From assembly GCA_949282215.1 (NCBI GenBank), contig CASDPF010000013.1, forward strand, positions 1 to 64,000: 64,000 nt of DNA, in the 5' to 3' direction. Each line of letters begins with the position of its first letter. Within the stretch, counting starts at the first letter, position 1. The translations under genes were made by a program, and so were the position numbers. Below are positions 1 to 64,000 of this stretch, one piece after another. Source of the stretch: an uncultured bacterium. GTDB taxonomy: Bacteria; Cyanobacteriota; Vampirovibrionia; Gastranaerophilales; Gastranaerophilaceae. The notes under the pieces are model-generated. The model saw only the letters and a list, made by a program, of their open reading frames with translations. It had not been told where the DNA came from and made no database searches.

Positions 1-1
1 T

Positions 2-202
2 TATGAACACGAAAAATATTTATATGACCAAGCAATCCAAGATATAAATGCGAAAATAGAAATAATACAAGCCCAAGATAAGAATTTGGAATTACGCTTG
101 AAACAGTTAGATACAGAACAGGATGCAATATCAACCGAAATGGATGCAGTATCAAAAGTAATCGAAAAAAATACAGAAAGCACATTCAAAACTTTTGGTT
201 AA
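2..202 (+). CDS. C-terminal end of a coiled-coil protein (partial)
   Basis: An open frame enters from the left edge and ends at TAA 200-202, giving 66 residues with no stop. The peptide is charged and helical, rich in Glu, Gln, Lys and Asp, with heptad-like spacing (NLELRLKQLDTEQDA) and ends KNTESTFKTFG. Such a run without stops in AT-rich DNA, with amphipathic composition, supports a real gene whose N terminus lies outside the window. Function is unknown; a structural or secreted coiled-coil protein is the likeliest reading. The antisense frame over the same bases is hydrophobic and Ser/Cys-rich, as expected of a shadow. Confidence 0.7.
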   Translation, partial: YEHEKYLYDQAIQDINAKIEIIQAQDKNLELRLKQLDTEQDAISTEMDAVSKVIEKNTESTFKTFG

Positions 203-314
203 TAAAAAATAATAAACAAAATTGGAGAATACTAAATTAAACAAAAACATACCTAAAAATAAAAAATATATATAAAATTTCCTTTCCCTTTTTCCTTTTT
301 CCTATTAATTTTCC

Positions 315-347
315 AACGACGAACTATCAAGTGAGTCGTTTTTTTTT
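315..347 (+). terminator. Rho-independent terminator
   Basis: Stem AACGAC/GTCGTT with an inner ACT/AGT pair, followed directly by a run of T. It lies between the partial coiled-coil gene and the polyprenyl synthase and would end the first transcript. Confidence 0.8.
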
Positions 348-363
348 ATGTTAATATATACCT

Positions 364-1227
364 ATGGCATTTGAAGAGTCTTATAAAGCTATAGCAGATA
401 AAGTAAAATATGATATTGATAATCTGAATTCAAAGCTTAATAATTTGTTTTTGGATGATAATATTATTTTCCAGAATTTGCAGGATTTTCTTAATTCTCC
501 ATCCAAGCGTATTCGTTCTGTTTTAGCTTTTTTGTACTTGCGTGCAAATAAGCTGGAGGTATCAGATGAACAAATAGAATTACAAGCTATAGTAGAACTT
601 ATTCATAATGCCTCTTTAATTCATGACGATGTGATTGATGATGATTTAAAACGTCGGGGACAAAATACTTTGAATTGTGATTTTGGAAGTCGTATGGCGG
701 TTATTTCAGGCGATTATCTTCTTTCTGTCGTTATGAAAAAACTTACGAATTTTAATTCTATTGAATTATTTAATATTTTTGCTAAAACTCTTGAAAATAT
801 GTGCAGTGGTGAAATTCAGCAATATGTTTTTTTAGGAAAAATTCCATCTATAGAGGAATATCTTGATAAATCTTATTTGAAAACAGGAGCGTTATTTGAA
901 GCCGGAATTACAGCTGCTATGCGAATTGCCGGTGAGACAAAAATTATTCGTGCTGTCGAGTTTGGCAGAAATTTTGGGATTGCTTTTCAAATCAGAGATG
1001 ACTTGAAAAATGTTTTGACTTCTGAGTCTAAAGATTTAATTAATGGAATTTATAATGCCCCTGTTATATTTTCAAACTCTCCAGATGTAAATTCTTTAGG
1101 GATTGAAAAAACAAAAGATTTGTTAAATAATTATTTGGATAAAGCCGAGGATTGTCTTGTTGATTTGGCTGAAAATGAATATAAAGAAGCTCTTTTTGAG
1201 CTATTGGAGCTGTTAAAAAATGACTGA
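364..1227 (+). CDS. Polyprenyl (isoprenyl) diphosphate synthase family protein
   Basis: The family condenses isopentenyl diphosphate onto allylic diphosphates to build quinone side chains or lipid carriers. At 287 residues it is shorter than the usual 300-340. The first aspartate-rich motif is intact (HDDVIDDD, DDxxD at residues 88-92) and is followed by KRRG, as in the family. The second motif, normally DDxxD, reads DDLKN at 212-216, so its last aspartate is missing. The start ATG has no clear Shine-Dalgarno sequence. The stop overlaps the start of the signal peptidase gene by 8 bases, so the two are translationally coupled. Chain length and product cannot be told; loss of the second motif leaves open a non-catalytic partner role. 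Confidence 0.85.
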   Translation: MAFEESYKAIADKVKYDIDNLNSKLNNLFLDDNIIFQNLQDFLNSPSKRIRSVLAFLYLRANKLEVSDEQIELQAIVELIHNASLIHDDVIDDDLKRRGQNTLNCDFGSRMAVISGDYLLSVVMKKLTNFNSIELFNIFAKTLENMCSGEIQQYVFLGKIPSIEEYLDKSYLKTGALFEAGITAAMRIAGETKIIRAVEFGRNFGIAFQIRDDLKNVLTSESKDLINGIYNAPVIFSNSPDVNSLGIEKTKDLLNNYLDKAEDCLVDLAENEYKEALFELLELLKND

Positions 1228-2143
1228 TAAATTTATTGGTGAAATGACTTTTGATGAATTTTTGGATGCATTAAAGATTATTATTTCAAAAGAAGGCGAT
1301 ATAAATGTCAAAGAAAAAGATACCCGTTCTTTGAAAGAAAAATTTTCAGACGGGTGTGAACAATTTATTAAGGATATAAAATATTTCTTTTCTATTGAAA
1401 TAATAAATGATTTGAAAAAAGATTTAATTGAGTTTTGCAAATTCATAAAAGATATTGTGACTTTTAAATTCATAAAAGATTTTTTTGCTCCAAAGTCAAA
1501 ACAAGTTTTGACAAAAGAATTGTTTATTCTAAAAGGTAAAAAATTTAAGGCTGCCTTTATTGATATTGTAGAAACTGTAGTATTTGTATTGGTAATGGTC
1601 ATAATAATAAGATTTTTCGTGGGTGAAATTCGTTGGATACCTTCAGGTTCTATGAAGCCGACCTTGCAAGAAGGTGATAGAATCGTTGTAGAAAGATTTT
1701 CTCGCTTTAATTCTACTCCAAAACGAGGCGATATAATGGTATTTTATCCGCCTTTTGAAGAATTAAAAAATACTCCTGGCAAATTATTCGCAAGGCTGAC
1801 TGGATTTTTCTGCAAAGATATTGCTTATATAAAACGCGTAGTCGGTATGCCTGGTGATAAATATGAGATTAAGTCAGATGAATTTGGTAAATATACGGTC
1901 TATATCAATGACAAACCTTTAGATGAACCTTATATAAAAAGCCCGTATGATTATACTCCTTGTACTGAGGCCATGTTTTGCGGACCTGCTGTAATTCCCC
2001 CTAAACATTATCTTATGCTTGGTGATAATCGCGGCAATTCTCAAGATGGCAGATATTGGGGGTTATTGCCCGAAGACAGATTTATCGGTAAAGCAGTATT
2101 CCTTTTCTGGCCTTTTGACAGGGTAAAATCGCTTTCAAAATAA
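1220..2143 (+). CDS. lepB: Signal peptidase I
   Basis: Membrane-bound serine protease that removes Sec/Tat signal peptides at the outer face of the cytoplasmic membrane. A 307-residue protein with an unusually long charged N-terminal region (about residues 1-112), one transmembrane helix (about 112-134), then the catalytic box PSGSMKPTL with nucleophile Ser144. The general base is Lys205 in YIKRVVGMPGD. The C-terminal box GDNRGNSQDGRYWG lies at 268-281. All S26A family boxes are present, so it should be active. It overlaps the upstream polyprenyl synthase gene by 8 bases. The N-terminal extension is the odd feature and has no recognised domain. Confidence 0.95.
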   Translation: MTDKFIGEMTFDEFLDALKIIISKEGDINVKEKDTRSLKEKFSDGCEQFIKDIKYFFSIEIINDLKKDLIEFCKFIKDIVTFKFIKDFFAPKSKQVLTKELFILKGKKFKAAFIDIVETVVFVLVMVIIIRFFVGEIRWIPSGSMKPTLQEGDRIVVERFSRFNSTPKRGDIMVFYPPFEELKNTPGKLFARLTGFFCKDIAYIKRVVGMPGDKYEIKSDEFGKYTVYINDKPLDEPYIKSPYDYTPCTEAMFCGPAVIPPKHYLMLGDNRGNSQDGRYWGLLPEDRFIGKAVFLFWPFDRVKSLSK

Positions 2144-2275
2144 TTTGTTACGTTTTGTAAACCCTGTAAATCCCCGTTAATATTGACAATTTTAGGGAAT
2201 AATATATATAGATGGCAATTTTATATACTAAATAGTTTTTATATATATAAAGAGTATATAAGGATAAAGGATATT

Positions 2276-2770
2276 ATGGGCGTAACATCTGGTGGCGGCG
2301 ACTATTATTCAAAGGTCTCCCAAAGTTATAGTGATAAATTATATGGCGGAATGTCAAGGACAGAATGGGCAAATGCTAATAGAGCTGGTTTATCTCAGCG
2401 GATAGAACAATCCAAAGTTGAAACGACAAATGAGAATATTGCTAAAATCCAAAATGCAGGAAAGATGTATGGATTAAATCTTGATGCTGCAAGTATTTTT
2501 GTTATGGCCAATACAGATGGAAACGGGGTGTTGTCAAATAAAGAAGCTAACGCATTTATGAGTAAATTACCGCAATTAGCACAAATGTATGGCAGTAATG
2601 GTAGTAGCGGAAGTTCATCAGGTGGAAGCAGTGCTATGAGTCTGTTGAATGGAATTACTGATGCTGCAGGAAATATTTTTGGTATTGCAGATAATAGTAA
2701 TAACAGCGGAGATTCAGGCGGCGGTTTCCTTAAGAAGGCTGGAGACTTCTTGGGTGGTTTCTTGAGCTAA
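2276..2770 (+). CDS. Small Gly/Ser-rich protein with one EF-hand-like loop
   Basis: The start is set at the ATG preceded by AAAGGA; a longer frame from 2183 runs through a low-complexity AT stretch without a ribosome site. The product is 164 residues, starts MGVTSGGGDYY and has no signal peptide. Around residues 77-88 is an EF-hand type calcium loop, NTDGNGVLSNKE: acidic or amide residues at loop positions 1, 3, 5 and a Glu at 12, with Asn replacing the usual Asp at 1. A Gly/Ser-rich linker and an amphipathic tail (AGDFLGGFLS) follow. Calcium binding is inferred from the loop only. The next gene is in the same direction and is also lineage-type. Confidence 0.75.
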   Translation: MGVTSGGGDYYSKVSQSYSDKLYGGMSRTEWANANRAGLSQRIEQSKVETTNENIAKIQNAGKMYGLNLDAASIFVMANTDGNGVLSNKEANAFMSKLPQLAQMYGSNGSSGSSSGGSSAMSLLNGITDAAGNIFGIADNSNNSGDSGGGFLKKAGDFLGGFLS

Positions 2771-2859
2771 TTGTTAAATTTAGTAAATTTTTTATATACA
2801 TGCACTTGTTATATTTTTCTTTCTGAGTGAAAATACATGTCGGGAAGGACAAGTTTAAA

Positions 2860-5208
2860 ATGCTCGTAGGAAAAACTCAATTCAACATACGACCTAGGCA
2901 AAAAGACTGGGGCATGTTATCCCCTAATCAGGAGCCTTTATCCTCTCCGAAATACATGTCACAATTTAATAAACACGATATTAAGAGACCTTTAAATCAT
3001 AATTCAGAGAATTTATCATTTAAAGGTCTTTCTGTATCTTCAGCATTAAACAGTGTATTTTATAAGAAAGCTCAAAAATCTTATAAACTTTCTAATTTAA
3101 ATAACATTACTGATGAACATCTTGGAAAAATGGTAAATAACTTAGTTCAGCATTTGAAAAAATCTGAACATGCCAAAAAATTTATTAAATTTGACGGTGA
3201 CGATGTTACCTTTAGTTTAAAGACCATCCCTCATCATATTTGGGATGGTTTAATTTATCCGTTCAAGATATTGCCTTTTGATATAATGAACGGAACAATA
3301 GAAATGCTTGGAAAGATTAAACCTTTAGAAAATTGGTCTAAGAATATTCTTTCTAAAAAATTCTTTAAAAATATCAGACAGCGTTCAAAAATAGATTCAG
3401 AAGTTAGTGCTCTAAGAGGTCTTTTGGATACTGCGAGTTCTTTAGACGGCAAATCAAAAGAAGAAATTTCATCTAAATTATTTCAAAAGTCTGTAAAAAT
3501 GTTTGATCCAAAGACCGGAAACTATGATACTAAGCATGAAAGAGCATTATGCAGAATAGTTTCAGGATTGCCTCCTGCAGTATTACTCGCAACTGATGCT
3601 TATAACTTATCAAGAATGATGGACGATGATCCTGCTGCTGCTAAAAAAGAAAAGAAAGCAAGATTCCGTCAGGAAATGAGTCGTTTAGTTATGAACGCAT
3701 ATCTTATGCTTGTAACTTTTGGTGCATTGAATAAGTATATTAACCAATCAGCATTCGGTACAATGCTTATGACTGGTGCTACAACTCTTATTACAGAGAC
3801 ATATTCTCGTTTAAGAAACGGTAAACATATTACAAGATTGACTCCTGAAGAAGCAAGAGCTGAAAATGAAAAAAATAAAGCTCCTGAAAGATTAATAAAA
3901 CCTACAACATCTTTCGGTTCTGCTCAAAAACCTGCTCAACCTAAGGAAGCTCAAAAACCGCTACTTTCATTTGATACAATTATGAAGGCTTGTGCTGCTG
4001 TGATTGCTGCAGGTTTTGCCTTCAAAGGTGCAAGAAAACTTATTCCGTCATTGGATAAAACACTTAATGTAATCACAGAACCTTTCAAGGCTCAATATTA
4101 TAAAATGACAACATTACCTGATTTTAAAATCAAAGGTGAAACATTTGATAAAATAGTTAAAGTTCTTGAAGATAACGGTTATAAAGAATTAGCTAATAAA
4201 TATAAAGATGTAGCTGCAATGACGAGAAATTCTGATGGAACTATCAGTTTGGGTTTAAGAGATAAAAAATGGAAGCCTGCAGTGGATTTCGTTATTGCTC
4301 CTTTTAAATTTATATGCAATGCAATCACTTTGCCATATCGATTAGTCGATAACGCTATTAAGGGTGCTATTAATAAAAAAGATCCATTAAAAGGTGTTAA
4401 AGATCTTGAGAAGTTTTCTAAGAATATTGAAACTTTAAGAGCTGATGCTATCAAAAAAGGTTATGCAAAAGATGATTTCTTAAAGTATGTACAAAATAAT
4501 TCAAGTAAAATTAATGATATAAAAGCTTTGTCTATGAGTATTGAAAAAATCGGGCACGAAGCTACTAAAAAAGGCTATACTCCTGAGAAATTTCAAAAGT
4601 TCGTAGAAGATAATATTATGAAATCATTTAATACAGATACGCTTTCTTCTGTATCAAATGCTGACCTTGCAAACCTTGCAAAAACAGCTTCGACAGCAGC
4701 TACAATATGGTTCTTGATGACAGATAACTATAATATGGTTATGTTGAAATCAAACGGTAATGATAAAGAAGGTGCTGAAACTAAATTTAAAGAAAGATTT
4801 GTACAGGAATGTTCAAGACAATTCTACTCAATGCTATTGATTGATTTATTCAATAATACATTCAGTAAACAATATCACGCGTCATTATTGGGTATGAGCT
4901 GGATTACTTTAACTGATACGACTATAAGTGAAATCTTGACTAGAAAATCTGTAGGTATGACAGTTAAAGAACACACCAGAGATGAACTTCTTGCAATAGA
5001 GGATAGACAAAATAAAGCAACCGGTGCATTGAAAAAATATTATAACTTTATGCAAAGATTAACCGGCAAACGCTCAATTAAGTCTTATGAAATTAAAGCT
5101 AAGAATAACCAACAATCTCAAAATGATAAAGATGTTTTAGTCGCTGTACCGCAGGCTCAACCGTCAATGCAGGGTAACAGCGTTTTAAATAAAATGATAA
5201 AAGGTTAA
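2860..5208 (+). CDS. Large membrane-associated protein with an internal duplication, function unknown
   Basis: About 782 residues. The ATG at 2860 is chosen because GGGAAGGA lies just upstream; a GTG at 2827 gives 11 more residues without a ribosome site. Near residue 52 is NLSFKGLS, an F-x-[GS] signature also seen in three other proteins here. Two halves resemble each other. Residues about 229-335 carry ATDAYNLSRMM, then RFRQEMSRLVMNAY and ITETYSRL; residues about 600-705 carry MTDNYNMVML, then RFVQECSRQFYSML and ISEILTRK. Each half has hydrophobic helices and is preceded by a W/P/F-rich stretch (IPHHIWDGLIYPF; KPAVDFVIAPF). The protein probably arose by tandem duplication of a roughly 370-residue unit. 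No enzyme motif is recognised. Confidence 0.8.
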   Translation: MLVGKTQFNIRPRQKDWGMLSPNQEPLSSPKYMSQFNKHDIKRPLNHNSENLSFKGLSVSSALNSVFYKKAQKSYKLSNLNNITDEHLGKMVNNLVQHLKKSEHAKKFIKFDGDDVTFSLKTIPHHIWDGLIYPFKILPFDIMNGTIEMLGKIKPLENWSKNILSKKFFKNIRQRSKIDSEVSALRGLLDTASSLDGKSKEEISSKLFQKSVKMFDPKTGNYDTKHERALCRIVSGLPPAVLLATDAYNLSRMMDDDPAAAKKEKKARFRQEMSRLVMNAYLMLVTFGALNKYINQSAFGTMLMTGATTLITETYSRLRNGKHITRLTPEEARAENEKNKAPERLIKPTTSFGSAQKPAQPKEAQKPLLSFDTIMKACAAVIAAGFAFKGARKLIPSLDKTLNVITEPFKAQYYKMTTLPDFKIKGETFDKIVKVLEDNGYKELANKYKDVAAMTRNSDGTISLGLRDKKWKPAVDFVIAPFKFICNAITLPYRLVDNAIKGAINKKDPLKGVKDLEKFSKNIETLRADAIKKGYAKDDFLKYVQNNSSKINDIKALSMSIEKIGHEATKKGYTPEKFQKFVEDNIMKSFNTDTLSSVSNADLANLAKTASTAATIWFLMTDNYNMVMLKSNGNDKEGAETKFKERFVQECSRQFYSMLLIDLFNNTFSKQYHASLLGMSWITLTDTTISEILTRKSVGMTVKEHTRDELLAIEDRQNKATGALKKYYNFMQRLTGKRSIKSYEIKAKNNQQSQNDKDVLVAVPQAQPSMQGNSVLNKMIKG

Positions 5209-5239
5209 TTTATAAAAATAAAACTCCGATATATACTAA

Positions 5240-5292
5240 AATAACCTAAATAAAATTTTCAATTAAAATTCTATTTAGGTTATTACATTTTT
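5240..5292. terminator. Bidirectional terminator between convergent genes
   Basis: A perfect 13-base inverted repeat (AATAACCTAAATA and its complement) with a 19-base loop, flanked by A-rich and T-rich sequence. It lies between the convergent 2860-5208 gene and plsY. Confidence 0.7.
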
Positions 5293-5311
5293 AGGTCAAA
5301 TACAATTATTT

Positions 5312-5917
5312 TTATCTTACTTTGTTTTCTTCGCCTTTAAGCAATCTTTGAATATTACTTCTATGAAGCCAGATTACATAGATTGCAGCAATTAGACAGT
5401 AGCCGATATATGCAATGGGAGCTTTTACCCACCACATAAGAATTGGAGAAAGAGCAAGTGCAATTATAGAGCCTAATGATACGTATTTTGAAGCATAAGT
5501 GATAATTGCCCAAATTAATGCTATCATTAATCCGACTTGCCAATTTAGAGCAAGAATTGTTCCAACTCCTGATGCTACGGATTTTCCACCGGTAAATTTA
5601 AGAAATATTGATTTGCTGTGTCCAAGGATTACCGCAATTGCAGCAACTACCGGTAATAATCCGATACTTGTAAAAGTTGTTGCAAATAGTGCTGCTAAGA
5701 CTACAGGTAATGCACCTTTGAATGCGTCAAGTAATAAAGTTATGAAAAACCATTTTTTGCCCATTACTCTTTTTACGTTAGTAGCTCCTGTAGAGCCTGA
5801 GCCTATTGTACGAATGTCTTGACCTGTAAAGGTTTTTACAATAATATATCCTGTCGGAATTGATCCGATTAAATATGCTGTAATAAAAACTATAGCTAAT
5901 TCAAATATTTTTTCCAT
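5312..5917 (-). CDS. plsY: Glycerol-3-phosphate acyltransferase PlsY
   Basis: Integral membrane enzyme that transfers acyl groups from acyl-phosphate to glycerol-3-phosphate, the first step of phospholipid synthesis. The 201 residues match the usual PlsY size. The family motifs are visible: YLIGSIPTGYI near the N terminus, the phosphate-binding GSGSTGATNVKR around residues 41-52, and GGKSVASGVGT around 109-119. Several hydrophobic helices are present. The start ATG is preceded by AAGGAGAG on the minus strand. It is a stand-alone gene that converges with 2860-5208 and diverges from the VWA cluster. Confidence 0.95.
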   Translation of the reverse strand: MEKIFELAIVFITAYLIGSIPTGYIIVKTFTGQDIRTIGSGSTGATNVKRVMGKKWFFITLLLDAFKGALPVVLAALFATTFTSIGLLPVVAAIAVILGHSKSIFLKFTGGKSVASGVGTILALNWQVGLMIALIWAIITYASKYVSLGSIIALALSPILMWWVKAPIAYIGYCLIAAIYVIWLHRSNIQRLLKGEENKVR

Positions 5918-6021
5918 ACTCTCTCCTTTTCATTTTGTGATTATATCATAATTCATGAAATTATATCAATATTGATTTTATGGCTATAATATGTTACTAT
6001 TAAATAAAAACGAGTTGGTAT

Positions 6022-6690
6022 ATGAATAAAAGACTTATTATAATAGGGTTATTAATTGTTGCTATTTCCATAATCGGAAAATTAGTTTTTTCTGCAGCTA
6101 AGCATATTAAAGTTGATGATTTTAAACCTGCTGCGGTGATTTTTGTAGTTGATTCTTCTGCTTCTAACCAGAAAGGGCTTGCTGCTCAGAAAAAAACAGT
6201 CAGACAGATTTGTAATATTTTAGATCCTGAAGATACTGTAAAAATTTTAAGAGTTTCCGAAGATGCATATTTGATTTATGAAGGGGCACCATTTAACGGT
6301 TCCGGTATTGATAAGGCTATGGAAGCTTTTACAAAGTATGATGAAAAAGATTACGGTACCGCTTATGGTATCGGATTGAAGAAAGCTTTTTCTCATGCTT
6401 TAACTATGAAGAAAAACGGTTATCTTCCTGCTGTAGTTGTTTTAGGTGACTTAGAAAATGAAGGTGCTGTTGATAAACAGATTAACTGGGATACTTTACC
6501 TAAAAATGTTCAAAATGTTAAAAAGTATGCTCCGGATTTAGCTATGATGTTTTTATATGCACATCCTGAAAAATTGGATATGGTAAAAGAAAAATTGGGT
6601 CCTGTTTTGGGAGAGAAAAAATTGTTGATATCGCCTGAACAAAATGTTGATAAGACTGTTAAAAGTTTCATTCACGCACTTGATAGATAG
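6022..6690 (+). CDS. Membrane-anchored VWA domain protein
   Basis: 222 residues. A single N-terminal transmembrane helix (about residues 4-24) anchors a von Willebrand factor A-like domain. The metal-ion-dependent adhesion site is recognisable: VVDSSAS gives D-x-S-x-S at 44-48, with candidate later ligands in GTAYG and VLGDLENEG. VWA domains mediate metal-dependent protein binding. The gene is 5-17 bases from the FHA-like gene and heads a five-gene same-strand cluster to 9862. Complexes combining VWA and FHA modules are known in bacteria, but I do not recognise this arrangement. Confidence 0.8.
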   Translation: MNKRLIIIGLLIVAISIIGKLVFSAAKHIKVDDFKPAAVIFVVDSSASNQKGLAAQKKTVRQICNILDPEDTVKILRVSEDAYLIYEGAPFNGSGIDKAMEAFTKYDEKDYGTAYGIGLKKAFSHALTMKKNGYLPAVVVLGDLENEGAVDKQINWDTLPKNVQNVKKYAPDLAMMFLYAHPEKLDMVKEKLGPVLGEKKLLISPEQNVDKTVKSFIHALDR

Positions 6691-6707
6691 AAAGGTTGTA
6701 TAAAGTT

Positions 6708-8309
6708 ATGTCTATAATAATAATGTCTTCATCTCAAGAAAAATCTTTTGAAGATAAAGATTTAATTAATATTGGATCAAATTCAAATTGTGATTTTATC
6801 ATTAATGTAGGTTATGACGTAATTTTAACTGTTCAAATTGATAAAATTACGGGCAAGTGTTTTGTTGTGAATAATTTTCATAATGAAAAGATTTTATTTA
6901 AAGGCAGACCATTACAAAAAATTGAAGTCGTTAATGTATGTAAAATAGTTTTTGCTGATACAACTGAGTATGTTGGTGTAAAATATGTTCCTGAAACTAA
7001 GTCTATGGCTATGATTGAACAGGAAGATTTGAATGAAGAAGATTTGAAACATATTTATGGAAATGATTCTGCCACTATTACAAGAGTTAAAATTGAAAAG
7101 CAGCGTGAACCAATTGAAAAAGCCCGTGTTGCGATAATTAAACAGGTAGCATATTCTATAAATGAATTCAGGCAAAAACTTTCTGCAAATTCTAAGACAA
7201 GCATATTTTTGCATATTGCACTTTTAGGTGCGGCTATTATTAATTCGTTTGCGGTATCTAATTATTTGATGGGGCTTACAGTAAAAGAATCAGAAAAATA
7301 TTTGTATTTGCCGACAAATATAAAAGTTTGGGTTATATATGCACTTATCACTTTTGCAATTTGTTTGATGCTAAAACAGGGTGTTTGTTTATTCTTGCAG
7401 AATAATGTTGTAAAAGATAACATTAAAACTTCACGAATTGCTCAGAATTTTATGCTTTGGCTTTCAACTATATTTTTGCTTGGAATTTATTCGGTTAATC
7501 TTGTTTATTTTATGAATGTAAATAATTTTATGTCTTTTGCGGTATTTATTTCATTATTTTTTACCGGCATAATGGCTACAATTGCAATTGCGTGCGGATA
7601 TTTTAAATGTAACAGCTCTGAATGGCAGGCTACTTTGAACAAATATGAATTCAGAGAAGATTTTGAATCTGTTTTAAAAGCCTATAGAGTATGGATAGAC
7701 AGATATGTCAACAGTTTAAGTAAAACTAAAATTCAAAATATTAAAGACCGATTATTCAGTTTACAATTGAAATCTACAGGTGAAGTGGTTTTAGGTATTT
7801 TAACAGCACCTTTCTTGGCTTATGGTGTATCAAATACTTTGGCAATGTGTTTTCCTGAAGCTGCAGGATGGGTAAGAATTTCAGGACTCCGTTTCAGTCC
7901 GATATTCTTGGTCTTAGCAACATTTTTGATTATTTTTGCATTTTTCTCATTTGTAGCTGCTTTTACGGCTTCAAAAAAAATCCAAGGATCAGAAGTTATT
8001 AAACAGGATGGATTTATTGACTACAGGCAGCATGGAGTCAATATTTTCGGGCTTGAGGGTGTAAAAAAATTAAGAGCGGATAACAGAAGATATTTGGCTA
8101 TTGCATTAAGTATTATATTTATTGAATTCACAATGAACGTATCATACTTCATGACGGAGATTGGCGGTGATTTCAAAGGTTTGGCTTTGAGTTTCATTGC
8201 TGCACTTGTTCCAACAGCTTTGCTTCTTGCTGAAACGGTCTTGTTAAGTCAGACAAATTTTGACATTTATGCTTGTGATGAATTAATTTCTAAAATTGAT
8301 AAAGATTAA
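6708..8309 (+). CDS. FHA-like domain fused to a polytopic membrane region
   Basis: 533 residues from the ATG at 6708; a TTG at 6696 lies directly against AAAGG and is a poorer start. Residues about 10-95 look like a forkhead-associated domain: INIGSNSNCDFIIN, then a later NNFHNEKILFKGRPL. FHA domains bind phosphothreonine peptides, but the canonical Gly-Arg pair is replaced here (IGSNSNCD), so phosphopeptide binding is uncertain. A cytoplasmic linker rich in Glu and Lys follows, then about seven to eight hydrophobic helices in pairs. The next gene starts 2 bases after the stop, indicating one operon. Confidence 0.7.
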   Translation: MSIIIMSSSQEKSFEDKDLINIGSNSNCDFIINVGYDVILTVQIDKITGKCFVVNNFHNEKILFKGRPLQKIEVVNVCKIVFADTTEYVGVKYVPETKSMAMIEQEDLNEEDLKHIYGNDSATITRVKIEKQREPIEKARVAIIKQVAYSINEFRQKLSANSKTSIFLHIALLGAAIINSFAVSNYLMGLTVKESEKYLYLPTNIKVWVIYALITFAICLMLKQGVCLFLQNNVVKDNIKTSRIAQNFMLWLSTIFLLGIYSVNLVYFMNVNNFMSFAVFISLFFTGIMATIAIACGYFKCNSSEWQATLNKYEFREDFESVLKAYRVWIDRYVNSLSKTKIQNIKDRLFSLQLKSTGEVVLGILTAPFLAYGVSNTLAMCFPEAAGWVRISGLRFSPIFLVLATFLIIFAFFSFVAAFTASKKIQGSEVIKQDGFIDYRQHGVNIFGLEGVKKLRADNRRYLAIALSIIFIEFTMNVSYFMTEIGGDFKGLALSFIAALVPTALLLAETVLLSQTNFDIYACDELISKIDKD

Positions 8310-8311
8310 TT

Positions 8312-9058
8312 ATGAAATTTCTAAAAATATTTATAATATTAATGATAGTAATTTTGACAGTAATAGCAGGAGTGTCGCAACAAAAATTGCATAAGCCTCT
8401 TGTGATTACCGGTGCAGATTTTCAGCTCCAAAGGTTTACGGAGCAAATATCAGAAAAAATTGTCAAAACTTCATCTCCAAATGAGCAACAGGTCAGTCGT
8501 AATGTCGAAATTGATCCGTCTTCTTTTGTTTCAGATGATAGGTTTTTATCTATGAATGAGCAGAAGAATGTTGAAACAGTTGTAAAAGATGCGTCTGCAG
8601 ATGAACCGGATTTGAATGAACTTGAACAATTAGCGAATGATATACGTAAAGAAAGTGTTCAAGAACCTTCGAAAGATGATGATAATACTAAATTAACGAA
8701 AAAAGAAGAGTTAATCGCGTGGAATAAATGGCGAAGTGATGTGCAAAATGAAATTATGATGAAAACTCAAGTTGAAGCTCCGATAGGTACGGTTTTTTAT
8801 TTTTCATTTGTCGTGGATAAATTTCGTCATATATCAAATATAAAAGGAATTTGTTCAAATCCTTTTGCTCAAAAAGAAGTTCAGACGAAACTGATTCCTG
8901 TAATTAAGTCTTTAGAATATACGTCTTTACTAGAATTTCCAAAAGGGACTAATAGAGATAAAACAACTGTAAGAGGTATGTTTTCTTTGGGATTTGAAAC
9001 TATGCTTTCGCAACCGAGCGATTACAATGACATAGAAAGGGTACATGTGTATGAATAA
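8312..9058 (+). CDS. Single-pass membrane protein with TonB-C-like end
   Basis: 248 residues. An N-terminal hydrophobic helix (about residues 4-21) is followed by a Glu/Asp/Lys-rich, probably extended, periplasmic segment to about residue 140. A compact C-terminal domain starts WNKWRSDVQNEIMM. The layout (TM anchor, extended charged linker, small C-terminal domain with IGTVFYFSFVVDKFRHISNI) resembles TonB-type energy-transducing proteins and the TonB-C domain of the 9242-9862 neighbour, but similarity is weak. It follows the FHA-like gene by 2 bases and overlaps the next mini-gene. Function unknown. Confidence 0.7.
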   Translation: MKFLKIFIILMIVILTVIAGVSQQKLHKPLVITGADFQLQRFTEQISEKIVKTSSPNEQQVSRNVEIDPSSFVSDDRFLSMNEQKNVETVVKDASADEPDLNELEQLANDIRKESVQEPSKDDDNTKLTKKEELIAWNKWRSDVQNEIMMKTQVEAPIGTVFYFSFVVDKFRHISNIKGICSNPFAQKEVQTKLIPVIKSLEYTSLLEFPKGTNRDKTTVRGMFSLGFETMLSQPSDYNDIERVHVYE

Positions 9059-9188
9059 AAATGGGATTGCGGTTTTCGCTTCATTTGTCATATTGTCAGT
9101 CTGCTTATTAACTGCAGTTATGATAATTAGTCAACCTTCAATTAATAAGACTGTGGTATTGCAAATTCAAAATCTTGTCAAAAAATAA
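9051..9188 (+). CDS. 45-residue single-pass membrane microprotein
   Basis: Start ATG 9051 overlaps the end of the previous gene by 8 bases and has GAAAGGG upstream. The peptide is MNKNGIAVFASF at the start, a single hydrophobic helix through about residue 27, then SQPSINKTVVLQIQNLVKK. Length, overlap and the clear membrane helix argue that it is a real member of the 6022-9862 cluster, perhaps a small subunit that packs against the polytopic FHA-like protein. No homologue is recognised. Confidence 0.6.
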   Translation: MNKNGIAVFASFVILSVCLLTAVMIISQPSINKTVVLQIQNLVKK

Positions 9189-9241
9189 ATTCATTTAATA
9201 GAATGATTGCAAGCTGTATTATTACATTATAGTATATTCCT

Positions 9242-9862
9242 ATGTTCAAGTGTACAATATGCCAAAAGTTGCATGATACAAGAGTTGAATATTGTGATTG
9301 CGGAAATGATGTTTTCGAAGAAGTTCCTGACATTTCTGAAAAGCAGTCTTGGAAATTATCATTTACTCCTCAACAGTTATTGTCTTGTATAATATTTTTA
9401 ATCTGTATAATATTCTCCTGTTGGGTTATGTTTGGAATAAACTTTAAAGCTTCTAAACAACCGCATAAAAATTTAACAAAACAATCTGCCAAACAAATAA
9501 ATGATATTCCACAAATAGATGAAATATGGGATGATACTCCTCCGGGCGGGGTTTTAATAGGTAATAGCACATCTTTGGATTTGTATAAATCCCGATTAGA
9601 AAAGGCACTTTATTCAAACCTTGAAGTGAATGAGATTTTTGAAGACGGGCGTTGCGTGATTGAGTTTAAAATCAATGAAAAAGGTAAACTTACAAATCGA
9701 CGTTTATATAAAGAAAAAGGCAGTATGATTTTTAATAATAATATTATAAAAATGATGAAACGTACGTCAAATGTGATAAATCCGCCATCTGGTTATGAAA
9801 ATACAAAGTTTACGGCAGATGTCTATACTTCAAATGGGGTTATAAAAATTGATTTAAGATAA
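9242..9862 (+). CDS. Zinc-ribbon membrane protein with TonB-C-like domain
   Basis: 206 residues. The N terminus has CTICQKLH then YCDCGND (four Cys in two pairs), a probable rubredoxin-type zinc ribbon. A transmembrane helix (about residues 48-68) follows, then a Pro/Asp linker, then a C-terminal domain of about 90 residues with IEFKINEKGKLTNRRLYKEKGS, the signature strand-turn-helix of TonB-C domains. Cytoplasmic zinc ribbon, membrane helix and periplasmic TonB-C-like domain are thus joined in one chain. It closes the cluster; a strong terminator follows at once. Confidence 0.75.
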   Translation: MFKCTICQKLHDTRVEYCDCGNDVFEEVPDISEKQSWKLSFTPQQLLSCIIFLICIIFSCWVMFGINFKASKQPHKNLTKQSAKQINDIPQIDEIWDDTPPGGVLIGNSTSLDLYKSRLEKALYSNLEVNEIFEDGRCVIEFKINEKGKLTNRRLYKEKGSMIFNNNIIKMMKRTSNVINPPSGYENTKFTADVYTSNGVIKIDLR

Positions 9863-9888
9863 AAAAACGGGATATATCCCGTTTTTTT
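9861..9888 (+). terminator. Rho-independent terminator
   Basis: Stem ACGGGATATATCCCGT with a preceding A-run and a following T-run. It ends the VWA/FHA/TonB-C cluster and overlaps the tail of the convergent small gene. Confidence 0.85.
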
Positions 9889-10060
9889 AAAGTGATGTTA
9901 CATTGAAATCCCGTTCGGATTTTGCTGCTGTATTCTCAAAAAATACCTTAAAGCATTTTTCAAAAAAGCTTTCTAATCCGCTTATTTCAGCTTTTAACGC
10001 TTTGAAGTCTTCTTCGCGTTTGCTATCAATTGATTGTTTTAATTCTTCGTATTCGTACAT
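9887..10060 (-). CDS. Small coiled-coil protein, unknown
   Basis: 57 residues, starting MYEYEELKQSIDSKREEDFK. The start is set at the ATG with AAGGAG nine bases upstream; a longer frame to 10132 lacks a ribosome site. The sequence is charged and helical with one Cys (FEKCFKVFFENTAAK). It is probably cytoplasmic. Nothing in it names a function. It ends inside the T-run of the convergent terminator. Confidence 0.6.
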   Translation of the reverse strand: MYEYEELKQSIDSKREEDFKALKAEISGLESFFEKCFKVFFENTAAKSERDFNVTSL

Positions 10061-10155
10061 AAATTGATACTCCTTATTACCTTCACAGTTTTTATGTACG
10101 GATAGTTGAATAGAAAACTTTAAATAAATCAATGAAAAAGTTACAAAACTTTATT

Positions 10156-10605
10156 TTAAAAATCAGGTAGGTATTTTTCGTCTACGTTAAAACCTTTAGT
10201 ATAATATTCACTTCTTTCAAATTTACAGATTTCAGGGTTATGCATATATTTTTGCCAAATTTTTTCTGTAGGATTATCTTTTCCAAACTTATCGGGTTTT
10301 AACAGCAGAGCATTGTATAGAGTATTGACAATAGTTTTATTAAAATTACATGTCACAATCAGTTGACCGTTTGCGGTGCTTGTAATTTGCTTATATCCGC
10401 AATAATTACCGTTCCATCCCATTATTTGCTTGTAATCATGAAAAACTGTCCCATACATATTAAATGTAAAGGGTTCAGAATATACATCACAGTTTTTAAA
10501 TTTTTTTACAAATTTCCCGCTAAATCCGTTTTCCTGTGGAGCACTCATAGATATTTGGGAGAGTAGTATTAGAGTAAATATAATTTTAAATAAATATTTA
10601 TACAT
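10156..10605 (-). CDS. Small secreted protein, unknown
   Basis: 149 residues with a signal peptide (MYKYLFKIIFTLILLSQISM, cleavage likely after SMSA). The mature part has FSGKFVKKFKNCDVYSEPF and four Cys, suggesting disulphides after export, and charged C-terminal segments. It is probably a periplasmic or surface protein. It stands alone, divergent from the LysM gene. I do not recognise the family. Confidence 0.7.
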   Translation of the reverse strand: MYKYLFKIIFTLILLSQISMSAPQENGFSGKFVKKFKNCDVYSEPFTFNMYGTVFHDYKQIMGWNGNYCGYKQITSTANGQLIVTCNFNKTIVNTLYNALLLKPDKFGKDNPTEKIWQKYMHNPEICKFERSEYYTKGFNVDEKYLPDF

Positions 10606-10710
10606 CTTAATATTATTATACTAAATTTCAAAGATATGGCAATTTCCTATGGCTAAAATTTTTATTACTAATATAGGGGAAATATTATAATTAAATTAAA
10701 AGGGGATATT

Positions 10711-11490
10711 ATGGTTGAAAAAGTTTCATCTCAGCAAGCTTATGTTGACTATGTTATGAAAAATTTACCTGATGCACAACGCGGTGATATACACGTTATG
10801 AAAAGCGGTGACAATTTATGGAATTTGGCTAAAACCGCTTTAAACAAAAAGAATGCTTCAAATAAGGAAATTAGTGATTATATGCTTTTAATAGCTAAGT
10901 TAAATAATCTTGATACTATTGAAAAAATGAATGGGTTAAAGATATCAGATAAAATTTATATGCCTAAGACAAATTCAGCTCCAACTTCAGAAACTTCAAA
11001 TAAAATTGAAGGAAATAAAAAGGCGGCATCTTCAGTTAAAAGTGCTTCCGCTCCTGATAAGGCTGTTGTATCAACAGTTGATTCAATTAAGAAAGAAAAG
11101 GAAATGACATCTGCAGAAAAGAGTCTTTTAGGTTTAAAAGAAACTCTTTTAAATGATCCAACAGTATTTGTTGAAAAAGCATATCCAAGATTTATTAATT
11201 TATATCATGTCTACCACCATTATAAAGATCCTGACAATATATATTATTCAAGGAAACGCCCATTACTTTCTTTTAATATGGATAATGAGGGAAATATAAA
11301 AACAATTTCCTTTAATGATGAAAAACGCATAAATTCTATAAGATATGATTATGATATGGATGCTAACGGTAATATAGCTTTAGATAGTTATTCTACTAAA
11401 ATTCCTGTTGATAAATTAGATAAAAAAGAACTTGATGAAATTCATCAAATTCTTAGAAATATTTCCAAGCAAGCAGAGAATACATATTAA
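10711..11490 (+). CDS. LysM domain protein
   Basis: 259 residues, start ATG preceded by AAAAGGGGATATT. A LysM fold lies at about residues 22-78: IHVMKSGDNLWNLAKTAL, then NNLDTIEKMNGLKISDKIYMP. LysM binds N-acetylglucosamine in peptidoglycan. There is no signal peptide or transmembrane helix, which is unusual for a wall-binding protein, so export by another route or a cytoplasmic role is possible. A Ser/Ala/Lys linker follows (about 80-130), then a C-terminal region of about 130 residues without recognised motifs. Confidence 0.8.
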   Translation: MVEKVSSQQAYVDYVMKNLPDAQRGDIHVMKSGDNLWNLAKTALNKKNASNKEISDYMLLIAKLNNLDTIEKMNGLKISDKIYMPKTNSAPTSETSNKIEGNKKAASSVKSASAPDKAVVSTVDSIKKEKEMTSAEKSLLGLKETLLNDPTVFVEKAYPRFINLYHVYHHYKDPDNIYYSRKRPLLSFNMDNEGNIKTISFNDEKRINSIRYDYDMDANGNIALDSYSTKIPVDKLDKKELDEIHQILRNISKQAENTY

Positions 11491-11511
11491 TATTTCTGCT
11501 GTTAAATAAAA

Positions 11512-12189
11512 TTATTTTTGTTGAAAATTTTTATGATAAGCGTATAAATAAATTATGCCCGTTAATGATACGTAGAAAAGAAGTTCTGTAATTTCTTCCA
11601 TAACCATGTTATGGAAAACTTCTTCTGCTAATGTTCCCCATATCATACCAATTATCATTAAAATAATATTCCATACTGGGAATTTTATATTTTTGATTAT
11701 ATTCCATAACGTAATAAAAAGTTTGTTAAGTAGGAAGTATAATCCGACATAAGTCATATAAAGTCCATATAGCGGATGTGCTAACCATCCGTATTTAATA
11801 TCTTTCCATCCGTAGAAAGTGTTTACTTCGCCCGGTACAGGGAAGAAAATTGTTCTCCCGCAGTTTATTTCTCTTAAAAATAATATTACAATTACGAGAG
11901 CTGCAAATTTGAAAAATTTAATCATTGATTGGTCAATTTCAGTTTTTTCATTTTCGTTATCTTTATTTTGTTTATTTTTTATTTTTTGATATGAAAGACA
12001 TAATATAAACCCAAAAAGTAAAGCTATAAGTTGTAAGTTTTCTAACAATCCGTTTTCGTATCCGTACTTTTCAGGTAAATATAATATACATGGAATAATC
12101 AATAATGCATTTATTATTGCAATCCAAGTAACACCATAAATTCTAAAATCCAAATGTTCAGATGCGAACTTTCCAATCTTTTCAAACAT
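11512..12189 (-). CDS. Polytopic membrane protein, unknown
   Basis: 225 residues with about six hydrophobic helices. Polar signatures sit near the membrane: LREINCGRTIFFPVPGE in the middle, and EEVFHNMVMEEITELLFY in the last helices, with acidic and His residues that could bind metal or form an active site. No catalytic family is recognised with confidence. It lies downstream of, and on the same strand as, the ArsR regulator (84 bases between them), so read-through from arsR is possible. Confidence 0.7.
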   Translation of the reverse strand: MFEKIGKFASEHLDFRIYGVTWIAIINALLIIPCILYLPEKYGYENGLLENLQLIALLFGFILCLSYQKIKNKQNKDNENEKTEIDQSMIKFFKFAALVIVILFLREINCGRTIFFPVPGEVNTFYGWKDIKYGWLAHPLYGLYMTYVGLYFLLNKLFITLWNIIKNIKFPVWNIILMIIGMIWGTLAEEVFHNMVMEEITELLFYVSLTGIIYLYAYHKNFQQK

Positions 12190-12273
12190 TATATAGCCCT
12201 CTTAATTCCAAAAAACTTTTTTACCAATATTCTACATCAAAAATATTTTATAAAGTAAATAGTAGATTAATAT

Positions 12274-12597
12274 TTATTCACAAACGTGTTCTAAAGCTTT
12301 TTCAAGTATTATTTTTACGTGATGGTCATTTAATGCGTAATATACGTTTTTTCCTTTTTTTTGTGCCCTTGCCAATTTAGCGGTTCTGAGAATTTTTAAT
12401 TGATGTGAAACGGCTGATTTTGAGATATTAAGTAATTGTGCCAGATCTCCAACGCACATTTCACTTTCTTCTAATGCCCATAATAATTGTATTCTTGTGC
12501 TGTCTCCCATAACTTTAAAAAAGTCAGACAGCTCATATAACGTACTCATTTCAGGCATTTTAGGTTTTACTTTGCTTACAATATCAGTATTTTCCAT
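12274..12597 (-). CDS. ArsR/SmtB-family metal-sensing repressor, zinc-type
   Basis: 107 residues, from the ATG preceded by AAGGAG; a frame extending to 12741 covers the operator region and is rejected. The winged-helix fold has LAQLLNISKSAVSHQLKILR as recognition helix. The C-terminal helix gives D-x-H-x10-H-x2-E exactly (from DHHVKI to LEHVCE), the alpha-5 zinc/cobalt site of SmtB/CzrA. The alpha-3 site has only one Cys (MCVGDL), so lead/cadmium sensing of the CadC kind is unlikely. The gene is divergent from the P-type ATPase, and palindromes of the TGAA-N6-TTCA type flank both starts. It should repress both genes until zinc is in excess. Confidence 0.9.
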   Translation of the reverse strand: MENTDIVSKVKPKMPEMSTLYELSDFFKVMGDSTRIQLLWALEESEMCVGDLAQLLNISKSAVSHQLKILRTAKLARAQKKGKNVYYALNDHHVKIILEKALEHVCE

Positions 12598-12626
12598 GTT
12601 AAAACTCCTTGTTGAATTATTATACC

Positions 12627-12654
12627 ATACAGTTGAACGATTGTTCAACTGTAT
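12627..12654. promoter_or_regulatory. ArsR/SmtB operator O1
   Basis: A perfect inverted repeat: ATACAGTTGAAC, four bases, then its complement. It has the TGAA-N6-TTCA core of SmtB/CzrA operators. It lies 30 bases upstream of the ArsR start, so it is probably the autoregulatory site. Confidence 0.8.
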
Positions 12655-12685
12655 GAATATTTGTAAATTTGTAGCTCGATTATAC

Positions 12686-12741
12686 TTGACATTTGAAGAG
12701 AAATTTACACATAATAGTAATATAATTGAACAACTATTCAA
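12686..12741 (+). promoter_or_regulatory. Promoter and operator O2 of the metal ATPase
   Basis: TTGACA at 12686-12691, an 18-base gap and CATAAT at 12710-12715. The second TGAA-N6-TTCA palindrome (TTGAACAACTATTCAA, 12726-12741) covers the expected transcription start. A repressor bound there would block the ATPase promoter. Confidence 0.75.
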
Positions 12742-12754
12742 CTATGAGGTATAT

Positions 12755-14647
12755 ATGTGTAATCATTGTCATGAGCATAATCACTCACATAAAAGTAATT
12801 GCAGTAAATTGTTTCACCCGATATATAGGGTGGTAATTTCTATATTGATTTTGAGTGGTGTTTATATTTTCAATGTCAATGGCATATACCGAATGGAGTG
12901 TTTTTTAGTTGCTTATTTGATTTCAGGTTCAGATATTTTATATAGTGCGTTAAAAAATATATTAAAGGGTAAAGTTTTTGATGAGAATTTTTTAATGGGT
13001 ATAGCAAGTTTAGGGGCATTTCTAGTTGGAGAATATCCGGAAGCTGTTATGGTAATGGTCTTATATCAGATTGGTGAATATTTTCAGGATAAAGCTGTAG
13101 AAAAATCAAGAAATTCAATAACAGAATTGATGGATATAAGACCTGATTATGCAAATATCGAGAAAAACGGGCGAGTTATTCAAAAATCTCCTGAGGATAT
13201 AAAAATAGGTGATGTTATATTAGTAAAAGCGGGAGAAAAAATTCCCCTTGACGGTATTGTAATTGAAGGGAATGGTATTGTTGATACTGCTGCATTGACA
13301 GGTGAGTCCGTACCAAGGAATTTAGAAGTCGGAGATACGGCGATAAGTGGTTGTATTAATACGAATGGCGTTATAAGGATAAGAGTTACAAAAGAGTTTG
13401 GAGAATCTACAGTATCAAAGATTTTGAAATTGGTCGAAGAATCAGGTTCTAAAAAAGCAAAAGCTGAAAATTTTATTACAAAATTTGCAAGGTATTATAC
13501 GCCTTTTGTTGTAATAAGTGCTTTATTTTTGGGACTTATTCCTCCTTTATTATTTAATAGTGACTTCCAAGTATGGATATTGAGGGCTTTAACTTTTCTT
13601 GTAATTTCTTGTCCTTGTGCACTTGTAATTTCTGTACCGTTGACATTTTTTGCAGGGATTGGTGGAGCGTCTAAAAATGGGATTTTAATTAAGGGCGGAT
13701 GTTATATGGAAGTTCTTGCAAAACCGGATACTGTGGTATTTGATAAGACAGGAACGCTTACAAAAGGTATATTTTCAGTATCAAAATTAGTTCCATCTGA
13801 TGGTGTTTCTGATAATCAACTTATTGAATATGCCGCTAAAGCTGAATATTATTCCAATCATCCTATAGCATTATCATTAAAAGAATTTTATGGTAAAGAT
13901 ATTAGTTCAGATGAAGTAACGGATGTAAAAGAGGTTGCAGGGTTAGGGCTTGAAGCTGTCATAAATTCTGATAAAGTTGTTATTGGCAATGCAAAGTTAA
14001 TGGAGGCTCATGGAGTATATTTGGAATTTACCACGGAAGTCGGAACTGTAATTCATGTTTTAAAGAATAATAAATATTTAGGCTATATCGTTATATCTGA
14101 TGAATTAAAAGAAGATTCAAAGGATGCTATCAAAAATTTGAAAAAGTTAGGTATAAAAACAGAGATGCTTACAGGTGATACATCATCTGTTGCAAATTTT
14201 ATTTCAGAAGAATTGGGAGTAGATAAAGTATATTCAGAATTATTACCTGCAGATAAGGTCGAAAAGGTTGAGGATTTATTTGAAAATAAACGAAATTATA
14301 AAAGTATAATTTTTGTTGGTGATGGAATTAATGATGCTCCGGTTTTAGCTCGTGCAGATGTCGGTATTGCAATGGGTGCATTAGGTTCAGATGCTGCGAT
14401 TGAGGCTGCTGATGTCGTGATTATGGATGATAAGCCATTAAAGGTTGTTTTAGCAATAGCTATTGCAAGAAAAACAATGTCTGTTGTTATGCAAAATATT
14501 ATATTTGCAGTCGGTATAAAAGTATTATTTTTAATATTAGGAGTATTTGGGTTTATTACAATGTGGGGTGCAGTTTTTGCTGATGTTGGCGTAGCTTTGC
14601 TCGCTGTATTAAATGCACTTAGAGCATACAGGGTAAAATCATTATAA
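12755..14647 (+). CDS. P1B-type heavy-metal exporting ATPase (Zn/Cd type)
   Basis: 630 residues from the ATG 12755 (GAGGT just upstream); a frame from 12497 would overlap the ArsR gene and both operators. The N terminus is His/Cys-rich (MCNHCHEHNHSHKSNC), a metal-binding tail in place of an HMA domain. The transport core is complete: TGES in the actuator domain, SCPCALV (CPC in the metal-binding helix), the phosphorylated DKTGTLT, the SNHP motif, and GDGINDAPVL. CPC with a His-rich tail and the zinc-type ArsR neighbour fits ZntA/CadA-like export of Zn2+, Cd2+ or Pb2+. The ArsR partner is expected to control it. Confidence 0.92.
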   Translation: MCNHCHEHNHSHKSNCSKLFHPIYRVVISILILSGVYIFNVNGIYRMECFLVAYLISGSDILYSALKNILKGKVFDENFLMGIASLGAFLVGEYPEAVMVMVLYQIGEYFQDKAVEKSRNSITELMDIRPDYANIEKNGRVIQKSPEDIKIGDVILVKAGEKIPLDGIVIEGNGIVDTAALTGESVPRNLEVGDTAISGCINTNGVIRIRVTKEFGESTVSKILKLVEESGSKKAKAENFITKFARYYTPFVVISALFLGLIPPLLFNSDFQVWILRALTFLVISCPCALVISVPLTFFAGIGGASKNGILIKGGCYMEVLAKPDTVVFDKTGTLTKGIFSVSKLVPSDGVSDNQLIEYAAKAEYYSNHPIALSLKEFYGKDISSDEVTDVKEVAGLGLEAVINSDKVVIGNAKLMEAHGVYLEFTTEVGTVIHVLKNNKYLGYIVISDELKEDSKDAIKNLKKLGIKTEMLTGDTSSVANFISEELGVDKVYSELLPADKVEKVEDLFENKRNYKSIIFVGDGINDAPVLARADVGIAMGALGSDAAIEAADVVIMDDKPLKVVLAIAIARKTMSVVMQNIIFAVGIKVLFLILGVFGFITMWGAVFADVGVALLAVLNALRAYRVKSL

Positions 14648-14686
14648 TCTTTTATACTCTGTTTGGTGTATTCATGCGTTTTTTTA

Positions 14687-14739
14687 TTGACAGTACTCTC
14701 ATAATATTTTACATTTAAGGTAGAATTTTCTACCTTAAA
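14687..14739 (+). promoter_or_regulatory. Promoter with palindromic operator before the RND operon
   Basis: TTGACA at 14687-14692, 17 bases, then TACATT at 14710-14715. A perfect 12-2-12 palindrome (TTTAAGGTAGAA, two T, then its complement) fills 14714-14739, on the transcription start. No T-run follows, so it is an operator rather than a terminator. The repressor is not encoded next to it; a TetR or MarR type protein elsewhere is the natural guess. Confidence 0.65.
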
Positions 14740-14765
14740 AAGTTTTAAAGATATTGGAGAGAAGC

Positions 14766-15941
14766 ATGAAAATTAATTTAACCAGAAAACAATGGGCAAT
14801 TGTTGTTTTATTGATAATTATTGTACCTATTATATATAACAAGGTATCAGGATTTGCCGCTGCAATGGTGCAAAGAAAATTGATGATGATGCCAAAAGAA
14901 GTTGAAGTAGATAATCCTCATCTTGAATCAACAAACGTATCAGCTGAATCTACAGGCAGAGTTGAGGCCCAATATTCAGTTGATGTAATCGCAAGAGTTC
15001 CCGGATTTTTGATGAAAAAATACTTTAAAGAAGGTGATTTTGTAAAAAAAGGTCAGCTTCTATTCCAAATAGACCCTAGAGAATATCAAATTGAGGTAAA
15101 TAATTCAAGAGCTAATGTAAATCAGTATAGTGCATTGCTTACAAATGCACAACAAGAATTAAATAGGGCTAATGCTCTAATAAAAGAGGATTTAATAAGT
15201 CGTTCAGATGTAGACCAAAGCTTAGCAAACAGAAATCAAAATAAAGCTCTTTTAGATGCAGCAAGACAGCAACTGGAACTTGCTAGAGTGAACTTGAGCT
15301 ATACATCTATAAAATCTCCGATAGACGGCAGAATTGGTAAGGTAAATATTACAGAAGGCAACTATGTGACAGCAACATCAGGTTCATTGGTAAATATTGC
15401 AAGTGTAAATCCTGTATATGTTACATTCAGCTTGAAAACAGATGATTTTGTCAAACTTTTAAAAGCGAGTGACCAATATAAGGATGTTGAAGTAAGAGTT
15501 CAATTCGGAGATGGGAAATGGTATGACAAAATCGGAAAAGTTAATTTTGTTGATAATAAAGTAGATAAAGATTCAGGCTCAGTAAGCATGAGAGCTACTT
15601 TTGACAACTCAAAAGGCTGGTTGGTTCCAGGAGCATATATGAAAGTAGAATTAAAAGCTCCTAAACTCGTAAAATATATTACTATCCCTCAAGCTTGTAC
15701 CAAAGGCGATGCCATGAGCGGTTATTATGTATGGGCTGTAGAAGATGATAAAGCTGTTAAAAAGATTATAAAAGTAACTGAAAATATAAATAATAATTGG
15801 GTAGTAAAAAGCGGCTTGAACCTTACTGATGTGGTTGTAGTATCAGGTATTCAAAATATTTCAGCAGAAGGTCAAAAGCTTAAAATTATTGAAAAACAAA
15901 AACAATCAGAAGACTCAAAAGAAGATCAGGAAGAACAATAA
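14766..15941 (+). CDS. RND efflux periplasmic adaptor (membrane fusion protein)
   Basis: 391 residues from ATG 14766 (GGAGAG upstream; TTG 14754 rejected). It links the inner-membrane pump to the outer-membrane channel. It has an N-terminal membrane anchor (QWAIVVLLIIIVPIIY), a split lipoyl domain (VIARVPGFLMKKYFKEGDFV and later NLSYTSIKSPIDGRIGKV), a helical hairpin between them (Ala/Asn/Leu-rich, about 110-175), then beta-barrel and membrane-proximal domains. The tail is acidic. Pump and channel genes follow, so the operon is complete. The substrate is unknown; the palindromic operator suggests induction. Confidence 0.92.
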   Translation: MKINLTRKQWAIVVLLIIIVPIIYNKVSGFAAAMVQRKLMMMPKEVEVDNPHLESTNVSAESTGRVEAQYSVDVIARVPGFLMKKYFKEGDFVKKGQLLFQIDPREYQIEVNNSRANVNQYSALLTNAQQELNRANALIKEDLISRSDVDQSLANRNQNKALLDAARQQLELARVNLSYTSIKSPIDGRIGKVNITEGNYVTATSGSLVNIASVNPVYVTFSLKTDDFVKLLKASDQYKDVEVRVQFGDGKWYDKIGKVNFVDNKVDKDSGSVSMRATFDNSKGWLVPGAYMKVELKAPKLVKYITIPQACTKGDAMSGYYVWAVEDDKAVKKIIKVTENINNNWVVKSGLNLTDVVVVSGIQNISAEGQKLKIIEKQKQSEDSKEDQEEQ

Positions 15942-15956
15942 GACGGGTAAAAATTA

Positions 15957-18900
15957 ATGAAAAAAATATTCGATAAAGAAAAGTTATTCTTTTTTATAAG
16001 AAAGCCGAGATTTGCACTTGTAATATCGTTGTGTATAGTTATTTTGGGTTTAATATCTCTTTTGAGTTTAAAACAAGAGAGCTATCCTGATGTTACACCG
16101 CCGCAGGTGAGAGTTTCTGCTTCATATCAAGGGGCGAGTGCTGAGGTAATAGAGTCCTCTATTGCAACTGTTTTGGAAAATAAGCTTAACGGTGTTGAAA
16201 ATATGACGTATATGACTTCCACATCAACAGACGGAAGTTATTCATTGACGTTGTATTTCAAGGTCGGGACAGATAAAAATATCAACCTGATGAATGTCCA
16301 AAACTTAATCCAAAGGGTACAATCTCAACTTCCTGAAGAAGTTCAAAGAACAGGTGTTACTGCAATCAGCCGTTCCTCAGGTTCAGGTGCAATCATTTTG
16401 ACTCTTTATCCTGAATCAGGTGATTGGTCTCAATTAGATTTAACGAATTACGGTTCAATATATATTAAAGACGAGTTAAAACGTGTGGAAGGTGTTGCTG
16501 ATGTAAGTGTATTTGGCGGCGGAAATTATTCTATGCGTATATGGCTTGACCCTCAAAAAATGGCAGGGTTAAATATTTCTACTTCGGAGGTTCAAACTGC
16601 TATAAAAAATCAAAACACACAAGTTGCAACAGGTGCATTGGGGCAATTACCTACAGATGAAAAACAGGCTTTGCAAATTACCTTAAAAACTCCCGGCAGA
16701 CTTGTTGATGTAAAAGAATTTGAAAATATTATTATCCGTTCAAATATAGATGGTTCAAACGTAAAAATTAAAGATATTGCAAGAGTTGAATTAGGTGCAG
16801 AATCTTATTCAAACTTAGGTCTTGTAAACGGTAAACCATCTGCGGTTGTTGTGATTTCACAGTTGCCTGATGCCAATATTATCAATCTCTCAAATGCTGT
16901 TAAGGCAAAAGTAAATGAGATGAATTCAAGAATGACGAATGGTATAAAGATTCTTTATGTAAAAGATGATGCGGATTTTATTCATGAATCAATGAAAGAA
17001 GTAGAATTTACAATTCTTTTGACAGCTTTAATTGTTGTAATAATAATTTATTTATTCCTTGGTGATGGTATGGCAACTTTAGTGCCTTGCGTGACTATTC
17101 CAGTTTCATTAATCGGTACATTTTTTGCCTTGAAAGCTATGGGAATGACAATTAACCTGTTATCATTGTTCGCATTGGTACTTGCAGTAGGTGTTGTAGT
17201 TGATGATGCTATTGTTGTTATTGAAAACGTAAAACGACATATTGATGAAGGTAAATCAGCTATCATTGCAACACAATTGACAATGGAGGAAGTTGGATCT
17301 TCTCTTGTTGCAATGGCAATGGTTCTTATGGCGGTATTTGTTCCGATTATATTTATGACTGGTATGACTGGTGTTATGTACAAACAGTTTGCTGTATGTA
17401 TTGCTGTATCTATTGCAATTTCAGCAATTTGTGCATTATCATTATCTCCGGCAATGTGTTCTCATTTCTTAGGACAGAAAAAACAAGAACATGATTATTC
17501 TAAAATGCCATTACTTTTAAAATTAGACAGAATAAAAGAAAGAATTTTCAAAAGGACTGGAGTTCTGGTCGTTAAATTCAATGAGCTGTTTTCAAAGGTC
17601 GAAGACTTTTATATGGAGTATGTAACTAAGTTCGTTTATAATAAAAAACTTGTTGCAATATTCTATTTATCAGTTGTGGCATTAACTTTGTTTTCTTTTA
17701 AAACAATTTCTACAGGCTTCATCCCTGATGAAGACCAAGGGGTTTTGCTTGCAAGTATAACCTTGCCTGATGGTGCGTCATTATCAAGAACCGAAGAGGT
17801 TTCAAGACGTTTTGTTGATGAAATTAAAACTATTCCTGGGATAAATCCTGAAAAATTGACAGTATTCGGTGGTGATGGAGCAACAAACCAATCAACGGTT
17901 ATTATTCAGCTTGCAGATTACAGTGAAAGAAAAATGAATCCTGTAAAATGGATTAAATATAAGTTCCAAGGAAAAGAAACAAATCTTTCCCATGTTGCTA
18001 TATTGAATAAAGTGAGAGCTGTTGCATCTAATACAAAAGAAGCTTCAATAATGTCTTTTTCGCCACCGGCAATTAACGGTATGAGTATGATGGGAGGTTT
18101 TGAGTTCCAAATGCTCTCTCAAGGTGAATATACTCCGCAAGATTTAGAAAGCTGGGCTAATAAACTTGTTGCTGCAGCTAATCAAAATCCGACATTATCA
18201 AGTGTTTATACTTCTTTCCAAGCGAACGTACCTCAATATATAGTTGATATTGATTACGAAAAAGCTCTGGCTCAGAATGTTGATTTGCAGGAATTATATG
18301 CAACACTTTCGTCTATGCTTGGTACTTATTATGTTAATGACTTTAATAAGTATGACCGTGTATTTAAAGTGCAAATGCAGGCAGAAAGTCGTTTTCGTGA
18401 TAAGGCGACTGATTTATCGGGAATTTACGTCAAAAATAAAAGCGGGGTAATGGTACCTATATTATCAATAGTCAAATTAAGACAAACTGTAGGTACAGCA
18501 TCTATTTCAAGATATAACCAGTATAAATCAGTACAAATTCAAGGTCAGCAAGCTTCAGGAAAGAGCTCCGGCGATGCAATGAATGCTATGGAAGAAGTCG
18601 CAAAACAGGTATTGCCATCGGATATAACTTTTGATTGGTCAGGTACATCTGCTCAGGAAAGGGAAGCTTCAGGTCAGACTGCAATGATTGTTGGAATGGC
18701 TCTTGTATTTGTGTATCTGTTCCTTGTTGCATTGTATGAAAGTTATACAATTCCTATTGCGGTATTGTTAATTTCACCTATTGCGGCTTTGGGTGCGTTA
18801 ATTTTCCAAATGATGATTAATCAATCCTTTGATATATATTCTCAAGTCGGTATGATTACCCTGATAGGTCTTGCTGCTAAACAATCTATTTTGATTGTTG

Positions 18901-19217
18901 AATTTGCAAAAGAAGAACATGAAAAACACGGATTGCCGATTAAAGAGGCTGCGATAAAAGCTGCTAAACTAAGATTTAGAGCAATTATGATGACAGAATT
19001 GGCATTCATTATCGGGGTATTACCGATGTTATTTGCAACAGGTGCAGGTGCTAATTCAAGAATTTCTGTCGGCTCTACGGTATTTGGCGGTATGATTGCG
19101 GCTTGTACTTTGGGGGCTGTTTTAACTCCTGCATTCTATGTTATAGTTCAGGAATTTGTTGATTTGTTCCCTAAAAAAGAAATTACGGAAAAAGATTTGG
19201 AGATTTCAGTAAAATGA
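15957..19217 (+). CDS. RND-family efflux transporter (HAE1/AcrB type)
   Basis: 1086 residues, the size of AcrB-type pumps, starting 15 bases after the adaptor. It has twelve membrane helices in the RND pattern (one, then a large periplasmic loop, then six; repeated). The proton-relay aspartates are present in helix 4 ([16 protein letters not shown]) and the helix-10 lysine in [14 protein letters not shown]. Porter and docking segments are complete (YKVQ-type and [11 protein letters not shown]). An HAE1 (hydrophobe/amphiphile, drug) role is more likely than heavy metal export, since the metal-type methionine pair and CzcA signature are not apparent. The ORF overlaps the channel gene by 4 bases. 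Confidence 0.95.
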
Positions 19218-20731
19218 AAAAGGTTATAAATTTACTCTTAATATGTTCGGTTATTACAATAGCTTCTTCAAATGTTGCTTTTGCAAAAGCTAAAAATCAG
19301 CAGACAATAGCAAAAAAGACAGAAGAAGTACAAATAGTTAAACCTGAAAAAAATAAAAAAGTTAACAAAAGACTCGAAAAAAAGAAAAATGCCGCAAATG
19401 CAAAGTCAAAAGTTGAAAGTTCAAAAGAAGCTGAGGGCATGTATGAAACAAAATTCCCGACCATAAACAGTAAAATTGAATATGCTGATATGAACGGTGA
19501 GGTTACACTGAGTGATTGCATTAAGCTCGCTATTACTCATAACCCTACGATTATGTCAGCCATCAGTAATTCAGAAATTTATAAATCTCGAATAGGGCAG
19601 GCATGGTCGAATTATTTCCCAACCCTTAGTGCAGGAGTAAACTATTCTCGTAACGATATGTTTATGACAATGGGTAATGCATATATGAGTTCAATGAACC
19701 AAAAATATAATATGTATTATATGCCGACTCTTTCTGCTGATATGCTGCTTTTTGATTTCGGAAAAACAAAAGCTATGGCTGATATGGCTAAAAGAAATTT
19801 TGAATCTTCAAGATATGATGCTGAGACAAGTATTGAGCTTGTTATTTATAATGTAAAAGTTGCTTATTACAATTTGTTATTTGCAGAAATTCAAAAAGCT
19901 GTCTATGAAGATACCGTAAAGGATTTCGAACTTCAATTAAAACAAGCCAGTGCTCATTATCACATTGGTAAGAAAGCTAAAATTGATGTAACTACAGCAG
20001 AATATAACTTAGGGAATGCTAAAGTTAATTTAATTAAGGCTAAAAATACGCTGGAACTTGCAGCTGCACAATTAGCGAATGCTGTGGGTATTCCTGAATT
20101 GGAAGACGTTATATTAAAAGATAAGCTAAATACAAAGGCTTATGATGTAAATTTTAAAGATTTACTATCGACAGCAGAAGCGTCACGTCCGGCATTGTTA
20201 TCTTACAAGAAAAAGATGGATGCGGCAGAAATGAATATAAGAACTACTAAACGTGCTTTTACTCCTGATATAAGTGCTTTCGGATCATACAATCAAGGTG
20301 GACGTCAGATAGATAGTGATTATGGCTATCAGGTAGGTGTTCAGTTAAATTATACCGCATTGAATCTTATGTTATTGAAAAAACAAGTAGATGAAGCGAT
20401 TTCAACTTATAAAAAAGCTGTTGCTGATTATGAAATGCAAAGACAAAATGTATATTTAGAAGTAAAAAGTGCATACATTAATCTTTTAAACTCTCATGAT
20501 AGTATTGGGGTTTCAAAACTTGCACTTCAACAAGCCAAAGAACGTCAATATCAGGCATTTAGAAGGTATCAAGTCGGGCTAGGGGATGCAATCGAATTTA
20601 AAGATGCTGAAAACTCATACTTAAATGCTCAACTTGATTATTATTCAAACGTTTTGAATTACAATATCAATGCTGCAGAACTTGAAAGAGTAGTTGGTGC
20701 TCCGATAAAAGAATCTGATGTGGATTTGTAA
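19214..20731 (+). CDS. TolC-family outer membrane efflux channel
   Basis: 505 residues with a signal peptide ([18 protein letters not shown]). A Lys-rich spacer (about 25-75) precedes the channel domain. Two outer membrane efflux repeats follow: [18 protein letters not shown] at the start of the first, and long alpha-helical stretches of the TolC tunnel in each. The start ATGA overlaps the pump stop by 4 bases, so it is co-translated with it. Presence of an outer-membrane channel shows a diderm envelope. The Lys-rich spacer is unusual and has no known role. Confidence 0.92.
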
Positions 20732-20749
20732 AAAATAAGTTAATCTTTT

Positions 20750-21550
20750 TTATCTAAGATTCCGAAAATTGGTACAGTATTTAACTCCTAAATTTTCAGC
20801 TTGTTCGTGCCAGAATTTATCAATTGCTTTTGCGGCTTGTCCATTTTTTATAAATTCTGTTTCTATTGTTCTAATTTTATCAACCAAACTGGCATCTTTT
20901 AATAATTTTTTACCTTCAGCTACGAGTTTTCTGTTTGTTATAAGTTCATTATTAATCGTTACATTTATTAAAGGTGGAATATTTTTTTGTAATTCTGTTG
21001 GGAAAAGTTGTTTCCACATATTTGAATATTTTTCTATTGCAATTGCTGATACTCCAATCCGTGTACTAAAATCAATGATATTTCTTAATTTATTCGGTAG
21101 ATAATGCATAAGTTTACTTTCAGCTTTTTTTTCAAGCATTGAGAATTCGCCTTTTTGATTATATGCAATCATTCGGTTAAATTTATTTGTAATTAATACA
21201 AGGTAATCTTGAAGACTTACAGGAGTTGTTCCAAATTTTGAATGGTTTGGATGTCCATGTATAAAGTCGGCAGATGCTGTTAGTGTTTCAGCTGTACTTT
21301 TGGGAATTTCAATGAAATTGAAATTCCCGTTGAATTCTTTTAATACTCTGTTTTTATTAATAATTATTCCTCTTTCAAAAGGGAATGGTAGTTTTAATGC
21401 TTGAATGACCCGATTTTTTGCATATGTTTGAGCCGCTTCTGTTGTTTGAAAATTTATAGTGTTGTCAGGTCTTATCCAACCGAGAGATTTTGTTTTTATA
21501 TTTTTTAAATTGATTTTTGGATAATTTAATGGGGCAATTAGTTTTATCAT
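20750..21550 (-). CDS. JAMM/MPN-like putative metalloprotease domain protein
   Basis: 266 residues. Motif residues of a JAMM (MPN+) zinc metalloprotease can be laid out: Glu59 in PFERGIII, H98-x-H100-P (FIHGHPNHS) and S112-x-x-D115 (PVSLQD). This gives E...HxHP...SxxD in the right order, with hydrophobic strands between. The gap from HxHP to S (10 residues) is longer than the usual 6-7, so the fold is inferred, not certain. Known JAMM proteins cleave isopeptide bonds or amide links (deubiquitinases, RadC-like, JAB phage-tail proteins). No signal peptide. The C-terminal half (about 150-266) is helical and unrecognised. It stands alone on the minus strand. Confidence 0.55.
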   Translation of the reverse strand: MIKLIAPLNYPKINLKNIKTKSLGWIRPDNTINFQTTEAAQTYAKNRVIQALKLPFPFERGIIINKNRVLKEFNGNFNFIEIPKSTAETLTASADFIHGHPNHSKFGTTPVSLQDYLVLITNKFNRMIAYNQKGEFSMLEKKAESKLMHYLPNKLRNIIDFSTRIGVSAIAIEKYSNMWKQLFPTELQKNIPPLINVTINNELITNRKLVAEGKKLLKDASLVDKIRTIETEFIKNGQAAKAIDKFWHEQAENLGVKYCTNFRNLR

Positions 21551-21640
21551 TTTTATACCTTTATATATTTAAAAATCTATCAAGAAAAAATTTTAATTAT
21601 TTCTAAGATATTATAAAGAAATGTTAATCATTTAATATAT

Positions 21641-21823
21641 TTAATTTAAAATCTCGTTTTGCCAAAAATAATTTACAATATCTGAACCGCTCATTCCACT
21701 CCAATGAATACATTGTAGGCTGAATTTGTTATTTCCTGTATTGTAATTGGGTATGTACTTGATTCTGTTGTTAAGTAACAGTTGATTTGATGAAAAATAA
21801 CAGAGATAATGACTATTCGCAAT
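21641..21823 (-). pseudogene. Gene remnant without a start codon
   Basis: A minus-strand frame of about 60 residues runs from an in-frame stop to TAA 21641-21643. It has protein-like composition (NRIKYIPNYNTGNNKFSLQC, then IHWSGMSGSDIVNYFW) with Trp, Cys and Gly in a folded-domain pattern, but no ATG, GTG or TTG upstream in frame. It is best read as the surviving C-terminal part of a dead gene. It is flanked by AT-rich noncoding sequence. Confidence 0.4.
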
Positions 21824-21831
21824 CTAAATCT

Positions 21832-22401
21832 TTAATTAGACAGTTTTTTCAACCAGCTGAATAGTTTACCAAAGAAGGTATTCTTCTTTGATTGTTCCGA
21901 TGAGTTCTGTGAAAGAAGACTCTTTTTAATATCCATCATTTCTTCATATTGTTTTTTTTCTATTAAGTCTTTTATTTCATCTGATGCTTCTATTTCATTA
22001 CAGAGTGAACATTTTAACTCTGAAAATTCTAAATCTTTAATTTTCTGGGCTAATCTATTAATTAAATCCTTATGGGATACTTTATTTTCGCCTGTATCAA
22101 CTAAAAATACTAATTTAGGGTAAATTTTCATTCCTTCAAATTTGACTAATACGTCTAGGTTTACGCTAGCCCATTTATAAAGTGAGCCGTTTTGATATTG
22201 ATATGCATTACGATCAAAATATACATTTGTATCATAATGTTTAAAAAATTCATTGAGGGCTTTTGATTCTTTAAGTGCCTGCATAAGTGTTAGAACTTCT
22301 TCAGTATCCTTTTTAGGGCTAAGCATACGGGAAAATTTTATAGATTTTAGACTGCCGAAATTCGGTTGTTTGTATTGTGTGTAATTGTTGTCAATTCTCA
22401 T
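21832..22401 (-). CDS. Hypothetical protein with PNFGS N-terminal signature
   Basis: 189 residues, starting MRIDNNYTQYKQPNFGSLKS. The PNFGSLK segment matches the F-x-[GS] signature of three other proteins in the window. The body has an acidic/helical pattern, a CSLC pair around residues 131-134, and a Lys/Trp-rich C terminus (FFGKLFSWLKKLSN) that may touch a membrane. No signal peptide or known domain is seen. A 12-base inverted repeat lies 40 bases upstream. Confidence 0.6.
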   Translation of the reverse strand: MRIDNNYTQYKQPNFGSLKSIKFSRMLSPKKDTEEVLTLMQALKESKALNEFFKHYDTNVYFDRNAYQYQNGSLYKWASVNLDVLVKFEGMKIYPKLVFLVDTGENKVSHKDLINRLAQKIKDLEFSELKCSLCNEIEASDEIKDLIEKKQYEEMMDIKKSLLSQNSSEQSKKNTFFGKLFSWLKKLSN

Positions 22402-22750
22402 TTACATATATCCTCAATTATTGCATCTAAGAATAGAAAACTTGTAATATTTAATTTTGCTATTTTATTACTAAATATTACAACATGAGAATTTATAAAT
22501 TGGACTTTAACATGACTGCTAAAATTTTTTGATTTCAGTAAACATTGGGCGAATTTAAAAGTGTTTTTTGTAGATTCTAGTCCTAATAAAGTCCCATTTC
22601 GACCTATAAAAAATTAATATCATAAGGCTTCTGACAGCTATAATTTAGTGTTATTAGGTAAATATGGTAAAGCAACTTGAATGGTTCAGAATACAAATCG
22701 GACTTTAAAATATCATCTGTATTGATGTAATTTTATTTTAAATTCCGCAT
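22402..22750. other. Intergenic region with inverted repeat and possible decayed sequence
   Basis: No complete gene. It holds a perfect 12-base inverted repeat with an 18-base loop (TTGTAATATTTA at 22442-22453 and its complement at 22472-22483). On the plus strand a peptide beginning MRIYKLDFNM from about 22486 breaks by frameshift near 22520 and could continue as KHWANLKVFF to about 22616. I cannot tell decayed gene from chance. The element GGACTTTAA occurs twice (about 22502 and 22702). Confidence 0.4.
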
Positions 22751-22779
22751 AAAAAAAGTTCTCAAATCGAGAACTTTTT
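22751..22779. terminator. Bidirectional terminator beside tRNA-Gln
   Basis: AAAAAGTTCTC with a 5-base loop and its exact complement, ending in a T-run on either strand. On the minus strand it lies 6 bases beyond the tRNA 3' end, so it would end tRNA transcription. Confidence 0.8.
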
Positions 22780-22784
22780 AAAAT

Positions 22785-22856
22785 CTGGGACGGAAGGATT
22801 CGAACCTCCGAATGGCTGGACCAAAACCAGCTGCCTTACCACTTGGCGACGTCCCA
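22785..22856 (-). tRNA. tRNA-Gln (anticodon UUG)
   Basis: On the minus strand the 72 bases fold as a standard cloverleaf. The acceptor stem pairs TGGGACG with CGTCCCA. The anticodon stem is GCTGG/CCAGC around the loop TTTTGGT, giving anticodon TTG. The T arm is GGAGGTTCGAATCCTTCC. The 3' CCA is not encoded. It reads CAA and CAG codons. Confidence 0.95.
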
Positions 22857-22912
22857 ATATCGGCTACATCTATTATTCTACTTGATAAATTATTATTGTC
22901 AATATTTTTATT

Positions 22913-23131
22913 TTATTTTATTTCTTTGAAAAAGTCATTGATGTCTACTCGCAGTATTTTTGACAGCTTAAAAATAACGAGTGCACTGGGAATAATTGTA
23001 CCGCGTTCTAATTTTCCGACATAATTTATACTCATATCAAGAAGTTCGGCAAGCTTATCCTGTGTATAATGCCGACGTAGTCTCTCTGCTCTTATATTAG
23101 AACCTAAAATGTACCCAAAATCATTTTGCAT
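22913..23131 (-). CDS. Small XRE-family helix-turn-helix regulator
   Basis: 72 residues, essentially one helix-turn-helix domain of the Cro/CI (XRE) type: LGSNIRAERLRRHYTQDKLA, then LLDMSINYVGKLERGTIIPS, ending LRVDINDFFKEI. Such single-domain proteins bind operators as dimers. There is no partner domain, so the signal is unknown. The first pilin gene is divergent, 107 bases away, and is a possible target. Confidence 0.9.
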   Translation of the reverse strand: MQNDFGYILGSNIRAERLRRHYTQDKLAELLDMSINYVGKLERGTIIPSALVIFKLSKILRVDINDFFKEIK

Positions 23132-23238
23132 ACGTATAATTCTATCTTATTGACAGATACAATCAAAGAGAGTATAGTAAATAATATATTTACTATAATA
23201 AATATTTAATATATTATTATAATTATTTGGAGAGATAT

Positions 23239-23949
23239 ATGAATAAGTTTTTTAAAGCTTTTACATTAGCAGAAGTCTTAATTACATTAAGTATAATCGG
23301 CATTGTTGCTGCAATGACATTGCCTACGTTGGTTCAGAAAAATCAAGAAAAAGAAACTATTGTAAAGTTAAAAAAAGCGTATTCAATATTATCTCAAGCA
23401 TATTATTCGGCTATTTCTGAATACGGGGATAGCTCTGAATGGGATTTGGGAGAAGTATATTCACCTGAGGGTGCTGCATCTATTGCCGAGAAATTAGTTA
23501 AATATTTTAAGTTTCATAAAATATGCGGTACGGAACCCGGCTGTTTTCCTAAGGTTACATATAGAGGGTTTAATAATTCAAGTTGGTATTATATTTATAA
23601 TACTAATAGAGTGTATAAATTAATCTTGGTTGACGGTACTTTAATAGGTTTTGAAAGTCATGGAAATGAATACTGTAAAACCTCTTATTGTGCAAAAGTA
23701 TTTGTTGATGTGAACGGTTATAAAGGTCCAAATCAGTTAGGGTATGATACGTTTTCATTTTATTTGCAAAAGGGGAGGATAATGCCTTATGGGTATCAAG
23801 GTGATACTGTTGATCCTTTTGATACAAGTAAAATCAAAACAGATATTGGAGAATTTCTGACAGCTTGGGTTTTGGTTAATGAAAATATGGATTACAAAAG
23901 ATGTCCTGAAAAACTGGGCTGGGATAAGGCTAGCAGTTGTAAAGACTAA
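23239..23949 (+). CDS. Type IV pilin-like/pseudopilin protein (no leader cassette)
   Basis: 236 residues from the ATG preceded by GGAG (TTG 23227 rejected). The prepilin signal is short (MNKFFKA), cut before FTLAEVLITL, with Glu at +5 of the mature protein. The hydrophobic helix is followed by a globular domain with four Cys and the DVNG..GPNQLGYDTF stretch, a D-x-N-G...P-N..G.D loop that may bind calcium as in other pseudopilins. Unlike the other four pilins in the window it lacks the poly-G leader; its upstream region is AT-only with repeated TAATATAT elements. The C-terminal WEIxDDYPW motif is also absent. It tail-overlaps the Nif3-like gene by 4 bases. Confidence 0.9.
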   Translation: MNKFFKAFTLAEVLITLSIIGIVAAMTLPTLVQKNQEKETIVKLKKAYSILSQAYYSAISEYGDSSEWDLGEVYSPEGAASIAEKLVKYFKFHKICGTEPGCFPKVTYRGFNNSSWYYIYNTNRVYKLILVDGTLIGFESHGNEYCKTSYCAKVFVDVNGYKGPNQLGYDTFSFYLQKGRIMPYGYQGDTVDPFDTSKIKTDIGEFLTAWVLVNENMDYKRCPEKLGWDKASSCKD

Positions 23950-24635
23950 GATGGGTCTTTATAATATATAAAAGGACTTTTTTCTTCAGCTTTAATTGTT
24001 TCAACTCCATTTAGAAGTGACTTAAAGACATCTAGCACAAGTATTTCGCTTTCAAAGTGTCCGATGTCAAAAAGTATTATAGGACTTTCTAGTGCTGTAT
24101 GGAATTTTACATCCCCTGTCACAAGTGCATCTGCACCATTTTCATAAGCTTCTTGTATAAAGTCTGCACCACTTCCTGCACAAAATGCAATTCTTTTTAG
24201 ATATTTTTTATTTCGATTATTTACAAAGCGAAAGTTTGGAGAAATTTTTGATAATTTTTTTGAAAATTCTCTAACATCAGTATTTATATCTACATATCTT
24301 AAAAAATCTGATTTTTCGCTTACTTCCAAACCTAAGCTTTTTACAAGAGTGTCTGTAGTACCTCCGTTTGTGCGGTCAAGATTTGTGTGAGCACTGTAAA
24401 TATCTATGTTTTTCCAATTTGTCGGGACATAAAAAAGAGGATGATGCGAAATTATCATGTCACAATTTTGTTCAAGTGCTTGTTTTATAATATCATTGGT
24501 TACCGTGAGAGCAAGCATTACTCTTTTGATTTCGGATTTTTCGGTTTCAACTCCCCAGCCTGAGCAGTCCCAGCTTTCTGCAAGTTCCGGAGATGCAAAA
24601 TTTTCTATTTTTTGAATAATTTCGTATTTATTCAT
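23946..24635 (-). CDS. Nif3-like dinuclear metal centre protein
   Basis: 229 residues of the NIF3/YbgI family, which forms a toroid with a two-metal centre; annotated roles include GTP cyclohydrolase type 2, but the reaction is unsettled. Motifs: CSGWGVE near the N terminus, IISHHPLFY (metal His pair), AHTNLDRTNGG, VTGDVKFHTAL and DIGHFESE near the C terminus. All expected metal ligands are present. It is the last gene of the gmk-coaBC-nif3 operon and overlaps coaBC by 8 bases. Confidence 0.88.
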   Translation of the reverse strand: MNKYEIIQKIENFASPELAESWDCSGWGVETEKSEIKRVMLALTVTNDIIKQALEQNCDMIISHHPLFYVPTNWKNIDIYSAHTNLDRTNGGTTDTLVKSLGLEVSEKSDFLRYVDINTDVREFSKKLSKISPNFRFVNNRNKKYLKRIAFCAGSGADFIQEAYENGADALVTGDVKFHTALESPIILFDIGHFESEILVLDVFKSLLNGVETIKAEEKSPFIYYKDPS

Positions 24636-25800
24636 TTATTTCCTTTAAAATCTGTTTTGCAATGTCTTTTTTAGAAGCTCTTTCAAGTTTTTTCATTTGT
24701 CCGTTTTTTTTCAAAACAGTGACTTCATTATAGTCGCTCGAAAAACCTATATCTTTTCTTGAAATATCATTTGCAACTAAATAATCGCAGCCTTTTTTTT
24801 GAATTTTTTCTTTTGCATTATTAATTAAGTTTTCACTTTCTGCACAAAAACCTATTATTTTTTGATGAGTTTTTTTAGTGCAAATTTCTTTTAATATATC
24901 AGGATTTTTAACGAGAGTAAGCGTTATTTCATCATCATTATTTTTTTTAATTTTTTGATCTGATTTATTTTTTACTCTATAATCTGCGACAGCAGCTGCC
25001 ATAATTACAATATCAGAACTTTCCAGTTTATTTTCAACTGCAAGTTTCATCTCTTGAGCGGATTTAACTTTTATAATTTCATAAGGGCGTTTTATGTCAA
25101 CAGTTGTAATGAGTGTAACATTATTGCCTTGAGAATACGCTTCATCTGCAAGAGCTATACCCATTTTGCCTGACGAATAATTAGAAATATATCTTACAGG
25201 ATCAATATCCTCAATAGTTCCTCCTGCTGTGATTAGATAATTTTTAGCATTAGTATTTTTTATTAGCAGGATATTCTTTGTTTCTTCAAAAATCTTTTCT
25301 ATATCGCAAAGTCTTCCTTTGCCTTCATATCCGCAAGCCAGAAATCCGCTTTCAGGGTCTAGTATTTTGTATCCAAGATTGGATAATTTTTGTAGATTTT
25401 CTTGAATAATAGGATTTTCCCACATATTGCAATTCATTGCAGGTGTAATAATTACAGGTTTTCTAAATGCACAGGCTATTGAGGTTAAAAGATTGTCGCA
25501 AATACCTGTTGCTATTTTAGAAATAGTATTAGCTGTCGCAGGAGCTATAATCATAATATCTGCTTCATCAGCGTATGAAATATGTTCTGGGATATATTTT
25601 TCAAGCTCAAATTCTTCTACACCGACTTCGTTTTGACTAAGGTTTTGCAAAGTCAGTTTTGTTACAAAATTCAGAGCATTTTTTGTGCAAACTACACGTA
25701 CATTAGCATTGTGGCGTTTGAACATTCTTATTAATTCACAAATTTTATATGCAGCAATTCCGCCGGTAATTCCGATGAGAATATTTTTACCGCTTAACAT
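24628..25800 (-). CDS. coaBC: Bifunctional phosphopantothenoylcysteine decarboxylase/phosphopantothenate-cysteine ligase
   Basis: Makes 4'-phosphopantetheine for coenzyme A from phosphopantothenate and cysteine. 390 residues. The N-terminal flavin decarboxylase half has GITGGIAAYK, SYADEADIMIIAPATANTI and PAMNCNMW with the catalytic Cys-containing flap. The C-terminal ligase half has TAGGTIEDIDPVRYISNYSSGKMG and AAVADYRVKNKSDQKIKK. Both halves are complete. It overlaps gmk by 7 bases and nif3 by 8. Confidence 0.96.
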   Translation of the reverse strand: MLSGKNILIGITGGIAAYKICELIRMFKRHNANVRVVCTKNALNFVTKLTLQNLSQNEVGVEEFELEKYIPEHISYADEADIMIIAPATANTISKIATGICDNLLTSIACAFRKPVIITPAMNCNMWENPIIQENLQKLSNLGYKILDPESGFLACGYEGKGRLCDIEKIFEETKNILLIKNTNAKNYLITAGGTIEDIDPVRYISNYSSGKMGIALADEAYSQGNNVTLITTVDIKRPYEIIKVKSAQEMKLAVENKLESSDIVIMAAAVADYRVKNKSDQKIKKNNDDEITLTLVKNPDILKEICTKKTHQKIIGFCAESENLINNAKEKIQKKGCDYLVANDISRKDIGFSSDYNEVTVLKKNGQMKKLERASKKDIAKQILKEINE

Positions 25801-26372
25801 TTTTCTTGTTCTCCGACAATTATGTTTTCAAGCTCAGCTATTGCGTTATCTAAATCATCATTTACGACTTTATAATCGAAATTTTCTGCTCTTTCAAGTT
25901 CAATTTTAACTTCTTGTAATCGTCTTTGGATAGTTGATTCATCTTCTGTATGACGACCTCTTAATCTATTTTCAAGAGTTTCAATTGATGGAGGGTAAAT
26001 GAAAATCAAAACAGCTTCAGGCATTTGTTTTTTTACCTGCAAAGCTCCTTGAGTATCAATTTCAAGAATTATGTCTTTTCCTTCTTCAAGGCACTGGTTT
26101 ATATATTTTTTCTTTGTTCCGTATCGGTTTCCTGCAAATTCCGCCCATTCTAAAAATTTATTATTATCGATGCAGTTTTGAAATTCTTCTTTTGTCAAAA
26201 AGAAATAATTTACCCCATCAACTTCTCCCCTTCTTGGTGCTCTTGTTGTACAGGAAATTGACAGCATAAAGTTGGGGTTTTTAGTTAAAAAGCCTTTCAA
26301 AACGGTTCCTTTTCCGACACCTGAGGAACCTGAAATTACAAATAACTTTTTTTTGCAAGAATTTTTATTCAT
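25794..26372 (-). CDS. gmk: Guanylate kinase
   Basis: Phosphorylates GMP to GDP with ATP. 192 residues from the ATG 26372 (TTG 26387 gives five more residues). P-loop SGSSGVGKGT near residue 14, GMP-binding STRAPRRGEVDG and the GVNYFFLTKEEF segment, then the lid RLRGRHTEDESTIQRRL. All are typical of Gmk. No Shine-Dalgarno sequence is visible, and the start lies 15 bases from the divergent histidine kinase start. It heads the gmk-coaBC-nif3 operon. Confidence 0.95.
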   Translation of the reverse strand: MNKNSCKKKLFVISGSSGVGKGTVLKGFLTKNPNFMLSISCTTRAPRRGEVDGVNYFFLTKEEFQNCIDNNKFLEWAEFAGNRYGTKKKYINQCLEEGKDIILEIDTQGALQVKKQMPEAVLIFIYPPSIETLENRLRGRHTEDESTIQRRLQEVKIELERAENFDYKVVNDDLDNAIAELENIIVGEQEKC

Positions 26373-26380
26373 ATTATAAT
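26353..26380 (+). promoter_or_regulatory. Promoter of the histidine kinase, probably leaderless
   Basis: TTGCAA, 16 bases and TATAAT at 26375-26380. The expected transcription start is the A of the ATG at 26387, so the mRNA would have no 5' leader. Confidence 0.55.
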
Positions 26381-26386
26381 TATACA

Positions 26387-27538
26387 ATGAATATTTCGAA
26401 TGAAAAATTCTTAAGTAAATTTTTGAAAAAACTTAATACATTATCATCGGTCAAAGAAGTATGCAAGGAGGTATCTTTAGAGCTTTTAAAGATTACCAAA
26501 GCACATGCTTGCTGGTTTTATCTTGTAGACAATGAGGCGAATTGCGTGCTTGCGAAAAAGATTTACTATGCAGCAGATGCCGATAAATCTTTGCAAGGTG
26601 AAGTCGAGCAAATCTATATGCTTGGTGAAGATTTGTTTTTAAATAATTTTGATATGGAAGATACTCTTGAGTATTTCTATAAATTATCGAAAGAAAATGT
26701 AATTATTATGCCCGTAATTTGGCGTCAATTTTTATTCGGGTATATTGCTTTAGTGGGGAAACGTAAAGATTTTAATCTAAAAAATCATGTGATGGCTGAA
26801 ATTATTGCAGAATGTGTTGATTCGAGGCTTGAGATCCTAACTTTGAAATCAGAATTACAAAGACATAATAAGGATAAAATTCAGTTTTTAGCGAGTATTT
26901 CGCATGAATACAAAACTCCGTTGAATTCGATAATCGGATTTTCAGATATGCTGAAAAATAGTCTTTATGGTTCTGCTGATTATAAATATATTGATAATAT
27001 TTCTAAAAGTTCAAAATTTTTACTCGGTTTAATTCAGGATATACTCGATATGGCACGTTCTGAATTTGCGGAAATGGAGCTGAATTATGAAACCGTCCGT
27101 CCAAAACAGTTAATAGAAGATATAGTTTTAAGTTTTGATGAGATAATTAAATCTAAAAATCTCCATTTCTCTTACACATTAATGGATGTGGAAATTAAGG
27201 CGGATGTCAGAAGATTTCAGCAAATGGTTATGAATTTAATCTCAAATGCCGTCAAATTTAATAAATTAAACGGAAAAATAAAAATAGTTGCTTATATTAA
27301 TGAGAATAATGAATTTGTATTTGAAGTTACAGATACAGGTGATGGGATAAGAAAAAGGGATTACGACAAAATATTCAATTTCTTTTCACAGGTGAACAGG
27401 AGTCATCTGAAACGTCAACAAGGCTCAGGTGTCGGTCTTGCTTTATGTAAGAAAATTGCGGAAGCTCATAGCGGGCAAATTGGTTTTAAATCAAAATTAA
27501 ATCAAGGCAGTACATTCTGGTTTTCTATCCCGCAATGA
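26387..27538 (+). CDS. Soluble GAF-domain sensor histidine kinase
   Basis: 383 residues, no membrane helix, so a cytosolic sensor. A GAF-like input domain occupies about 1-150. HisKA follows with phosphoacceptor His in FLASISHEYKTPLNSI (about residue 173). The ATPase domain has the N box NLISNAVKFNK, G1 DTGDGI and G2 GSGVGLALCKK. It has no response regulator neighbour; the two NarL-type regulators at 35.6-36.9 kb are candidate partners. It diverges from gmk with almost no intergenic space. Confidence 0.92.
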   Translation: MNISNEKFLSKFLKKLNTLSSVKEVCKEVSLELLKITKAHACWFYLVDNEANCVLAKKIYYAADADKSLQGEVEQIYMLGEDLFLNNFDMEDTLEYFYKLSKENVIIMPVIWRQFLFGYIALVGKRKDFNLKNHVMAEIIAECVDSRLEILTLKSELQRHNKDKIQFLASISHEYKTPLNSIIGFSDMLKNSLYGSADYKYIDNISKSSKFLLGLIQDILDMARSEFAEMELNYETVRPKQLIEDIVLSFDEIIKSKNLHFSYTLMDVEIKADVRRFQQMVMNLISNAVKFNKLNGKIKIVAYINENNEFVFEVTDTGDGIRKRDYDKIFNFFSQVNRSHLKRQQGSGVGLALCKKIAEAHSGQIGFKSKLNQGSTFWFSIPQ

Positions 27539-27543
27539 GAATA

Positions 27544-27778
27544 TTGAAATTATTCAAAAAATGAGTTATAATTATTTAAAAAGGAGGACGTATGCAAAAA
27601 GCTTATATAGATAGAATTTCGGGGGGGGGGGCTACCAACTAGCAGTTAAATCAAGCATTTCCGACTTAGACCTCCTATTGAACAAAAAAGAGCAGAAAAG
27701 CAAGCCGTGCCAAAAGACACGGTAATTTGTGATGCAAAATTTTTGAAAAAACAGGTAATGAAAACAAATGGAGGACTT
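27544..27778 (+). promoter_or_regulatory. Pilin cassette 1 control region: promoter, poly-G leader, anti-SD and hairpin
   Basis: Promoter TTGAAA, 17 bases, TATAAT (27544-27572). A strong AAGGAGG then a mini-ORF at 27592 with G11 at 27621-27631. ACCTCCT (27670-27676) can pair with the pilin GGAGG (27770-27774). A hairpin GCCGTG/CACGGT with loop CCAAAAGA lies at 27704-27723. The same order occurs in cassettes 2 and 3; cassette 4 lacks the hairpin. Confidence 0.75.
27592..27642 (+). CDS. Poly-G leader mini-ORF, cassette 1
   Basis: With the 11 G present, 16 residues: MQKAYIDRISGGGATN. AAGGAGG lies eight bases before ATG. With 12 G the frame would run to TAA 27723-27725, giving a peptide continuing GGGGYQLAVKSSISDLDLLL, and would cross the anti-SD block; with 10 G it stops after about 19 residues. 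Its role is inferred to be regulation of the pilin gene behind it. A secreted peptide cannot be excluded. Confidence 0.6.
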   Translation: MQKAYIDRISGGGATN

Positions 27779-28516
27779 ATGAAAAAGAGAAACGCTTTCA
27801 CATTAGCAGAGGTACTGATAACATTAGGAATAATCGGAATAGTTGCAGCAATGACAATGCCTATTTTGATAGAAAAACATCAGAAGAAAGTTTCGGCTGC
27901 GCGTCTAAAACAAGCCTATAGTATGCTTTCACAGGCAATATTGCTTGCACAAAAAGATTATGGAGAGCCAAAATACTGGGATAGTGGTACAGGGCAACTT
28001 AATACGGGTACAAATAACAAGCAAATGGCTACAACAAATTTTGTAGAAAAATATGTAATTCCATATTTAAAAGGTGTTCGATCCCATGGTTGGACATCTT
28101 TGGCTGATGTTGGTTATAAAAAGGCTTATGTTGCTTTAAATGGTAAAACTATTCCTAATGGAAATTTTACAAACTTATCTAACACTGGTTATATACTGGA
28201 ATTGAATAATTCTACTTTTATAATATTTTCCTATAATGATTATTACATAGATGGTACAAGTGGCCCGACAGAACTTAAACAGGCTGTTGTATATTTTGAT
28301 ATAAATGGCAGACAAAAGCCAAATATGTTTGGGCGTGATTTCTTTGTTTTTCAGTATAACACGTCTAAGGGAATATTAGAACCTTATGGACAAGGCTTAT
28401 CCCGTACGAACTTATTAAAATCTTACTGTACAAAATCAACTGAATGGGGCAATATAGCTTGTAGTGCTCTAATTATGCTGGATGGATGGGAGATCAAGGA
28501 CGATTATCCTTGGTAA
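27779..28516 (+). CDS. Type IV pilin-like protein, cassette 1
   Basis: 245 residues from the ATG 27779 (TGGAGGAC upstream); the in-frame GTG at 27707 lies in the leader hairpin and is rejected. Prepilin signal MKKRNA is followed by FTLAEVLITL, with Glu at +5. The globular domain carries FDINGRQKPNMFGRDFF, a D-x-N-G...P-N..G.D loop shared with two other pilins. Two Cys near the C terminus precede GWEIKDDYPW, a terminal motif shared with cassette 2 and, in altered form, 3. The protein is probably cleaved by a prepilin peptidase and assembled on a type IV pilus or type II secretion machine, genes for which are outside the window. Confidence 0.92.
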   Translation: MKKRNAFTLAEVLITLGIIGIVAAMTMPILIEKHQKKVSAARLKQAYSMLSQAILLAQKDYGEPKYWDSGTGQLNTGTNNKQMATTNFVEKYVIPYLKGVRSHGWTSLADVGYKKAYVALNGKTIPNGNFTNLSNTGYILELNNSTFIIFSYNDYYIDGTSGPTELKQAVVYFDINGRQKPNMFGRDFFVFQYNTSKGILEPYGQGLSRTNLLKSYCTKSTEWGNIACSALIMLDGWEIKDDYPW

Positions 28517-28536
28517 TACACAATAGTTTTGCTAAT

Positions 28537-28567
28537 AAAAAAGCCTCTCGTCTTGAGAGGCTTTTTG
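28537..28567. terminator. Bidirectional terminator
   Basis: AAAAAAGCCTCTC and its complement around a short loop, with A-run and T-run on either side. It lies between pilin 1 and the convergent antiporter gene. Confidence 0.85.
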
Positions 28568-28586
28568 TATATGTGTTTATATACCT

Positions 28587-29987
28587 TTATGAATTTTGTT
28601 TTTTCTTATATTTTTCATATAACATAAGTATTATACAAATTAGGACACAAATGGCTGTTGATATAAGCCAGAATGCAATTGCACCGTTCCATCCGAATTT
28701 GTCAACCATAAAGCCGGTTCCGCCAGATGATAGTGCTGCTCCTACATAGCCGAAAATTCCTGTAAATCCAATTGAAGCTGATGCAACTTTTTTTGAACTG
28801 CTTTCAACTGCACAAAGTCCGCCAATTAACATTTGCGGGCCTGATGTGAACATACCTATCATTGCAGCATACACAAAATCCATAAAATTATTGCTTGCAG
28901 GATTTGCCGCAAATGCAAGCAGACTCATAATCAAACAGATTAAAAATATTATGTTTATAGGTGTTCTGTTGCCTTTGTATATTTTATCAGAAATTACTCC
29001 GGCTAAAATTGCTCCAAATGCACCTACCAAAGCCAATGAACTTAGTTTTGAACTGGCAAGTGTAAGTTCATTATGTTTTACTTCTACAAGATATTTTACA
29101 AGCCAGTCCTCTGTTCCGAATCTGATTATATAAACAAAGATATATGCGATTGCTAACATCCAGATTACAGGATTACAAATAATATGTTCTTTAAAAATTT
29201 GAAAATATGAACGATTATCCTTATCTTCTTCTTCACAAGATTTGGCACTTGGCTCATTTCTGTATTTTTCCACATCAGGGAGTCCTAATGTCTGCGGTTT
29301 ATCTCTTAATCTGTTAAATAACCATAATCCTACTATTATGCATATAATTGCCGGCATATAAAATGCAGCTTTCCACCCAAAATGTTGGATAACATAGCCT
29401 GAAATCATTACAGCTGAAAATACACCTATTTGGTGTGATGTTGACCATAATGACCATTTTGTACCGCGTTCTGAATTTGAAAACCAGTATGAAAGACTTT
29501 TTGCTACAGGTGGAAATCCGCAAGATTGAAACCATCCGTTAGCTCCCCAGAAAAAGCACAAAAGCCATAATAAAACAGTCGCTGACGGTAATCCGAAAAA
29601 TGTTACATGCCCCGGAGTTACAAATATTGCACTGAGTACAAAACATAGATTACATATTGCTGACATAATAAGAGCGGTTGGCAAAAAAGTCCTTACATTA
29701 GCTTTATCTGCAATTACTCCGTTAACAAACTTTCCTATACCGTAAGTTATGTATAGAGAAGATCCTAAAACTCCAAGTTCTGTATTGGAAAGATGCAAAG
29801 CTTCTCCCATCGAAGGAAGTGCTACTGCTATATTTTTTCTGCAAATATGGAACACTATATAAGCTATAAAACTGGAATAAAAAATTCTCCATCTGTAGTG
29901 AGTGTATAGTTCTTTTACTTTGTTTTCATCTTTAATAGTCTCTTTAAACGGAGGTTCTTTAAAAAAATTAATAAATGCATTTGTCAT
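28587..29987 (-). CDS. MFS transporter of the organophosphate:phosphate antiporter family
   Basis: 466 residues with twelve hydrophobic helices. The sequence around helix 1 (YIVFHICRKNIAVALPSM) and between helices 2 and 3 (YGIGKFVNGVIADKANVR) is typical of GlpT/UhpT/UhpC-type antiporters. NGWFQSCGFPPVAKSLSYWF in helix 4-5 and the following WSTSHQIG are also family marks. These exchange glycerol-3-phosphate or hexose phosphates for phosphate; the exact substrate cannot be told, and UhpC-like sensor function is possible. It sits 6 bases downstream of the DnaQ-like gene on the same strand. Confidence 0.9.
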   Translation of the reverse strand: MTNAFINFFKEPPFKETIKDENKVKELYTHYRWRIFYSSFIAYIVFHICRKNIAVALPSMGEALHLSNTELGVLGSSLYITYGIGKFVNGVIADKANVRTFLPTALIMSAICNLCFVLSAIFVTPGHVTFFGLPSATVLLWLLCFFWGANGWFQSCGFPPVAKSLSYWFSNSERGTKWSLWSTSHQIGVFSAVMISGYVIQHFGWKAAFYMPAIICIIVGLWLFNRLRDKPQTLGLPDVEKYRNEPSAKSCEEEDKDNRSYFQIFKEHIICNPVIWMLAIAYIFVYIIRFGTEDWLVKYLVEVKHNELTLASSKLSSLALVGAFGAILAGVISDKIYKGNRTPINIIFLICLIMSLLAFAANPASNNFMDFVYAAMIGMFTSGPQMLIGGLCAVESSSKKVASASIGFTGIFGYVGAALSSGGTGFMVDKFGWNGAIAFWLISTAICVLICIILMLYEKYKKKQNS

Positions 29988-29993
29988 AATAGT

Positions 29994-30911
29994 TTACTTC
30001 CCTGCTTTTATTATTTGAATATTCCTTGTTTCTGTAATTTCCTGACGGGCATCTTTTATCATTTCTCGTTTATCTTCATCCAATCTATACCCGCCTACAA
30101 GTCTGTCTACAAAACCTGTATTTAATTTTACGGCTTTATCAAATGCTCCTACTTCTTCCAGTACGTCTTTTATTTGATGTAAATCATACCCGAAGGTTTG
30201 TTTTGAATTATATACAAGAGTCTCGCCGGTTTGAGATACGATAGGCGTACCGCCTTGTTCAAAATATAATTTAAATACAGACTTTAAATCCTGTAATTCT
30301 GATTGCAAAGTTGTTACAGTCTGTTGTATTCTCAAGTATCTTTCAAAAAGATATTCTACATTTTCTAATTGCTTTTGTTCCCAATCGTATTTTTGTAAAT
30401 ATAATTTCTTTAACTTGGGATATGCAAGTGCAAGCCCCATAGTATCCGCCATTGCTCTATGATGATTGTTTAACTCGACTTTAAATTTGTGAGTTAAAGC
30501 TTCAAGTCCGTGAGAATCCAAATCTGGATATACTTCTTTAAACATCTGTTGGGAGTCAATGCGGGTATTATGTATTTCATTTCCGGTAACTCTTTTTGAC
30601 GCTTCATTAATAAAGGAATAATCAAAAATAGCGTTATGAGCAACAATCGGATAATCCCCTATAAATTCAAGTATTTTAGGCATAACTTCAGTTTCTGTCG
30701 GTGCATCTTCAACCATTTCTTGAGTTATGCCATGTATTGCCATACTTGATTTTCTAATATGTTGTTCAGGATTTATTAATGTTTGAAACTCATCTTTAAT
30801 TTTGCCGTTCTCTAGTCTTACTGCAGCAAATTCCACCATTTTTTCTTTAGTATAATCAAGCCCTGTAGTTTCTGTATCCAGAACAATTTCTATAATCTTT
30901 TTCCTTGCCAT
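29994..30911 (-). CDS. DnaQ-like DEDDh 3'-5' exonuclease
   Basis: 305 residues. The N-terminal exonuclease domain has Asp12 and Glu14 in VLDTETTGLD, VAHNAIFDYSFI with the second Asp, and HHRAMADTMGL with the His and Asp of the DEDDh type. It resembles the epsilon proofreading subunit of DNA polymerase III. The C-terminal 110 residues are coiled-coil, with FERYLRIQQTVTTLQSELQ. This may be a stand-alone repair nuclease rather than the polymerase subunit. Confidence 0.88.
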   Translation of the reverse strand: MARKKIIEIVLDTETTGLDYTKEKMVEFAAVRLENGKIKDEFQTLINPEQHIRKSSMAIHGITQEMVEDAPTETEVMPKILEFIGDYPIVAHNAIFDYSFINEASKRVTGNEIHNTRIDSQQMFKEVYPDLDSHGLEALTHKFKVELNNHHRAMADTMGLALAYPKLKKLYLQKYDWEQKQLENVEYLFERYLRIQQTVTTLQSELQDLKSVFKLYFEQGGTPIVSQTGETLVYNSKQTFGYDLHQIKDVLEEVGAFDKAVKLNTGFVDRLVGGYRLDEDKREMIKDARQEITETRNIQIIKAGK

Positions 30912-31000
30912 ATTCTAATCCTGTCTATCTCTATTAAGATAATAGCACAAAAAAAAAATCTGTGGTAAAATACAGCTTGTAATAAAGTAAAGGAGAAATT

Positions 31001-31324
31001 ATGTCTAATGCAATAGATATTAATGATGCTAATTTTGAGCAGGAAGTATTAAATTCTGCAACTCCTGTTGTAGTTGACTTTTGGGCTCCTTGGTGCGGCC
31101 CTTGCAGAAAACTTAGCCCTATTTTAGATGAGGTTGCAGGTGAATTTGCAGGTAAAGTTAAGTTTGTTAAAGTTAATACTGATGAAAATTTGCAAACTGC
31201 TAAAAATTATGCAATCAGCGGTTTGCCCAGCCTTCTTGTTTTCAAGAATGGCAAAGCTGTAGAAAGACTTGTAGGACTTATGCCAAAGTCTTCTATTATT
31301 TCGAATATTGAAAAACATATGTAA
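31001..31324 (+). CDS. trxA: Thioredoxin
   Basis: Small cytosolic disulphide reductant. 107 residues, with the active site WAPWCGPCRKL and the cis-Pro loop ISGLPSLLVF. AAAGGAG precedes the start. It is a single-gene transcript ended by the terminator at 31346. Confidence 0.97.
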   Translation: MSNAIDINDANFEQEVLNSATPVVVDFWAPWCGPCRKLSPILDEVAGEFAGKVKFVKVNTDENLQTAKNYAISGLPSLLVFKNGKAVERLVGLMPKSSIISNIEKHM

Positions 31325-31345
31325 TAATCAATTATTGCGAATTGT

Positions 31346-31388
31346 AAAGCAGTGTTTACAGCTAAAAATAGCTTATAGCACTGCTTTT
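31346..31388 (+). terminator. Rho-independent terminator of trxA
   Basis: AAAGCAGTG/CACTGCTTT stem with an inner AGCT repeat and a T-run. Confidence 0.75.
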
Positions 31389-31490
31389 GAGTTTGTTTAT
31401 AAAAGTTAAAATTTTTTATCTAAAGTTTTTGTGCATTTTAGCCGATAAAGATAGTGTCTAATAATGTCTTTATAGGAAAAAGAGGTTAAA

Positions 31491-34400
31491 ATGCTCGAAA
31501 GCATCTCACAAATTAAAGATAAAGTTCATTCTTCCCGCTATGAAGATGAGGGAAGAAAGACTTATGATGTGGACAATATAGTTGCAGAATTGAAAAAGGA
31601 TGACAAATTTAAGAATTTTTCTGAAGGGCAACTATATGAGTATGCTTATGGACTTATAGCAAAGCATAATGCATCTACAATTAAAGGTGATTTGGAGTGC
31701 ATGGGCTATAACACTGGGAAACCGCAAGATCCTTACTGGAGCCAATATACCTATGAAGAAATCTTAAATATGGTCAATGATGGTGTAATGGTACCACAAG
31801 AATTTATTGATTGGGCAAATACAATGCAGGATTCTGATACTACTGCATATCAAATTGAGGATTCCAGTGAAGATCCTAATGCCTATGAAAATCTTATTTC
31901 TGAAACAGGTGATGTTGATGAGAGTGATATACAAAAAAGAGCACAAGCTCTTTCTTCTAAAGCACAAGCTCAACAGCAGTTAATTCAAAATCGTGTTGAA
32001 GAAGCAAAGCCTCTTGTAAATACTGTTCAGTCCGAAAAAAATAATTTAGAGCAAAATCAAAGAATAGCATTACAAAAAGTTGAAACTTTACAAAATGAAT
32101 GGAAAACTCTTGATAAAAAATTTAAACAAGGAAAAGAACTGACTGAAAATGAACAAAAACGCTATAAAGAATTAGGTCTAATGTTGAATTCCCAAAGCAA
32201 TGCTTTAGCACAAGAAACACAAAGAGTAAGTGCTGACATTGAAGAATTAACTAGTCAAATCGAAAACATCGATATGCTTTTAAATGTCAACCAAAAAATT
32301 ACTGCTGAAATTGAAAGTGTTGGCACAAAGATGTCTTGGTTTGAAGGTAATAAAAATCATATAATATTGCCTTCAAACAGCGGTAACCAAATTCTTGGTA
32401 TTAGTTCTACATTCTATGCTGCTGCTATGGGTAATAATTTTGCTATAGACACAGGTTTAGCCGGTATTAATTTGTTCTTTAATAACCTTGAAGTAGAAAA
32501 TCAACAAGGCAGTAATATATCTCTTGTTCAAGAAACAAATGAAAATATTAATGTTATAAATAATGCTTCAAATAAAGATGATCCTGATTTAAAATATACT
32601 ACAAATAAACAGGCAGAAACTCAAGGTGATGATTCAAAAACTGATAAAGAAGAAGATAAGAAAACAGAAAATACAAATAATAATCAAAAAACAGACACGG
32701 TAACTGAATCAAAAACTAAACAAACAGAACAAACTAAACAAACAGAAAAAGCAAATCCAATCTCTGATGCTTTAGAAGTATCTACAGCACCTGAACCTGA
32801 ACAGGATATAGAAAATCTTGTTGATTCTGAAACCGGAAATATAAATGATTATAATGAAGTGATTGAAGAATCTCAGCCATTAGAAATTAAATCAAATGCT
32901 CAATTACAATCAAAAGCAGCTGAAAATGTATCTCAAGCTCAAACTGTAAGTATTGATGAAACTTCTGCAAGTGCTGATTCTGCGAATGCCGCACAGACAT
33001 CTGAAACAACTGAAACTTCTGCTGCAACTGATGTTACAGAAGGTGCAGAAACTACTGATACTAATACTGTTTCAGATACTTCCGTAGAAACAGAAGATCC
33101 TTTGGAAGCTGAGACTTCTCAATATGTTTCAGAATGTACTAACAGAAATAATTCAATGGCTCAAGCTGAGCAGCAAATTCAATCACAGGTTGAAGAAATT
33201 GTCAGAATAAGAATTAAACAAAAGCAAGAAGATGCAAAACTTAATGAAGAGCTTGATAAAAATATTAAAGAATATGAAAAATTAGCACAAAAAGTTCAAA
33301 ACGGCGAATCTTTGTCTGATGGTGACCAAAAAAGAGTTAAAGCTCTTGAAAAAGCTCTTAATTCTAATGATGGTACATTTATTGTCGAAATGCAAGATAA
33401 AGTGACTGCACTGACAGGTTTCGCAAGTCAATTACGTAATGATATTCAAACTACTAAAGATAACCAAGAATATGGCAAAGAAGCTATTGCAAAAGGTAAA
33501 GAATATGCCAAGGCTACTATTGGTGATAGATCATATCTAAATAATAACTTCTGGTTTGCAACAATGTCTAAAGAGGAGCAATATGACCTTCTTTATGGCA
33601 AGGCTGGGGAATCAATTGGTCGTGATGCAATTGATAATGGTGAATTGCTTGTAAATAATGCGACTGCTTCTAACGAAAAATTAAGTAAATCATTGCCTCT
33701 TGCTGGATTTGCAATGACTTATGCTCAGCAGTTAAATAATAAAATTTCAGAAACTAATACAAAAGTCAGTGCAGTAAAAGAAGATTTAACAAATAAAGCT
33801 CAAAATGATCCAAAAGCTAACGAAAAATCAGACAGTAAAAATCAAAAAGATGAAGATTTGGATAGTGGAGATGCCAGTGATATAAAATCTCAAGGCAACA
33901 AAGTTAAAAAAGAGGGTAATGAATTTAAAAAAGAAGGCGACGACGCCAAGAAAGAAAAAACTAAAACTGATAAAGACAGTAAAAAAGAAGTTAATGAATT
34001 AAAGAAAACTGCAACTCAAATTGCAAAATTGAATGCTGAAAACAAAGAGTTGAATATGTCTATTGAGACAATGAATGCTGAAGCAGAAACTCTAAATTCA
34101 GAGCTAGAAACTGCTTCAAATGAAGATTCCGAACCTGCTGCGGCTCCTGCTTCTTTCAATAATAATGCAGCCTCAGGTACAACTGTTGCTTCGGCTTCAT
34201 TTAATGCAAATTCATCATCTCAGGATTCCGGTGCTATAACTGCTAAGGTAGAAAGATTACAGGCTATTTCTACACAATCAACTTATGCTTCTAATAAAGT
34301 GGTTATAAATAACAAGTCTATAACTGTAATGAATAAGAAAAGTGCTAATAGAGTTAAGCAGTTACAGAAAACATCAGAAAAAAGAAATAAATATTTCCAA

Positions 34401-34961
34401 ACCAGATCTTCAAAAGCTGAGGAGTCTCAACAGAAAAACAGTAAATTCCAAGAAAAAGTTAATACTGCAGCAAAAATATTTACTGGTATCACTGCTACAG
34501 GTCTCGCTTTAATGTTAATTCCTTGGACTCATGCTGTAGGTGAATTTATGTTCCATGTCGGTGCTTATGGTACTGCTGCTTGTTATGTAACAAATGGTGC
34601 AATATATGCTGCTAATGGAAATTTAAAGGCTGCTTTAATTAACTTTGGTGCTGCAGCTCTTTCTGTAGTTGCTGCTGGTGGTGCTGCTACAGTTGCAATG
34701 GGAGCTGTTGGACAAGTCGCAGCTCAAGCAGGTACTTCTGTTGCTGTTACAAGTGCGGTTATAGCAGGAACTCAAGCCGGTTCTGCTGCATTACAAAAAG
34801 CTGCTGATAAACAATTCCAAACTACTGATGAAACTGCTACTAAAACTAAAAAAGAACGCAGGTTAGTATCCTATCAGGAAAAACGTCGTAGACAATCTAA
34901 AATGGATAAAGTTGATAATACAAAAAAAGTTCTTATGGCTCGTGGTCAAAAGAAAAGATAA
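31491..34961 (+). CDS. Very large coiled-coil protein with Ser/Thr-rich linkers, unknown
   Basis: 1156 residues, start ATG with AGAGG upstream. Coiled-coil stretches (about 145-275 and 560-670) alternate with a Thr/Glu/Lys-rich low-complexity region (about 370-545). A motif of the form x-G-x-x-L-[ST]-x-x-[ED]-Q-K-R occurs in both coils (KQGKELTENEQKR near 212; QNGESLSDGDQKR near 602), suggesting an ancient duplication, and recurs in the 60970-63669 protein. A short Ala/Gly-rich hydrophobic region (about 1000-1115) may cross or insert in a membrane. The tail is basic. No enzyme domain and no signal peptide. Probably a structural or surface protein. Confidence 0.75.
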   Translation: MLESISQIKDKVHSSRYEDEGRKTYDVDNIVAELKKDDKFKNFSEGQLYEYAYGLIAKHNASTIKGDLECMGYNTGKPQDPYWSQYTYEEILNMVNDGVMVPQEFIDWANTMQDSDTTAYQIEDSSEDPNAYENLISETGDVDESDIQKRAQALSSKAQAQQQLIQNRVEEAKPLVNTVQSEKNNLEQNQRIALQKVETLQNEWKTLDKKFKQGKELTENEQKRYKELGLMLNSQSNALAQETQRVSADIEELTSQIENIDMLLNVNQKITAEIESVGTKMSWFEGNKNHIILPSNSGNQILGISSTFYAAAMGNNFAIDTGLAGINLFFNNLEVENQQGSNISLVQETNENINVINNASNKDDPDLKYTTNKQAETQGDDSKTDKEEDKKTENTNNNQKTDTVTESKTKQTEQTKQTEKANPISDALEVSTAPEPEQDIENLVDSETGNINDYNEVIEESQPLEIKSNAQLQSKAAENVSQAQTVSIDETSASADSANAAQTSETTETSAATDVTEGAETTDTNTVSDTSVETEDPLEAETSQYVSECTNRNNSMAQAEQQIQSQVEEIVRIRIKQKQEDAKLNEELDKNIKEYEKLAQKVQNGESLSDGDQKRVKALEKALNSNDGTFIVEMQDKVTALTGFASQLRNDIQTTKDNQEYGKEAIAKGKEYAKATIGDRSYLNNNFWFATMSKEEQYDLLYGKAGESIGRDAIDNGELLVNNATASNEKLSKSLPLAGFAMTYAQQLNNKISETNTKVSAVKEDLTNKAQNDPKANEKSDSKNQKDEDLDSGDASDIKSQGNKVKKEGNEFKKEGDDAKKEKTKTDKDSKKEVNELKKTATQIAKLNAENKELNMSIETMNAEAETLNSELETASNEDSEPAAAPASFNNNAASGTTVASASFNANSSSQDSGAITAKVERLQAISTQSTYASNKVVINNKSITVMNKKSANRVKQLQKTSEKRNKYFQTRSSKAEESQQKNSKFQEKVNTAAKIFTGITATGLALMLIPWTHAVGEFMFHVGAYGTAACYVTNGAIYAANGNLKAALINFGAAALSVVAAGGAATVAMGAVGQVAAQAGTSVAVTSAVIAGTQAGSAALQKAADKQFQTTDETATKTKKERRLVSYQEKRRRQSKMDKVDNTKKVLMARGQKKR

Positions 34962-34983
34962 TTTTTATTTCCCCTTTTTATTT

Positions 34984-35017
34984 AAAAAGCTGTTCAAAAA
35001 AGAACAGCTTTTCTTTT
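34984..35017. terminator. Bidirectional terminator
   Basis: AAAAGCTGTTC/GAACAGCTTTT stem with flanking A and T runs, between the convergent giant coiled-coil gene and the pentapeptide gene. Confidence 0.85.
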
Positions 35018-35042
35018 AATTCTACTAATATAAGTTTAAATT

Positions 35043-35573
35043 TTAGTAATCATTGTTTACATAGTCATCTTCATCTTTAAGCGAGGATAAATCATCTTTA
35101 TAACTTGCATCAAAATCCTCAGGTAAAAGTTCCTGATCCGGCCAGATTGTATCGCTGTCAAATCTGCAGGCATGAAGATTATATGAATTGGTTAAATCTG
35201 AATTGCTTAGATCACTTTCTGAAAAAATACATCCTGCCATATCTGCATCGGTAAAGTTACAATAAGTCATTTCTGCATAGCTGCAATCTGCACCTGTTAG
35301 AAGACTCTCGGAAAAATCGCTTTCTATAACTTTGGCTCTGGTAAAATCAACAGAGGTTAAATCTGCATTGGTAAAGTTAATGAATGACAGTACACAATCT
35401 GCAAAAGAACTTGAATTTAAATCTACATCAGAAAAATCTATTTCTGAAAGGTTAATTCCTGAAAAATCAACTTCTGATAAATCAACTTCTTCCTGCTCTC
35501 TTTTCCATTCATTAAATTTTTCGGGGTGCTTGCGAAGAATTTCTACTAATTCCTCTTTTGTATAATCAATCAT
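35043..35573 (-). CDS. Pentapeptide repeat protein
   Basis: 176 residues. Residues about 25-140 are tandem A(D/N)LXX-type repeats (VDFSGINLSEIDFSDVDLNS, then FTNADLTSVDF and CNFTDADMAGC) that form a right-handed quadrilateral beta-helix. The N and C termini are acidic and probably cap it. Such proteins can mimic DNA or bind partners; no ligand is evident. It is the last gene after two response regulators, 24 bases on. Confidence 0.88.
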   Translation of the reverse strand: MIDYTKEELVEILRKHPEKFNEWKREQEEVDLSEVDFSGINLSEIDFSDVDLNSSSFADCVLSFINFTNADLTSVDFTRAKVIESDFSESLLTGADCSYAEMTYCNFTDADMAGCIFSESDLSNSDLTNSYNLHACRFDSDTIWPDQELLPEDFDASYKDDLSSLKDEDDYVNNDY

Positions 35574-35597
35574 TCTATTCTCCTTTTAAATAGCAAC

Positions 35598-36215
35598 TTA
35601 ATCTATTAAATCTGTCTGCATTGCAAGTAATACTGCCTGAGTCCTGTTGGTAACATTTAGTTTTTTAAAAATATTATTTAAATGACTTTTTACCGTTACT
35701 TCTCTCAATACTAATTTATCGGCTATATCTTTGTTACTTTTACCTTTTGCTGCGAGAGATAGCACCTCTTTTTCTCTTGAGGTTAACATTGGTTTCTGTT
35801 TAGTATTATAAGGTAATTCTATATTTTTTTCAACTGGTTTTTGCCAATTTACTCTTCTTAAAAGTGCTTCAATTCTTGCCAATAAATTCGGTAAAATAAA
35901 AGGCTTTACAATGTAATCGTCAGCACCTGTTTTTAGGCCGGATATAATTTTCTGTTCTTCATTAACTGCAGTTAACATGATAACAGGAATATACTGAGTA
36001 TTTTTACTATGTCTTATTTCTTTTAGGGTTTCCCAACCGTTCATATTAGGCATCATAACGTCCAAAAGTACTATGTCATAGTCATTTTTATCTAGTAATT
36101 TCAATGCTTGAACTCCATCTGTGGCTGTATCTACCGTATAGCCATAAAAAGGCAGAGCATCTTTAAGATATTTCGGATTGTCGTCAACTAACAAAATTTT
36201 CGCTAATTCAGACAT
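35598..36215 (-). CDS. Response regulator, receiver plus LuxR/NarL DNA-binding domain
   Basis: 205 residues. Receiver domain: ILLVDDNP with acidic pocket, phospho-Asp in IVLLDVMMPNMNGWE, conserved Lys in DDYIVKPF. A linker leads to a LuxR-type helix-turn-helix (LTSREKEVLSLAAKGKSNKD, then VTVKSHLNNIFKKLNVTNRT). It probably activates genes after phosphorylation. It lies 16 bases after a second response regulator in the HD-GYP operon. Confidence 0.93.
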   Translation of the reverse strand: MSELAKILLVDDNPKYLKDALPFYGYTVDTATDGVQALKLLDKNDYDIVLLDVMMPNMNGWETLKEIRHSKNTQYIPVIMLTAVNEEQKIISGLKTGADDYIVKPFILPNLLARIEALLRRVNWQKPVEKNIELPYNTKQKPMLTSREKEVLSLAAKGKSNKDIADKLVLREVTVKSHLNNIFKKLNVTNRTQAVLLAMQTDLID

Positions 36216-36231
36216 TCAAATATTCCTTTTT

Positions 36232-36879
36232 TTATACAATCTTATACTTCAATGCTTTTAGTGCAGCTTGAAGACGGTCATCTACTTCAAGTTTTTGTAG
36301 AATATTTGCTACATGAGCTTTTGTTGTATTTATGCTGATGACAAGCATTTGTGCAATTTCCATATTACTGTAGCCTTCTGTCATAAGCTTTAATATTTGA
36401 GTTTCACGAGATGTTAAATCGTAAGATTTACTGTTATTTTCTGTATCAATAACAGGAGAATTTACTGTTGCTTTTAGAACTATATGTGCAATGCTTGGGT
36501 CGAACCAAGCTGCACCGTCGGCTACAGATTGTACTACTTGTATTAATCTTTGCGGTGTAATTTCTTTTGAACAATAAGCATTAGCTCCTGCTTTTAGACT
36601 GTTTAAGACTTCTTTTTCATCGTTATGGGAAGTTAATATAATAATTTTTACATCTTTATTGGATGACCTTATTTTTTTGGTAGCATCAATACCGTTCATT
36701 ACAGGAAGTCCAAGATCCATTATTACAATGTCAATTTTATTATTATTAAAAATTTCCAAAGCCTGTTCCGCTGAGTCAGCTTCAAATAGAGTCTCTACAT
36801 AATCAACTCCTTCAAAAGTTGTTTTTAATCCAAATCTTGTTAATTCATGATCTTCAACTATTAAAATATTTTGCTTCAT
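36232..36879 (-). CDS. Response regulator, NarL/FixJ family
   Basis: 215 residues. Receiver: ILIVEDHELTRFG, phospho-Asp in IVIMDLGLPVMNG, Lys in YCSKEIT. LuxR-type DNA-binding domain: LTSRETQILKLMTEGYSNME and NTTKAHVANILQKLEVDDRL. Its start ATGA overlaps the TPR gene stop, so they are coupled. Different linker length and receiver loops from the next regulator show that they are not recent copies. Confidence 0.93.
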   Translation of the reverse strand: MKQNILIVEDHELTRFGLKTTFEGVDYVETLFEADSAEQALEIFNNNKIDIVIMDLGLPVMNGIDATKKIRSSNKDVKIIILTSHNDEKEVLNSLKAGANAYCSKEITPQRLIQVVQSVADGAAWFDPSIAHIVLKATVNSPVIDTENNSKSYDLTSRETQILKLMTEGYSNMEIAQMLVISINTTKAHVANILQKLEVDDRLQAALKALKYKIV

Positions 36880-38423
36880 ATACTTAATTCCTCTTTTGCA
36901 GGTTTAAAGTCGGGATTTAAAGAGAGACTCTTTTTAAAATTATATATTGCATCTTGAATAAGTCCTTGCGACTTACAGATCAATCCTTGATAATAATAAT
37001 ATTTAAAATTATTTTCGTCAATATATTTTGCGATTGCTAAATATTTTTTTGCTGTTGTGTAATTTTGCATGTCAATCATCATTTTAGATAATTCAAGCCA
37101 TCCGTCTGTAAAATTTGTGTCAATTGCTACTGCTTTTTTTAGGTACTCAAGTTTCCTTGAAGCATCTGTCATTGCCACATTGTAGTATGCTTGAGGACAA
37201 TCTGAATGTGTTTTTAATATTTTTGAATAGATTTCTTTGGTTAAATCAAGCTTATCTAGTTTTCTTGCAGTTTCTGCAAGTCTTATTGCAGGGGCAAGTG
37301 ATTTTTTATCTTTAGAATATGCTTTATCATAGTATTTTAGTGCTGTTTTATAATCTTTATCTTTTGTCGATAAATCTCCCAATACAATCAGTGCCATTAC
37401 ATTATTACTTTTAATACTTAATGTTTTTTCTGAATAACTTTCAGCTTTTTCATATTCTTTCATATCAAAATATATTCGTGCGATTAATGCATAAGTATCT
37501 ATATTTTGGTTTTTCTTTGGCGAAATTGCAGTTTGGAGTGTTCTCATTGCTTTGTTTAATTCGCCTTCATAATAGTAGTAATAGCCTAAATGATATTTTT
37601 TTTCATAATCATCTTTTGCAGCTTTATAAAGTACGTATTGTTCCAATGAATAGATTTTATTTACATAAAATTCATTCATTATAGGTGCTTGTTTCATTTC
37701 TTCTATAATTTTTATTGCACTTTTTGTTTTGTTCGCTTGTAAAGCGATTTCTGCTTTTAATTTTTTATAGTTAAGATTTTGCGGGTTTTTATTAATCGCA
37801 GTATCTATATATTTTTGTGCATTAATAAGATTATTTGCTTTTAATGACCCGAGTGCTACTATATAGTTTGCGTAGTCTGATTTTGCAAGTAGTGCAGTAT
37901 TCTTAATCAACTCATTAGCAGCTTCCATACTTTGAGCGTTATACATTATGTTAGAATACATTTCAGCAAGGTATATTTCATCTTTAGGATTTAGTTTTTC
38001 TGACGGATAGTAGTATTTTTTTATATCATCAGTCAGAATATATGAAATGTCCTCATCTGTAATTTTTGAAAGTGCTAAATCTGAGAGTGTAAAAAATCCC
38101 AAATCTGCCATTTTATTTGCAATAAGCATATAGGCATAATCATTTGGAATAATTGAATCGATTAAAATTCTAAAGTCTGCGTAGGATGAACGTACATTAC
38201 ATTGGATAAAACGTTCTAGTGCTATTGCATAATGGTTATGTACATCATTTTTCGTAAGAGTTGCTTTTTGGGGTTTATTAATTTGAATAATTTCTTCATT
38301 TTTAGAAGTAGGAACAGCAAGCGGATCTGCAGGTTTTATTTCATCAAAACTTGCTGCATAGACGTATGTTGATGTAATTAACATCGCTGTAGTTATACAC
38401 AACCCTTTTTTTATCAAAATCAT
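36876..38423 (-). CDS. Exported TPR-repeat protein
   Basis: 515 residues. The N-terminal signal (KGLCITTAMLITSTYVYA) targets it to the periplasm. The rest is tetratricopeptide repeats, with clear units such as AYYNVAMTDASRKLEYLKKA and YYYQGLICKSQGLIQDAIYN. TPRs build protein-binding superhelices. It starts on the stop codon of the HD-GYP gene (TAATG) and ends over the start of a response regulator. A periplasmic scaffold in a signalling operon is unusual. Confidence 0.9.
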   Translation of the reverse strand: MILIKKGLCITTAMLITSTYVYAASFDEIKPADPLAVPTSKNEEIIQINKPQKATLTKNDVHNHYAIALERFIQCNVRSSYADFRILIDSIIPNDYAYMLIANKMADLGFFTLSDLALSKITDEDISYILTDDIKKYYYPSEKLNPKDEIYLAEMYSNIMYNAQSMEAANELIKNTALLAKSDYANYIVALGSLKANNLINAQKYIDTAINKNPQNLNYKKLKAEIALQANKTKSAIKIIEEMKQAPIMNEFYVNKIYSLEQYVLYKAAKDDYEKKYHLGYYYYYEGELNKAMRTLQTAISPKKNQNIDTYALIARIYFDMKEYEKAESYSEKTLSIKSNNVMALIVLGDLSTKDKDYKTALKYYDKAYSKDKKSLAPAIRLAETARKLDKLDLTKEIYSKILKTHSDCPQAYYNVAMTDASRKLEYLKKAVAIDTNFTDGWLELSKMMIDMQNYTTAKKYLAIAKYIDENNFKYYYYQGLICKSQGLIQDAIYNFKKSLSLNPDFKPAKEELSI

Positions 38424-40138
38424 TACTCTCCGTTATTTGTTTTTCCTGCGTAATAGTAGTTAAACAATTCTACTATATTTTTTTGCTCTTGTGAAGCATT
38501 TTCATCATTTGTAAAGTTAAAGATATCAAGCAAATTATATTTGCTTAGTGTTTCTGCATCTTTAGGTTTCAATTCATGGTGATTTTCTGTTAAGAACACT
38601 TGAACTATTTTGTCTGCTGGTATCGTCAAGAATACATCTACGATATTTTTATCAAAGTGTGTGCCTGAATCTTTTATTAGAATATTAATTACATTTCCGA
38701 TAGGCATTTTATCACGGTAGTGTCTTTTTGAGGTTATTGCATCAAAGACATCTGATACTGCCAAAATTCTTCCTCCGTATGGAATATCTTCACCTTGTAA
38801 GTGTCTGTAATACCCGCTTCCGTCATATTTTTCGTGATGAGAACAAGCAATTTCCGATATTTGTTTGAAATCTTCTGTCATACAAATTTTTTCAAGAATG
38901 TTGTGTGTTATTTGTACGTGTTCTTGTATATGTTTGTATTCTTCAGGTGTAAGTTTTCCTTCTTTTTGCAATACCGAATCTCTAATGCCGATTTTGCCAA
39001 TATCATGGAGTGTTGCAGCTTTTTCAATTAGTTCTTGTGTTTTTTCATCAAGTCCTAGTGTTTCGACTATAAGCATTGCGTAGAGTTTTACGCGGTTTGA
39101 ATGACCTGCTGTAATCTTATCACGAGCATCGATTGAGGCTGCAAGTGTATTTATAAAGCTCTCAAATAAAAGTTTTTGTTCTTTGTATAGTTCTTTTTGT
39201 TGTTCAAAAAGTTGAGCGTTTTCAAGTGCGATACTTGCACTTCCGCCTATTGCAACAAGCAAATCTTCATCATTTTTTGTAAAGACTCCTATGGTTTTGT
39301 TTAAAACTTGGAATGCCCCGATTATTTCCTGATTGTTATTTTTTATAGGCATACAAAGCATTGTTTTTGTCTTATAACCTGTTTCTTTATCTACCTCAGG
39401 ATTAAAACGATCATCGGTATAGGCATCTTCAATATTAATAGATTCTCCTGTTCTTACTACATAGCCTGCAAATCCTTTATCTGCCGGAAATCTGATTTCT
39501 TGGCTATCCATTCCAAGTGCCACCTTTGACCATAATTCATTATGTTCTTTGTCAAGTAAAAATACGGTACATCTGTCAGCCTGCATTGCAATTTTGGTTT
39601 CTTCAGCAATTACTTTTAAAAGTTCAGTAATGTCTGTTAATGCATTAATTGAACGTCCTATTTTTACAAGTGACACTAAAGGATCACTTTGTATCGGTAA
39701 TGAAAATTCAAGTCCGCTTCTTATTTGTTTAATTCTTGTAAGTATAAATCCTAGTAGATTGAATTCATCTTCTTTTATTCCGTAGTTTTTAGCGTTTTGG
39801 AAATGTAAAAGTGCTACATCATTATTTTTTTCACAATAATTTATATTGCCCATTGATATTTCATAAAAAAGCCTTGCTGTATTATCATTTTCAATTTCTG
39901 CCATGTAAGAACTGTCTTGCAATAATGCAAGTGAAGTTTGATAATGGGTTTTGTCCTCAAGGTAATCTATCATTCCTATTATGCTGAGGCAAATTGAAAT
40001 GTATTTGCCTTCATTATTTTTTTTGAATATTTTTTGAGCTTCAAGAATTTGTTTTTGAGCAGTTTCATAATCTTTGCTTTCTAAAGCAATTAAGCTCTTT
40101 CTTATAAGTTCAATACCTTTTTCAATCACCTTTTTCAT
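38423..40138 (-). CDS. GAF-HD-GYP domain protein, putative c-di-GMP phosphodiesterase
   Basis: 571 residues. The N-terminal about 160 residues are helical and TPR-like. A GAF domain follows (about 170-310; TDITELLKVIAEETKIA, RCTVFLLDKEHNELWSK). The HD-GYP domain (about 345-510) has HDIGKIGIRD near residue 377 and HHEKYDGSGYYRHLQGEDIP near 435. Metal-binding His/Asp are present. The family GYP reads GYY here, so c-di-GMP cleavage is likely but not certain. It heads a five-gene minus-strand operon with tight junctions: TPR, two response regulators, pentapeptide. Confidence 0.88.
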   Translation of the reverse strand: MKKVIEKGIELIRKSLIALESKDYETAQKQILEAQKIFKKNNEGKYISICLSIIGMIDYLEDKTHYQTSLALLQDSSYMAEIENDNTARLFYEISMGNINYCEKNNDVALLHFQNAKNYGIKEDEFNLLGFILTRIKQIRSGLEFSLPIQSDPLVSLVKIGRSINALTDITELLKVIAEETKIAMQADRCTVFLLDKEHNELWSKVALGMDSQEIRFPADKGFAGYVVRTGESINIEDAYTDDRFNPEVDKETGYKTKTMLCMPIKNNNQEIIGAFQVLNKTIGVFTKNDEDLLVAIGGSASIALENAQLFEQQKELYKEQKLLFESFINTLAASIDARDKITAGHSNRVKLYAMLIVETLGLDEKTQELIEKAATLHDIGKIGIRDSVLQKEGKLTPEEYKHIQEHVQITHNILEKICMTEDFKQISEIACSHHEKYDGSGYYRHLQGEDIPYGGRILAVSDVFDAITSKRHYRDKMPIGNVINILIKDSGTHFDKNIVDVFLTIPADKIVQVFLTENHHELKPKDAETLSKYNLLDIFNFTNDENASQEQKNIVELFNYYYAGKTNNGE

Positions 40139-40218
40139 TTAGTTTACTATCCTTTTACAATCTTATGTTTTTATTATACAATATTATGGTATAGATTACA
40201 AATCAATCGAGAGAAGAT

Positions 40219-40905
40219 ATGAAAAAAATTACAATTTTAATACCCGTGTACAATGAAGTTTCGACATTACAGGATATATTAAAAAAAGTTGAAGAAGCTG
40301 ATTTTTGTGGTTTAGATAAAGAAATTATATTAATTGACGATTATTCTACTGATGGAACGAGAGATTTGTATAAGAGCTTACCTTATCAGGTTTTTTACCA
40401 TGAATATAATCAAGGCAAAGGTGCTGCATTACGGACAGGGCTTGAAAATGCTACAGGCGATATAATTGTTATTCAAGATGCTGATTTAGAATATGATCCT
40501 GTTGACTATGCTCCTCTTGTAAAGCTAATTATAGACGGGCATGCAGATGTATGTTACGGTTCAAGACTTTCTGGAGGTAAACCTTCCCGTTCATTTATGT
40601 TTACACATCTTTTAGGGAATAAGTTTTTGTCACTATTAACCAATATTCTTTACGGGTCAACATTGACAGATATGGAAACTTGTTATAAGGCATTTAAAGC
40701 AGATTTTATTAAAGGCATAAAAATAAAATCAAACAGGTTTGACTTTGAACCTGAGATAACGGCAAAGGTTCTAAAAAGAGGAGCTAGATTGTATGAATTA
40801 CCTGTTTCATATTATGGACGTGAATTTTCTGAGGGTAAGAAGATTACTTGGAAAGATGGAATTCATGCTGTGATTGCTCTTATTAAATACAGGTTTATTG
40901 ATTAG
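40219..40905 (+). CDS. Family 2 glycosyltransferase, DPM1-like
   Basis: 228 residues of the GT-A fold. TILIPVYNEVSTLQDILKKV at the start, IILIDDYSTDGT with the nucleotide-binding Asp, IVIQDADLEYDP with the DxD-type metal site, and TDMETCYKAF near the end. The size and DxD context match dolichyl/polyprenyl-phosphate sugar transferases, which load a lipid carrier with mannose or glucose. No C-terminal membrane helices, so it acts at the cytoplasmic face. The M48-like gene follows at 18 bases. Confidence 0.88.
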   Translation: MKKITILIPVYNEVSTLQDILKKVEEADFCGLDKEIILIDDYSTDGTRDLYKSLPYQVFYHEYNQGKGAALRTGLENATGDIIVIQDADLEYDPVDYAPLVKLIIDGHADVCYGSRLSGGKPSRSFMFTHLLGNKFLSLLTNILYGSTLTDMETCYKAFKADFIKGIKIKSNRFDFEPEITAKVLKRGARLYELPVSYYGREFSEGKKITWKDGIHAVIALIKYRFID

Positions 40906-40922
40906 TGAAAAAGGAGATGAAT

Positions 40923-41753
40923 ATGAAGAAGATTATTATTTCATTATTTGCTGCCGTAGTAATGGTATTACCGGCTTCTGCTGCAACTTATGTAGCTGCA
41001 GACAGAGTCCCTGTTGTAGGTAAAGCTTTGTTAGAAAAAAACAGTTTACCGTCAAATGCTACGTTTAAAGTTGTCAATGGTGCTGTTGATAATTCAAATG
41101 TTTCTACTACAAATATTGTCTATATTTCAAGTGCTGATTTGACCTATGCTGGGAACGATAATGAAGTTGCAGCTGTAGTTTCAAATGAGCTTGGGCATAT
41201 TATAAACGGGCATTATGCAAAAAATAAAATGAAAAATATTGCAAAAGCTGCTTTAACCAGTAATTTAAGTGCTGATAATATTATCACGACAGCTTCTAAT
41301 AGTGAATTTGTAGCTAATAAATCATCTTTAAAAGATAATAAAGAAGCTGATATCACAGGTGTTGATATGATGATTCAGGCAGGATACAATCCGTTAGCGA
41401 TGGTTGTAGTGATTACTAAAATGCCTGGTAGTACTTTAGAAACTCTTACTGGTAAACCCGCAAATTCTGAAAGAGCTATGAATGTTTTCGATTATTTGAC
41501 TTACAATTATCCGTCAAAAGTAAAGGCAGGTTATGGCTGTAACGAGTATAGAGCTTTTTTAGCTTATGCTAATCCTATTGTTGAAGAAAGAAATTCAAAT
41601 TCTAAAAAGCTTGCTAAGTTTAATAAAGAACAAGAAAAAGCAAAAAAAGAAAGAGCTAAAAATATTGCAAAATACAAAGCTACCGGCGGCTTAAGCGGTT
41701 GGGATGCATCTTATACTATATTAAAAACACTTTCTGAATCATCAGAAAAATAA
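40923..41753 (+). CDS. Exported M48-like peptidase with altered zinc motif
   Basis: 276 residues from the ATG preceded by AAGGAG (GTG 40905 rejected). A signal peptide (ISLFAAVVMVLPASA) ends near residue 20. The M48 pattern is clear: DNEVAAVVSNELGHIINGH, then KEADITGVDMMIQAGYNPLA with the third-ligand Glu141. But HExxH reads NELGH at 88-92: the first zinc His is Asn88. Glu89, His92 and Glu141 are kept. Without the first His the enzyme is probably inactive or binds a different metal. The Lys-rich C-terminal part (about 225-260) is not part of M48. Confidence 0.8.
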   Translation: MKKIIISLFAAVVMVLPASAATYVAADRVPVVGKALLEKNSLPSNATFKVVNGAVDNSNVSTTNIVYISSADLTYAGNDNEVAAVVSNELGHIINGHYAKNKMKNIAKAALTSNLSADNIITTASNSEFVANKSSLKDNKEADITGVDMMIQAGYNPLAMVVVITKMPGSTLETLTGKPANSERAMNVFDYLTYNYPSKVKAGYGCNEYRAFLAYANPIVEERNSNSKKLAKFNKEQEKAKKERAKNIAKYKATGGLSGWDASYTILKTLSESSEK

Positions 41754-41756
41754 ATG

Positions 41757-41788
41757 AAAAAAGCGGGTTTTAAAAATCCGCTTTTTTT
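41757..41788 (+). terminator. Rho-independent terminator
   Basis: AAAAAAGCGG/CCGCTTTTTTT stem with A and T runs, directly after the M48-like gene. Confidence 0.85.
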
Positions 41789-41861
41789 ATGATTTCAAAA
41801 CTTTTTAAATTGATAATATTATAATGATACGTCTAAATTAATCAAAAACGGAGGAGTTTTA

Positions 41862-42224
41862 ATGGCTGATTCTCATCATATTTTAACTTGCCCTGCTTGC
41901 GGGGAAGACATGCAAAAAGTATTTATTACTTCATTAGGTGTTAATATTGATGTTTGTACAAAAGGTTGTGGCGGAATTTTCTTTGATAATAGAGAGTTTA
42001 AAAAATTTGAAACTTTAGGGCAAGATATTGACGAAGTAATTCAAGCTGCTGAAAATAATGAGTTTGAGCCTGTAGATGAGTCATTAGACAGGATATGTCC
42101 CGCTTGCGGTGCTAAAATGGTTAAGAATTTTGCAAACCGTCAGAAAGAAATTCAAATAGATGAGTGTTATACTTGTGGCGGGAAGTTTTTGGATCATGGC
42201 GAGTTAACAAAACTTAGAGGTTAA
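41862..42224 (+). CDS. Double zinc-ribbon (zf-TFIIB-like) protein
   Basis: 120 residues made of two TFIIB-type zinc ribbons: CPACGEDM...CTKGCGGIFFDN and CPACGAKM...CYTCGGKFLDHGE. Each has four Cys and the GGxxFDxGE-type tail of the zf-TFIIB family. No other domain. The next gene encodes a paralogue four bases downstream. Function is unknown; such ribbons bind nucleic acid or proteins. Confidence 0.9.
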   Translation: MADSHHILTCPACGEDMQKVFITSLGVNIDVCTKGCGGIFFDNREFKKFETLGQDIDEVIQAAENNEFEPVDESLDRICPACGAKMVKNFANRQKEIQIDECYTCGGKFLDHGELTKLRG

Positions 42225-42227
42225 TGA

Positions 42228-42800
42228 ATGGCAGATACTTATAAAACAATTGAATGCCCTGCTTGTGGAAAAACAATGAAAAAAATATTTATACCTTCTG
42301 CAGGTATAAATGTTGATATATGTAGTGAGAGTTGTGGCGGATTGTTTTTTGATAATCAAGAATTACAAAAATTTAACAAATTATCTGATGATATATCTGA
42401 AATAAAAAATCTACTTGAGGGTAAAACTTTTATTTCTGTGGATGAAAATCAAACAAGAATATGCCCCAGTTGTGGAAAACCTATGGTAAAAACAAGTATT
42501 AAAGGACTTGGTGTTCAAATTGATACTTGCTATACTTGCGGTGGTGTATTCCTTGATAATGGTGAGCTTGATATTATTCGTGAAAGAACCAGAAGAATAA
42601 CTGTTAATGATGTTAAATTACAGAACGGACAAATAAATGAAGATATGGTGAGAACCTTTTATAAAGAAATGCAGCAGGAAAATGCTATTAATGAACGAAA
42701 TAGTGCGATTTATGATGCATTATTCGGTTATAGAACATCCGGTATGTATGGACATCGCAGACTGGGATTGATTGATATTTTATTTAGACTATTTTTTTAA
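42228..42800 (+). CDS. Double zinc-ribbon (zf-TFIIB-like) protein, paralogue with extension
   Basis: 190 residues. Residues 1-115 align with the preceding gene: CPACGKTM...CSESCGGLFFDN and CPSCGKPM...CYTCGGVFLDNGE. A C-terminal extension of about 75 residues is Asn/Arg-rich and ends in LIDILFRLFF, which could be a membrane or partner contact. The two genes are a tandem duplication with only three bases between stop and start. They lie directly before pheA but share no evident pathway with it. Confidence 0.9.
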   Translation: MADTYKTIECPACGKTMKKIFIPSAGINVDICSESCGGLFFDNQELQKFNKLSDDISEIKNLLEGKTFISVDENQTRICPSCGKPMVKTSIKGLGVQIDTCYTCGGVFLDNGELDIIRERTRRITVNDVKLQNGQINEDMVRTFYKEMQQENAINERNSAIYDALFGYRTSGMYGHRRLGLIDILFRLFF

Positions 42801-42811
42801 GAAGGTAAAAA

Positions 42812-43669
42812 ATGAATTTTGAAAATGTTTCAAATATTGCATATTTAGGTCCGCAGGCATCTTTTTCAGAGATGGCAAAAGATTTATTTTGTGCAAGATA
42901 TAATATAAAATCTTATCCAACGCCAATGCAGACGATAAGACAAGTTATTGAATATGTGGAAGATAATCCGAATACTTTGGGTGTATTGCCGGTAGAGAAT
43001 TCTATTGAGGGAACTGTAAGAGAATCTTTAGATACTCTTATGCATTCTAAAAATCAGAATATAAAAATTCTATCGCAAATTATAATGCCTATTCGTCATT
43101 GTCTTTTAGCGAGGACTACTGAATTTTACAGTATAACTGGAGGTATTATATCTCATCCGCAGGCATTGGCACAGTGTCAAAATTTTATTCATGATGAACT
43201 CCCAAGAAATATTAATATTATTGAAACGACCAGTACTGCTGAAGCCGCAAGAAGTCTTGCAAATTATAACCTTACTTATGCGGCTATCGGTAGTGAAAAA
43301 ACTGCGGAGGTTTATAATTTAAATATTTTGAAAGAAAATATAAACGACGACAAAACTAATCAGACAAGGTTTGTTTTAATTGGTGATTTTGAGACAGAAA
43401 AAACAGGACGTGACAGAACTTCGATAGCTTTTGCTACAGATAATCGTCCTGGGGCTCTTTTGGAAATTTTGAATATTTTTTATCAAAATAATATTAATTT
43501 GTCATATATTTCATCCAGACCGTCAAAGCATGAATTTGGCGATTATATATTTATAGTTAATTTTGATGGTCATATTAGATCTAAGAAAATCCTAGATACG
43601 TTAACAAAAGTGAAAACAAAAACTACTTTTATGAAATTTTTAGGATCCTATGAGAAAAATGTTTCTTGA
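42812..43669 (+). CDS. pheA: Prephenate dehydratase
   Basis: Converts prephenate to phenylpyruvate in phenylalanine synthesis. 285 residues. Catalytic domain: AYLGPQASFSEMA at the start, VLPVENSIEGTVRE, SHPQALAQC and NQTRFVLIG with the essential Thr-Arg-Phe. An ACT regulatory domain follows: DNRPGALLEILNIF and SYISSRPSK, the phenylalanine-binding site (usually ESRPS, here SSRPS). Monofunctional, without chorismate mutase. Feedback control by Phe is expected. Confidence 0.95.
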   Translation: MNFENVSNIAYLGPQASFSEMAKDLFCARYNIKSYPTPMQTIRQVIEYVEDNPNTLGVLPVENSIEGTVRESLDTLMHSKNQNIKILSQIIMPIRHCLLARTTEFYSITGGIISHPQALAQCQNFIHDELPRNINIIETTSTAEAARSLANYNLTYAAIGSEKTAEVYNLNILKENINDDKTNQTRFVLIGDFETEKTGRDRTSIAFATDNRPGALLEILNIFYQNNINLSYISSRPSKHEFGDYIFIVNFDGHIRSKKILDTLTKVKTKTTFMKFLGSYEKNVS

Positions 43670-43695
43670 CGAATTTTAAAATCATAAGGTATAAT
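43666..43695 (+). promoter_or_regulatory. Promoter of the tail-fibre-like gene pair
   Basis: TTGACG, 18 bases and TATAAT, overlapping the end of pheA. It would start a transcript of 43745-45051 independently of pheA. Confidence 0.65.
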
Positions 43696-43744
43696 AGCTT
43701 ATACGCCTTATTTATTTCTGTTCCTGAATATGGGAAGGAAATAT

Positions 43745-44683
43745 ATGTCTAATTCACTTATACCGTATTCGTTTATACCCGGAGCCAAAGCTAAGGCTCA
43801 AGAAGTCAATGCAAATTTCATTTCGCTTGCCGAAAAAATAGAAGAAAATTTAGAATATACAAATACACAAATAGAAGAAACTGTCGAAAAAATTAATCAA
43901 TCTTCGTCCAGTATGGAGGATAAGAAAGCCGATAAAAATTTAGGTAATACAAATCTTATAACAAATTGTGTATTAGAGGCTCCAAATGGTGTAGCAGAGG
44001 CTTCGGAGAATGTAATAACTCTAAAACAAGGGTTGAAAGTATTAATACCTTCAGGTTTTAATGAAGATGGAACCGTAAAAAATATTGTACATGAATTAAG
44101 TGAAGATGTAGATGTTACAACTGTAAAAACATCTGCTTTAGCTTGTATATACATTACGCAAGACGGTTGTAATTATTCAAATAATTATTTTGTCGGGGAG
44201 AACGAACCTTATACAAAAGCCGGATTATGGTACCATTATAATGAAAACCAAGCTTATTTATACAATACGGATTCTCAATCTTGGGAAACCATAAATGCTG
44301 TTGTTGTTGCTACTTATGAAAATTCTAATGACGTAGTTTCATTAGTTGAAGTCTCAACTCCAATAAGAGTTCTTACAGCTTCTGACAGAAAATCCGTTGT
44401 AAGCTGGGGAATTCCGCTTTATTCTTTGGCTTCAGGACGTTCAATCTATTACTCATATACTGCAACAAGAGCCGGATATGTATACTTATTTGGAGTATCT
44501 CAAGGAAATCAGTATGAGTATATTCATATCAATGGAAAATCATTTTCTGTAAACTGGGTAAATAGCGGATCTCAAGCCGGAAATACTACAATGTTTCCGG
44601 TTCGTCGCGGAGATACATATTATACAGATGGAAATTTTTATAAAAGTGCTATTTATTTTATACCGATAGAAGGAGATATGTAA
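43745..44683 (+). CDS. Tail-fibre-like/receptor-binding protein
   Basis: 312 residues from the ATG preceded by GGAAGGA (ATG 43730 rejected). The N-terminal 80 residues (PYSFIPGAKAKAQEVNANFI, then a Glu/Thr-rich helical stretch) look like the attachment end of a phage or adhesin fibre; the rest is beta-rich, Tyr/Asn/Ser/Gly-rich, ending YFIPIEGDM. The length of the attachment module plus the small gene behind it are typical of tail-fibre and fibre-assembly pairs. There are no capsid, tail or integrase genes nearby. No Cys or enzyme motif. An orphan or domesticated module is the best reading. Confidence 0.65.
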   Translation: MSNSLIPYSFIPGAKAKAQEVNANFISLAEKIEENLEYTNTQIEETVEKINQSSSSMEDKKADKNLGNTNLITNCVLEAPNGVAEASENVITLKQGLKVLIPSGFNEDGTVKNIVHELSEDVDVTTVKTSALACIYITQDGCNYSNNYFVGENEPYTKAGLWYHYNENQAYLYNTDSQSWETINAVVVATYENSNDVVSLVEVSTPIRVLTASDRKSVVSWGIPLYSLASGRSIYYSYTATRAGYVYLFGVSQGNQYEYIHINGKSFSVNWVNSGSQAGNTTMFPVRRGDTYYTDGNFYKSAIYFIPIEGDM

Positions 44684-45051
44684 TGTTTTATGTTGTAAAA
44701 GATGAAAATTTATATGAATTTGCTGATAATATAGAAGCTATTTTGGATTATCCTGAACTTGTTCAGGAAATCTCAGGTGTCACTATGTTTGAATATCAAA
44801 TGAATAAAGAAAAGTTTAAAATTGAAAATGGTAAATTAGTTGATATTACACAAACAACTGAATATCTATCAAAAGTGGCAGAAGAAGATAAATTAGCCAG
44901 AAAGCAAGAAATTCAATCAGAATTAGATGCACTTGATTTAAAGTCTATTAGGGCAATGCGAGAAGGCGGGGTGGGAGAAGATGGTGTTCCCTACCTAAAC
45001 AAATATCAAGCTGAAATTATAGAACTGCGAAATGAATATAATTCTTTATAA
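44683..45051 (+). CDS. Tail-fibre assembly-like small protein
   Basis: 122 residues. Starts on the stop of the fibre-like gene (TAATG). The N terminus MFYVVKDENLYEFADN is compact; the C-terminal helix (DLKSIRAMREGGVGEDGV, then NKYQAEIIELRNEY) is typical of the C-terminal part of phage fibre-assembly or fibre-associated proteins. It probably aids folding or assembly of the preceding product. Alternatives are an adaptor or anchor protein. Confidence 0.6.
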   Translation: MFYVVKDENLYEFADNIEAILDYPELVQEISGVTMFEYQMNKEKFKIENGKLVDITQTTEYLSKVAEEDKLARKQEIQSELDALDLKSIRAMREGGVGEDGVPYLNKYQAEIIELRNEYNSL

Positions 45052-45055
45052 GTTT

Positions 45056-45085
45056 AAAAAAGGGTCTTTATATAAAGACCCTTAT
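45056..45085. terminator. Bidirectional terminator
   Basis: AAGGGTCTTTA/TAAAGACCCTT, a palindrome with A and T ends, between the fibre pair and the convergent gene. Confidence 0.85.
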
Positions 45086-45612
45086 ACTTTAAAGTATTCA
45101 AGCATACTGCGTATAATACCTTTTGAAATATTTTTAGAACATTTTCTTATGTTATCAGGATTGTGTATAGCATCAATTATATCAGCAATCGGTTGATTAA
45201 GTTCTTCGGTTAATCTTTTATCCATAAGCAGTCCGTAATCGGCAAGATTGCTCTTTAGATAACTTAAATCTTGAGTAAATTGTTCATCTGGTAGTGTTGA
45301 TATTTTTTTTGTTATTTTACTTAAAAATGAAAATATGGGAATATGTTTGTCATTTTCAGGTATATTTTTTCCGTTCAATTGAAAGCTATCTGTATCATAT
45401 CTTTTGCAATGTGCTATATTAACAAATTTATTTGAAAACGGATTTTCGAATTCCGGGAAATTTTTGATTAATTCCCTGTATTCTTCTAAATCTCTGCCAA
45501 ATTGGTCATTTGTTAATTCTGTATTTAAATAACGAGTTTTATCGAATTTGCAATAATCGTCTTGATCGATTATAAAACTTGTATTTTTTATTCCTTGAAA
45601 TGATATATTCAA
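45082..45612 (-). CDS. Hypothetical protein with ISFQG N-terminal signature
   Basis: 176 residues, starting MNISFQGIKNTSF, one of four proteins here with an F-x-[GS] signature near the N terminus. The body is helical and charged with no signal peptide. Nothing else is recognised. AAAAGGAG precedes the start. It is convergent with the fibre pair and divergent from tyrS. Confidence 0.65.
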   Translation of the reverse strand: MNISFQGIKNTSFIIDQDDYCKFDKTRYLNTELTNDQFGRDLEEYRELIKNFPEFENPFSNKFVNIAHCKRYDTDSFQLNGKNIPENDKHIPIFSFLSKITKKISTLPDEQFTQDLSYLKSNLADYGLLMDKRLTEELNQPIADIIDAIHNPDNIRKCSKNISKGIIRSMLEYFKV

Positions 45613-45662
45613 AATTTCTCCTTTTTTCTTATTAAATCTTAATTTAATAAATTTTTGCTACT

Positions 45663-45691
45663 TTGTAAAGAAATTTTGTTTTTGGTACAAT
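45663..45691 (+). promoter_or_regulatory. Promoter of tyrS
   Basis: TTGTAA, 17 bases and TACAAT, 24 bases before the ATG. The short leader has no room for a T-box. Confidence 0.6.
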
Positions 45692-45715
45692 TTATTTACT
45701 GAAAAGGAGAAATTT

Positions 45716-46939
45716 ATGGTTGAAATAAGACAGGAATTTATTGAACAGGCAAAACATTTGACACGTAATGCAGAAGTCCTACCTGGCGGAATTGAAGAAT
45801 TAGCGGTAAAGTTGCAGTATTCTCACGATACAAATACACCTTTGAGAGTTAAATTAGGTATGGATCCGACTCGTCCTGATTTACATTTGGGACATACGGT
45901 CGTAATGAGAAAGTTAAGAGAATTTCAAAATCTAGGACATAAAATTGTTTTGATTGTAGGTGGAGCTACTGCTATGGTAGGTGATCCTTCAGGAAAATCT
46001 GAAACAAGACCGGCTTTGACTAAAGAACAGGTTGAAGAAAATGCTAAGTCTTATTTTGAACAGATGTCAAAAGTTCTTGATGTTTCAAAAGCAGAAGTTA
46101 CGAATAATGCAGATTGGCTTCATAAAATGAGCTTTATTGACTTATTAAAACTCGCATCTCAGGTGACAGTTGCTCAAATGATGACTCGTGATGACTTTGC
46201 AAAAAGATATGCGGAAGGTAAACCTATTGCAATTCATGAATTTTTCTATCCGTTAATGCAGGCTTATGATTCTGTAGAAATTGATTCTGATATAGAGTTA
46301 GGCGGAACAGACCAGAGATTTAACACTCTTTTAGGCAGAGATATTCAGGCGGCTTACGGTAAAAAATATCCTCAGCTTGTTATGCTTTTACCGCTTTTGG
46401 AAGGTACTGACGGTGTTGTTAAAATGTCTAAGACATATCCTGAACATTGTATATCACTTACAGATTCAGAATTTGATATGTTCGGTAAGTTGATGAGTAT
46501 TCCTGATAATATGATTTCAAGATACTTTAGCCTGCTTACTGATGCTACAAAAGAGGAACTGGAAGCTATTGATAAACAGATTGCAGAAGGTTCCGTAAAT
46601 CCTCGTGATATAAAAATGAAACTTGCTTATACAATTACAGCAGAATACCATGGTGAAGACGGTGCAAAACGCGGGCAGGATGCTTTTGTAAATATCGTTT
46701 CAAATAAAGGTATTCCTGATGATATAGAAGAAATTTCAGGTATGAACGGTAAAGGGATTCTTGATGTTCTTGTTGAATTAAAGTTTGTACAAAGTAAAGG
46801 AGAGGCAAAACGTCTTATTCAAGGTGGCGGTGTAAAACTAAATGGTGAAAAAATTGCCGATATGGCTTATACTCTGAACCTTGATGAAGATGTAGTATTA
46901 CAGGCAGGGAAAAGAAAGTTTGCTAAACTTTTAAAGTAG
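45716..46939 (+). CDS. tyrS: Tyrosyl-tRNA synthetase
   Basis: Charges tRNA-Tyr. 407 residues. The class I motifs are HLGHTVVM (HIGH type) and VVKMSKTYP (KMSKS). Other marks: GMDPTRPDLHLG and the Tyr/ATP pocket GGATAMVGDPSGK. A C-terminal S4 RNA-binding domain (KRLIQGGGVKLNGEKI) completes it. cysE follows six bases on. Confidence 0.96.
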   Translation: MVEIRQEFIEQAKHLTRNAEVLPGGIEELAVKLQYSHDTNTPLRVKLGMDPTRPDLHLGHTVVMRKLREFQNLGHKIVLIVGGATAMVGDPSGKSETRPALTKEQVEENAKSYFEQMSKVLDVSKAEVTNNADWLHKMSFIDLLKLASQVTVAQMMTRDDFAKRYAEGKPIAIHEFFYPLMQAYDSVEIDSDIELGGTDQRFNTLLGRDIQAAYGKKYPQLVMLLPLLEGTDGVVKMSKTYPEHCISLTDSEFDMFGKLMSIPDNMISRYFSLLTDATKEELEAIDKQIAEGSVNPRDIKMKLAYTITAEYHGEDGAKRGQDAFVNIVSNKGIPDDIEEISGMNGKGILDVLVELKFVQSKGEAKRLIQGGGVKLNGEKIADMAYTLNLDEDVVLQAGKRKFAKLLK

Positions 46940-46945
46940 GCTATA

Positions 46946-47605
46946 ATGTTTAAGATATTAAAACGCGGAATAACTAAGGTAAAAGAGGATATTCAGGTTA
47001 TTTATGACAAAGATCCTGCAGCGGAGAATTTGCTAGAAGTAATCCTATGCTATCCGGGATTACATGCCCTAATCGCATATAGATTTGCTCATAGACTTTA
47101 TAAATGGCATATACCTTTAATTCCGCGAATTATATCTTACATAACACGTATAATTACGGGTATAGAAATTCATCCTGCTGCAAAAATCGGGCGTCGATTC
47201 TTTATAGACCACGGTGAAGGGGTCGTAATCGGTGCTACTACAATAATCGGCGATGATGTATTGATTTATCAGCAGGTAACACTTGGCGGAACAGGTAAAG
47301 AACACGGCAAACGACACCCAACGTTAGGTCATGGTGTAATTGTCGGTGCGGGTGCAAAAGTTCTCGGAAATATTACGCTTGGTGATTATGTAAGAGTCGG
47401 TGCAGGGTCTGTAGTTGTGGAAGATGTACCTGAATACTCAACAGTAGTCGGAATTCCTGGACGAGTTGTTCACCGTAAAATAAAAGATAAAAACGGTGTA
47501 TTAATGCATAACCGAATTCCTGATCCTGTGAAGTGCGAGTTAAACCGATTAAAATATGAGGTTCAGGAATTGAAAGAAGAGTTAAATAAAATAAAGCAGG
47601 GTTGA
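46946..47605 (+). CDS. cysE: Serine O-acetyltransferase
   Basis: Makes O-acetylserine for cysteine synthesis. 219 residues. The N-terminal helical domain (DPAAENLLEVILCYPGLHAL) is followed by a left-handed beta-helix of hexapeptide repeats: GVVIGATTIIGDDVLIYQQ, GGTGKEHGKRHP (catalytic His/Asp region) and GAGAKVLGNITLG. Six bases from tyrS, one transcript. Confidence 0.95.
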   Translation: MFKILKRGITKVKEDIQVIYDKDPAAENLLEVILCYPGLHALIAYRFAHRLYKWHIPLIPRIISYITRIITGIEIHPAAKIGRRFFIDHGEGVVIGATTIIGDDVLIYQQVTLGGTGKEHGKRHPTLGHGVIVGAGAKVLGNITLGDYVRVGAGSVVVEDVPEYSTVVGIPGRVVHRKIKDKNGVLMHNRIPDPVKCELNRLKYEVQELKEELNKIKQG

Positions 47606-47620
47606 TAAATCCTGCTTTAT
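47593..47620 (+). terminator. Rho-independent terminator of cysE
   Basis: AAAGCAGG/CCTGCTTT stem with a loop of 10 bases. It overlaps the -35 region of pilin cassette 2, so the next promoter lies directly at the previous terminator. Confidence 0.6.
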
Positions 47621-47844
47621 AATTTATAATAATAATAGATAAAATTTAAAGGAGGGTGTATGCAAAAACTGCAAATAGATAGAATTTCGGGGGGGGGGGC
47701 TACCGACTAACAGTTAGGATAAGCATTTCCGACTTAGACCTCCGATTGAATGAAAAGAGCTGAATAATAAGCTGTGCCAATAGACACGGTGATTTTTGAT
47801 GTAAAAAATGTTAAAATAAGAAATAGTATATAAACGGAGGAAAA
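47602..47844 (+). promoter_or_regulatory. Pilin cassette 2 control region
   Basis: Promoter TTGATA, 17 bases, TATAAT (47602-47630). SD AAAGGAGGG, mini-ORF at 47660, G11 at 47689-47699. ACCTCCG (47738-47744) can pair over six bases with the pilin SD ACGGAGG (47834-47840). Hairpin GCTGTG/CACGGT with loop CCAATAGA at 47771-47790 keeps pairing with G-U pairs although one stem base differs. Confidence 0.75.
47660..47710 (+). CDS. Poly-G leader mini-ORF, cassette 2
   Basis: With 11 G, 16 residues: MQKLQIDRISGGGATD. A 12-G version would continue GGGGYRLTVRISISDLDLRL to TGA 47761-47763. The start ATG follows AAAGGAGGGTGT. Compared with cassette 1 it keeps Gln-Lys, Ile-Asp-Arg-Ile-Ser and the poly-Gly; residues 4-5 differ. 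Confidence 0.6.
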   Translation: MQKLQIDRISGGGATD

Positions 47845-48519
47845 ATGAAAAAGAGAAATGCTTTTACCTTAGCTGAAGTCTTGATAACGTTAGGAATAAT
47901 AGGTATAGTAGCAGCAATGACAATGCCTACATTGATTACAGATGCTAGAAAGAAATCAACAGCTACAAAAGTAAAAAAATTCTATAATATAATGAATAAT
48001 GCAGTACAATTTTCTATCGCAAAAAACGGTGATGTGAAAAATTGGATGGGCGAAGCTCAAGATTATACCTATGAAGAAAATGTTCAATTCGTCAAAGATT
48101 ATTTTTTGCCCTATATAAAATATCGTAAATATGAAAAATGCAGTGATACAAATAAAGCTGTATGTGTATACCTAATTCCTGATGGTATGTTTGTGTTTAA
48201 ATATGATCTTAATGGGGGCGATATTGCTTATTTTATAGATGGAAAGTATCTTTTAGATGAAGAAAGAACCACTCATAACTATTTTGGATTTCAATTTAAT
48301 AAAAGAAATGGTGATAATGAAGATGGAACTCCTATAGAAAGAGATTTTAATCGCAAAACATCAGTTGAACCTTATACTTTTAATTGGGATGGAACTTATG
48401 AAAACTTGAAAACACATCCAAGATATGGTTGTAATAAATATAGTACGCAAGCAAAATCATTTTGTACGAAATTACTTCAGATGAATAATTGGGAAATTAC
48501 AGACGATTATCCTTGGTAG
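47845..48519 (+). CDS. Type IV pilin-like protein, cassette 2
   Basis: 224 residues, MKKRNA then FTLAEVLITL with Glu at +5. SD ACGGAGG six bases from the ATG. The globular domain lacks the D-x-N-G...P-N..G.D loop of pilin 1 but ends NNWEITDDYPW, the terminal motif also in pilin 1. Cys pairs precede it (GCNKYSTQAKSFCTKLLQ). It follows cysE but has its own promoter. Confidence 0.92.
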   Translation: MKKRNAFTLAEVLITLGIIGIVAAMTMPTLITDARKKSTATKVKKFYNIMNNAVQFSIAKNGDVKNWMGEAQDYTYEENVQFVKDYFLPYIKYRKYEKCSDTNKAVCVYLIPDGMFVFKYDLNGGDIAYFIDGKYLLDEERTTHNYFGFQFNKRNGDNEDGTPIERDFNRKTSVEPYTFNWDGTYENLKTHPRYGCNKYSTQAKSFCTKLLQMNNWEITDDYPW

Positions 48520-48563
48520 ATTTTTCATGATAAAATAAATCTATTGAAAGAGAGGTTTATTTT

Positions 48564-49529
48564 ATGAAAGCTGTTGTATTTGATGAAGAATTAAAACTTG
48601 TGAACGATTATCAAAAACCGGTTCCAAAAAAGGGCGAAGCTCTTGTGAGGGTTACTCTTGCAGGAATTTGTAATACTGATTACGAAATTACAAAAGGCTA
48701 TATGGGCTATAAAGGTATTCTAGGACATGAAGCTGTGGGCGTGGTTGAGGAAATTAACGACGCAGATCAATCTTTACTCGGTAAACGTGTTGTATCTGAA
48801 ATAAGCTACGGTTGTAAAGATCCTGAATGTCCATGGTGTGCAGAAAAACTTTACCGCCATTGTCCTAACCGTCATACTTTAGGTATTTGGCAAAAAGACG
48901 GAGTTTTTGCAGAATATTTTACAATGCCTTTGGAGGTTCTTTTTGAAGTGCCTGAGAATGTTTCTGATGAACAGGTTGTATTTGTAGAGCCTTTAGCTGC
49001 TGCTTGCGAGATTACGGAACAGCTTCATATAAAGCCGTTTGAAAAAGTTGTGGTGCTTGGTGACGGTAAATTGGGGCTTATTACCGCATTAACTCTTAAT
49101 GCTCAAAACTTTGATGTGACATTAGTCGGAAAACATCAAAATAAGCTTGATATTGCAAAGGCTCAAGGGGTAAAAACTGCACTTTTGCAAGATTTTCCTA
49201 TAGAGAAAAAATATGATGTAGTAGTGGAAGCTACAGGCTCTGTTTCAGGATTTGAAACATCATTGGCTCTTACAAGACCTCGTGGTGTTCTTGTACTGAA
49301 AAGTACAGTTGCGACTGGTAAAGAATTAAATCTTGCACCGATTGTTATTGATGAGATTACTGTGCTTGGTTCACGTTGTGGTCAGTTTGGCCCTGCTTTG
49401 AGACTTTTGGAACATAATAAGATTGATTTTTCACCTTTAATTTCAAAAGTTTATTCAGTTGATGACGCTATTGAAGCGTTTGAAAAAAATAAAGAAAAAG
49501 ATGTTTTAAAAGTTCTTTTAAAGTTCTAA
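48564..49529 (+). CDS. Zinc-type alcohol dehydrogenase (MDR family)
   Basis: 321 residues. The catalytic zinc region is AGICNTDYEITKGYMGYKGI and LGHEAVGVVEE with Cys38-type and His-Glu ligands. The structural zinc loop has Cys spacing (GCKDPECPWCAEKLYRHCPN). The NAD(P) site has VVLGDGKLGLI. Substrate is unknown; it may be a sorbitol- or threonine-type dehydrogenase. 45 bases after pilin 2 with no clear terminator between them; read-through is possible. Confidence 0.9.
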   Translation: MKAVVFDEELKLVNDYQKPVPKKGEALVRVTLAGICNTDYEITKGYMGYKGILGHEAVGVVEEINDADQSLLGKRVVSEISYGCKDPECPWCAEKLYRHCPNRHTLGIWQKDGVFAEYFTMPLEVLFEVPENVSDEQVVFVEPLAAACEITEQLHIKPFEKVVVLGDGKLGLITALTLNAQNFDVTLVGKHQNKLDIAKAQGVKTALLQDFPIEKKYDVVVEATGSVSGFETSLALTRPRGVLVLKSTVATGKELNLAPIVIDEITVLGSRCGQFGPALRLLEHNKIDFSPLISKVYSVDDAIEAFEKNKEKDVLKVLLKF

Positions 49530-49556
49530 TATTGTTTTTAATAAGAATAAAATTAT

Positions 49557-49582
49557 ACCGCTCATTTATTGGGCGGTTTTTT
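49557..49582 (+). terminator. Rho-independent terminator
   Basis: ACCGCTC/GGGCGGT stem and T-run after the dehydrogenase gene. Confidence 0.75.
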
Positions 49583-49587
49583 AATAT

Positions 49588-49616
49588 TTGCGTAAAACAT
49601 TTTTTTTAATTATTAT
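49588..49616 (+). promoter_or_regulatory. Possible leaderless promoter of the LptF/G-like gene
   Basis: TTGCGT, 17 bases and TATTAT (49611-49616), six bases before the ATG. If used, the transcript begins at the ATG. The -35 is poor. Confidence 0.4.
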
Positions 49617-49622
49617 AGTAGC

Positions 49623-50759
49623 ATGGTTGTTGGAAGAAAAATTTCAAAAAAAATTAGCAGAATTTCTGTATTGGATAAATATATCTTAAAGCAAGTGCTT
49701 GAGATGTTTTTAATGGGTGTTTGCGTATTTACTTCTATTATTTTTGCATCAGACACCTTCATTACTTTAATTAAGCAAATTTCAATGTTTGGAATACCGT
49801 TTAAGGTTGCGTTGATGATGATTGTGTTAAATTTACCTCAAATCATTGTTATGACAATACCTATGGGGGTTCTATTGGCTACAGTTATGACTTTAAACGG
49901 ATTAAGTTTGAAGTCAGAAATTACGGTTATGAGAGCATGTGGAATAGGTCTTAATAGAATTGCAAAACCGATTTTTATATTTGCAATTTCAATGTCGGTA
50001 TTTAGTTTTATAATCAATGAAACTGTAGTGCCTGTTATGATGAAGCAGTCCAAGGATTTGGCTCTTTGGTCTTTAGGTCAAAAGAATATTCCGGATGGAA
50101 AGGAAAATTTTGTATTTAAAGAATTAAATGATGACGGTGTTTTAAAAAGATTATTTTATGTAGGTTTTTGTGATAACAAGGTTTTGCATAACATAACAGT
50201 TTTAGATACATCAAAAGAAGGTACAATTCAGGTATTACAAGCCAGAGAAGGAAAAACAACACCTGCCGGATGGGATTTCCAGAAAGGTGCTGTTTATACT
50301 GTCGGACAAGAAGGTAAAGTCCTTAATACAACTCTTTTTGAGTCTTCTAACGTTAAATTCGGACTTGATATGTCAAAAGAGTTAAATAAAAATGTTGCAA
50401 AAGAAATGAATTTTTCAAAATTAGTTAAATATATTTCAGAAAATTTACATACTATGGACAAAGAGGAAAGAAATGTCTTGATAATTGAGCTTTATGATAA
50501 ACTTGCTTTGCCTTTGACAACTATAGCATTGGTTTTAATCGGAGTCCCATTAGCTATCACTCCGCCGCGAGTTCGTTATAATAGAGGTTTTTTATTTAGC
50601 ATTTTGATAATTTTTGCTTATTATTTGATAAGAGCTCTGTCTATATCATTTGGAGAGACAGGAACTCTTATGCCGTTTTTGGCAGCGTGGATGCCGAATA
50701 TTGTGCTTACTATAATCGGGGTTATGCTTTATTATAAAAAAGTTTATACGATTGATTAA
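49623..50759 (+). CDS. LptF/LptG-family permease (YjgP/YjgQ)
   Basis: 378 residues. Three N-terminal helices with LDKYILKQVLEMFLMG and MTIPMGVLLATVMTLNGL, a periplasmic domain in the middle (about 130-275), then three C-terminal helices with PLAITPPRVRYNRGF. This is the permease pattern of the LPS transporter LptBFG, which extracts lipopolysaccharide from the inner membrane. It supports a diderm envelope. Whether it is F or G cannot be told. No Shine-Dalgarno is visible. Confidence 0.9.
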   Translation: MVVGRKISKKISRISVLDKYILKQVLEMFLMGVCVFTSIIFASDTFITLIKQISMFGIPFKVALMMIVLNLPQIIVMTIPMGVLLATVMTLNGLSLKSEITVMRACGIGLNRIAKPIFIFAISMSVFSFIINETVVPVMMKQSKDLALWSLGQKNIPDGKENFVFKELNDDGVLKRLFYVGFCDNKVLHNITVLDTSKEGTIQVLQAREGKTTPAGWDFQKGAVYTVGQEGKVLNTTLFESSNVKFGLDMSKELNKNVAKEMNFSKLVKYISENLHTMDKEERNVLIIELYDKLALPLTTIALVLIGVPLAITPPRVRYNRGFLFSILIIFAYYLIRALSISFGETGTLMPFLAAWMPNIVLTIIGVMLYYKKVYTID

Positions 50760-50766
50760 TAAAACA

Positions 50767-51078
50767 TTATTCTTCTGGTCCTGCACCAGGTAAGCAGACT
50801 CCAAACTGACAATTTGAATTGTAACTTTGGGTTTCATTGTTTATATTTTCATTTTGAGGTGTTTCTGTATTAAGAAGCATATCATAATATGGAGTTATAT
50901 ATTTGGGTTGGAATGCATCAGGTTCCTGTATTTGTCTCAGGTTATCAGGGAGAACTTTTTGCTGTAGATTTGGGGAATCAAGTATTGTTGGTGTACAAGA
51001 AGCTCCTCCTGTAATACTGCAGGTTGCAAATACAGGTAAGCCAATTATGGTAAGCATTGTTATTATTAAGTTTTTCAT
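50767..51078 (-). CDS. Small secreted Cys-containing protein, unknown
   Basis: 103 residues with a signal peptide (NLIITMLTIIGLPVFATC). The mature region has CSITGGASCTPT and a C-terminal NCQFGVCLPGAG, so two Cys pairs. In between it is Pro/Asn/Gln-rich. It may be a lipoprotein (Cys at the signal end) or a disulphide-linked secreted protein. It is convergent with the LptF/G-like gene. Confidence 0.65.
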   Translation of the reverse strand: MKNLIITMLTIIGLPVFATCSITGGASCTPTILDSPNLQQKVLPDNLRQIQEPDAFQPKYITPYYDMLLNTETPQNENINNETQSYNSNCQFGVCLPGAGPEE

Positions 51079-51150
51079 ATTTTCAGCCTTTCATTATTCT
51101 ATCACTCATTAGGATAAACGACAGGCAGTCTATTTACATTATCTGAAAGG

Positions 51151-51651
51151 CTAATCTTTATATTTTTTCTTTTTTAATTCTTTTTTTAATACTTCTTCGA
51201 ATGGTATAATCGGTTTCATCTGATATCCGCAATCGTCCGACAAAGCTCCACCCATGGAAAAAAGTTCTTCCTGAGGGTATCTTCTGCAAATTCCAGGACG
51301 AGTTTTGTGGATTTTACATTTATGCGTGTCGGGATCTAAATTCATACATTCGAAAACTAGTCCGGTTTCATCTTTATCTATTACTTTTAAATATGTGTAA
51401 AATCTATGCAGATATTTTAACTTTTCAAATTCTTTTTCGTCTTGTATAACATGTTTATAGTGTTTTACATATATTTTTGTACAGCATTTACCGCATGCTT
51501 TACACTTTCCTGTTCGATAATATTTTCTTCTGAAAATTTTTGATAGTATGAATTTTTTTATGTTAATAATTATGTTTTCCATGAGCAATTGTAAATATTT
51601 GTAAAATTTTAATTTAAAGACCCGCAAAATAAATTTTTCAGGGGTATTCAT
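51151..51651 (-). CDS. YkgJ-family cysteine cluster protein
   Basis: About 166 residues, though the start is uncertain: GTG 51666, ATG 51651 and ATG further in lack a clear ribosome site. The core is GKCKACGKCCTKIYV, then a Cys in FECMNLDPDTHKCKIHKTRP and GICRRYP. This is the YkgJ Cys cluster, believed to bind zinc or an Fe-S centre. The N-terminal part is basic and may touch the membrane. Confidence 0.8.
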   Translation of the reverse strand: MNTPEKFILRVFKLKFYKYLQLLMENIIINIKKFILSKIFRRKYYRTGKCKACGKCCTKIYVKHYKHVIQDEKEFEKLKYLHRFYTYLKVIDKDETGLVFECMNLDPDTHKCKIHKTRPGICRRYPQEELFSMGGALSDDCGYQMKPIIPFEEVLKKELKKKKYKD

Positions 51652-51721
51652 ATAGGTACAAAACACTACCGAATTATAAATACCATAACAATACTATAAC
51701 ATAACCAAAATAACCAACCTT

Positions 51722-51759
51722 GACCTCTTGATAATCAAAAATAAAGAGGTCTTTTTTTT
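51722..51759 (+). terminator. Terminator-like hairpin just before a start codon
   Basis: GACCTCTT/AAGAGGTC stem with an eight-T run. The next start codon is 7 bases further. There is no plus-strand gene immediately upstream. It may attenuate the 51766 gene. Confidence 0.6.
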
Positions 51760-51765
51760 ACGAAT

Positions 51766-52668
51766 ATGTTGCAGGATAAGTATGGAAGATTAGCTATTGT
51801 TGCTGTATTTATAGTTGTTGCCGTAATTTTAATTATGGCACCCGGTATGAGTTCAAATAAGTCAAATGAAGCACAGTTAAACTTTACCAGTATGCCTAAA
51901 GATAATGTTTCAAAGCAAAATCGCAATATTGATAATTCTGATTTAAACGCTAATAATTCATCTGATGAAAATGAAAAGACTTTTGCGACTCCGGAAGATC
52001 AGATGTTGGATTCTTGGGGTATGAGTACAAAAAGTGATGATGTTCAAAAAGAAGTCTCAAAAGCACCTTCTAATGAATTGTTAATTGCAGAGCAGCAGGA
52101 GGTTAATATAACTCCTGCAAATGAGCCGGAAGTCCCTAAAAAACCAAAATTTAAACCAATAAAAGTAAATGGGAAATGCTTTGCCGCTCCTATACAATCT
52201 TTGTATTTGTTAAATACAGAATGTCTAGCCGCTAATTATCGAATGGGAGTTAAAGCCTGTCCTGCTGATAATGTAAAAGACGGATGGGCAGGAGCTGTGA
52301 GAACTTGCGGTGGAATTAATAATATGCCGGATATGGATGATTTGCTTGCTATTGCAAGAGAACTATACACTACCAGTTCAATAAGAATTCCTGAAACTGA
52401 GCGTAATAACTACAAAGCTTATAGTCAATTTACAGAAACAGATATTCAATGTGATAGTTATGAAATGACAGGCGTAAATTATAAAGAGTCTGTTGCTAAA
52501 GAATATGGTTACCCTGAACAAGCGGGATTTTCTGTATGGGGTAAAACTGAAATTAATCCAAATTATGGGCTTAGTTTGAATTTTGAAAAGAATACAGTTA
52601 AATATACATCCTGTTCTCCGAGAACTAATACTGATTATTATACAATTTGCAGAGTTGAGTGCGAATAG
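51766..52668 (+). CDS. Membrane-anchored or exported Cys-rich protein, unknown
   Basis: 300 residues. An N-terminal helix (YGRLAIVAVFIVVAVILIMA) anchors it. A Ser/Asn-rich linker of about 100 residues follows. The C-terminal domain (about 130-300) has about eight Cys, including GKCFAAPIQ, NTECLAANYR, KACPAD, and ICRVECE at the end. Trp and Tyr are frequent. It is probably extracytoplasmic with disulphides. It has no prepilin signal, so it is not a pilin. Its only upstream site is a terminator-like hairpin. Confidence 0.7.
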   Translation: MLQDKYGRLAIVAVFIVVAVILIMAPGMSSNKSNEAQLNFTSMPKDNVSKQNRNIDNSDLNANNSSDENEKTFATPEDQMLDSWGMSTKSDDVQKEVSKAPSNELLIAEQQEVNITPANEPEVPKKPKFKPIKVNGKCFAAPIQSLYLLNTECLAANYRMGVKACPADNVKDGWAGAVRTCGGINNMPDMDDLLAIARELYTTSSIRIPETERNNYKAYSQFTETDIQCDSYEMTGVNYKESVAKEYGYPEQAGFSVWGKTEINPNYGLSLNFEKNTVKYTSCSPRTNTDYYTICRVECE

Positions 52669-52971
52669 TGAAAAAATCATATATTTAGAGGAGTTGCTTT
52701 ACATATAGATAGTTTATTCTGATTGTAGAGTAATCTCATTGTACTTTTATAACTTGGGGATAACGGCATGCTTATTGTATTTTGTGTTAAAAAATGTAAC
52801 CAAAATTTAAGTTATGTTAATATGGCTGAAATCATGTAATCATCATGGTTTCGGAGGTTATTTAAGGGCTTAATTTACACTTAATATAAAATAGTTGTCC
52901 GTATAGGCGAATAAGAGTACAATTAGTATATGCTCATTTAGAGATATTTCTTGTAGAGGGTTAGATTATTT
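52669..52971 (+). other. Intergenic region, no gene seen
   Basis: About 300 bases without an open frame worth calling. It is AT-rich with candidate -10 boxes (AATATAAAAT near 52880). I see no strong hairpin or repeat. It probably holds the promoter of yggS-sepF. Confidence 0.4.
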
Positions 52972-53634
52972 ATGTTTGATACAGTAAAAGAGAATCTTGC
53001 ACGTATACAGGAAGAAATCGCACCTTATAAACCAAATATAATCGCAGTTACAAAATATTTTGGACTGGACGCAATAATTGCAGCTTATCAGGCAGGTTTG
53101 AGAAATTTTGGTGAATCTCGTGCTATAGAAGCAATAGAAAAAATTAATCAATTACCTGAAGAAATAAGAAACAATTCTAATTTCCATTTTATAGGTCATT
53201 TACAGACAAATAAGGTAAGGAAAGTAGTTGAAAATTTCGACTATATACATTCTATAGATAGTCTGAAACTTGCAGAGGTTGTTTCAAATGTTGCATTGGA
53301 ATCAGGTAAAGTTCAAAATGTTTTGCTTCAACTAAATAATGCTAATGAGACCCAAAAATTCGGATTTTCAAAAGAAGATTTATATGAGAATTTTTTACAA
53401 ATTTGTTCATTAAAAGGTTTGAAAATTATCGGTCTTATGAATATGGCACCTCTTGGAGCATCAATAGAATTGCTGGAGAAATTATTCAGAGATGTTGTTG
53501 AAACAAGAGATGAATTAGAAAAGAAATATAATTGCGAAATTCCTGAAATATCTATGGGAATGAGTCAGGATTATGTTATTGCAGCACGTTGCGGTGCTAC
53601 GATGCTTAGGATAGGTAGAAAATTATTCAGTTAA
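52972..53634 (+). CDS. yggS: YggS-family pyridoxal phosphate-binding protein
   Basis: 220 residues. PLP homeostasis proteins of this family form a TIM barrel with one Lys that carries the cofactor: AVTKYFG near residue 26. Other marks are FHFIGHLQTNKV and SMGMSQDYVIAARCG. Often it sits next to sepF in cyanobacteria and Gram-positive bacteria, as here (32 bases to sepF). Confidence 0.93.
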   Translation: MFDTVKENLARIQEEIAPYKPNIIAVTKYFGLDAIIAAYQAGLRNFGESRAIEAIEKINQLPEEIRNNSNFHFIGHLQTNKVRKVVENFDYIHSIDSLKLAEVVSNVALESGKVQNVLLQLNNANETQKFGFSKEDLYENFLQICSLKGLKIIGLMNMAPLGASIELLEKLFRDVVETRDELEKKYNCEIPEISMGMSQDYVIAARCGATMLRIGRKLFS

Positions 53635-53666
53635 AGTAAGATAAATTTAATAACGGAGGAAAAACG

Positions 53667-54170
53667 GTGGCAGTAGTTACAGACAAAATTAAATCAGTAG
53701 TTGACTTTTTAGTAAAAGGGTTTGAACCTAGAGAAACTATTTTTGATGAAATGGCAGATGAAATGAATGAAGAAGCTTATGAAGTACAAGACAATTTAGC
53801 AATTGATCCTGCTTATTCATTCCAACCAAAACAAGAAAAAACAAATGACTTGAAAGTTATTAATCATCCGAATTTTAGAGGTTATGAAGTAATGGTAATG
53901 GAACCTCGCTCATTTGATGATGCTGCCCAAATCGTTCAACACCTAAAAGATAGAAAAACTTTAGTTTTAAACTTACATTTGCTAGATAAAGAACAATCAC
54001 AAAGAACTATTGATTTTGTTTGCGGTGCAGCTCATGCACTTAACGGCAAACCTCAAAAAGTAGGAGATTTGGTATTTGTATTTACTCCTAGCAATGTAAC
54101 TTTGTCTGTAGATATTAAAACTAATCAAAATAAATTTAACGACTCATTGTGGAGAGCTCCTCTACAATAA
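53667..54170 (+). CDS. sepF: Cell division protein SepF
   Basis: Membrane-linked partner of FtsZ that bundles its filaments. 167 residues, GTG start after GGAGG. An N-terminal amphipathic region and an Asp/Glu-rich linker lead to the core domain (VMVMEPRSFDDAAQIVQHLK, then QRTIDFVCGAAHAL and DLVFVFTPSNVTLS). It replaces FtsA as Z-ring anchor in groups lacking FtsA. ftsZ is 2.2 kb further, split from it by a pilin cassette and nadK. Confidence 0.93.
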   Translation: MAVVTDKIKSVVDFLVKGFEPRETIFDEMADEMNEEAYEVQDNLAIDPAYSFQPKQEKTNDLKVINHPNFRGYEVMVMEPRSFDDAAQIVQHLKDRKTLVLNLHLLDKEQSQRTIDFVCGAAHALNGKPQKVGDLVFVFTPSNVTLSVDIKTNQNKFNDSLWRAPLQ

Positions 54171-54207
54171 GTCATTATGGGATAAGAAGAAAGAGGATAG
54201 TTTAATA

Positions 54208-54237
54208 AAGAGTCTGTGTTTTCAGACTCTTTTTTTT
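54208..54237 (+). terminator. Rho-independent terminator of sepF
   Basis: AAAGAGTCTG/CAGACTCTTT stem with a long T-run. Pilin cassette 3 starts a few bases beyond. Confidence 0.85.
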
Positions 54238-54240
54238 ATC

Positions 54241-54486
54241 TTGAAAAACTATTAAAAATATTTTATAATGATATGTATAAATATAAACAAAGGAGGATGT
54301 ATGCAAAAAGCTTATATAGATAGAATTTCGGGGGGGGGGGCTACTACTTACAAGTTATAGCAAGCATTTCCGACTTAGACCTCCGATTGAAAGAAAAGAG
54401 AAGAAAAGCAAGTCGTGCCAAAAGACACGGCGATTTGTGATGCAAAATTTTTGAAAAACAGATAATAAAAATTAACGGAGGTCTAA
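54241..54486 (+). promoter_or_regulatory. Pilin cassette 3 control region
   Basis: Promoter TTGAAA, 17 bases, TATAAT (54241-54269), directly after the sepF terminator. SD AAAGGAGGATGT, mini-ORF at 54301, G11 at 54330-54340. GACCTCCG (54378-54385) is exactly complementary over eight bases to the pilin SD CGGAGGTC (54476-54483). Hairpin GTCGTG/CACGGC at 54412-54431. Confidence 0.8.
54301..54360 (+). CDS. Poly-G leader mini-ORF, cassette 3
   Basis: With 11 G, 19 residues: MQKAYIDRISGGGATTYKL. It stops 17 bases before the anti-SD block. A 12-G version would continue GGGGYYLQVIASISDLDLRL to TGA 54438-54440. The first ten codons match cassette 1 exactly. Confidence 0.6.
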   Translation: MQKAYIDRISGGGATTYKL

Positions 54487-55200
54487 ATGAAAAAGAGAAA
54501 TGCTTTTACCTTAGCAGAAGTGCTTATTACATTAGGAATAATAGGTATAGTTGCTGCAATGACATTGCCTGCATTGGTTCAAAAATACCGCAATCAGGTT
54601 GTAGAGACAAGATTGAAAAAGTTTTATTCTGCAATGAATCAAGCCGTAAAAATGGCTGAAGTTGATTATGGAGATAAGAAGATTTGGTATAAGGATGTTG
54701 GCGGACTGGCTGTAGATAGTGAGGGAAATCCAATAGAAGGCTCTTCAAATATAGATATATGGTTTCAAAAATACCTTGCACCATATTTAAAAATAGTTAA
54801 AACAAGTATAAACAGTGAAGGCCTACCTTTGTACTATTTTGCTGATGGTAGTGCTTTATCTCCAGCAGATGCATCTGAAAGTCGTGATTGGGCTTTTTAT
54901 ACCGGAAATCCTGATAAATGTAATAAAAAATACCAAAATTCCTATGGTATTTGTAAATTTACTTTTGAATTTTATCCGGCAGATTCAACAGATGTTCGCT
55001 GGAAGTTTTTATATAATAAGGGTTTTGAACCTGTGAAATATAGTTGGGATGGTAGTGAAGATAGCTTATATAATCATTCTTTATATGGGTGTGCTTTTGA
55101 AACAACTTCTCAAAGAGATGCTAGAGCTTATTGTGGAACATTAATTCAATACAATAATTGGAAAATACCAGAAGATTATCCTTTAAAGGTTGATTATTAA
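54487..55200 (+). CDS. Type IV pilin-like protein, cassette 3
   Basis: 237 residues, MKKRNA then FTLAEVLITL with Glu at +5. SD CGGAGGTC is complementary to the leader anti-SD block. The Cys pair near the C terminus (GCAFETTSQRDARAYCGTL) matches the pilin 2 pattern, and the end is NNWKIPEDYPLKVDY, an extended, altered form of the WEIxDDYPW motif. Asp/Ser/Tyr-rich globular domain. It is inserted between sepF and nadK. Confidence 0.92.
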   Translation: MKKRNAFTLAEVLITLGIIGIVAAMTLPALVQKYRNQVVETRLKKFYSAMNQAVKMAEVDYGDKKIWYKDVGGLAVDSEGNPIEGSSNIDIWFQKYLAPYLKIVKTSINSEGLPLYYFADGSALSPADASESRDWAFYTGNPDKCNKKYQNSYGICKFTFEFYPADSTDVRWKFLYNKGFEPVKYSWDGSEDSLYNHSLYGCAFETTSQRDARAYCGTLIQYNNWKIPEDYPLKVDY

Positions 55201-55244
55201 ACATTAGTTTCTTTTTAATTAATACAATAAAATTCAATGTTCTT

Positions 55245-55304
55245 GAACGATAACATAATTGAGTTTTGTAGGTTTGCAAAAAAAATTCTCTCGTGTTATC
55301 GTTC
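55245..55304 (+). promoter_or_regulatory. Inverted repeat before nadK
   Basis: GAACGATAACA (55245-55255) and its exact complement (55294-55304) enclose 38 bases just before the nadK ATG. It could shield the start region in the mRNA or be an operator. Confidence 0.45.
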
Positions 55305-55309
55305 TTGTT

Positions 55310-56116
55310 ATGAAAAATAAAAGATTTGCAATTGCTTATAATCCTCAAATAGAGCATTCATCACAAGTTAAGATAAAATTAAATTCTATATTAAGTAGTT
55401 TTGCTGTTAATGTAGAGACACTTGATATTGATAATCTAAAATCAGGGTATGATTTTGTTTTTGTAATCGGCGGTGATGGTACAATTTTAAAGTGTGCAAG
55501 GTTTTATTCTAAATTTTCTACTCCTGTTTTTGGTGTGAATTTAGGGAGATTAGGCTTTCTATCTCAATCATCAGAGGCTGAATTGGAAAAATCTGTTCAA
55601 AGTATTATAAGTGGAAATTTTGTAATTGAAGACAGATTAATGCTTCAGTATGAAAATTCGTTGGCTCTTAATGATTTTGTGATTAAAGGCTCTACGACAG
55701 GGAGAACTTCAAGATTTACATTAAAAATAAATAACAAATCTGTTTGCGATTATTTGGCGGATGGGATAATAATTTCTACTCCTACAGGTTCTACAGCTTA
55801 TGGACTTTCAGCAGGCGGGCCTGTAATTTATCCTGCTCTAAACGCAATTGTCGTGGTGCCGATTTGTCCTCATACACTTACTGCAAGACCTCTTGTAATC
55901 CCTGATGATGAAATTATTTCTATATCATCAAACAGCGGTAATAAAAAATATGTAATTTCTGCTGATGGGCAGGAATATTTTGAAACTTGTTCCGATATTA
56001 TAATAAAAAAATCCCAATATAGTGCTAAGTTAGCGTTACTGAACGATGCTGATTTCTATTCTATTTTGAGAGATAAATTGCATTGGGGTATTTCTCCCGC
56101 AAGAATTTCAAAATAA
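55310..56116 (+). CDS. nadK: NAD kinase
   Basis: Phosphorylates NAD to NADP. About 268 residues from the ATG 55310; a TTG 51 bases upstream is less likely. Motifs: FVIGGDGTILKCARFY (GGDG), FGVNLGRLGFLS, and DGIIISTPTGSTAYGLSAGG. No Shine-Dalgarno is seen; an inverted repeat lies just upstream. It is between pilin cassette 3 and ftsZ. Confidence 0.94.
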   Translation: MKNKRFAIAYNPQIEHSSQVKIKLNSILSSFAVNVETLDIDNLKSGYDFVFVIGGDGTILKCARFYSKFSTPVFGVNLGRLGFLSQSSEAELEKSVQSIISGNFVIEDRLMLQYENSLALNDFVIKGSTTGRTSRFTLKINNKSVCDYLADGIIISTPTGSTAYGLSAGGPVIYPALNAIVVVPICPHTLTARPLVIPDDEIISISSNSGNKKYVISADGQEYFETCSDIIIKKSQYSAKLALLNDADFYSILRDKLHWGISPARISK

Positions 56117-56326
56117 TTAAATCTTTTGATGTATGACAGGTCTAATCGGTTTAATTAATTGAAGTTTGAAAAATATATTAAATTTTGTTCATAATTGTTG
56201 CGAAATTATTGTACTTTTTGCCTATTTAAAATAGTATGTTATTATACTATTGGGGGTGCCCTATATAATAAAAGGGTGCAGGATGATTAAAAGACAAGTA
56301 AATATTTAATAAAAGAGGTAAAAATA

Positions 56327-57511
56327 GTGGAAAATTTCGTATCAGATATCTTTGCTAAAAAAGAAGAACCAACAGGACAAGCACCATCACGTTCTCCAAT
56401 CAACCCTACAAATATTAAAGTTGTTGGTGTTGGCGGAGGCGGAGGAAATGCCGTTAATCGAATGATTAAATCAGGATTATCAGGTGTAGAATTCTGGTTA
56501 ATGAATACAGATTTACAAGTATTGGAATATGGTCAAACTAAAAATAAAATTCAATTAGGTGCAAAATCTACAGCAGGTTTGGGTGCTGGCGGGGATCCTT
56601 CAGTTGGTGAAAAAGCTGCAGAAGAAGCTCAACAAGAAATTACAGAAGCTCTCGACGGTGCTGATATGGTATTTATCACAGCAGGTATGGGCGGCGGAAC
56701 CGGAACAGGTGCAGCCCCTGTTGTAGCTAAAATTGCAAAAGAATTAGGAATTTTAACTATAGCAGTTGTAACAAAGCCTTTCTCTTGGGAAGGTCGTAAA
56801 AGACAAAATCAAGCAAATCAAGGTTTAGAAAAACTTAGAGAGGCTGTAGATGCTGTAATTGTTGTTCCGAATGACAAATTGCTCCAAGTAGTAGATAGAC
56901 AAGTATCACTTACAGAGTCATTCATTATTGTTGATGAAGTATTGTTGAGAGGTGTACAAGGCATATCTGATATCATTACCGTTCCTGGTCTTATTAACGT
57001 AGACTTTGCAGATGTCAAATGTGTTATGCAAGCATCAGGTTCTGCACTTATGGGTATTGGTCGCGGTACAGGTGAAGGCAGAGCTGTTAAAGCTGCTGAA
57101 ATTGCTATCAACTCTCAATTACTTGAATCTTCAATCAATGGTGCAACAGGCGTTATCGTTAATATCACAGGTGGTCCTGATATGACATTGCATGAAATTT
57201 CAGATGCTGCAAATATTATTCATGATGCAGTAACAGAAGATGCAACAGTTATTATCGGTACAGCGGTTAATGAAAATATCAATAATGAAATTCAAGTTAC
57301 CGTAATTGCAACTGGTTTTGAATTGAAAAATAAACCGGAAGATAAACCATCTGCTAATGAGACTGCAATTAAACAAATGAGTGCGTCAGATTTCTTTGCA
57401 AGCTCATTTAATACTTCAGCAGGTGTTCAACAATCAAATGTTAGAAGACCAATGCCGGAAGTATCATCTAGCTTTACAAACATTGAAATTCCTGACTTTT
57501 TGAAAAAGTAA
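56327..57511 (+). CDS. ftsZ: Cell division protein FtsZ
   Basis: Tubulin-like GTPase that forms the Z-ring. 394 residues, GTG start after AGAGG. Nucleotide-binding [14 protein letters not shown] and the tubulin signature [15 protein letters not shown] are intact, then the T7 loop region [12 protein letters not shown] variable linker (about 330-380) leads to the short C-terminal tail [10 protein letters not shown] that binds partners such as SepF. A strong terminator follows. Confidence 0.97.
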
Positions 57512-57529
57512 GGTCGCTATTAAATAATT

Positions 57530-57562
57530 AAAAAAGCTCTCGAGTAATCGAGGGCTTTTTTT
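57530..57562 (+). terminator. Rho-independent terminator of ftsZ
   Basis: AAGCTCTCGA/TCGAGGGCTT stem with long T-run. Pilin cassette 4 starts right behind it. Confidence 0.85.
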
Positions 57563-57578
57563 AATATTAAACATATGT

Positions 57579-57748
57579 TATAATAATATATGTAAGCTTG
57601 AAAAGGAGGCTGTATGCAAAAGTCGCAAATAGATAGAATTTCGGGGGGGGGGGCACCTGCTTACAAGTAATAGTAAGCATTTCAGACTTATACCTCCGTA
57701 AAATTTAAAAAAACAGGTAATAAAAGATATTAAACAAACGGAGGACTT
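57579..57748 (+). promoter_or_regulatory. Pilin cassette 4 control region
   Basis: TATAAT at 57579-57584, poor -35. SD AAAAGGAGGCTGT, mini-ORF at 57614, G11 at 57643-57653. CCTCCGT (57693-57699) is exactly complementary to the pilin SD ACGGAGG (57738-57744). This is the shortest copy and lacks the hairpin found in the others. Confidence 0.7.
57614..57670 (+). CDS. Poly-G leader mini-ORF, cassette 4
   Basis: With 11 G, 18 residues: MQKSQIDRISGGGAPAYK. A 12-G version would continue GGGGTCLQVIVSISDLYLRK to TAA 57706-57708, crossing the anti-SD block. It is the most diverged copy but keeps the IDRIS core, G11 and the 12-G frame. Confidence 0.55.
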   Translation: MQKSQIDRISGGGAPAYK

Positions 57749-58480
57749 ATGAAAAAGAGAAATGCTTTTACCTTAGCAGAAGTGCTAATAACATTAGGAA
57801 TAATTGGAATAGTTGCCGCAATCACTCTTCCAGTAATTATTCAAAAAAATCTTGATAAACAATTAATTTCCCGTACAAAAAAAGTGTATTCTGATGTTAA
57901 TAATGCGCTTCTTGCAGCCCAAAATGATTATGGTGTGGTAGGCGATAATTCGTTTCTTTTTAATTCTCAAGATTCGGATATAGATGTTGTACAAAATTTC
58001 CAAAAGTATTTGATTGGTTCAAAAATATGCAGGAGTAAGTCGCAAACAGGTTGTGCGTCATATTATTATGATATAAAGTTTGCAACTCTTCGCCTGACTG
58101 GGGAAGGTGGGGGTGCAGATGTTTATAATCAAAATAAGCCGAAAATTATTCTATCTAACGGAGCTATTGTCGCTCTTCAAAATTCCAGAAAACCTGATTG
58201 TAAAGGTTCCTATACTGCAAATAAGACAGATGAATACGGCCGACCTACGGATGATGTGGTTACAGTAGAAACTTCTTATTGTGGTTATATTGTGTTTGAT
58301 GTAAACGGTGTGCAAAATCCTAATCAGTTCGGGCGTGATGCTTATTTATTTTATGTTTATAAAAATAAACTTGTCCCTCATTCAGCTATGTACGGAAGTG
58401 CAAGTTTTAATAATATAATAACCGGTAAAGATAAACTTGAATATAAAATTTACTCAAAAGGTCAAATATTTGAATTTTAA
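57749..58480 (+). CDS. Type IV pilin-like protein, cassette 4
   Basis: 243 residues, MKKRNA then FTLAEVLITL with Glu at +5. The globular domain has FDVNGVQNPNQFGRDAYLFY, the D-x-N-G...P-N..G.D loop shared with pilin 1 and the 23239 gene. Several Cys lie mid-protein (KICRSKSQTGCASY). The C terminus (YKIYSKGQIFEF) lacks the WEIxDDYPW motif. So the four cassettes carry different pilin bodies behind a shared control region. It converges with fba. Confidence 0.92.
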   Translation: MKKRNAFTLAEVLITLGIIGIVAAITLPVIIQKNLDKQLISRTKKVYSDVNNALLAAQNDYGVVGDNSFLFNSQDSDIDVVQNFQKYLIGSKICRSKSQTGCASYYYDIKFATLRLTGEGGGADVYNQNKPKIILSNGAIVALQNSRKPDCKGSYTANKTDEYGRPTDDVVTVETSYCGYIVFDVNGVQNPNQFGRDAYLFYVYKNKLVPHSAMYGSASFNNIITGKDKLEYKIYSKGQIFEF

Positions 58481-58482
58481 TT

Positions 58483-58515
58483 AAAAAGGCCGCTTCTTAT
58501 GAAGCAGCCTTTTTG
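58483..58515. terminator. Bidirectional terminator
   Basis: AAGGCCGCTTC/GAAGCAGCCTT stem with A and T runs, between convergent pilin 4 and fba. Confidence 0.8.
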
Positions 58516-58541
58516 TGTTTCAATTTGATTAAGATTAAAAA

Positions 58542-59501
58542 TTAGTCTTGAGCGTGACCTGCTGTACCAAGAACGTCAACCATTTTGTGTTTAACCATTT
58601 CTTTAACAGCAGTTCTACCAGGTCCCATATATTCTCTTGGGTCGAATTTTTCAGGGTGTTCAATGAAGAATTCTCTGATAGTTGATGTCATTGCAAGTCT
58701 CAAGTCTGTATCGATATTGATTTTTGCAACACCGTGTTTAGAAGCATAGTTAAGCATATCTTCAGGCACACCTTGTGCATCAGGCAAGTTACCACCGAAT
58801 TTATTACATTTAGCAACGAATTCAGCAGGAACTGAAGATGAACCGTGAAGTACTAGAGGGAAGTCATAGCCTACAGCTTCGTTAACTGCTTTTTTAATTT
58901 CAGCAAGTCTTTCAAAGTCTAATTTAGCTTCACCTTTGAATTTGTATGCACCGTGTGATGTTCCGATAGCTACAGCTAATGAATCACAACCTGTTTCTTT
59001 AACAAATCTTGCAGCTTCAGCAGGATCTGTGTATGTTGAATCTTTTGCATGAACTTTAACATCATCTTCAACACCAGCTAATTTACCCAATTCAGCTTCA
59101 ACTGAAACTCCGCGTGGGTGAGCGTAATCAACAACTTGTTTTGTTAACTTAATGTTTTCTTCCAATGGGAATCTTGAACCATCAATCATTACTGATGAGA
59201 AACCGCCATCGATACAAGCTTTACAAATTTCGAAATCAGCACCGTGGTCTAAGTGCAATGCAATAGGTACGGTTGTTGTAGCTAATGCAGCTTCTACCAA
59301 TTTGATTAAGTATGTTTGGTTAGCATATTTTCTTGCACCTGCAGAAACTTGTAAAATAATAGGTGATTGAGTTTCTTCAGCTGCTTCTGCAATACCTTGC
59401 AAAATTTCCATGTTGTTTACGTTGTAAGCACCGATAGCATATCCGCCAGCTAATGCTTTTTTGAACATTTCTCCTGTTCCAACTAGTTTTCTTTCACTCA
59501 T
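58542..59501 (-). CDS. fba: Fructose-bisphosphate aldolase, class II
   Basis: Reversibly splits fructose-1,6-bisphosphate in glycolysis. 319 residues of the zinc-dependent class II type. LHLDHGADFEICK has the zinc His and active Asp; VEAELGKLAGVED, AIGTSHGAYKF and LHGSSSVP hold further metal and phosphate ligands. AAGGAG precedes the start. A palindrome covers its likely -10 region. Confidence 0.95.
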   Translation of the reverse strand: MSERKLVGTGEMFKKALAGGYAIGAYNVNNMEILQGIAEAAEETQSPIILQVSAGARKYANQTYLIKLVEAALATTTVPIALHLDHGADFEICKACIDGGFSSVMIDGSRFPLEENIKLTKQVVDYAHPRGVSVEAELGKLAGVEDDVKVHAKDSTYTDPAEAARFVKETGCDSLAVAIGTSHGAYKFKGEAKLDFERLAEIKKAVNEAVGYDFPLVLHGSSSVPAEFVAKCNKFGGNLPDAQGVPEDMLNYASKHGVAKINIDTDLRLAMTSTIREFFIEHPEKFDPREYMGPGRTAVKEMVKHKMVDVLGTAGHAQD

Positions 59502-59520
59502 TTTGAGTTCTCCTTCTTTT

Positions 59521-59536
59521 TGTAAAATATTTTACA
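59521..59536. promoter_or_regulatory. Palindrome in the fba promoter
   Basis: TGTAAAATATTTTACA, a perfect 16-base palindrome 19 bases upstream of the fba start on the minus strand, with TTGTAT 17 bases upstream of TATTTT. Possible operator. Confidence 0.5.
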
Positions 59537-59616
59537 CACATGTAAAATACAACAAAAATATAATTATTACAAGATACTTGCTGTTACTACTTTTGTAGGA
59601 AGTGTTAAGAAACATT

Positions 59617-59662
59617 AAAATCGTATATACGATTTTACAAAACTCTGAAACGCTGATATAAT
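59617..59662 (+). promoter_or_regulatory. Promoter with 20-base palindrome before the 59774 gene
   Basis: AAAATCGTAT followed by its complement (59617-59636), overlapping a TTTACA -35 (59634-59639), 17 bases and TATAAT (59657-59662). A repressor or activator site is likely. The leader to the ATG is about 105 bases. Confidence 0.6.
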
Positions 59663-59773
59663 CAAGCTAAATATGGGGAAGATGAACAAAGTATATAAAA
59701 TTTAGGTAGCAAAATTTTGTATGCCAGTTTTTATACTGTTTAATAGTGTGAAAATTTAAAATGGAGTAAGAAT

Positions 59774-60877
59774 ATGCCTGTATCAGCGATCAATAATGTC
59801 TTTTCAAGGAATACTAATAACATAGGGTTTACATCTTTAAAGTCAAATAAAGATAAATACGGAAATGATACTCGTACAACGAGTTCTTTTATGAAAGCTG
59901 TTCCCTTAGCTGCGGTTTTAGCTATGAGTCCTTTAACAACAGCAAATATTAATGCAGCTAATAGAATTGATGATCCTTCTCATAATATTGAGTTAGCTGA
60001 AGTTAGAAGTATTGATGAAGCTGAACAAGCCCGAAAAGTTGTTGCAACGAAGGTATTTCCAAGCAGAGCTGAAGCTTATGGCTCAGTTAAAGTTCGTCTT
60101 GTAAATACGACTGGTGGTGCCGGTTTTGATAAAGTAGAATTAGTTTTTAAAGATAGAAATGGCTATGAAGTCGATAATGGTGATGCTTCTGATTATGTTA
60201 CTGAAATTGCGACTTATAATTATGCAATAATTTCCGATGATGGTGTAAATCAAGGAACAATGCCGTTGAATGTGTTATATGCAAAAACCCCTACGCTTGC
60301 AATTTCTCCTGTGATTTATGCACATGACGATGTTGTAAATTATTTGAAAGAACAACTTGCTAAAAATCCTAAGAAAAATGTAATTCCTGTAAATACTTAT
60401 AATCGTAGATTAGGACCAACATTAGGTGGCGGTTTACAAAATAATGCTAAAAAGAATACTATAAATAATGCAAAAGGTATGTTAGTTGATGCTCAAAATT
60501 ATGCATTAGCTTCTCGTAAACAAATTGTCGGAGAAAATGATAAATATAATGTATGCGTATATAGAAATAAAAGCGGAGGTCCAAATTTAGTAACTTGTGA
60601 AAAGGCTTCTAATCCTGGAAATCATTTCCGTGTAGCTTTGGTGGGTGATTTTAGTGCTAATATTGCCCATGAGGATGATTCTCCATCCATTGCAACTTAT
60701 CCATTAACTATTTTAAGAAACGATAATGATGGGTTTGGATTGATGGATTCTGTATTAGCAAAAGAATTGAAGAAAATAAAAGCTACTCCTATCGGCTCCA
60801 ATGCATTTATTACTCCAGCAGTAGACTATAAATACATTGTTGTAGGAAAAGGTGTAGTTGCTAATGTAACTCGTTAA
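59774..60877 (+). CDS. Hypothetical protein with IGFTS N-terminal signature
   Basis: 367 residues; start preceded by GGAG. NNIGFTSLKS at residues 15-24 is another F-x-[GS] signature. A hydrophobic segment (VPLAAVLAMSPLTTANINAA, about 42-61) resembles a signal or anchor that is placed late. The rest is mixed alpha/beta with charged repeats and YAIISDDGVNQGTMPLNV, with no known domain. Its promoter has a palindrome, so it is probably regulated. The 60970 gene follows on the same strand with about 90 bases between them. Confidence 0.65.
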   Translation: MPVSAINNVFSRNTNNIGFTSLKSNKDKYGNDTRTTSSFMKAVPLAAVLAMSPLTTANINAANRIDDPSHNIELAEVRSIDEAEQARKVVATKVFPSRAEAYGSVKVRLVNTTGGAGFDKVELVFKDRNGYEVDNGDASDYVTEIATYNYAIISDDGVNQGTMPLNVLYAKTPTLAISPVIYAHDDVVNYLKEQLAKNPKKNVIPVNTYNRRLGPTLGGGLQNNAKKNTINNAKGMLVDAQNYALASRKQIVGENDKYNVCVYRNKSGGPNLVTCEKASNPGNHFRVALVGDFSANIAHEDDSPSIATYPLTILRNDNDGFGLMDSVLAKELKKIKATPIGSNAFITPAVDYKYIVVGKGVVANVTR

Positions 60878-60969
60878 TATTACGAAATGTAAAATTTAAT
60901 TTACATGTTGAAATTGTCTTATCCGGTGCGTTTTTACATGTATAGGTGACAAAAAAAATAGAGAGTATT

Positions 60970-63669
60970 ATGGCTATAACAAATGTAAGCAATAATGATA
61001 ATATAAATAATTCAGTAAGCAGTACAAATACGGTATCCTCAACTGCATCCCAGGGTACGGCTACATCTGATAATGCTTCAATTTTAACGACCAAAAAGCC
61101 TAAGGAAGAAATACTCAAACAATTAGGAATTACAGCAGAACAGTATTTAGAAATTTGTACTAATAATCCTTCTTTTGAAACTTTTTCTATAGAACAGCAG
61201 TTGGATTATATCTCTAAAGTGAATGCTAAAAAGACAAGTGAAACGCAAAATCAAAATATACAAGATAATGCGGAAAATGTAGATTCCTCAAATGCTGCAT
61301 CTGGTAATAGTTCCACTCAACAAACTAATGATAGTGAAAAACCTTCAGGTTTGTTTTTTGATAAATCAGCTTTTTCAAAACCTTCTAATACACAAGAAGA
61401 CATAAATCAAAAAATCAATACTTATATCCAAGAATATGCAAAAAATAAATTCATGTTTGCGGATGAAAAAAATATAAAAACTGAAAAAGATTGGGATGCT
61501 CTTTCTGACGAAGAAAAAGCAAAGTATTTAAAAGATTCTAAGTCTTTTTTAAATGGTAAGTTCGGAGATGTTTTACAAGGTTTAAATTACAAAGAATTTG
61601 ATGTCGCAATTGATGGTATGATGACCAATTTGCTTGCGGCTAATCATACATTGATGACTCTTGAGCAATTTAATGAGCTAGATGCTGTAATAAGAGATGA
61701 TGCTATTTATTCATATTTGAACGAAGTTGACGTGATTGAATCTGATATGAAAACGGGATCATCATTATCAAATTTAGATAGAATCAGGCTTGAAAAAGAA
61801 CGTCTTCTCACTAAATCAGTTTCTGCACTTACAGGTTTGGATAATCTTTGTCCAACTGATGCAAGAAAATATTTGCTCGAAAACAATTTAACAGAATATG
61901 AAGTTGAATTTAATTATTTAAGTAAAAAAAATGAAAACGGAGAAAAGCTTTCTACATTAGAGCAAATAAAATTTAACGAATTAAATAGTCTAATGAAATC
62001 TGATACTTTTAAGCAGGTTTTAAACGATGTAAAATACCAAGGGCTAGAGCAACTTAAAAAGCTTAGAGATGAGGCTTTAGAAGCTGGAGATAAGGCTAAG
62101 GCAAAAAAATTAGATAAAGTAATTAATTCTCCGGAATCTAAAAGGATATTAAAAGCGTCTAAAAATAAAAATCAAGAAGTTGTTGAAACAACTCAAGAAT
62201 ACGAAGAATTTAAGAATTCAAATTTTGGGAAATTGAGTTCAACGTCAGCAAACAGTTCTGAACGTGCTGTTCTTATCTTGACATACTTGGAAAAAAGTGT
62301 GCCTGCAGAAAAAAGAGCAGAAGTTTTTGCAAAAATTGTACAAGGCGTTCAAGCTGAAGGGCCTGAAAGCCTTGATCTGCAGATTAAATTATTGGAAATG
62401 GGACTTCAGAATAAAGAATATGCAGATGCTATTGCTGATACGGCTAATCTTTCAACATTAAATGTTGCTAATAACAATAACGTAAAAGCTAAAAAGCCGA
62501 CACACCCTTCAGCTCAACGTAAAATTCATAAACGTAACCGTAATGCTTATAATGAAGCTAAAACGAAAGAAGCAAAAGATGCTCAGCGTAAAATTATTGC
62601 AGAATCCATTTCTGTTCAAAGAACTCATGGTACTGATGAATCTAAAAGTGATACTATTAATGATTACGCTGAACTAAGCAGTGATGATGAGATTGGTGTT
62701 GAATTAATTGAAGCCAATATCAGTATTACTGATAGAAAAATGCAAAGATCTAATATACCTAAGATTAATAAAAATGCTTCTGAAAAAGTAAAAATACACG
62801 GTGCAGAAAACTCTTATAGATTGCTCGAAGGCAACCAGGCTTATGGGTTAGGAATTTATACAGAAGGGTCTCAAGCTGCAACGGAAGCTGCCGCAAAATC
62901 CGGTGTATATTCTAAATTTGCAGAAAGTGAACAACTTGAAGGTTTTAAAATAACAAATCAACGTATTGATGAATTATTTAGCGGTCAAGAAAAAATTGAT
63001 TTGTTAAAAACCACATCAGACTATATAGATAATTGTGCAATTGATAACCAAGCTGAACTGTATGAAATGGCATCAAATTCAAAATACAGCGAAGTTTCTG
63101 ATTATGTTTCATCAAAAGTTGAAAGTTCTAATAATCAAGTTATAGATATTGTTTCGAATTTAAACTCTGATTATAAATCTGTTACGGGCAATGATATTGA
63201 AGTTTATAATTCTGAAGGTGCTATTTCTAATATTGTATCAGAATTCAGAATAGCAATGGAGCAGAATGATACCCAAAGACAAATCCAATTATTGGGTAAA
63301 ATTCCTTCTAATATGTTAAGCTCTGCAATATCTAAGATTTCAATGTACAATGTCAATTTGCTTGCGACATTTGTTAGATTAGGACGCGGAAATGAGCTTC
63401 TTAAAATCCCTGGTATGTCTAGTGATGTTACAAGTAAAGTTATACATTTAATGCTTAACAGTTCTTTAAAAGATCAAAAAGTTGCTGCTAAATATGTAGT
63501 TGAAAATAAAAATTATTTTTCAAAAAGTACGCTTGAACGTTGTCAAGAATTACTAAGCAATTCTAAAACAGCTTATACATCAGCTCCGATGGGAGGTGTA
63601 AAAAGTGCACTTCAGCCATCTATGAGTGCAATTTATCCAGGCAAAAAACAGATGTTTTACAAAGCTTAA
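60970..63669 (+). CDS. Large coiled-coil protein related in part to the 31491 protein
   Basis: About 899 residues from the ATG at 60970 (GAGAG upstream; GTG 60946 rejected). Ser/Thr/Asn-rich N terminus. The central coiled-coil region carries the motif x-G-x-x-L-S-x-x-[ED]-[QR] twice (KTGSSLSNLDRIR near 260; ENGEKLSTLEQIK near 321), also found twice in the 31491 protein. C-terminal helices (QLLGKIPSNMLSSAISKISM and later) look like alpha-solenoid repeats. No signal peptide or enzyme domain. Probably structural, same family style as 31491. Confidence 0.7.
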   Translation: MAITNVSNNDNINNSVSSTNTVSSTASQGTATSDNASILTTKKPKEEILKQLGITAEQYLEICTNNPSFETFSIEQQLDYISKVNAKKTSETQNQNIQDNAENVDSSNAASGNSSTQQTNDSEKPSGLFFDKSAFSKPSNTQEDINQKINTYIQEYAKNKFMFADEKNIKTEKDWDALSDEEKAKYLKDSKSFLNGKFGDVLQGLNYKEFDVAIDGMMTNLLAANHTLMTLEQFNELDAVIRDDAIYSYLNEVDVIESDMKTGSSLSNLDRIRLEKERLLTKSVSALTGLDNLCPTDARKYLLENNLTEYEVEFNYLSKKNENGEKLSTLEQIKFNELNSLMKSDTFKQVLNDVKYQGLEQLKKLRDEALEAGDKAKAKKLDKVINSPESKRILKASKNKNQEVVETTQEYEEFKNSNFGKLSSTSANSSERAVLILTYLEKSVPAEKRAEVFAKIVQGVQAEGPESLDLQIKLLEMGLQNKEYADAIADTANLSTLNVANNNNVKAKKPTHPSAQRKIHKRNRNAYNEAKTKEAKDAQRKIIAESISVQRTHGTDESKSDTINDYAELSSDDEIGVELIEANISITDRKMQRSNIPKINKNASEKVKIHGAENSYRLLEGNQAYGLGIYTEGSQAATEAAAKSGVYSKFAESEQLEGFKITNQRIDELFSGQEKIDLLKTTSDYIDNCAIDNQAELYEMASNSKYSEVSDYVSSKVESSNNQVIDIVSNLNSDYKSVTGNDIEVYNSEGAISNIVSEFRIAMEQNDTQRQIQLLGKIPSNMLSSAISKISMYNVNLLATFVRLGRGNELLKIPGMSSDVTSKVIHLMLNSSLKDQKVAAKYVVENKNYFSKSTLERCQELLSNSKTAYTSAPMGGVKSALQPSMSAIYPGKKQMFYKA

Positions 63670-63689
63670 GGTGCAAAATTTGTAGAAAT

Positions 63690-63716
63690 AAAGCCGGCTC
63701 ATTTTGAGCCGGCTTG
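63690..63716. terminator. Bidirectional terminator
   Basis: AAGCCGGCTCA with a 3-base loop and its exact complement, between the coiled-coil gene and the convergent S1-domain gene. Confidence 0.8.
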
Positions 63717-63741
63717 TTGTATTTTAGTGGTTTATAGAAAA

Positions 63742-64000
63742 TTATTCAGCATCTTTGTTGATATCTTTAATGCTCAATGCAATTCTGTGTTCTTGTGGGG
63801 TAAATTTTTTGATAAGAACTTCTACACTGTCACCAACTTTGAATTTGTTGAAAGGATTTACATTTTCTTCTGCCATTTCTGAAACAGGCAACAATGCTTC
63901 TACCCCAGGGAAAATGTTAATAAATGCTCCAAATCCGGTAACTTTATTAACTGTTCCTGTAATTACCTGACCTTCTTCAAATTGACCTTCAATTTGCTGC
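63742..64000 (-). CDS. rpsA: S1 RNA-binding domain protein, likely ribosomal protein S1 (C-terminal part)
   Basis: The minus frame runs in from the right edge to TAA 63742-63744, giving about 85 residues of an S1 domain: GQVITGTVNKVTGFGAFINI, then PVSEMAEENVNPFNKFKVGD, and IALSIKDINKDAE at the end. GFGAF and the last strand are S1 marks. The start lies beyond the window. Ribosomal protein S1 is the likeliest, but another S1-domain protein cannot be ruled out. Confidence 0.65.
   Translation of the reverse strand, partial: QQIEGQFEEGQVITGTVNKVTGFGAFINIFPGVEALLPVSEMAEENVNPFNKFKVGDSVEVLIKKFTPQEHRIALSIKDINKDAE

Follow-up and report, generated by a model that had tools for sequence, protein, structure and literature searches.

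A conserved VWA, FHA-fold and TonB-type gene cluster of Gastranaerophilales as a candidate trans-envelope complex

What do a VWA protein, an FHA-fold membrane protein, two TonB-type proteins and a microprotein build together when their genes lie side by side? The question is raised by a gene cluster in a 64,000-nucleotide stretch of DNA (the window) from an uncultured member of the Gastranaerophilaceae. Gastranaerophilales are gut bacteria, non-photosynthetic relatives of cyanobacteria, and in the literature on them we found no paper describing the cluster. All five open reading frames were found where a first-pass annotation of the sequence had placed them, co-directional, tightly spaced and followed by one terminator:

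6022–6690, plus strand: VWA protein, 222 residues (Pfam VWA_2; one hydropathy peak)
6708–8309, plus strand: FHA-8TM protein, 533 residues (AlphaFold2/Foldseek; eight hydropathy peaks)
8312–9058, plus strand: TonB-like protein, 248 residues (AlphaFold2/Foldseek; conservation)
9051–9188, plus strand: microprotein, 45 residues (anchor HMM; positional conservation; pN/pS)
9242–9862, plus strand: zinc-ribbon/TonB protein, 206 residues (TonB_2 Pfam; invariant Cys)
9860–9889, plus strand: intrinsic terminator, hairpin CGGGA-TATA-TCCCG between A and T runs

The intergenic gaps are 17, 2, −8 and 53 nt, the start of the microprotein reading frame overlapping the stop of the TonB-like gene by 8 nt. The FHA-8TM gene starts at a conserved ATG at 6708, not at the TTG at 6696. 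RNA folding of the hairpin and U-run directly 3′ of gene 5 gave −15.1 kcal/mol (z = −4.6). A simple terminator scan did not pick up this hairpin, and a generic terminator and promoter scan, with counts equal to those of shuffles, was not used.

The first gene encodes a VWA anchor protein, as annotated. A signal anchor (residues 5–23) is followed by a VWA domain that matches VWA_2 (4.7e-8, 34.1 bits against a Pfam cut-off of 27) and is predicted to be periplasmic. VWA models matched 24 of 24 orthologues. The metal module suggested for this protein is borne out by a complete MIDAS site, its ligands D44-S46-S48, T113 and D143 being invariant in the 24-sequence alignment. The DxSxS pattern was present in 62 of 65 loci; one miss reflects a wrong start, and the real losses are L110 and L111.

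The second protein comprises an FHA domain (residues ~1–95), a linker helix and eight transmembrane (TM) helices, as indicated by AlphaFold2 (pLDDT 82) and eight hydropathy peaks. No Pfam or NCBIfam family matched it, and the Pfam FHA model (PF00498) hit none of 36 members at E up to 0.1. Structure comparison supported the “FHA-like polytopic” label, for which absence of the fold would have been fatal: Foldseek matched FHA-1 of Rv1747 with probability 1.00 and TMt up to 0.76, at a best E of only 0.002. The phosphopeptide role proposed for this module is not supported by the alignment. The position of the phosphothreonine (pThr)-binding Arg is occupied by S, T, N or G in 35 of 36 orthologues and by a gap in the other, never by Arg, and the SxxH motif is absent from the domain, the region being hydrophobic (VILT). 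Phosphopeptide signalling by this domain was rejected, and with the binding residues missing the degenerate FHA domain is probably a scaffold.

The TM5–TM8 half of FHA-8TM is strongly conserved, including the segment between TM5 and TM6. Within the helices, E473 (TM7) is found in 36 of 36 sequences and E509 (TM8) in 35 of 36; such conserved acidic residues suggest more than a passive anchor. A relationship to ExbB, TolQ or MotA was rejected (hhalign against ExbB, E 0.27 over 10 columns). Foldseek returned no fold match for the membrane half; hits to GltPh and ABC exporters were spurious (rmsd >19 Å, and >23 Å for GltPh-like ones). The pN/pS values of the VWA and FHA-8TM genes (0.02–0.14) indicate very strong conservation. 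On the best reading of these data, the inner-membrane part formed by FHA-8TM and the VWA protein is new.

The third gene product is a TonB-C-like single-pass protein, in line with its annotation. Its TM anchor closes with a motif of the P-x-[MIL]-H-K type and is followed by a disordered linker and a C-terminal domain (CTD, residues 130–225) modelled at a pLDDT of about 95 as helix-strand-strand-helix-strand. Nearly all the best Foldseek matches of this CTD were TonB/TolA CTDs (Helicobacter pylori TonB, TMt 0.64, probability 0.99), with modest E-values (0.014–0.03). TonB sequence models matched none of 36 members. Pfam sees neither this TonB-CTD fold nor the FHA fold of gene 2, and both rest on AlphaFold2 and Foldseek. 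No TonB motif of the SHLS type is recognisable in the anchor, which leaves coupling to ExbB unsupported.

The fifth gene product, annotated as a zinc-ribbon/TonB-C protein, likewise kept its description. Its layout is a C4-C7/C18-C20 zinc ribbon, predicted to be cytoplasmic and with four Cys that do not vary across 26 sequences, a TM helix (46–64), a linker and a TonB_2 CTD, which passes the cut-off (7.1e-5) and is matched by 25 of 26 orthologues. This CTD is homologous to that of the TonB encoded in the same genome (hhalign E 4.2e-7). A close paralogy between the CTDs of genes 3 and 5 was rejected; hhalign gave only 15% probability, and we treat them as two separate TonB-CTD lineages.

Between these two genes lies the 45-residue microprotein, whose reading frame, single TM helix and conserved position agree with its annotation. 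Its short tail (SINKT..., MHKT in relatives) is predicted to be periplasmic. When an HMM of the TonB-like anchor was run against 4,438 ORFs, microprotein orthologues ranked top (best 3.6e-9). By this sequence match, the microprotein is a stand-alone copy of the membrane anchor of the TonB-like protein, a relationship new here. Its pN/pS ranges from 0.20 to 0.79. The rods evolve fast, unlike VWA and FHA-8TM.

Gene order and tight spacing (mostly 2–50 nt) are repeated in dozens of Gastranaerophilales loci from many genera. Among 54 loci located by the VWA protein alone, FHA-8TM lies downstream in 53, the TonB-like protein is present in 50 (three of the four exceptions are cut by contig ends) and the zinc-ribbon/TonB protein in 42, which argues against a chance arrangement. 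The genes are thus conserved together in relatives, a point on which the first-pass annotation had staked its proposal. The zinc-ribbon/TonB gene is absent from several copies (L030, L032, L037, L038, L040, L049 and L050). FHA-8TM was found in 102 of 292 genomes of the phylum, all 102 of them Gastranaerophilaceae. Among 289 genomes of the class, 130 have the VWA protein and 138 have FHA-8TM; the eight additional genomes give weak matches only, which in those listed are a solo FHA-like domain of ~100 residues. In genus g5 this solo protein lies between efflux and unrelated genes, a setting that gives no clue to function. A genome may hold two or three diverged copies of the cluster, and part of the family has none. 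PlsY is often a divergent neighbour, and an MlaD-type (MCE) lipid-transfer gene adjoins one copy; neither is constant.

The first-pass annotation had missed that the cluster belongs to a larger, multi-copy system with two further components, both new here. One is a secreted VWA protein, which flanks several cluster copies; each copy examined that has no membrane VWA (L090, L098–L104) is adjoined by a secreted one with an intact DxSxS. The other is a secreted, TrbI/VirB10-like Gly-zipper protein encoded directly upstream of the cluster in most genera other than that of the window; in the window's own genus the cluster has none. Seven of 16 upstream neighbours matched Pfam TrbI (best 1e-6), and ComB10 and CagY were the top PDB chains. 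These proteins start with a signal peptide and have no counterpart of VirB10's cytoplasmic part.

The source genome, searched piecewise, contains two canonical TonB-ExbB-ExbD-ExbD operons (one TolQ and two TolR types), unlinked to the cluster. The TrbI-like family flanks these operons as well and thereby ties the two kinds of system together. The genome gave no match to the TonB-dependent receptor barrel (PF00593). Siderophore-type import by these TonB domains is therefore unlikely, and we rejected it; the result points to Tol/Glt-like work. VirB4 (PF03135) also gave no match in the genome, and type IV secretion was rejected on this ground.

The first-pass annotation had suggested an envelope complex with energy or force transfer across the periplasm. 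A complex with trans-periplasmic arms stands as the simplest reading. By analogy alone, a transfer of energy or force is plausible; the cluster encodes no ExbB/TolQ or ExbD/TolR, and FHA-8TM is no ExbB relative. We lean slightly towards the five genes encoding one TonB/Tol/Glt-like trans-envelope complex with a non-standard inner-membrane core, and the gene set probably encodes a machine that reaches across both membranes of the cell, with arms resembling the known force-transmitting proteins TonB and TolA. The inner-membrane platform would be FHA-8TM, with a degenerate FHA domain that serves in assembly or docking in the cytoplasm, not as a phosphothreonine reader. The VWA protein, on its own anchor, would use its metal site to bind a periplasmic partner or one on the platform. 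Two single-pass rods, the TonB-like and the zinc-ribbon/TonB protein, would span the periplasm with disordered linkers rich in Pro, Lys, Glu, Gln and Thr and offer their TonB-type CTDs to a partner in the outer membrane or cell wall, the first candidate being the TrbI/VirB10-like protein beside most copies. By taking the docking site of the TonB-like anchor, the microprotein may set the number of rods on the platform, or cap it. A TolQR/ExbBD-type motor encoded outside the cluster, or FHA-8TM itself, may make the rods move or change state. We infer mutual binding, topology in the cell, energy source and outer-membrane partner from these comparisons, and so too the output, be it adhesion or force, wall–outer-membrane tethering or transport.

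Other readings share parts of this evidence. The cluster could form a passive envelope tether or stress sensor, in which FHA-8TM, VWA and rods join inner membrane, wall and outer membrane, or report their spacing, with no energy input. The missing motor, the lack of TonB receptors, the low pN/pS of VWA and FHA-8TM beside fast-evolving rods (as in a housekeeping scaffold) and the precedent of SjdR, a cyanobacterial TonB-like protein acting on the wall and not in import (PMC8262864), all fit; diverged copies in one genome and patchy presence in the family fit a specialised function better, and the invariant TM glutamates suggest more than an anchor. We regard it as possible, on the unlikely side. 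That FHA-8TM transports or channels a solute or lipid, with VWA and TonB-like proteins as periplasmic accessory subunits delivering cargo to the outer membrane, agrees with eight TM helices, of which TM7 and TM8 carry invariant acidic residues, with the conserved TM5–TM6 segment and with the PlsY and MCE neighbours. Those neighbours are inconstant, however, and with neither a transporter fold match nor an ATPase this reading is distinctly unlikely.

An adhesion or force machine, a functional counterpart of the Myxococcus Agl-Glt/CglB focal adhesion, would have motor-driven TonB-CTD rods (one TolQ and two TolR) push an outer-membrane adhesin, a role that would fall to the secreted VWA. Each part of the domain set has its match (GltG, GltJ, CglB), the genome's ExbB-ExbD-ExbD has the composition of AglRQS, and several copies are flanked by a secreted VWA. 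Yet the VWA of the window is anchored in the inner membrane and is no outer-membrane lipoprotein, FHA and TonB CTD sit on different proteins, nothing in Glt corresponds to FHA-8TM, the motor operons lie apart from the cluster, and we know of no report of gliding in Gastranaerophilales. This makes so close a counterpart unlikely. Part of a type IV or type VI like secretion apparatus is very improbable. The TrbI matches with their ComB10 and CagY chains, and a TssR_VWA match in two of 24 VWA proteins (E 0.006), hint at it; against it stand the missing VirB4, the signal peptides of TrbI-like proteins that have no VirB10 cytoplasmic part, and TssR_VWA scores far weaker than those of general VWA models. 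With only these two matches, T6SS membership via TssR was rejected. No secretion ATPase or sheath gene was noticed in any cluster copy seen.

Returning to the trans-envelope complex, a bolder version has FHA-8TM and the anchored VWA stand in for ExbB/ExbD as a new kind of engine or gate that serves TonB-type rods in the inner membrane; E473 and E509 would be the ion path, and the microprotein would tune rod loading as a dedicated competitor. This is speculative and rather unlikely. To our knowledge, the motors that drive TonB-type rods all belong to a single class, ExbBD/TolQR. Family-wide, multi-copy rods with FHA-8TM and a metal-site VWA would represent a second drive, or a non-energised use, of such rods. 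Gastranaerophilales, whose envelope biology is almost unstudied, gain from the cluster a concrete candidate trans-envelope machine, and the anchor common to rod and microprotein offers a simple, testable docking rule.

Several known systems share features with the cluster. SjdR of Anabaena is likewise a TonB-like protein of the cyanobacterial lineage outside siderophore transport, shaping septal wall structure; no FHA-8TM or VWA partner of it is known to us (PMC8262864). The upstream secreted protein of most relatives recalls TrbI/VirB10/ComB10 in its TrbI match and Gly-zippers, but a signal peptide replaces the cytoplasmic/TM N-terminus, VirB4 is missing and the window's own cluster has no such protein. 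With the type III secretion ring proteins PrgH, YscD and MxiG, FHA-8TM shares a cytoplasmic N-terminal FHA domain on an inner-membrane protein and non-conserved pThr residues; in PrgH these are dispensable, whereas the domain is needed for assembly (PMC3635987). PrgH and YscD, however, are single-pass with large periplasmic ring domains, whereas FHA-8TM has eight TM helices and no type III secretion neighbours. TonB-ExbB-ExbD and Tol-Pal offer single-pass rods, disordered linkers and TonB/TolA-type CTDs; the cluster differs in having no motor genes and an FHA-8TM unrelated to ExbB, in a genome with no TonB-dependent receptor. The domain set as a whole resembles that of Myxococcus Agl-Glt/CglB. 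FHA here is on an eight-TM protein, whereas in GltG it shares one single-pass protein with the TonB CTD; the VWA is inner-membrane anchored and the motor lies outside the cluster. GltJ is said to carry a zinc ribbon, reportedly described by Attia and colleagues in 2024. GltG combines FHA and TonB C-terminal domains (PMC3169522); both it and GltJ are TonBC proteins with a single membrane pass (PMC5349195), and the Glt complex holds CglB, a surface adhesin of the VWA type (PMC13104615). Judged by domain set, both systems bring VWA, FHA and single-pass TonB-CTD proteins into one envelope system, and a motor of one TolQ and two TolR types exists in this genome.

The cluster comprises five genes on one strand, with plsY lying upstream in divergent orientation:

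6022-6690, + strand: VWA protein (gene 1)
6708-8309, + strand: FHA-8TM, an FHA-like domain with eight transmembrane (TM) helices (gene 2)
8312-9058, + strand: TonB-like protein (gene 3)
9051-9188, + strand: microprotein, 45 aa (gene 4)
9242-9862, + strand: zinc-ribbon/TonB protein (gene 5)

RNA folding placed a perfect hairpin, CGGGA-TATA-TCCCG, between A and U runs 3' of gene 5 (-15.1 kcal/mol, z = -4.6). The five co-strand genes and the single terminator of the first-pass annotation are thus borne out. The microprotein start overlaps the TonB-like stop (ATGAATAA), which suggests that the pair is translationally coupled. Elsewhere in the window, 2827-5208 encodes a 793-aa protein with two related-looking halves, an N-terminal 'SFKG' motif and no family matches. 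Five prepilin-type proteins scattered across the 64 kb (23227-23949, 27707-28516, 47845-48519, 54487-55200 and 57749-58480) have near-identical N-termini (AFTLAEVLITLxIIGIVAAxT) and very different C-terminal parts, and represent a lineage-specific pseudopilin expansion.

The proposed grouping of these genes is conserved in relatives. Scanning GTDB genomes with the VWA protein as sole query yielded 54 loci, and FHA-8TM, the TonB-like protein and the zinc-ribbon/TonB protein were encoded 3' of VWA in 53, 50 and 42 of them, respectively. The relatives recovered put the window within Candidatus Gastranaerophilales. Contig ends truncate the cluster in L017, L034 and L051. The sole real exception was L046, in which a leucyl-tRNA synthetase-like gene follows VWA on the opposite strand; here (L046:8001-11246) VWA and the gene for the TrbI-like protein (A5, encoded upstream in most relatives) are intact and FHA-8TM is missing downstream, the only such locus, reflecting a rearrangement or an assembly break. 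L037 carries a single inserted, reversed gene inside the cluster. Across loci, the VWA to FHA-8TM gap is typically 5-50 nt, the TonB-like gene typically follows FHA-8TM by 2 nt, and the microprotein typically starts at -1 to -14 nt relative to the end of the TonB-like gene.

Class-wide, VWA occurred in 130 and FHA-8TM in 138 of 289 genomes, and the former all fell within the latter when the two lists were compared by eye. The remaining eight genomes gave FHA-8TM matches of E 1e-23 to 1e-26 only, which, where listed, were solo FHA-like proteins of ~100 aa. Such a protein, 99 aa long and closely resembling FHA-8TM's own FHA domain, is encoded at L123:8539-8838, L124:8798-9097 and L125:8021-8320; most members seen of this genus are without the rest of the system, and the gene adjoins an efflux-pump region. 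Across the phylum, FHA-8TM was present in 102 of 292 genomes, every one in the family Gastranaerophilaceae and none outside it; the gene set is therefore family-restricted, old within the family and not universal there. The loci include metagenome-assembled genomes, and the system is known here from sequences and predicted models. No publication describing the cluster was found in the literature searched.

The VWA protein has a single signal anchor with positive residues on its N-side, followed by a VWA domain (Pfam VWA_2, 4.7e-8). All 24 aligned sequences, the most distant at 48% identity, keep its metal-site residues D44, S46, S48, T113 and D143 (mean column identity of the alignment, 73%). 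Within the genus, pN/pS was 0.035-0.10, with synonymous sites near saturation and the ratios accordingly rough.

FHA-8TM was modelled with AlphaFold2 from an alignment of 36 orthologues (pLDDT 82). Foldseek matches of its N-terminal domain were FHA structures, the top one being Rv1747 FHA-1 (E 0.002, probability 1.00, TMt 0.76), and the membrane half had no credible Foldseek match. The predicted FHA fold thus stands, but the phosphopeptide-type pocket envisaged with it is not supported: at the canonical Arg position, 35 of 36 orthologues have S/T/N/G and the other a gap, and the SxxH motif is missing. D29 and N55, by contrast, never vary. PrgH offers a precedent for a degenerate FHA domain serving as an assembly module (PMC3635987). 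Eight hydropathy peaks and positive cytoplasmic loops predict an N-in/C-in topology. TM5 to TM8 form the best-conserved part, and P368, P383, R395, P398 and E473 are invariant, with E509 in 35/36.

Both TonB-C-like modules first noted in genes 3 and 5 were recovered, by fold and by profile, respectively. The TonB-like protein (TM 2-22, disordered 30-125) ends in an alpha-beta-beta-alpha-beta domain (AlphaFold2 pLDDT about 95), whose best PDB matches were the TonB C-terminal domains (CTDs) of FusB, H. pylori and P. aeruginosa, and TolA III; Foldseek E-values were modest, and the assignment rests on the agreement of many TonB matches. No sequence profile detects this CTD. The zinc-ribbon/TonB protein has four invariant Cys, a TM at 46-64 and a TonB_2 match above cut-off, and its CTD is homologous to the same genome's own TonB (hhalign E 4.2e-7). 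Behind an FHA-8TM copy, L091:4051-5476 and L109:14186-16661 encode secreted proteins in tandem, which have a signal peptide, lack a TM anchor and carry a CTD-type domain resembling that of the TonB-like protein and a common repeated NNExTxPxTQIG-type motif.

Judged by sequence, the microprotein is a stand-alone version of the TonB-like protein's anchor. When an HMM confined to the N-terminal 44 residues of TonB-like family members was run against 4,438 ORFs of the loci, cluster microproteins from about 30 loci were the top-ranking short ORFs (E from 3.6e-9 to 4e-3). In microproteins and anchors alike, a TM helix leads into K/R-P-x-[MIL]-[HN]-K. The microprotein of the window has the INKT form and has diverged too far to be scored on its own (close orthologue L002, E 0.82), and its link runs via orthologues in the same position. 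Since the two proteins have this anchor in common, we infer that they may use a common docking site. A small protein of similar type is instead encoded upstream of the TrbI-like gene in L044, L045, L048, L055, L106 and L112.

The window's genome (45 contigs, 2.19 Mb) contains three FHA-8TM copies, in the window, at C8:167549-169093 and at C36:785-2482; the last lies on a 5.5 kb contig and may be contamination (genome estimate 3.4%). Tree and gene content distinguish several old cluster types:

Type (a), window genus: VWA, FHA-8TM, TonB-like, microprotein, zinc-ribbon/TonB
Type (b), other genera: type (a) genes plus an upstream TrbI-like secreted Gly-zipper protein
Type (c), VWA-less copies (L090, L098-L104): TrbI-like, FHA-8TM, TonB-like, zinc-ribbon/TonB
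Type (d), copies with both membrane and secreted VWAs: e.g. L044, L048, L106, L111, L112

One genus group of type (b) has an additional two-TM protein of 59-67 aa. A secreted VWA with intact DxSxS always adjoins type (c) copies, and the others have the membrane VWA or both; every well-flanked copy examined therefore carries a membrane or secreted VWA. In L111, the metal site is lost in the membrane VWA and kept in the secreted one. L110:5571-15809 holds two complete, differently typed copies on the same strand, about 1.3 kb apart.

The TrbI-like protein matches TrbI (up to 1e-6), with ComB10/CagY among solved structures. Its family adjoins both canonical operons of the window's genome (TrbI-like, TonB, ExbB, ExbD, ExbD; C24 and C31), which is the strongest link of the new module to TonB-type systems. 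Two paralogous operons, L092:6624-10996 (-) and L093:5545-9870 (+), occur together in one genome that has no TonB-dependent receptor barrel, with the gene content two TrbI-like secreted proteins, TonB, ExbB, ExbD and ExbD. The window's genome (2.2 Mb) encodes about ten TrbI/VirB10-like secreted proteins, on C8, C31, C24, C5, C6, C2, C10, C1 and C3.

In the working we propose, FHA-8TM would be the platform and VWA a periplasmic partner making metal-dependent contact. The two TonB-CTD proteins would act as rods to an outer-membrane or wall partner, for which the TrbI-like protein is the first candidate, and the microprotein may compete with, or complete, the set of rod anchors. The AlphaFold2 models are monomers, in which interfaces cannot be seen. 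Profile searches found neither TonB receptors nor VirB4 in the window's genome, so siderophore import and type IV secretion, respectively, are unlikely.

The set of domains matches that of Agl-Glt/CglB, the Myxococcus gliding/focal adhesion machinery, strikingly well, although we do not claim membership. GltJ of that machinery has a zinc ribbon. It also has a TonB CTD (PMC5349195), GltG has FHA and a TonB CTD (PMC3169522), and CglB is a VWA protein (PMC13104615). Whereas GltG unites FHA and TonB CTD in one protein, the cluster carries them on separate proteins.
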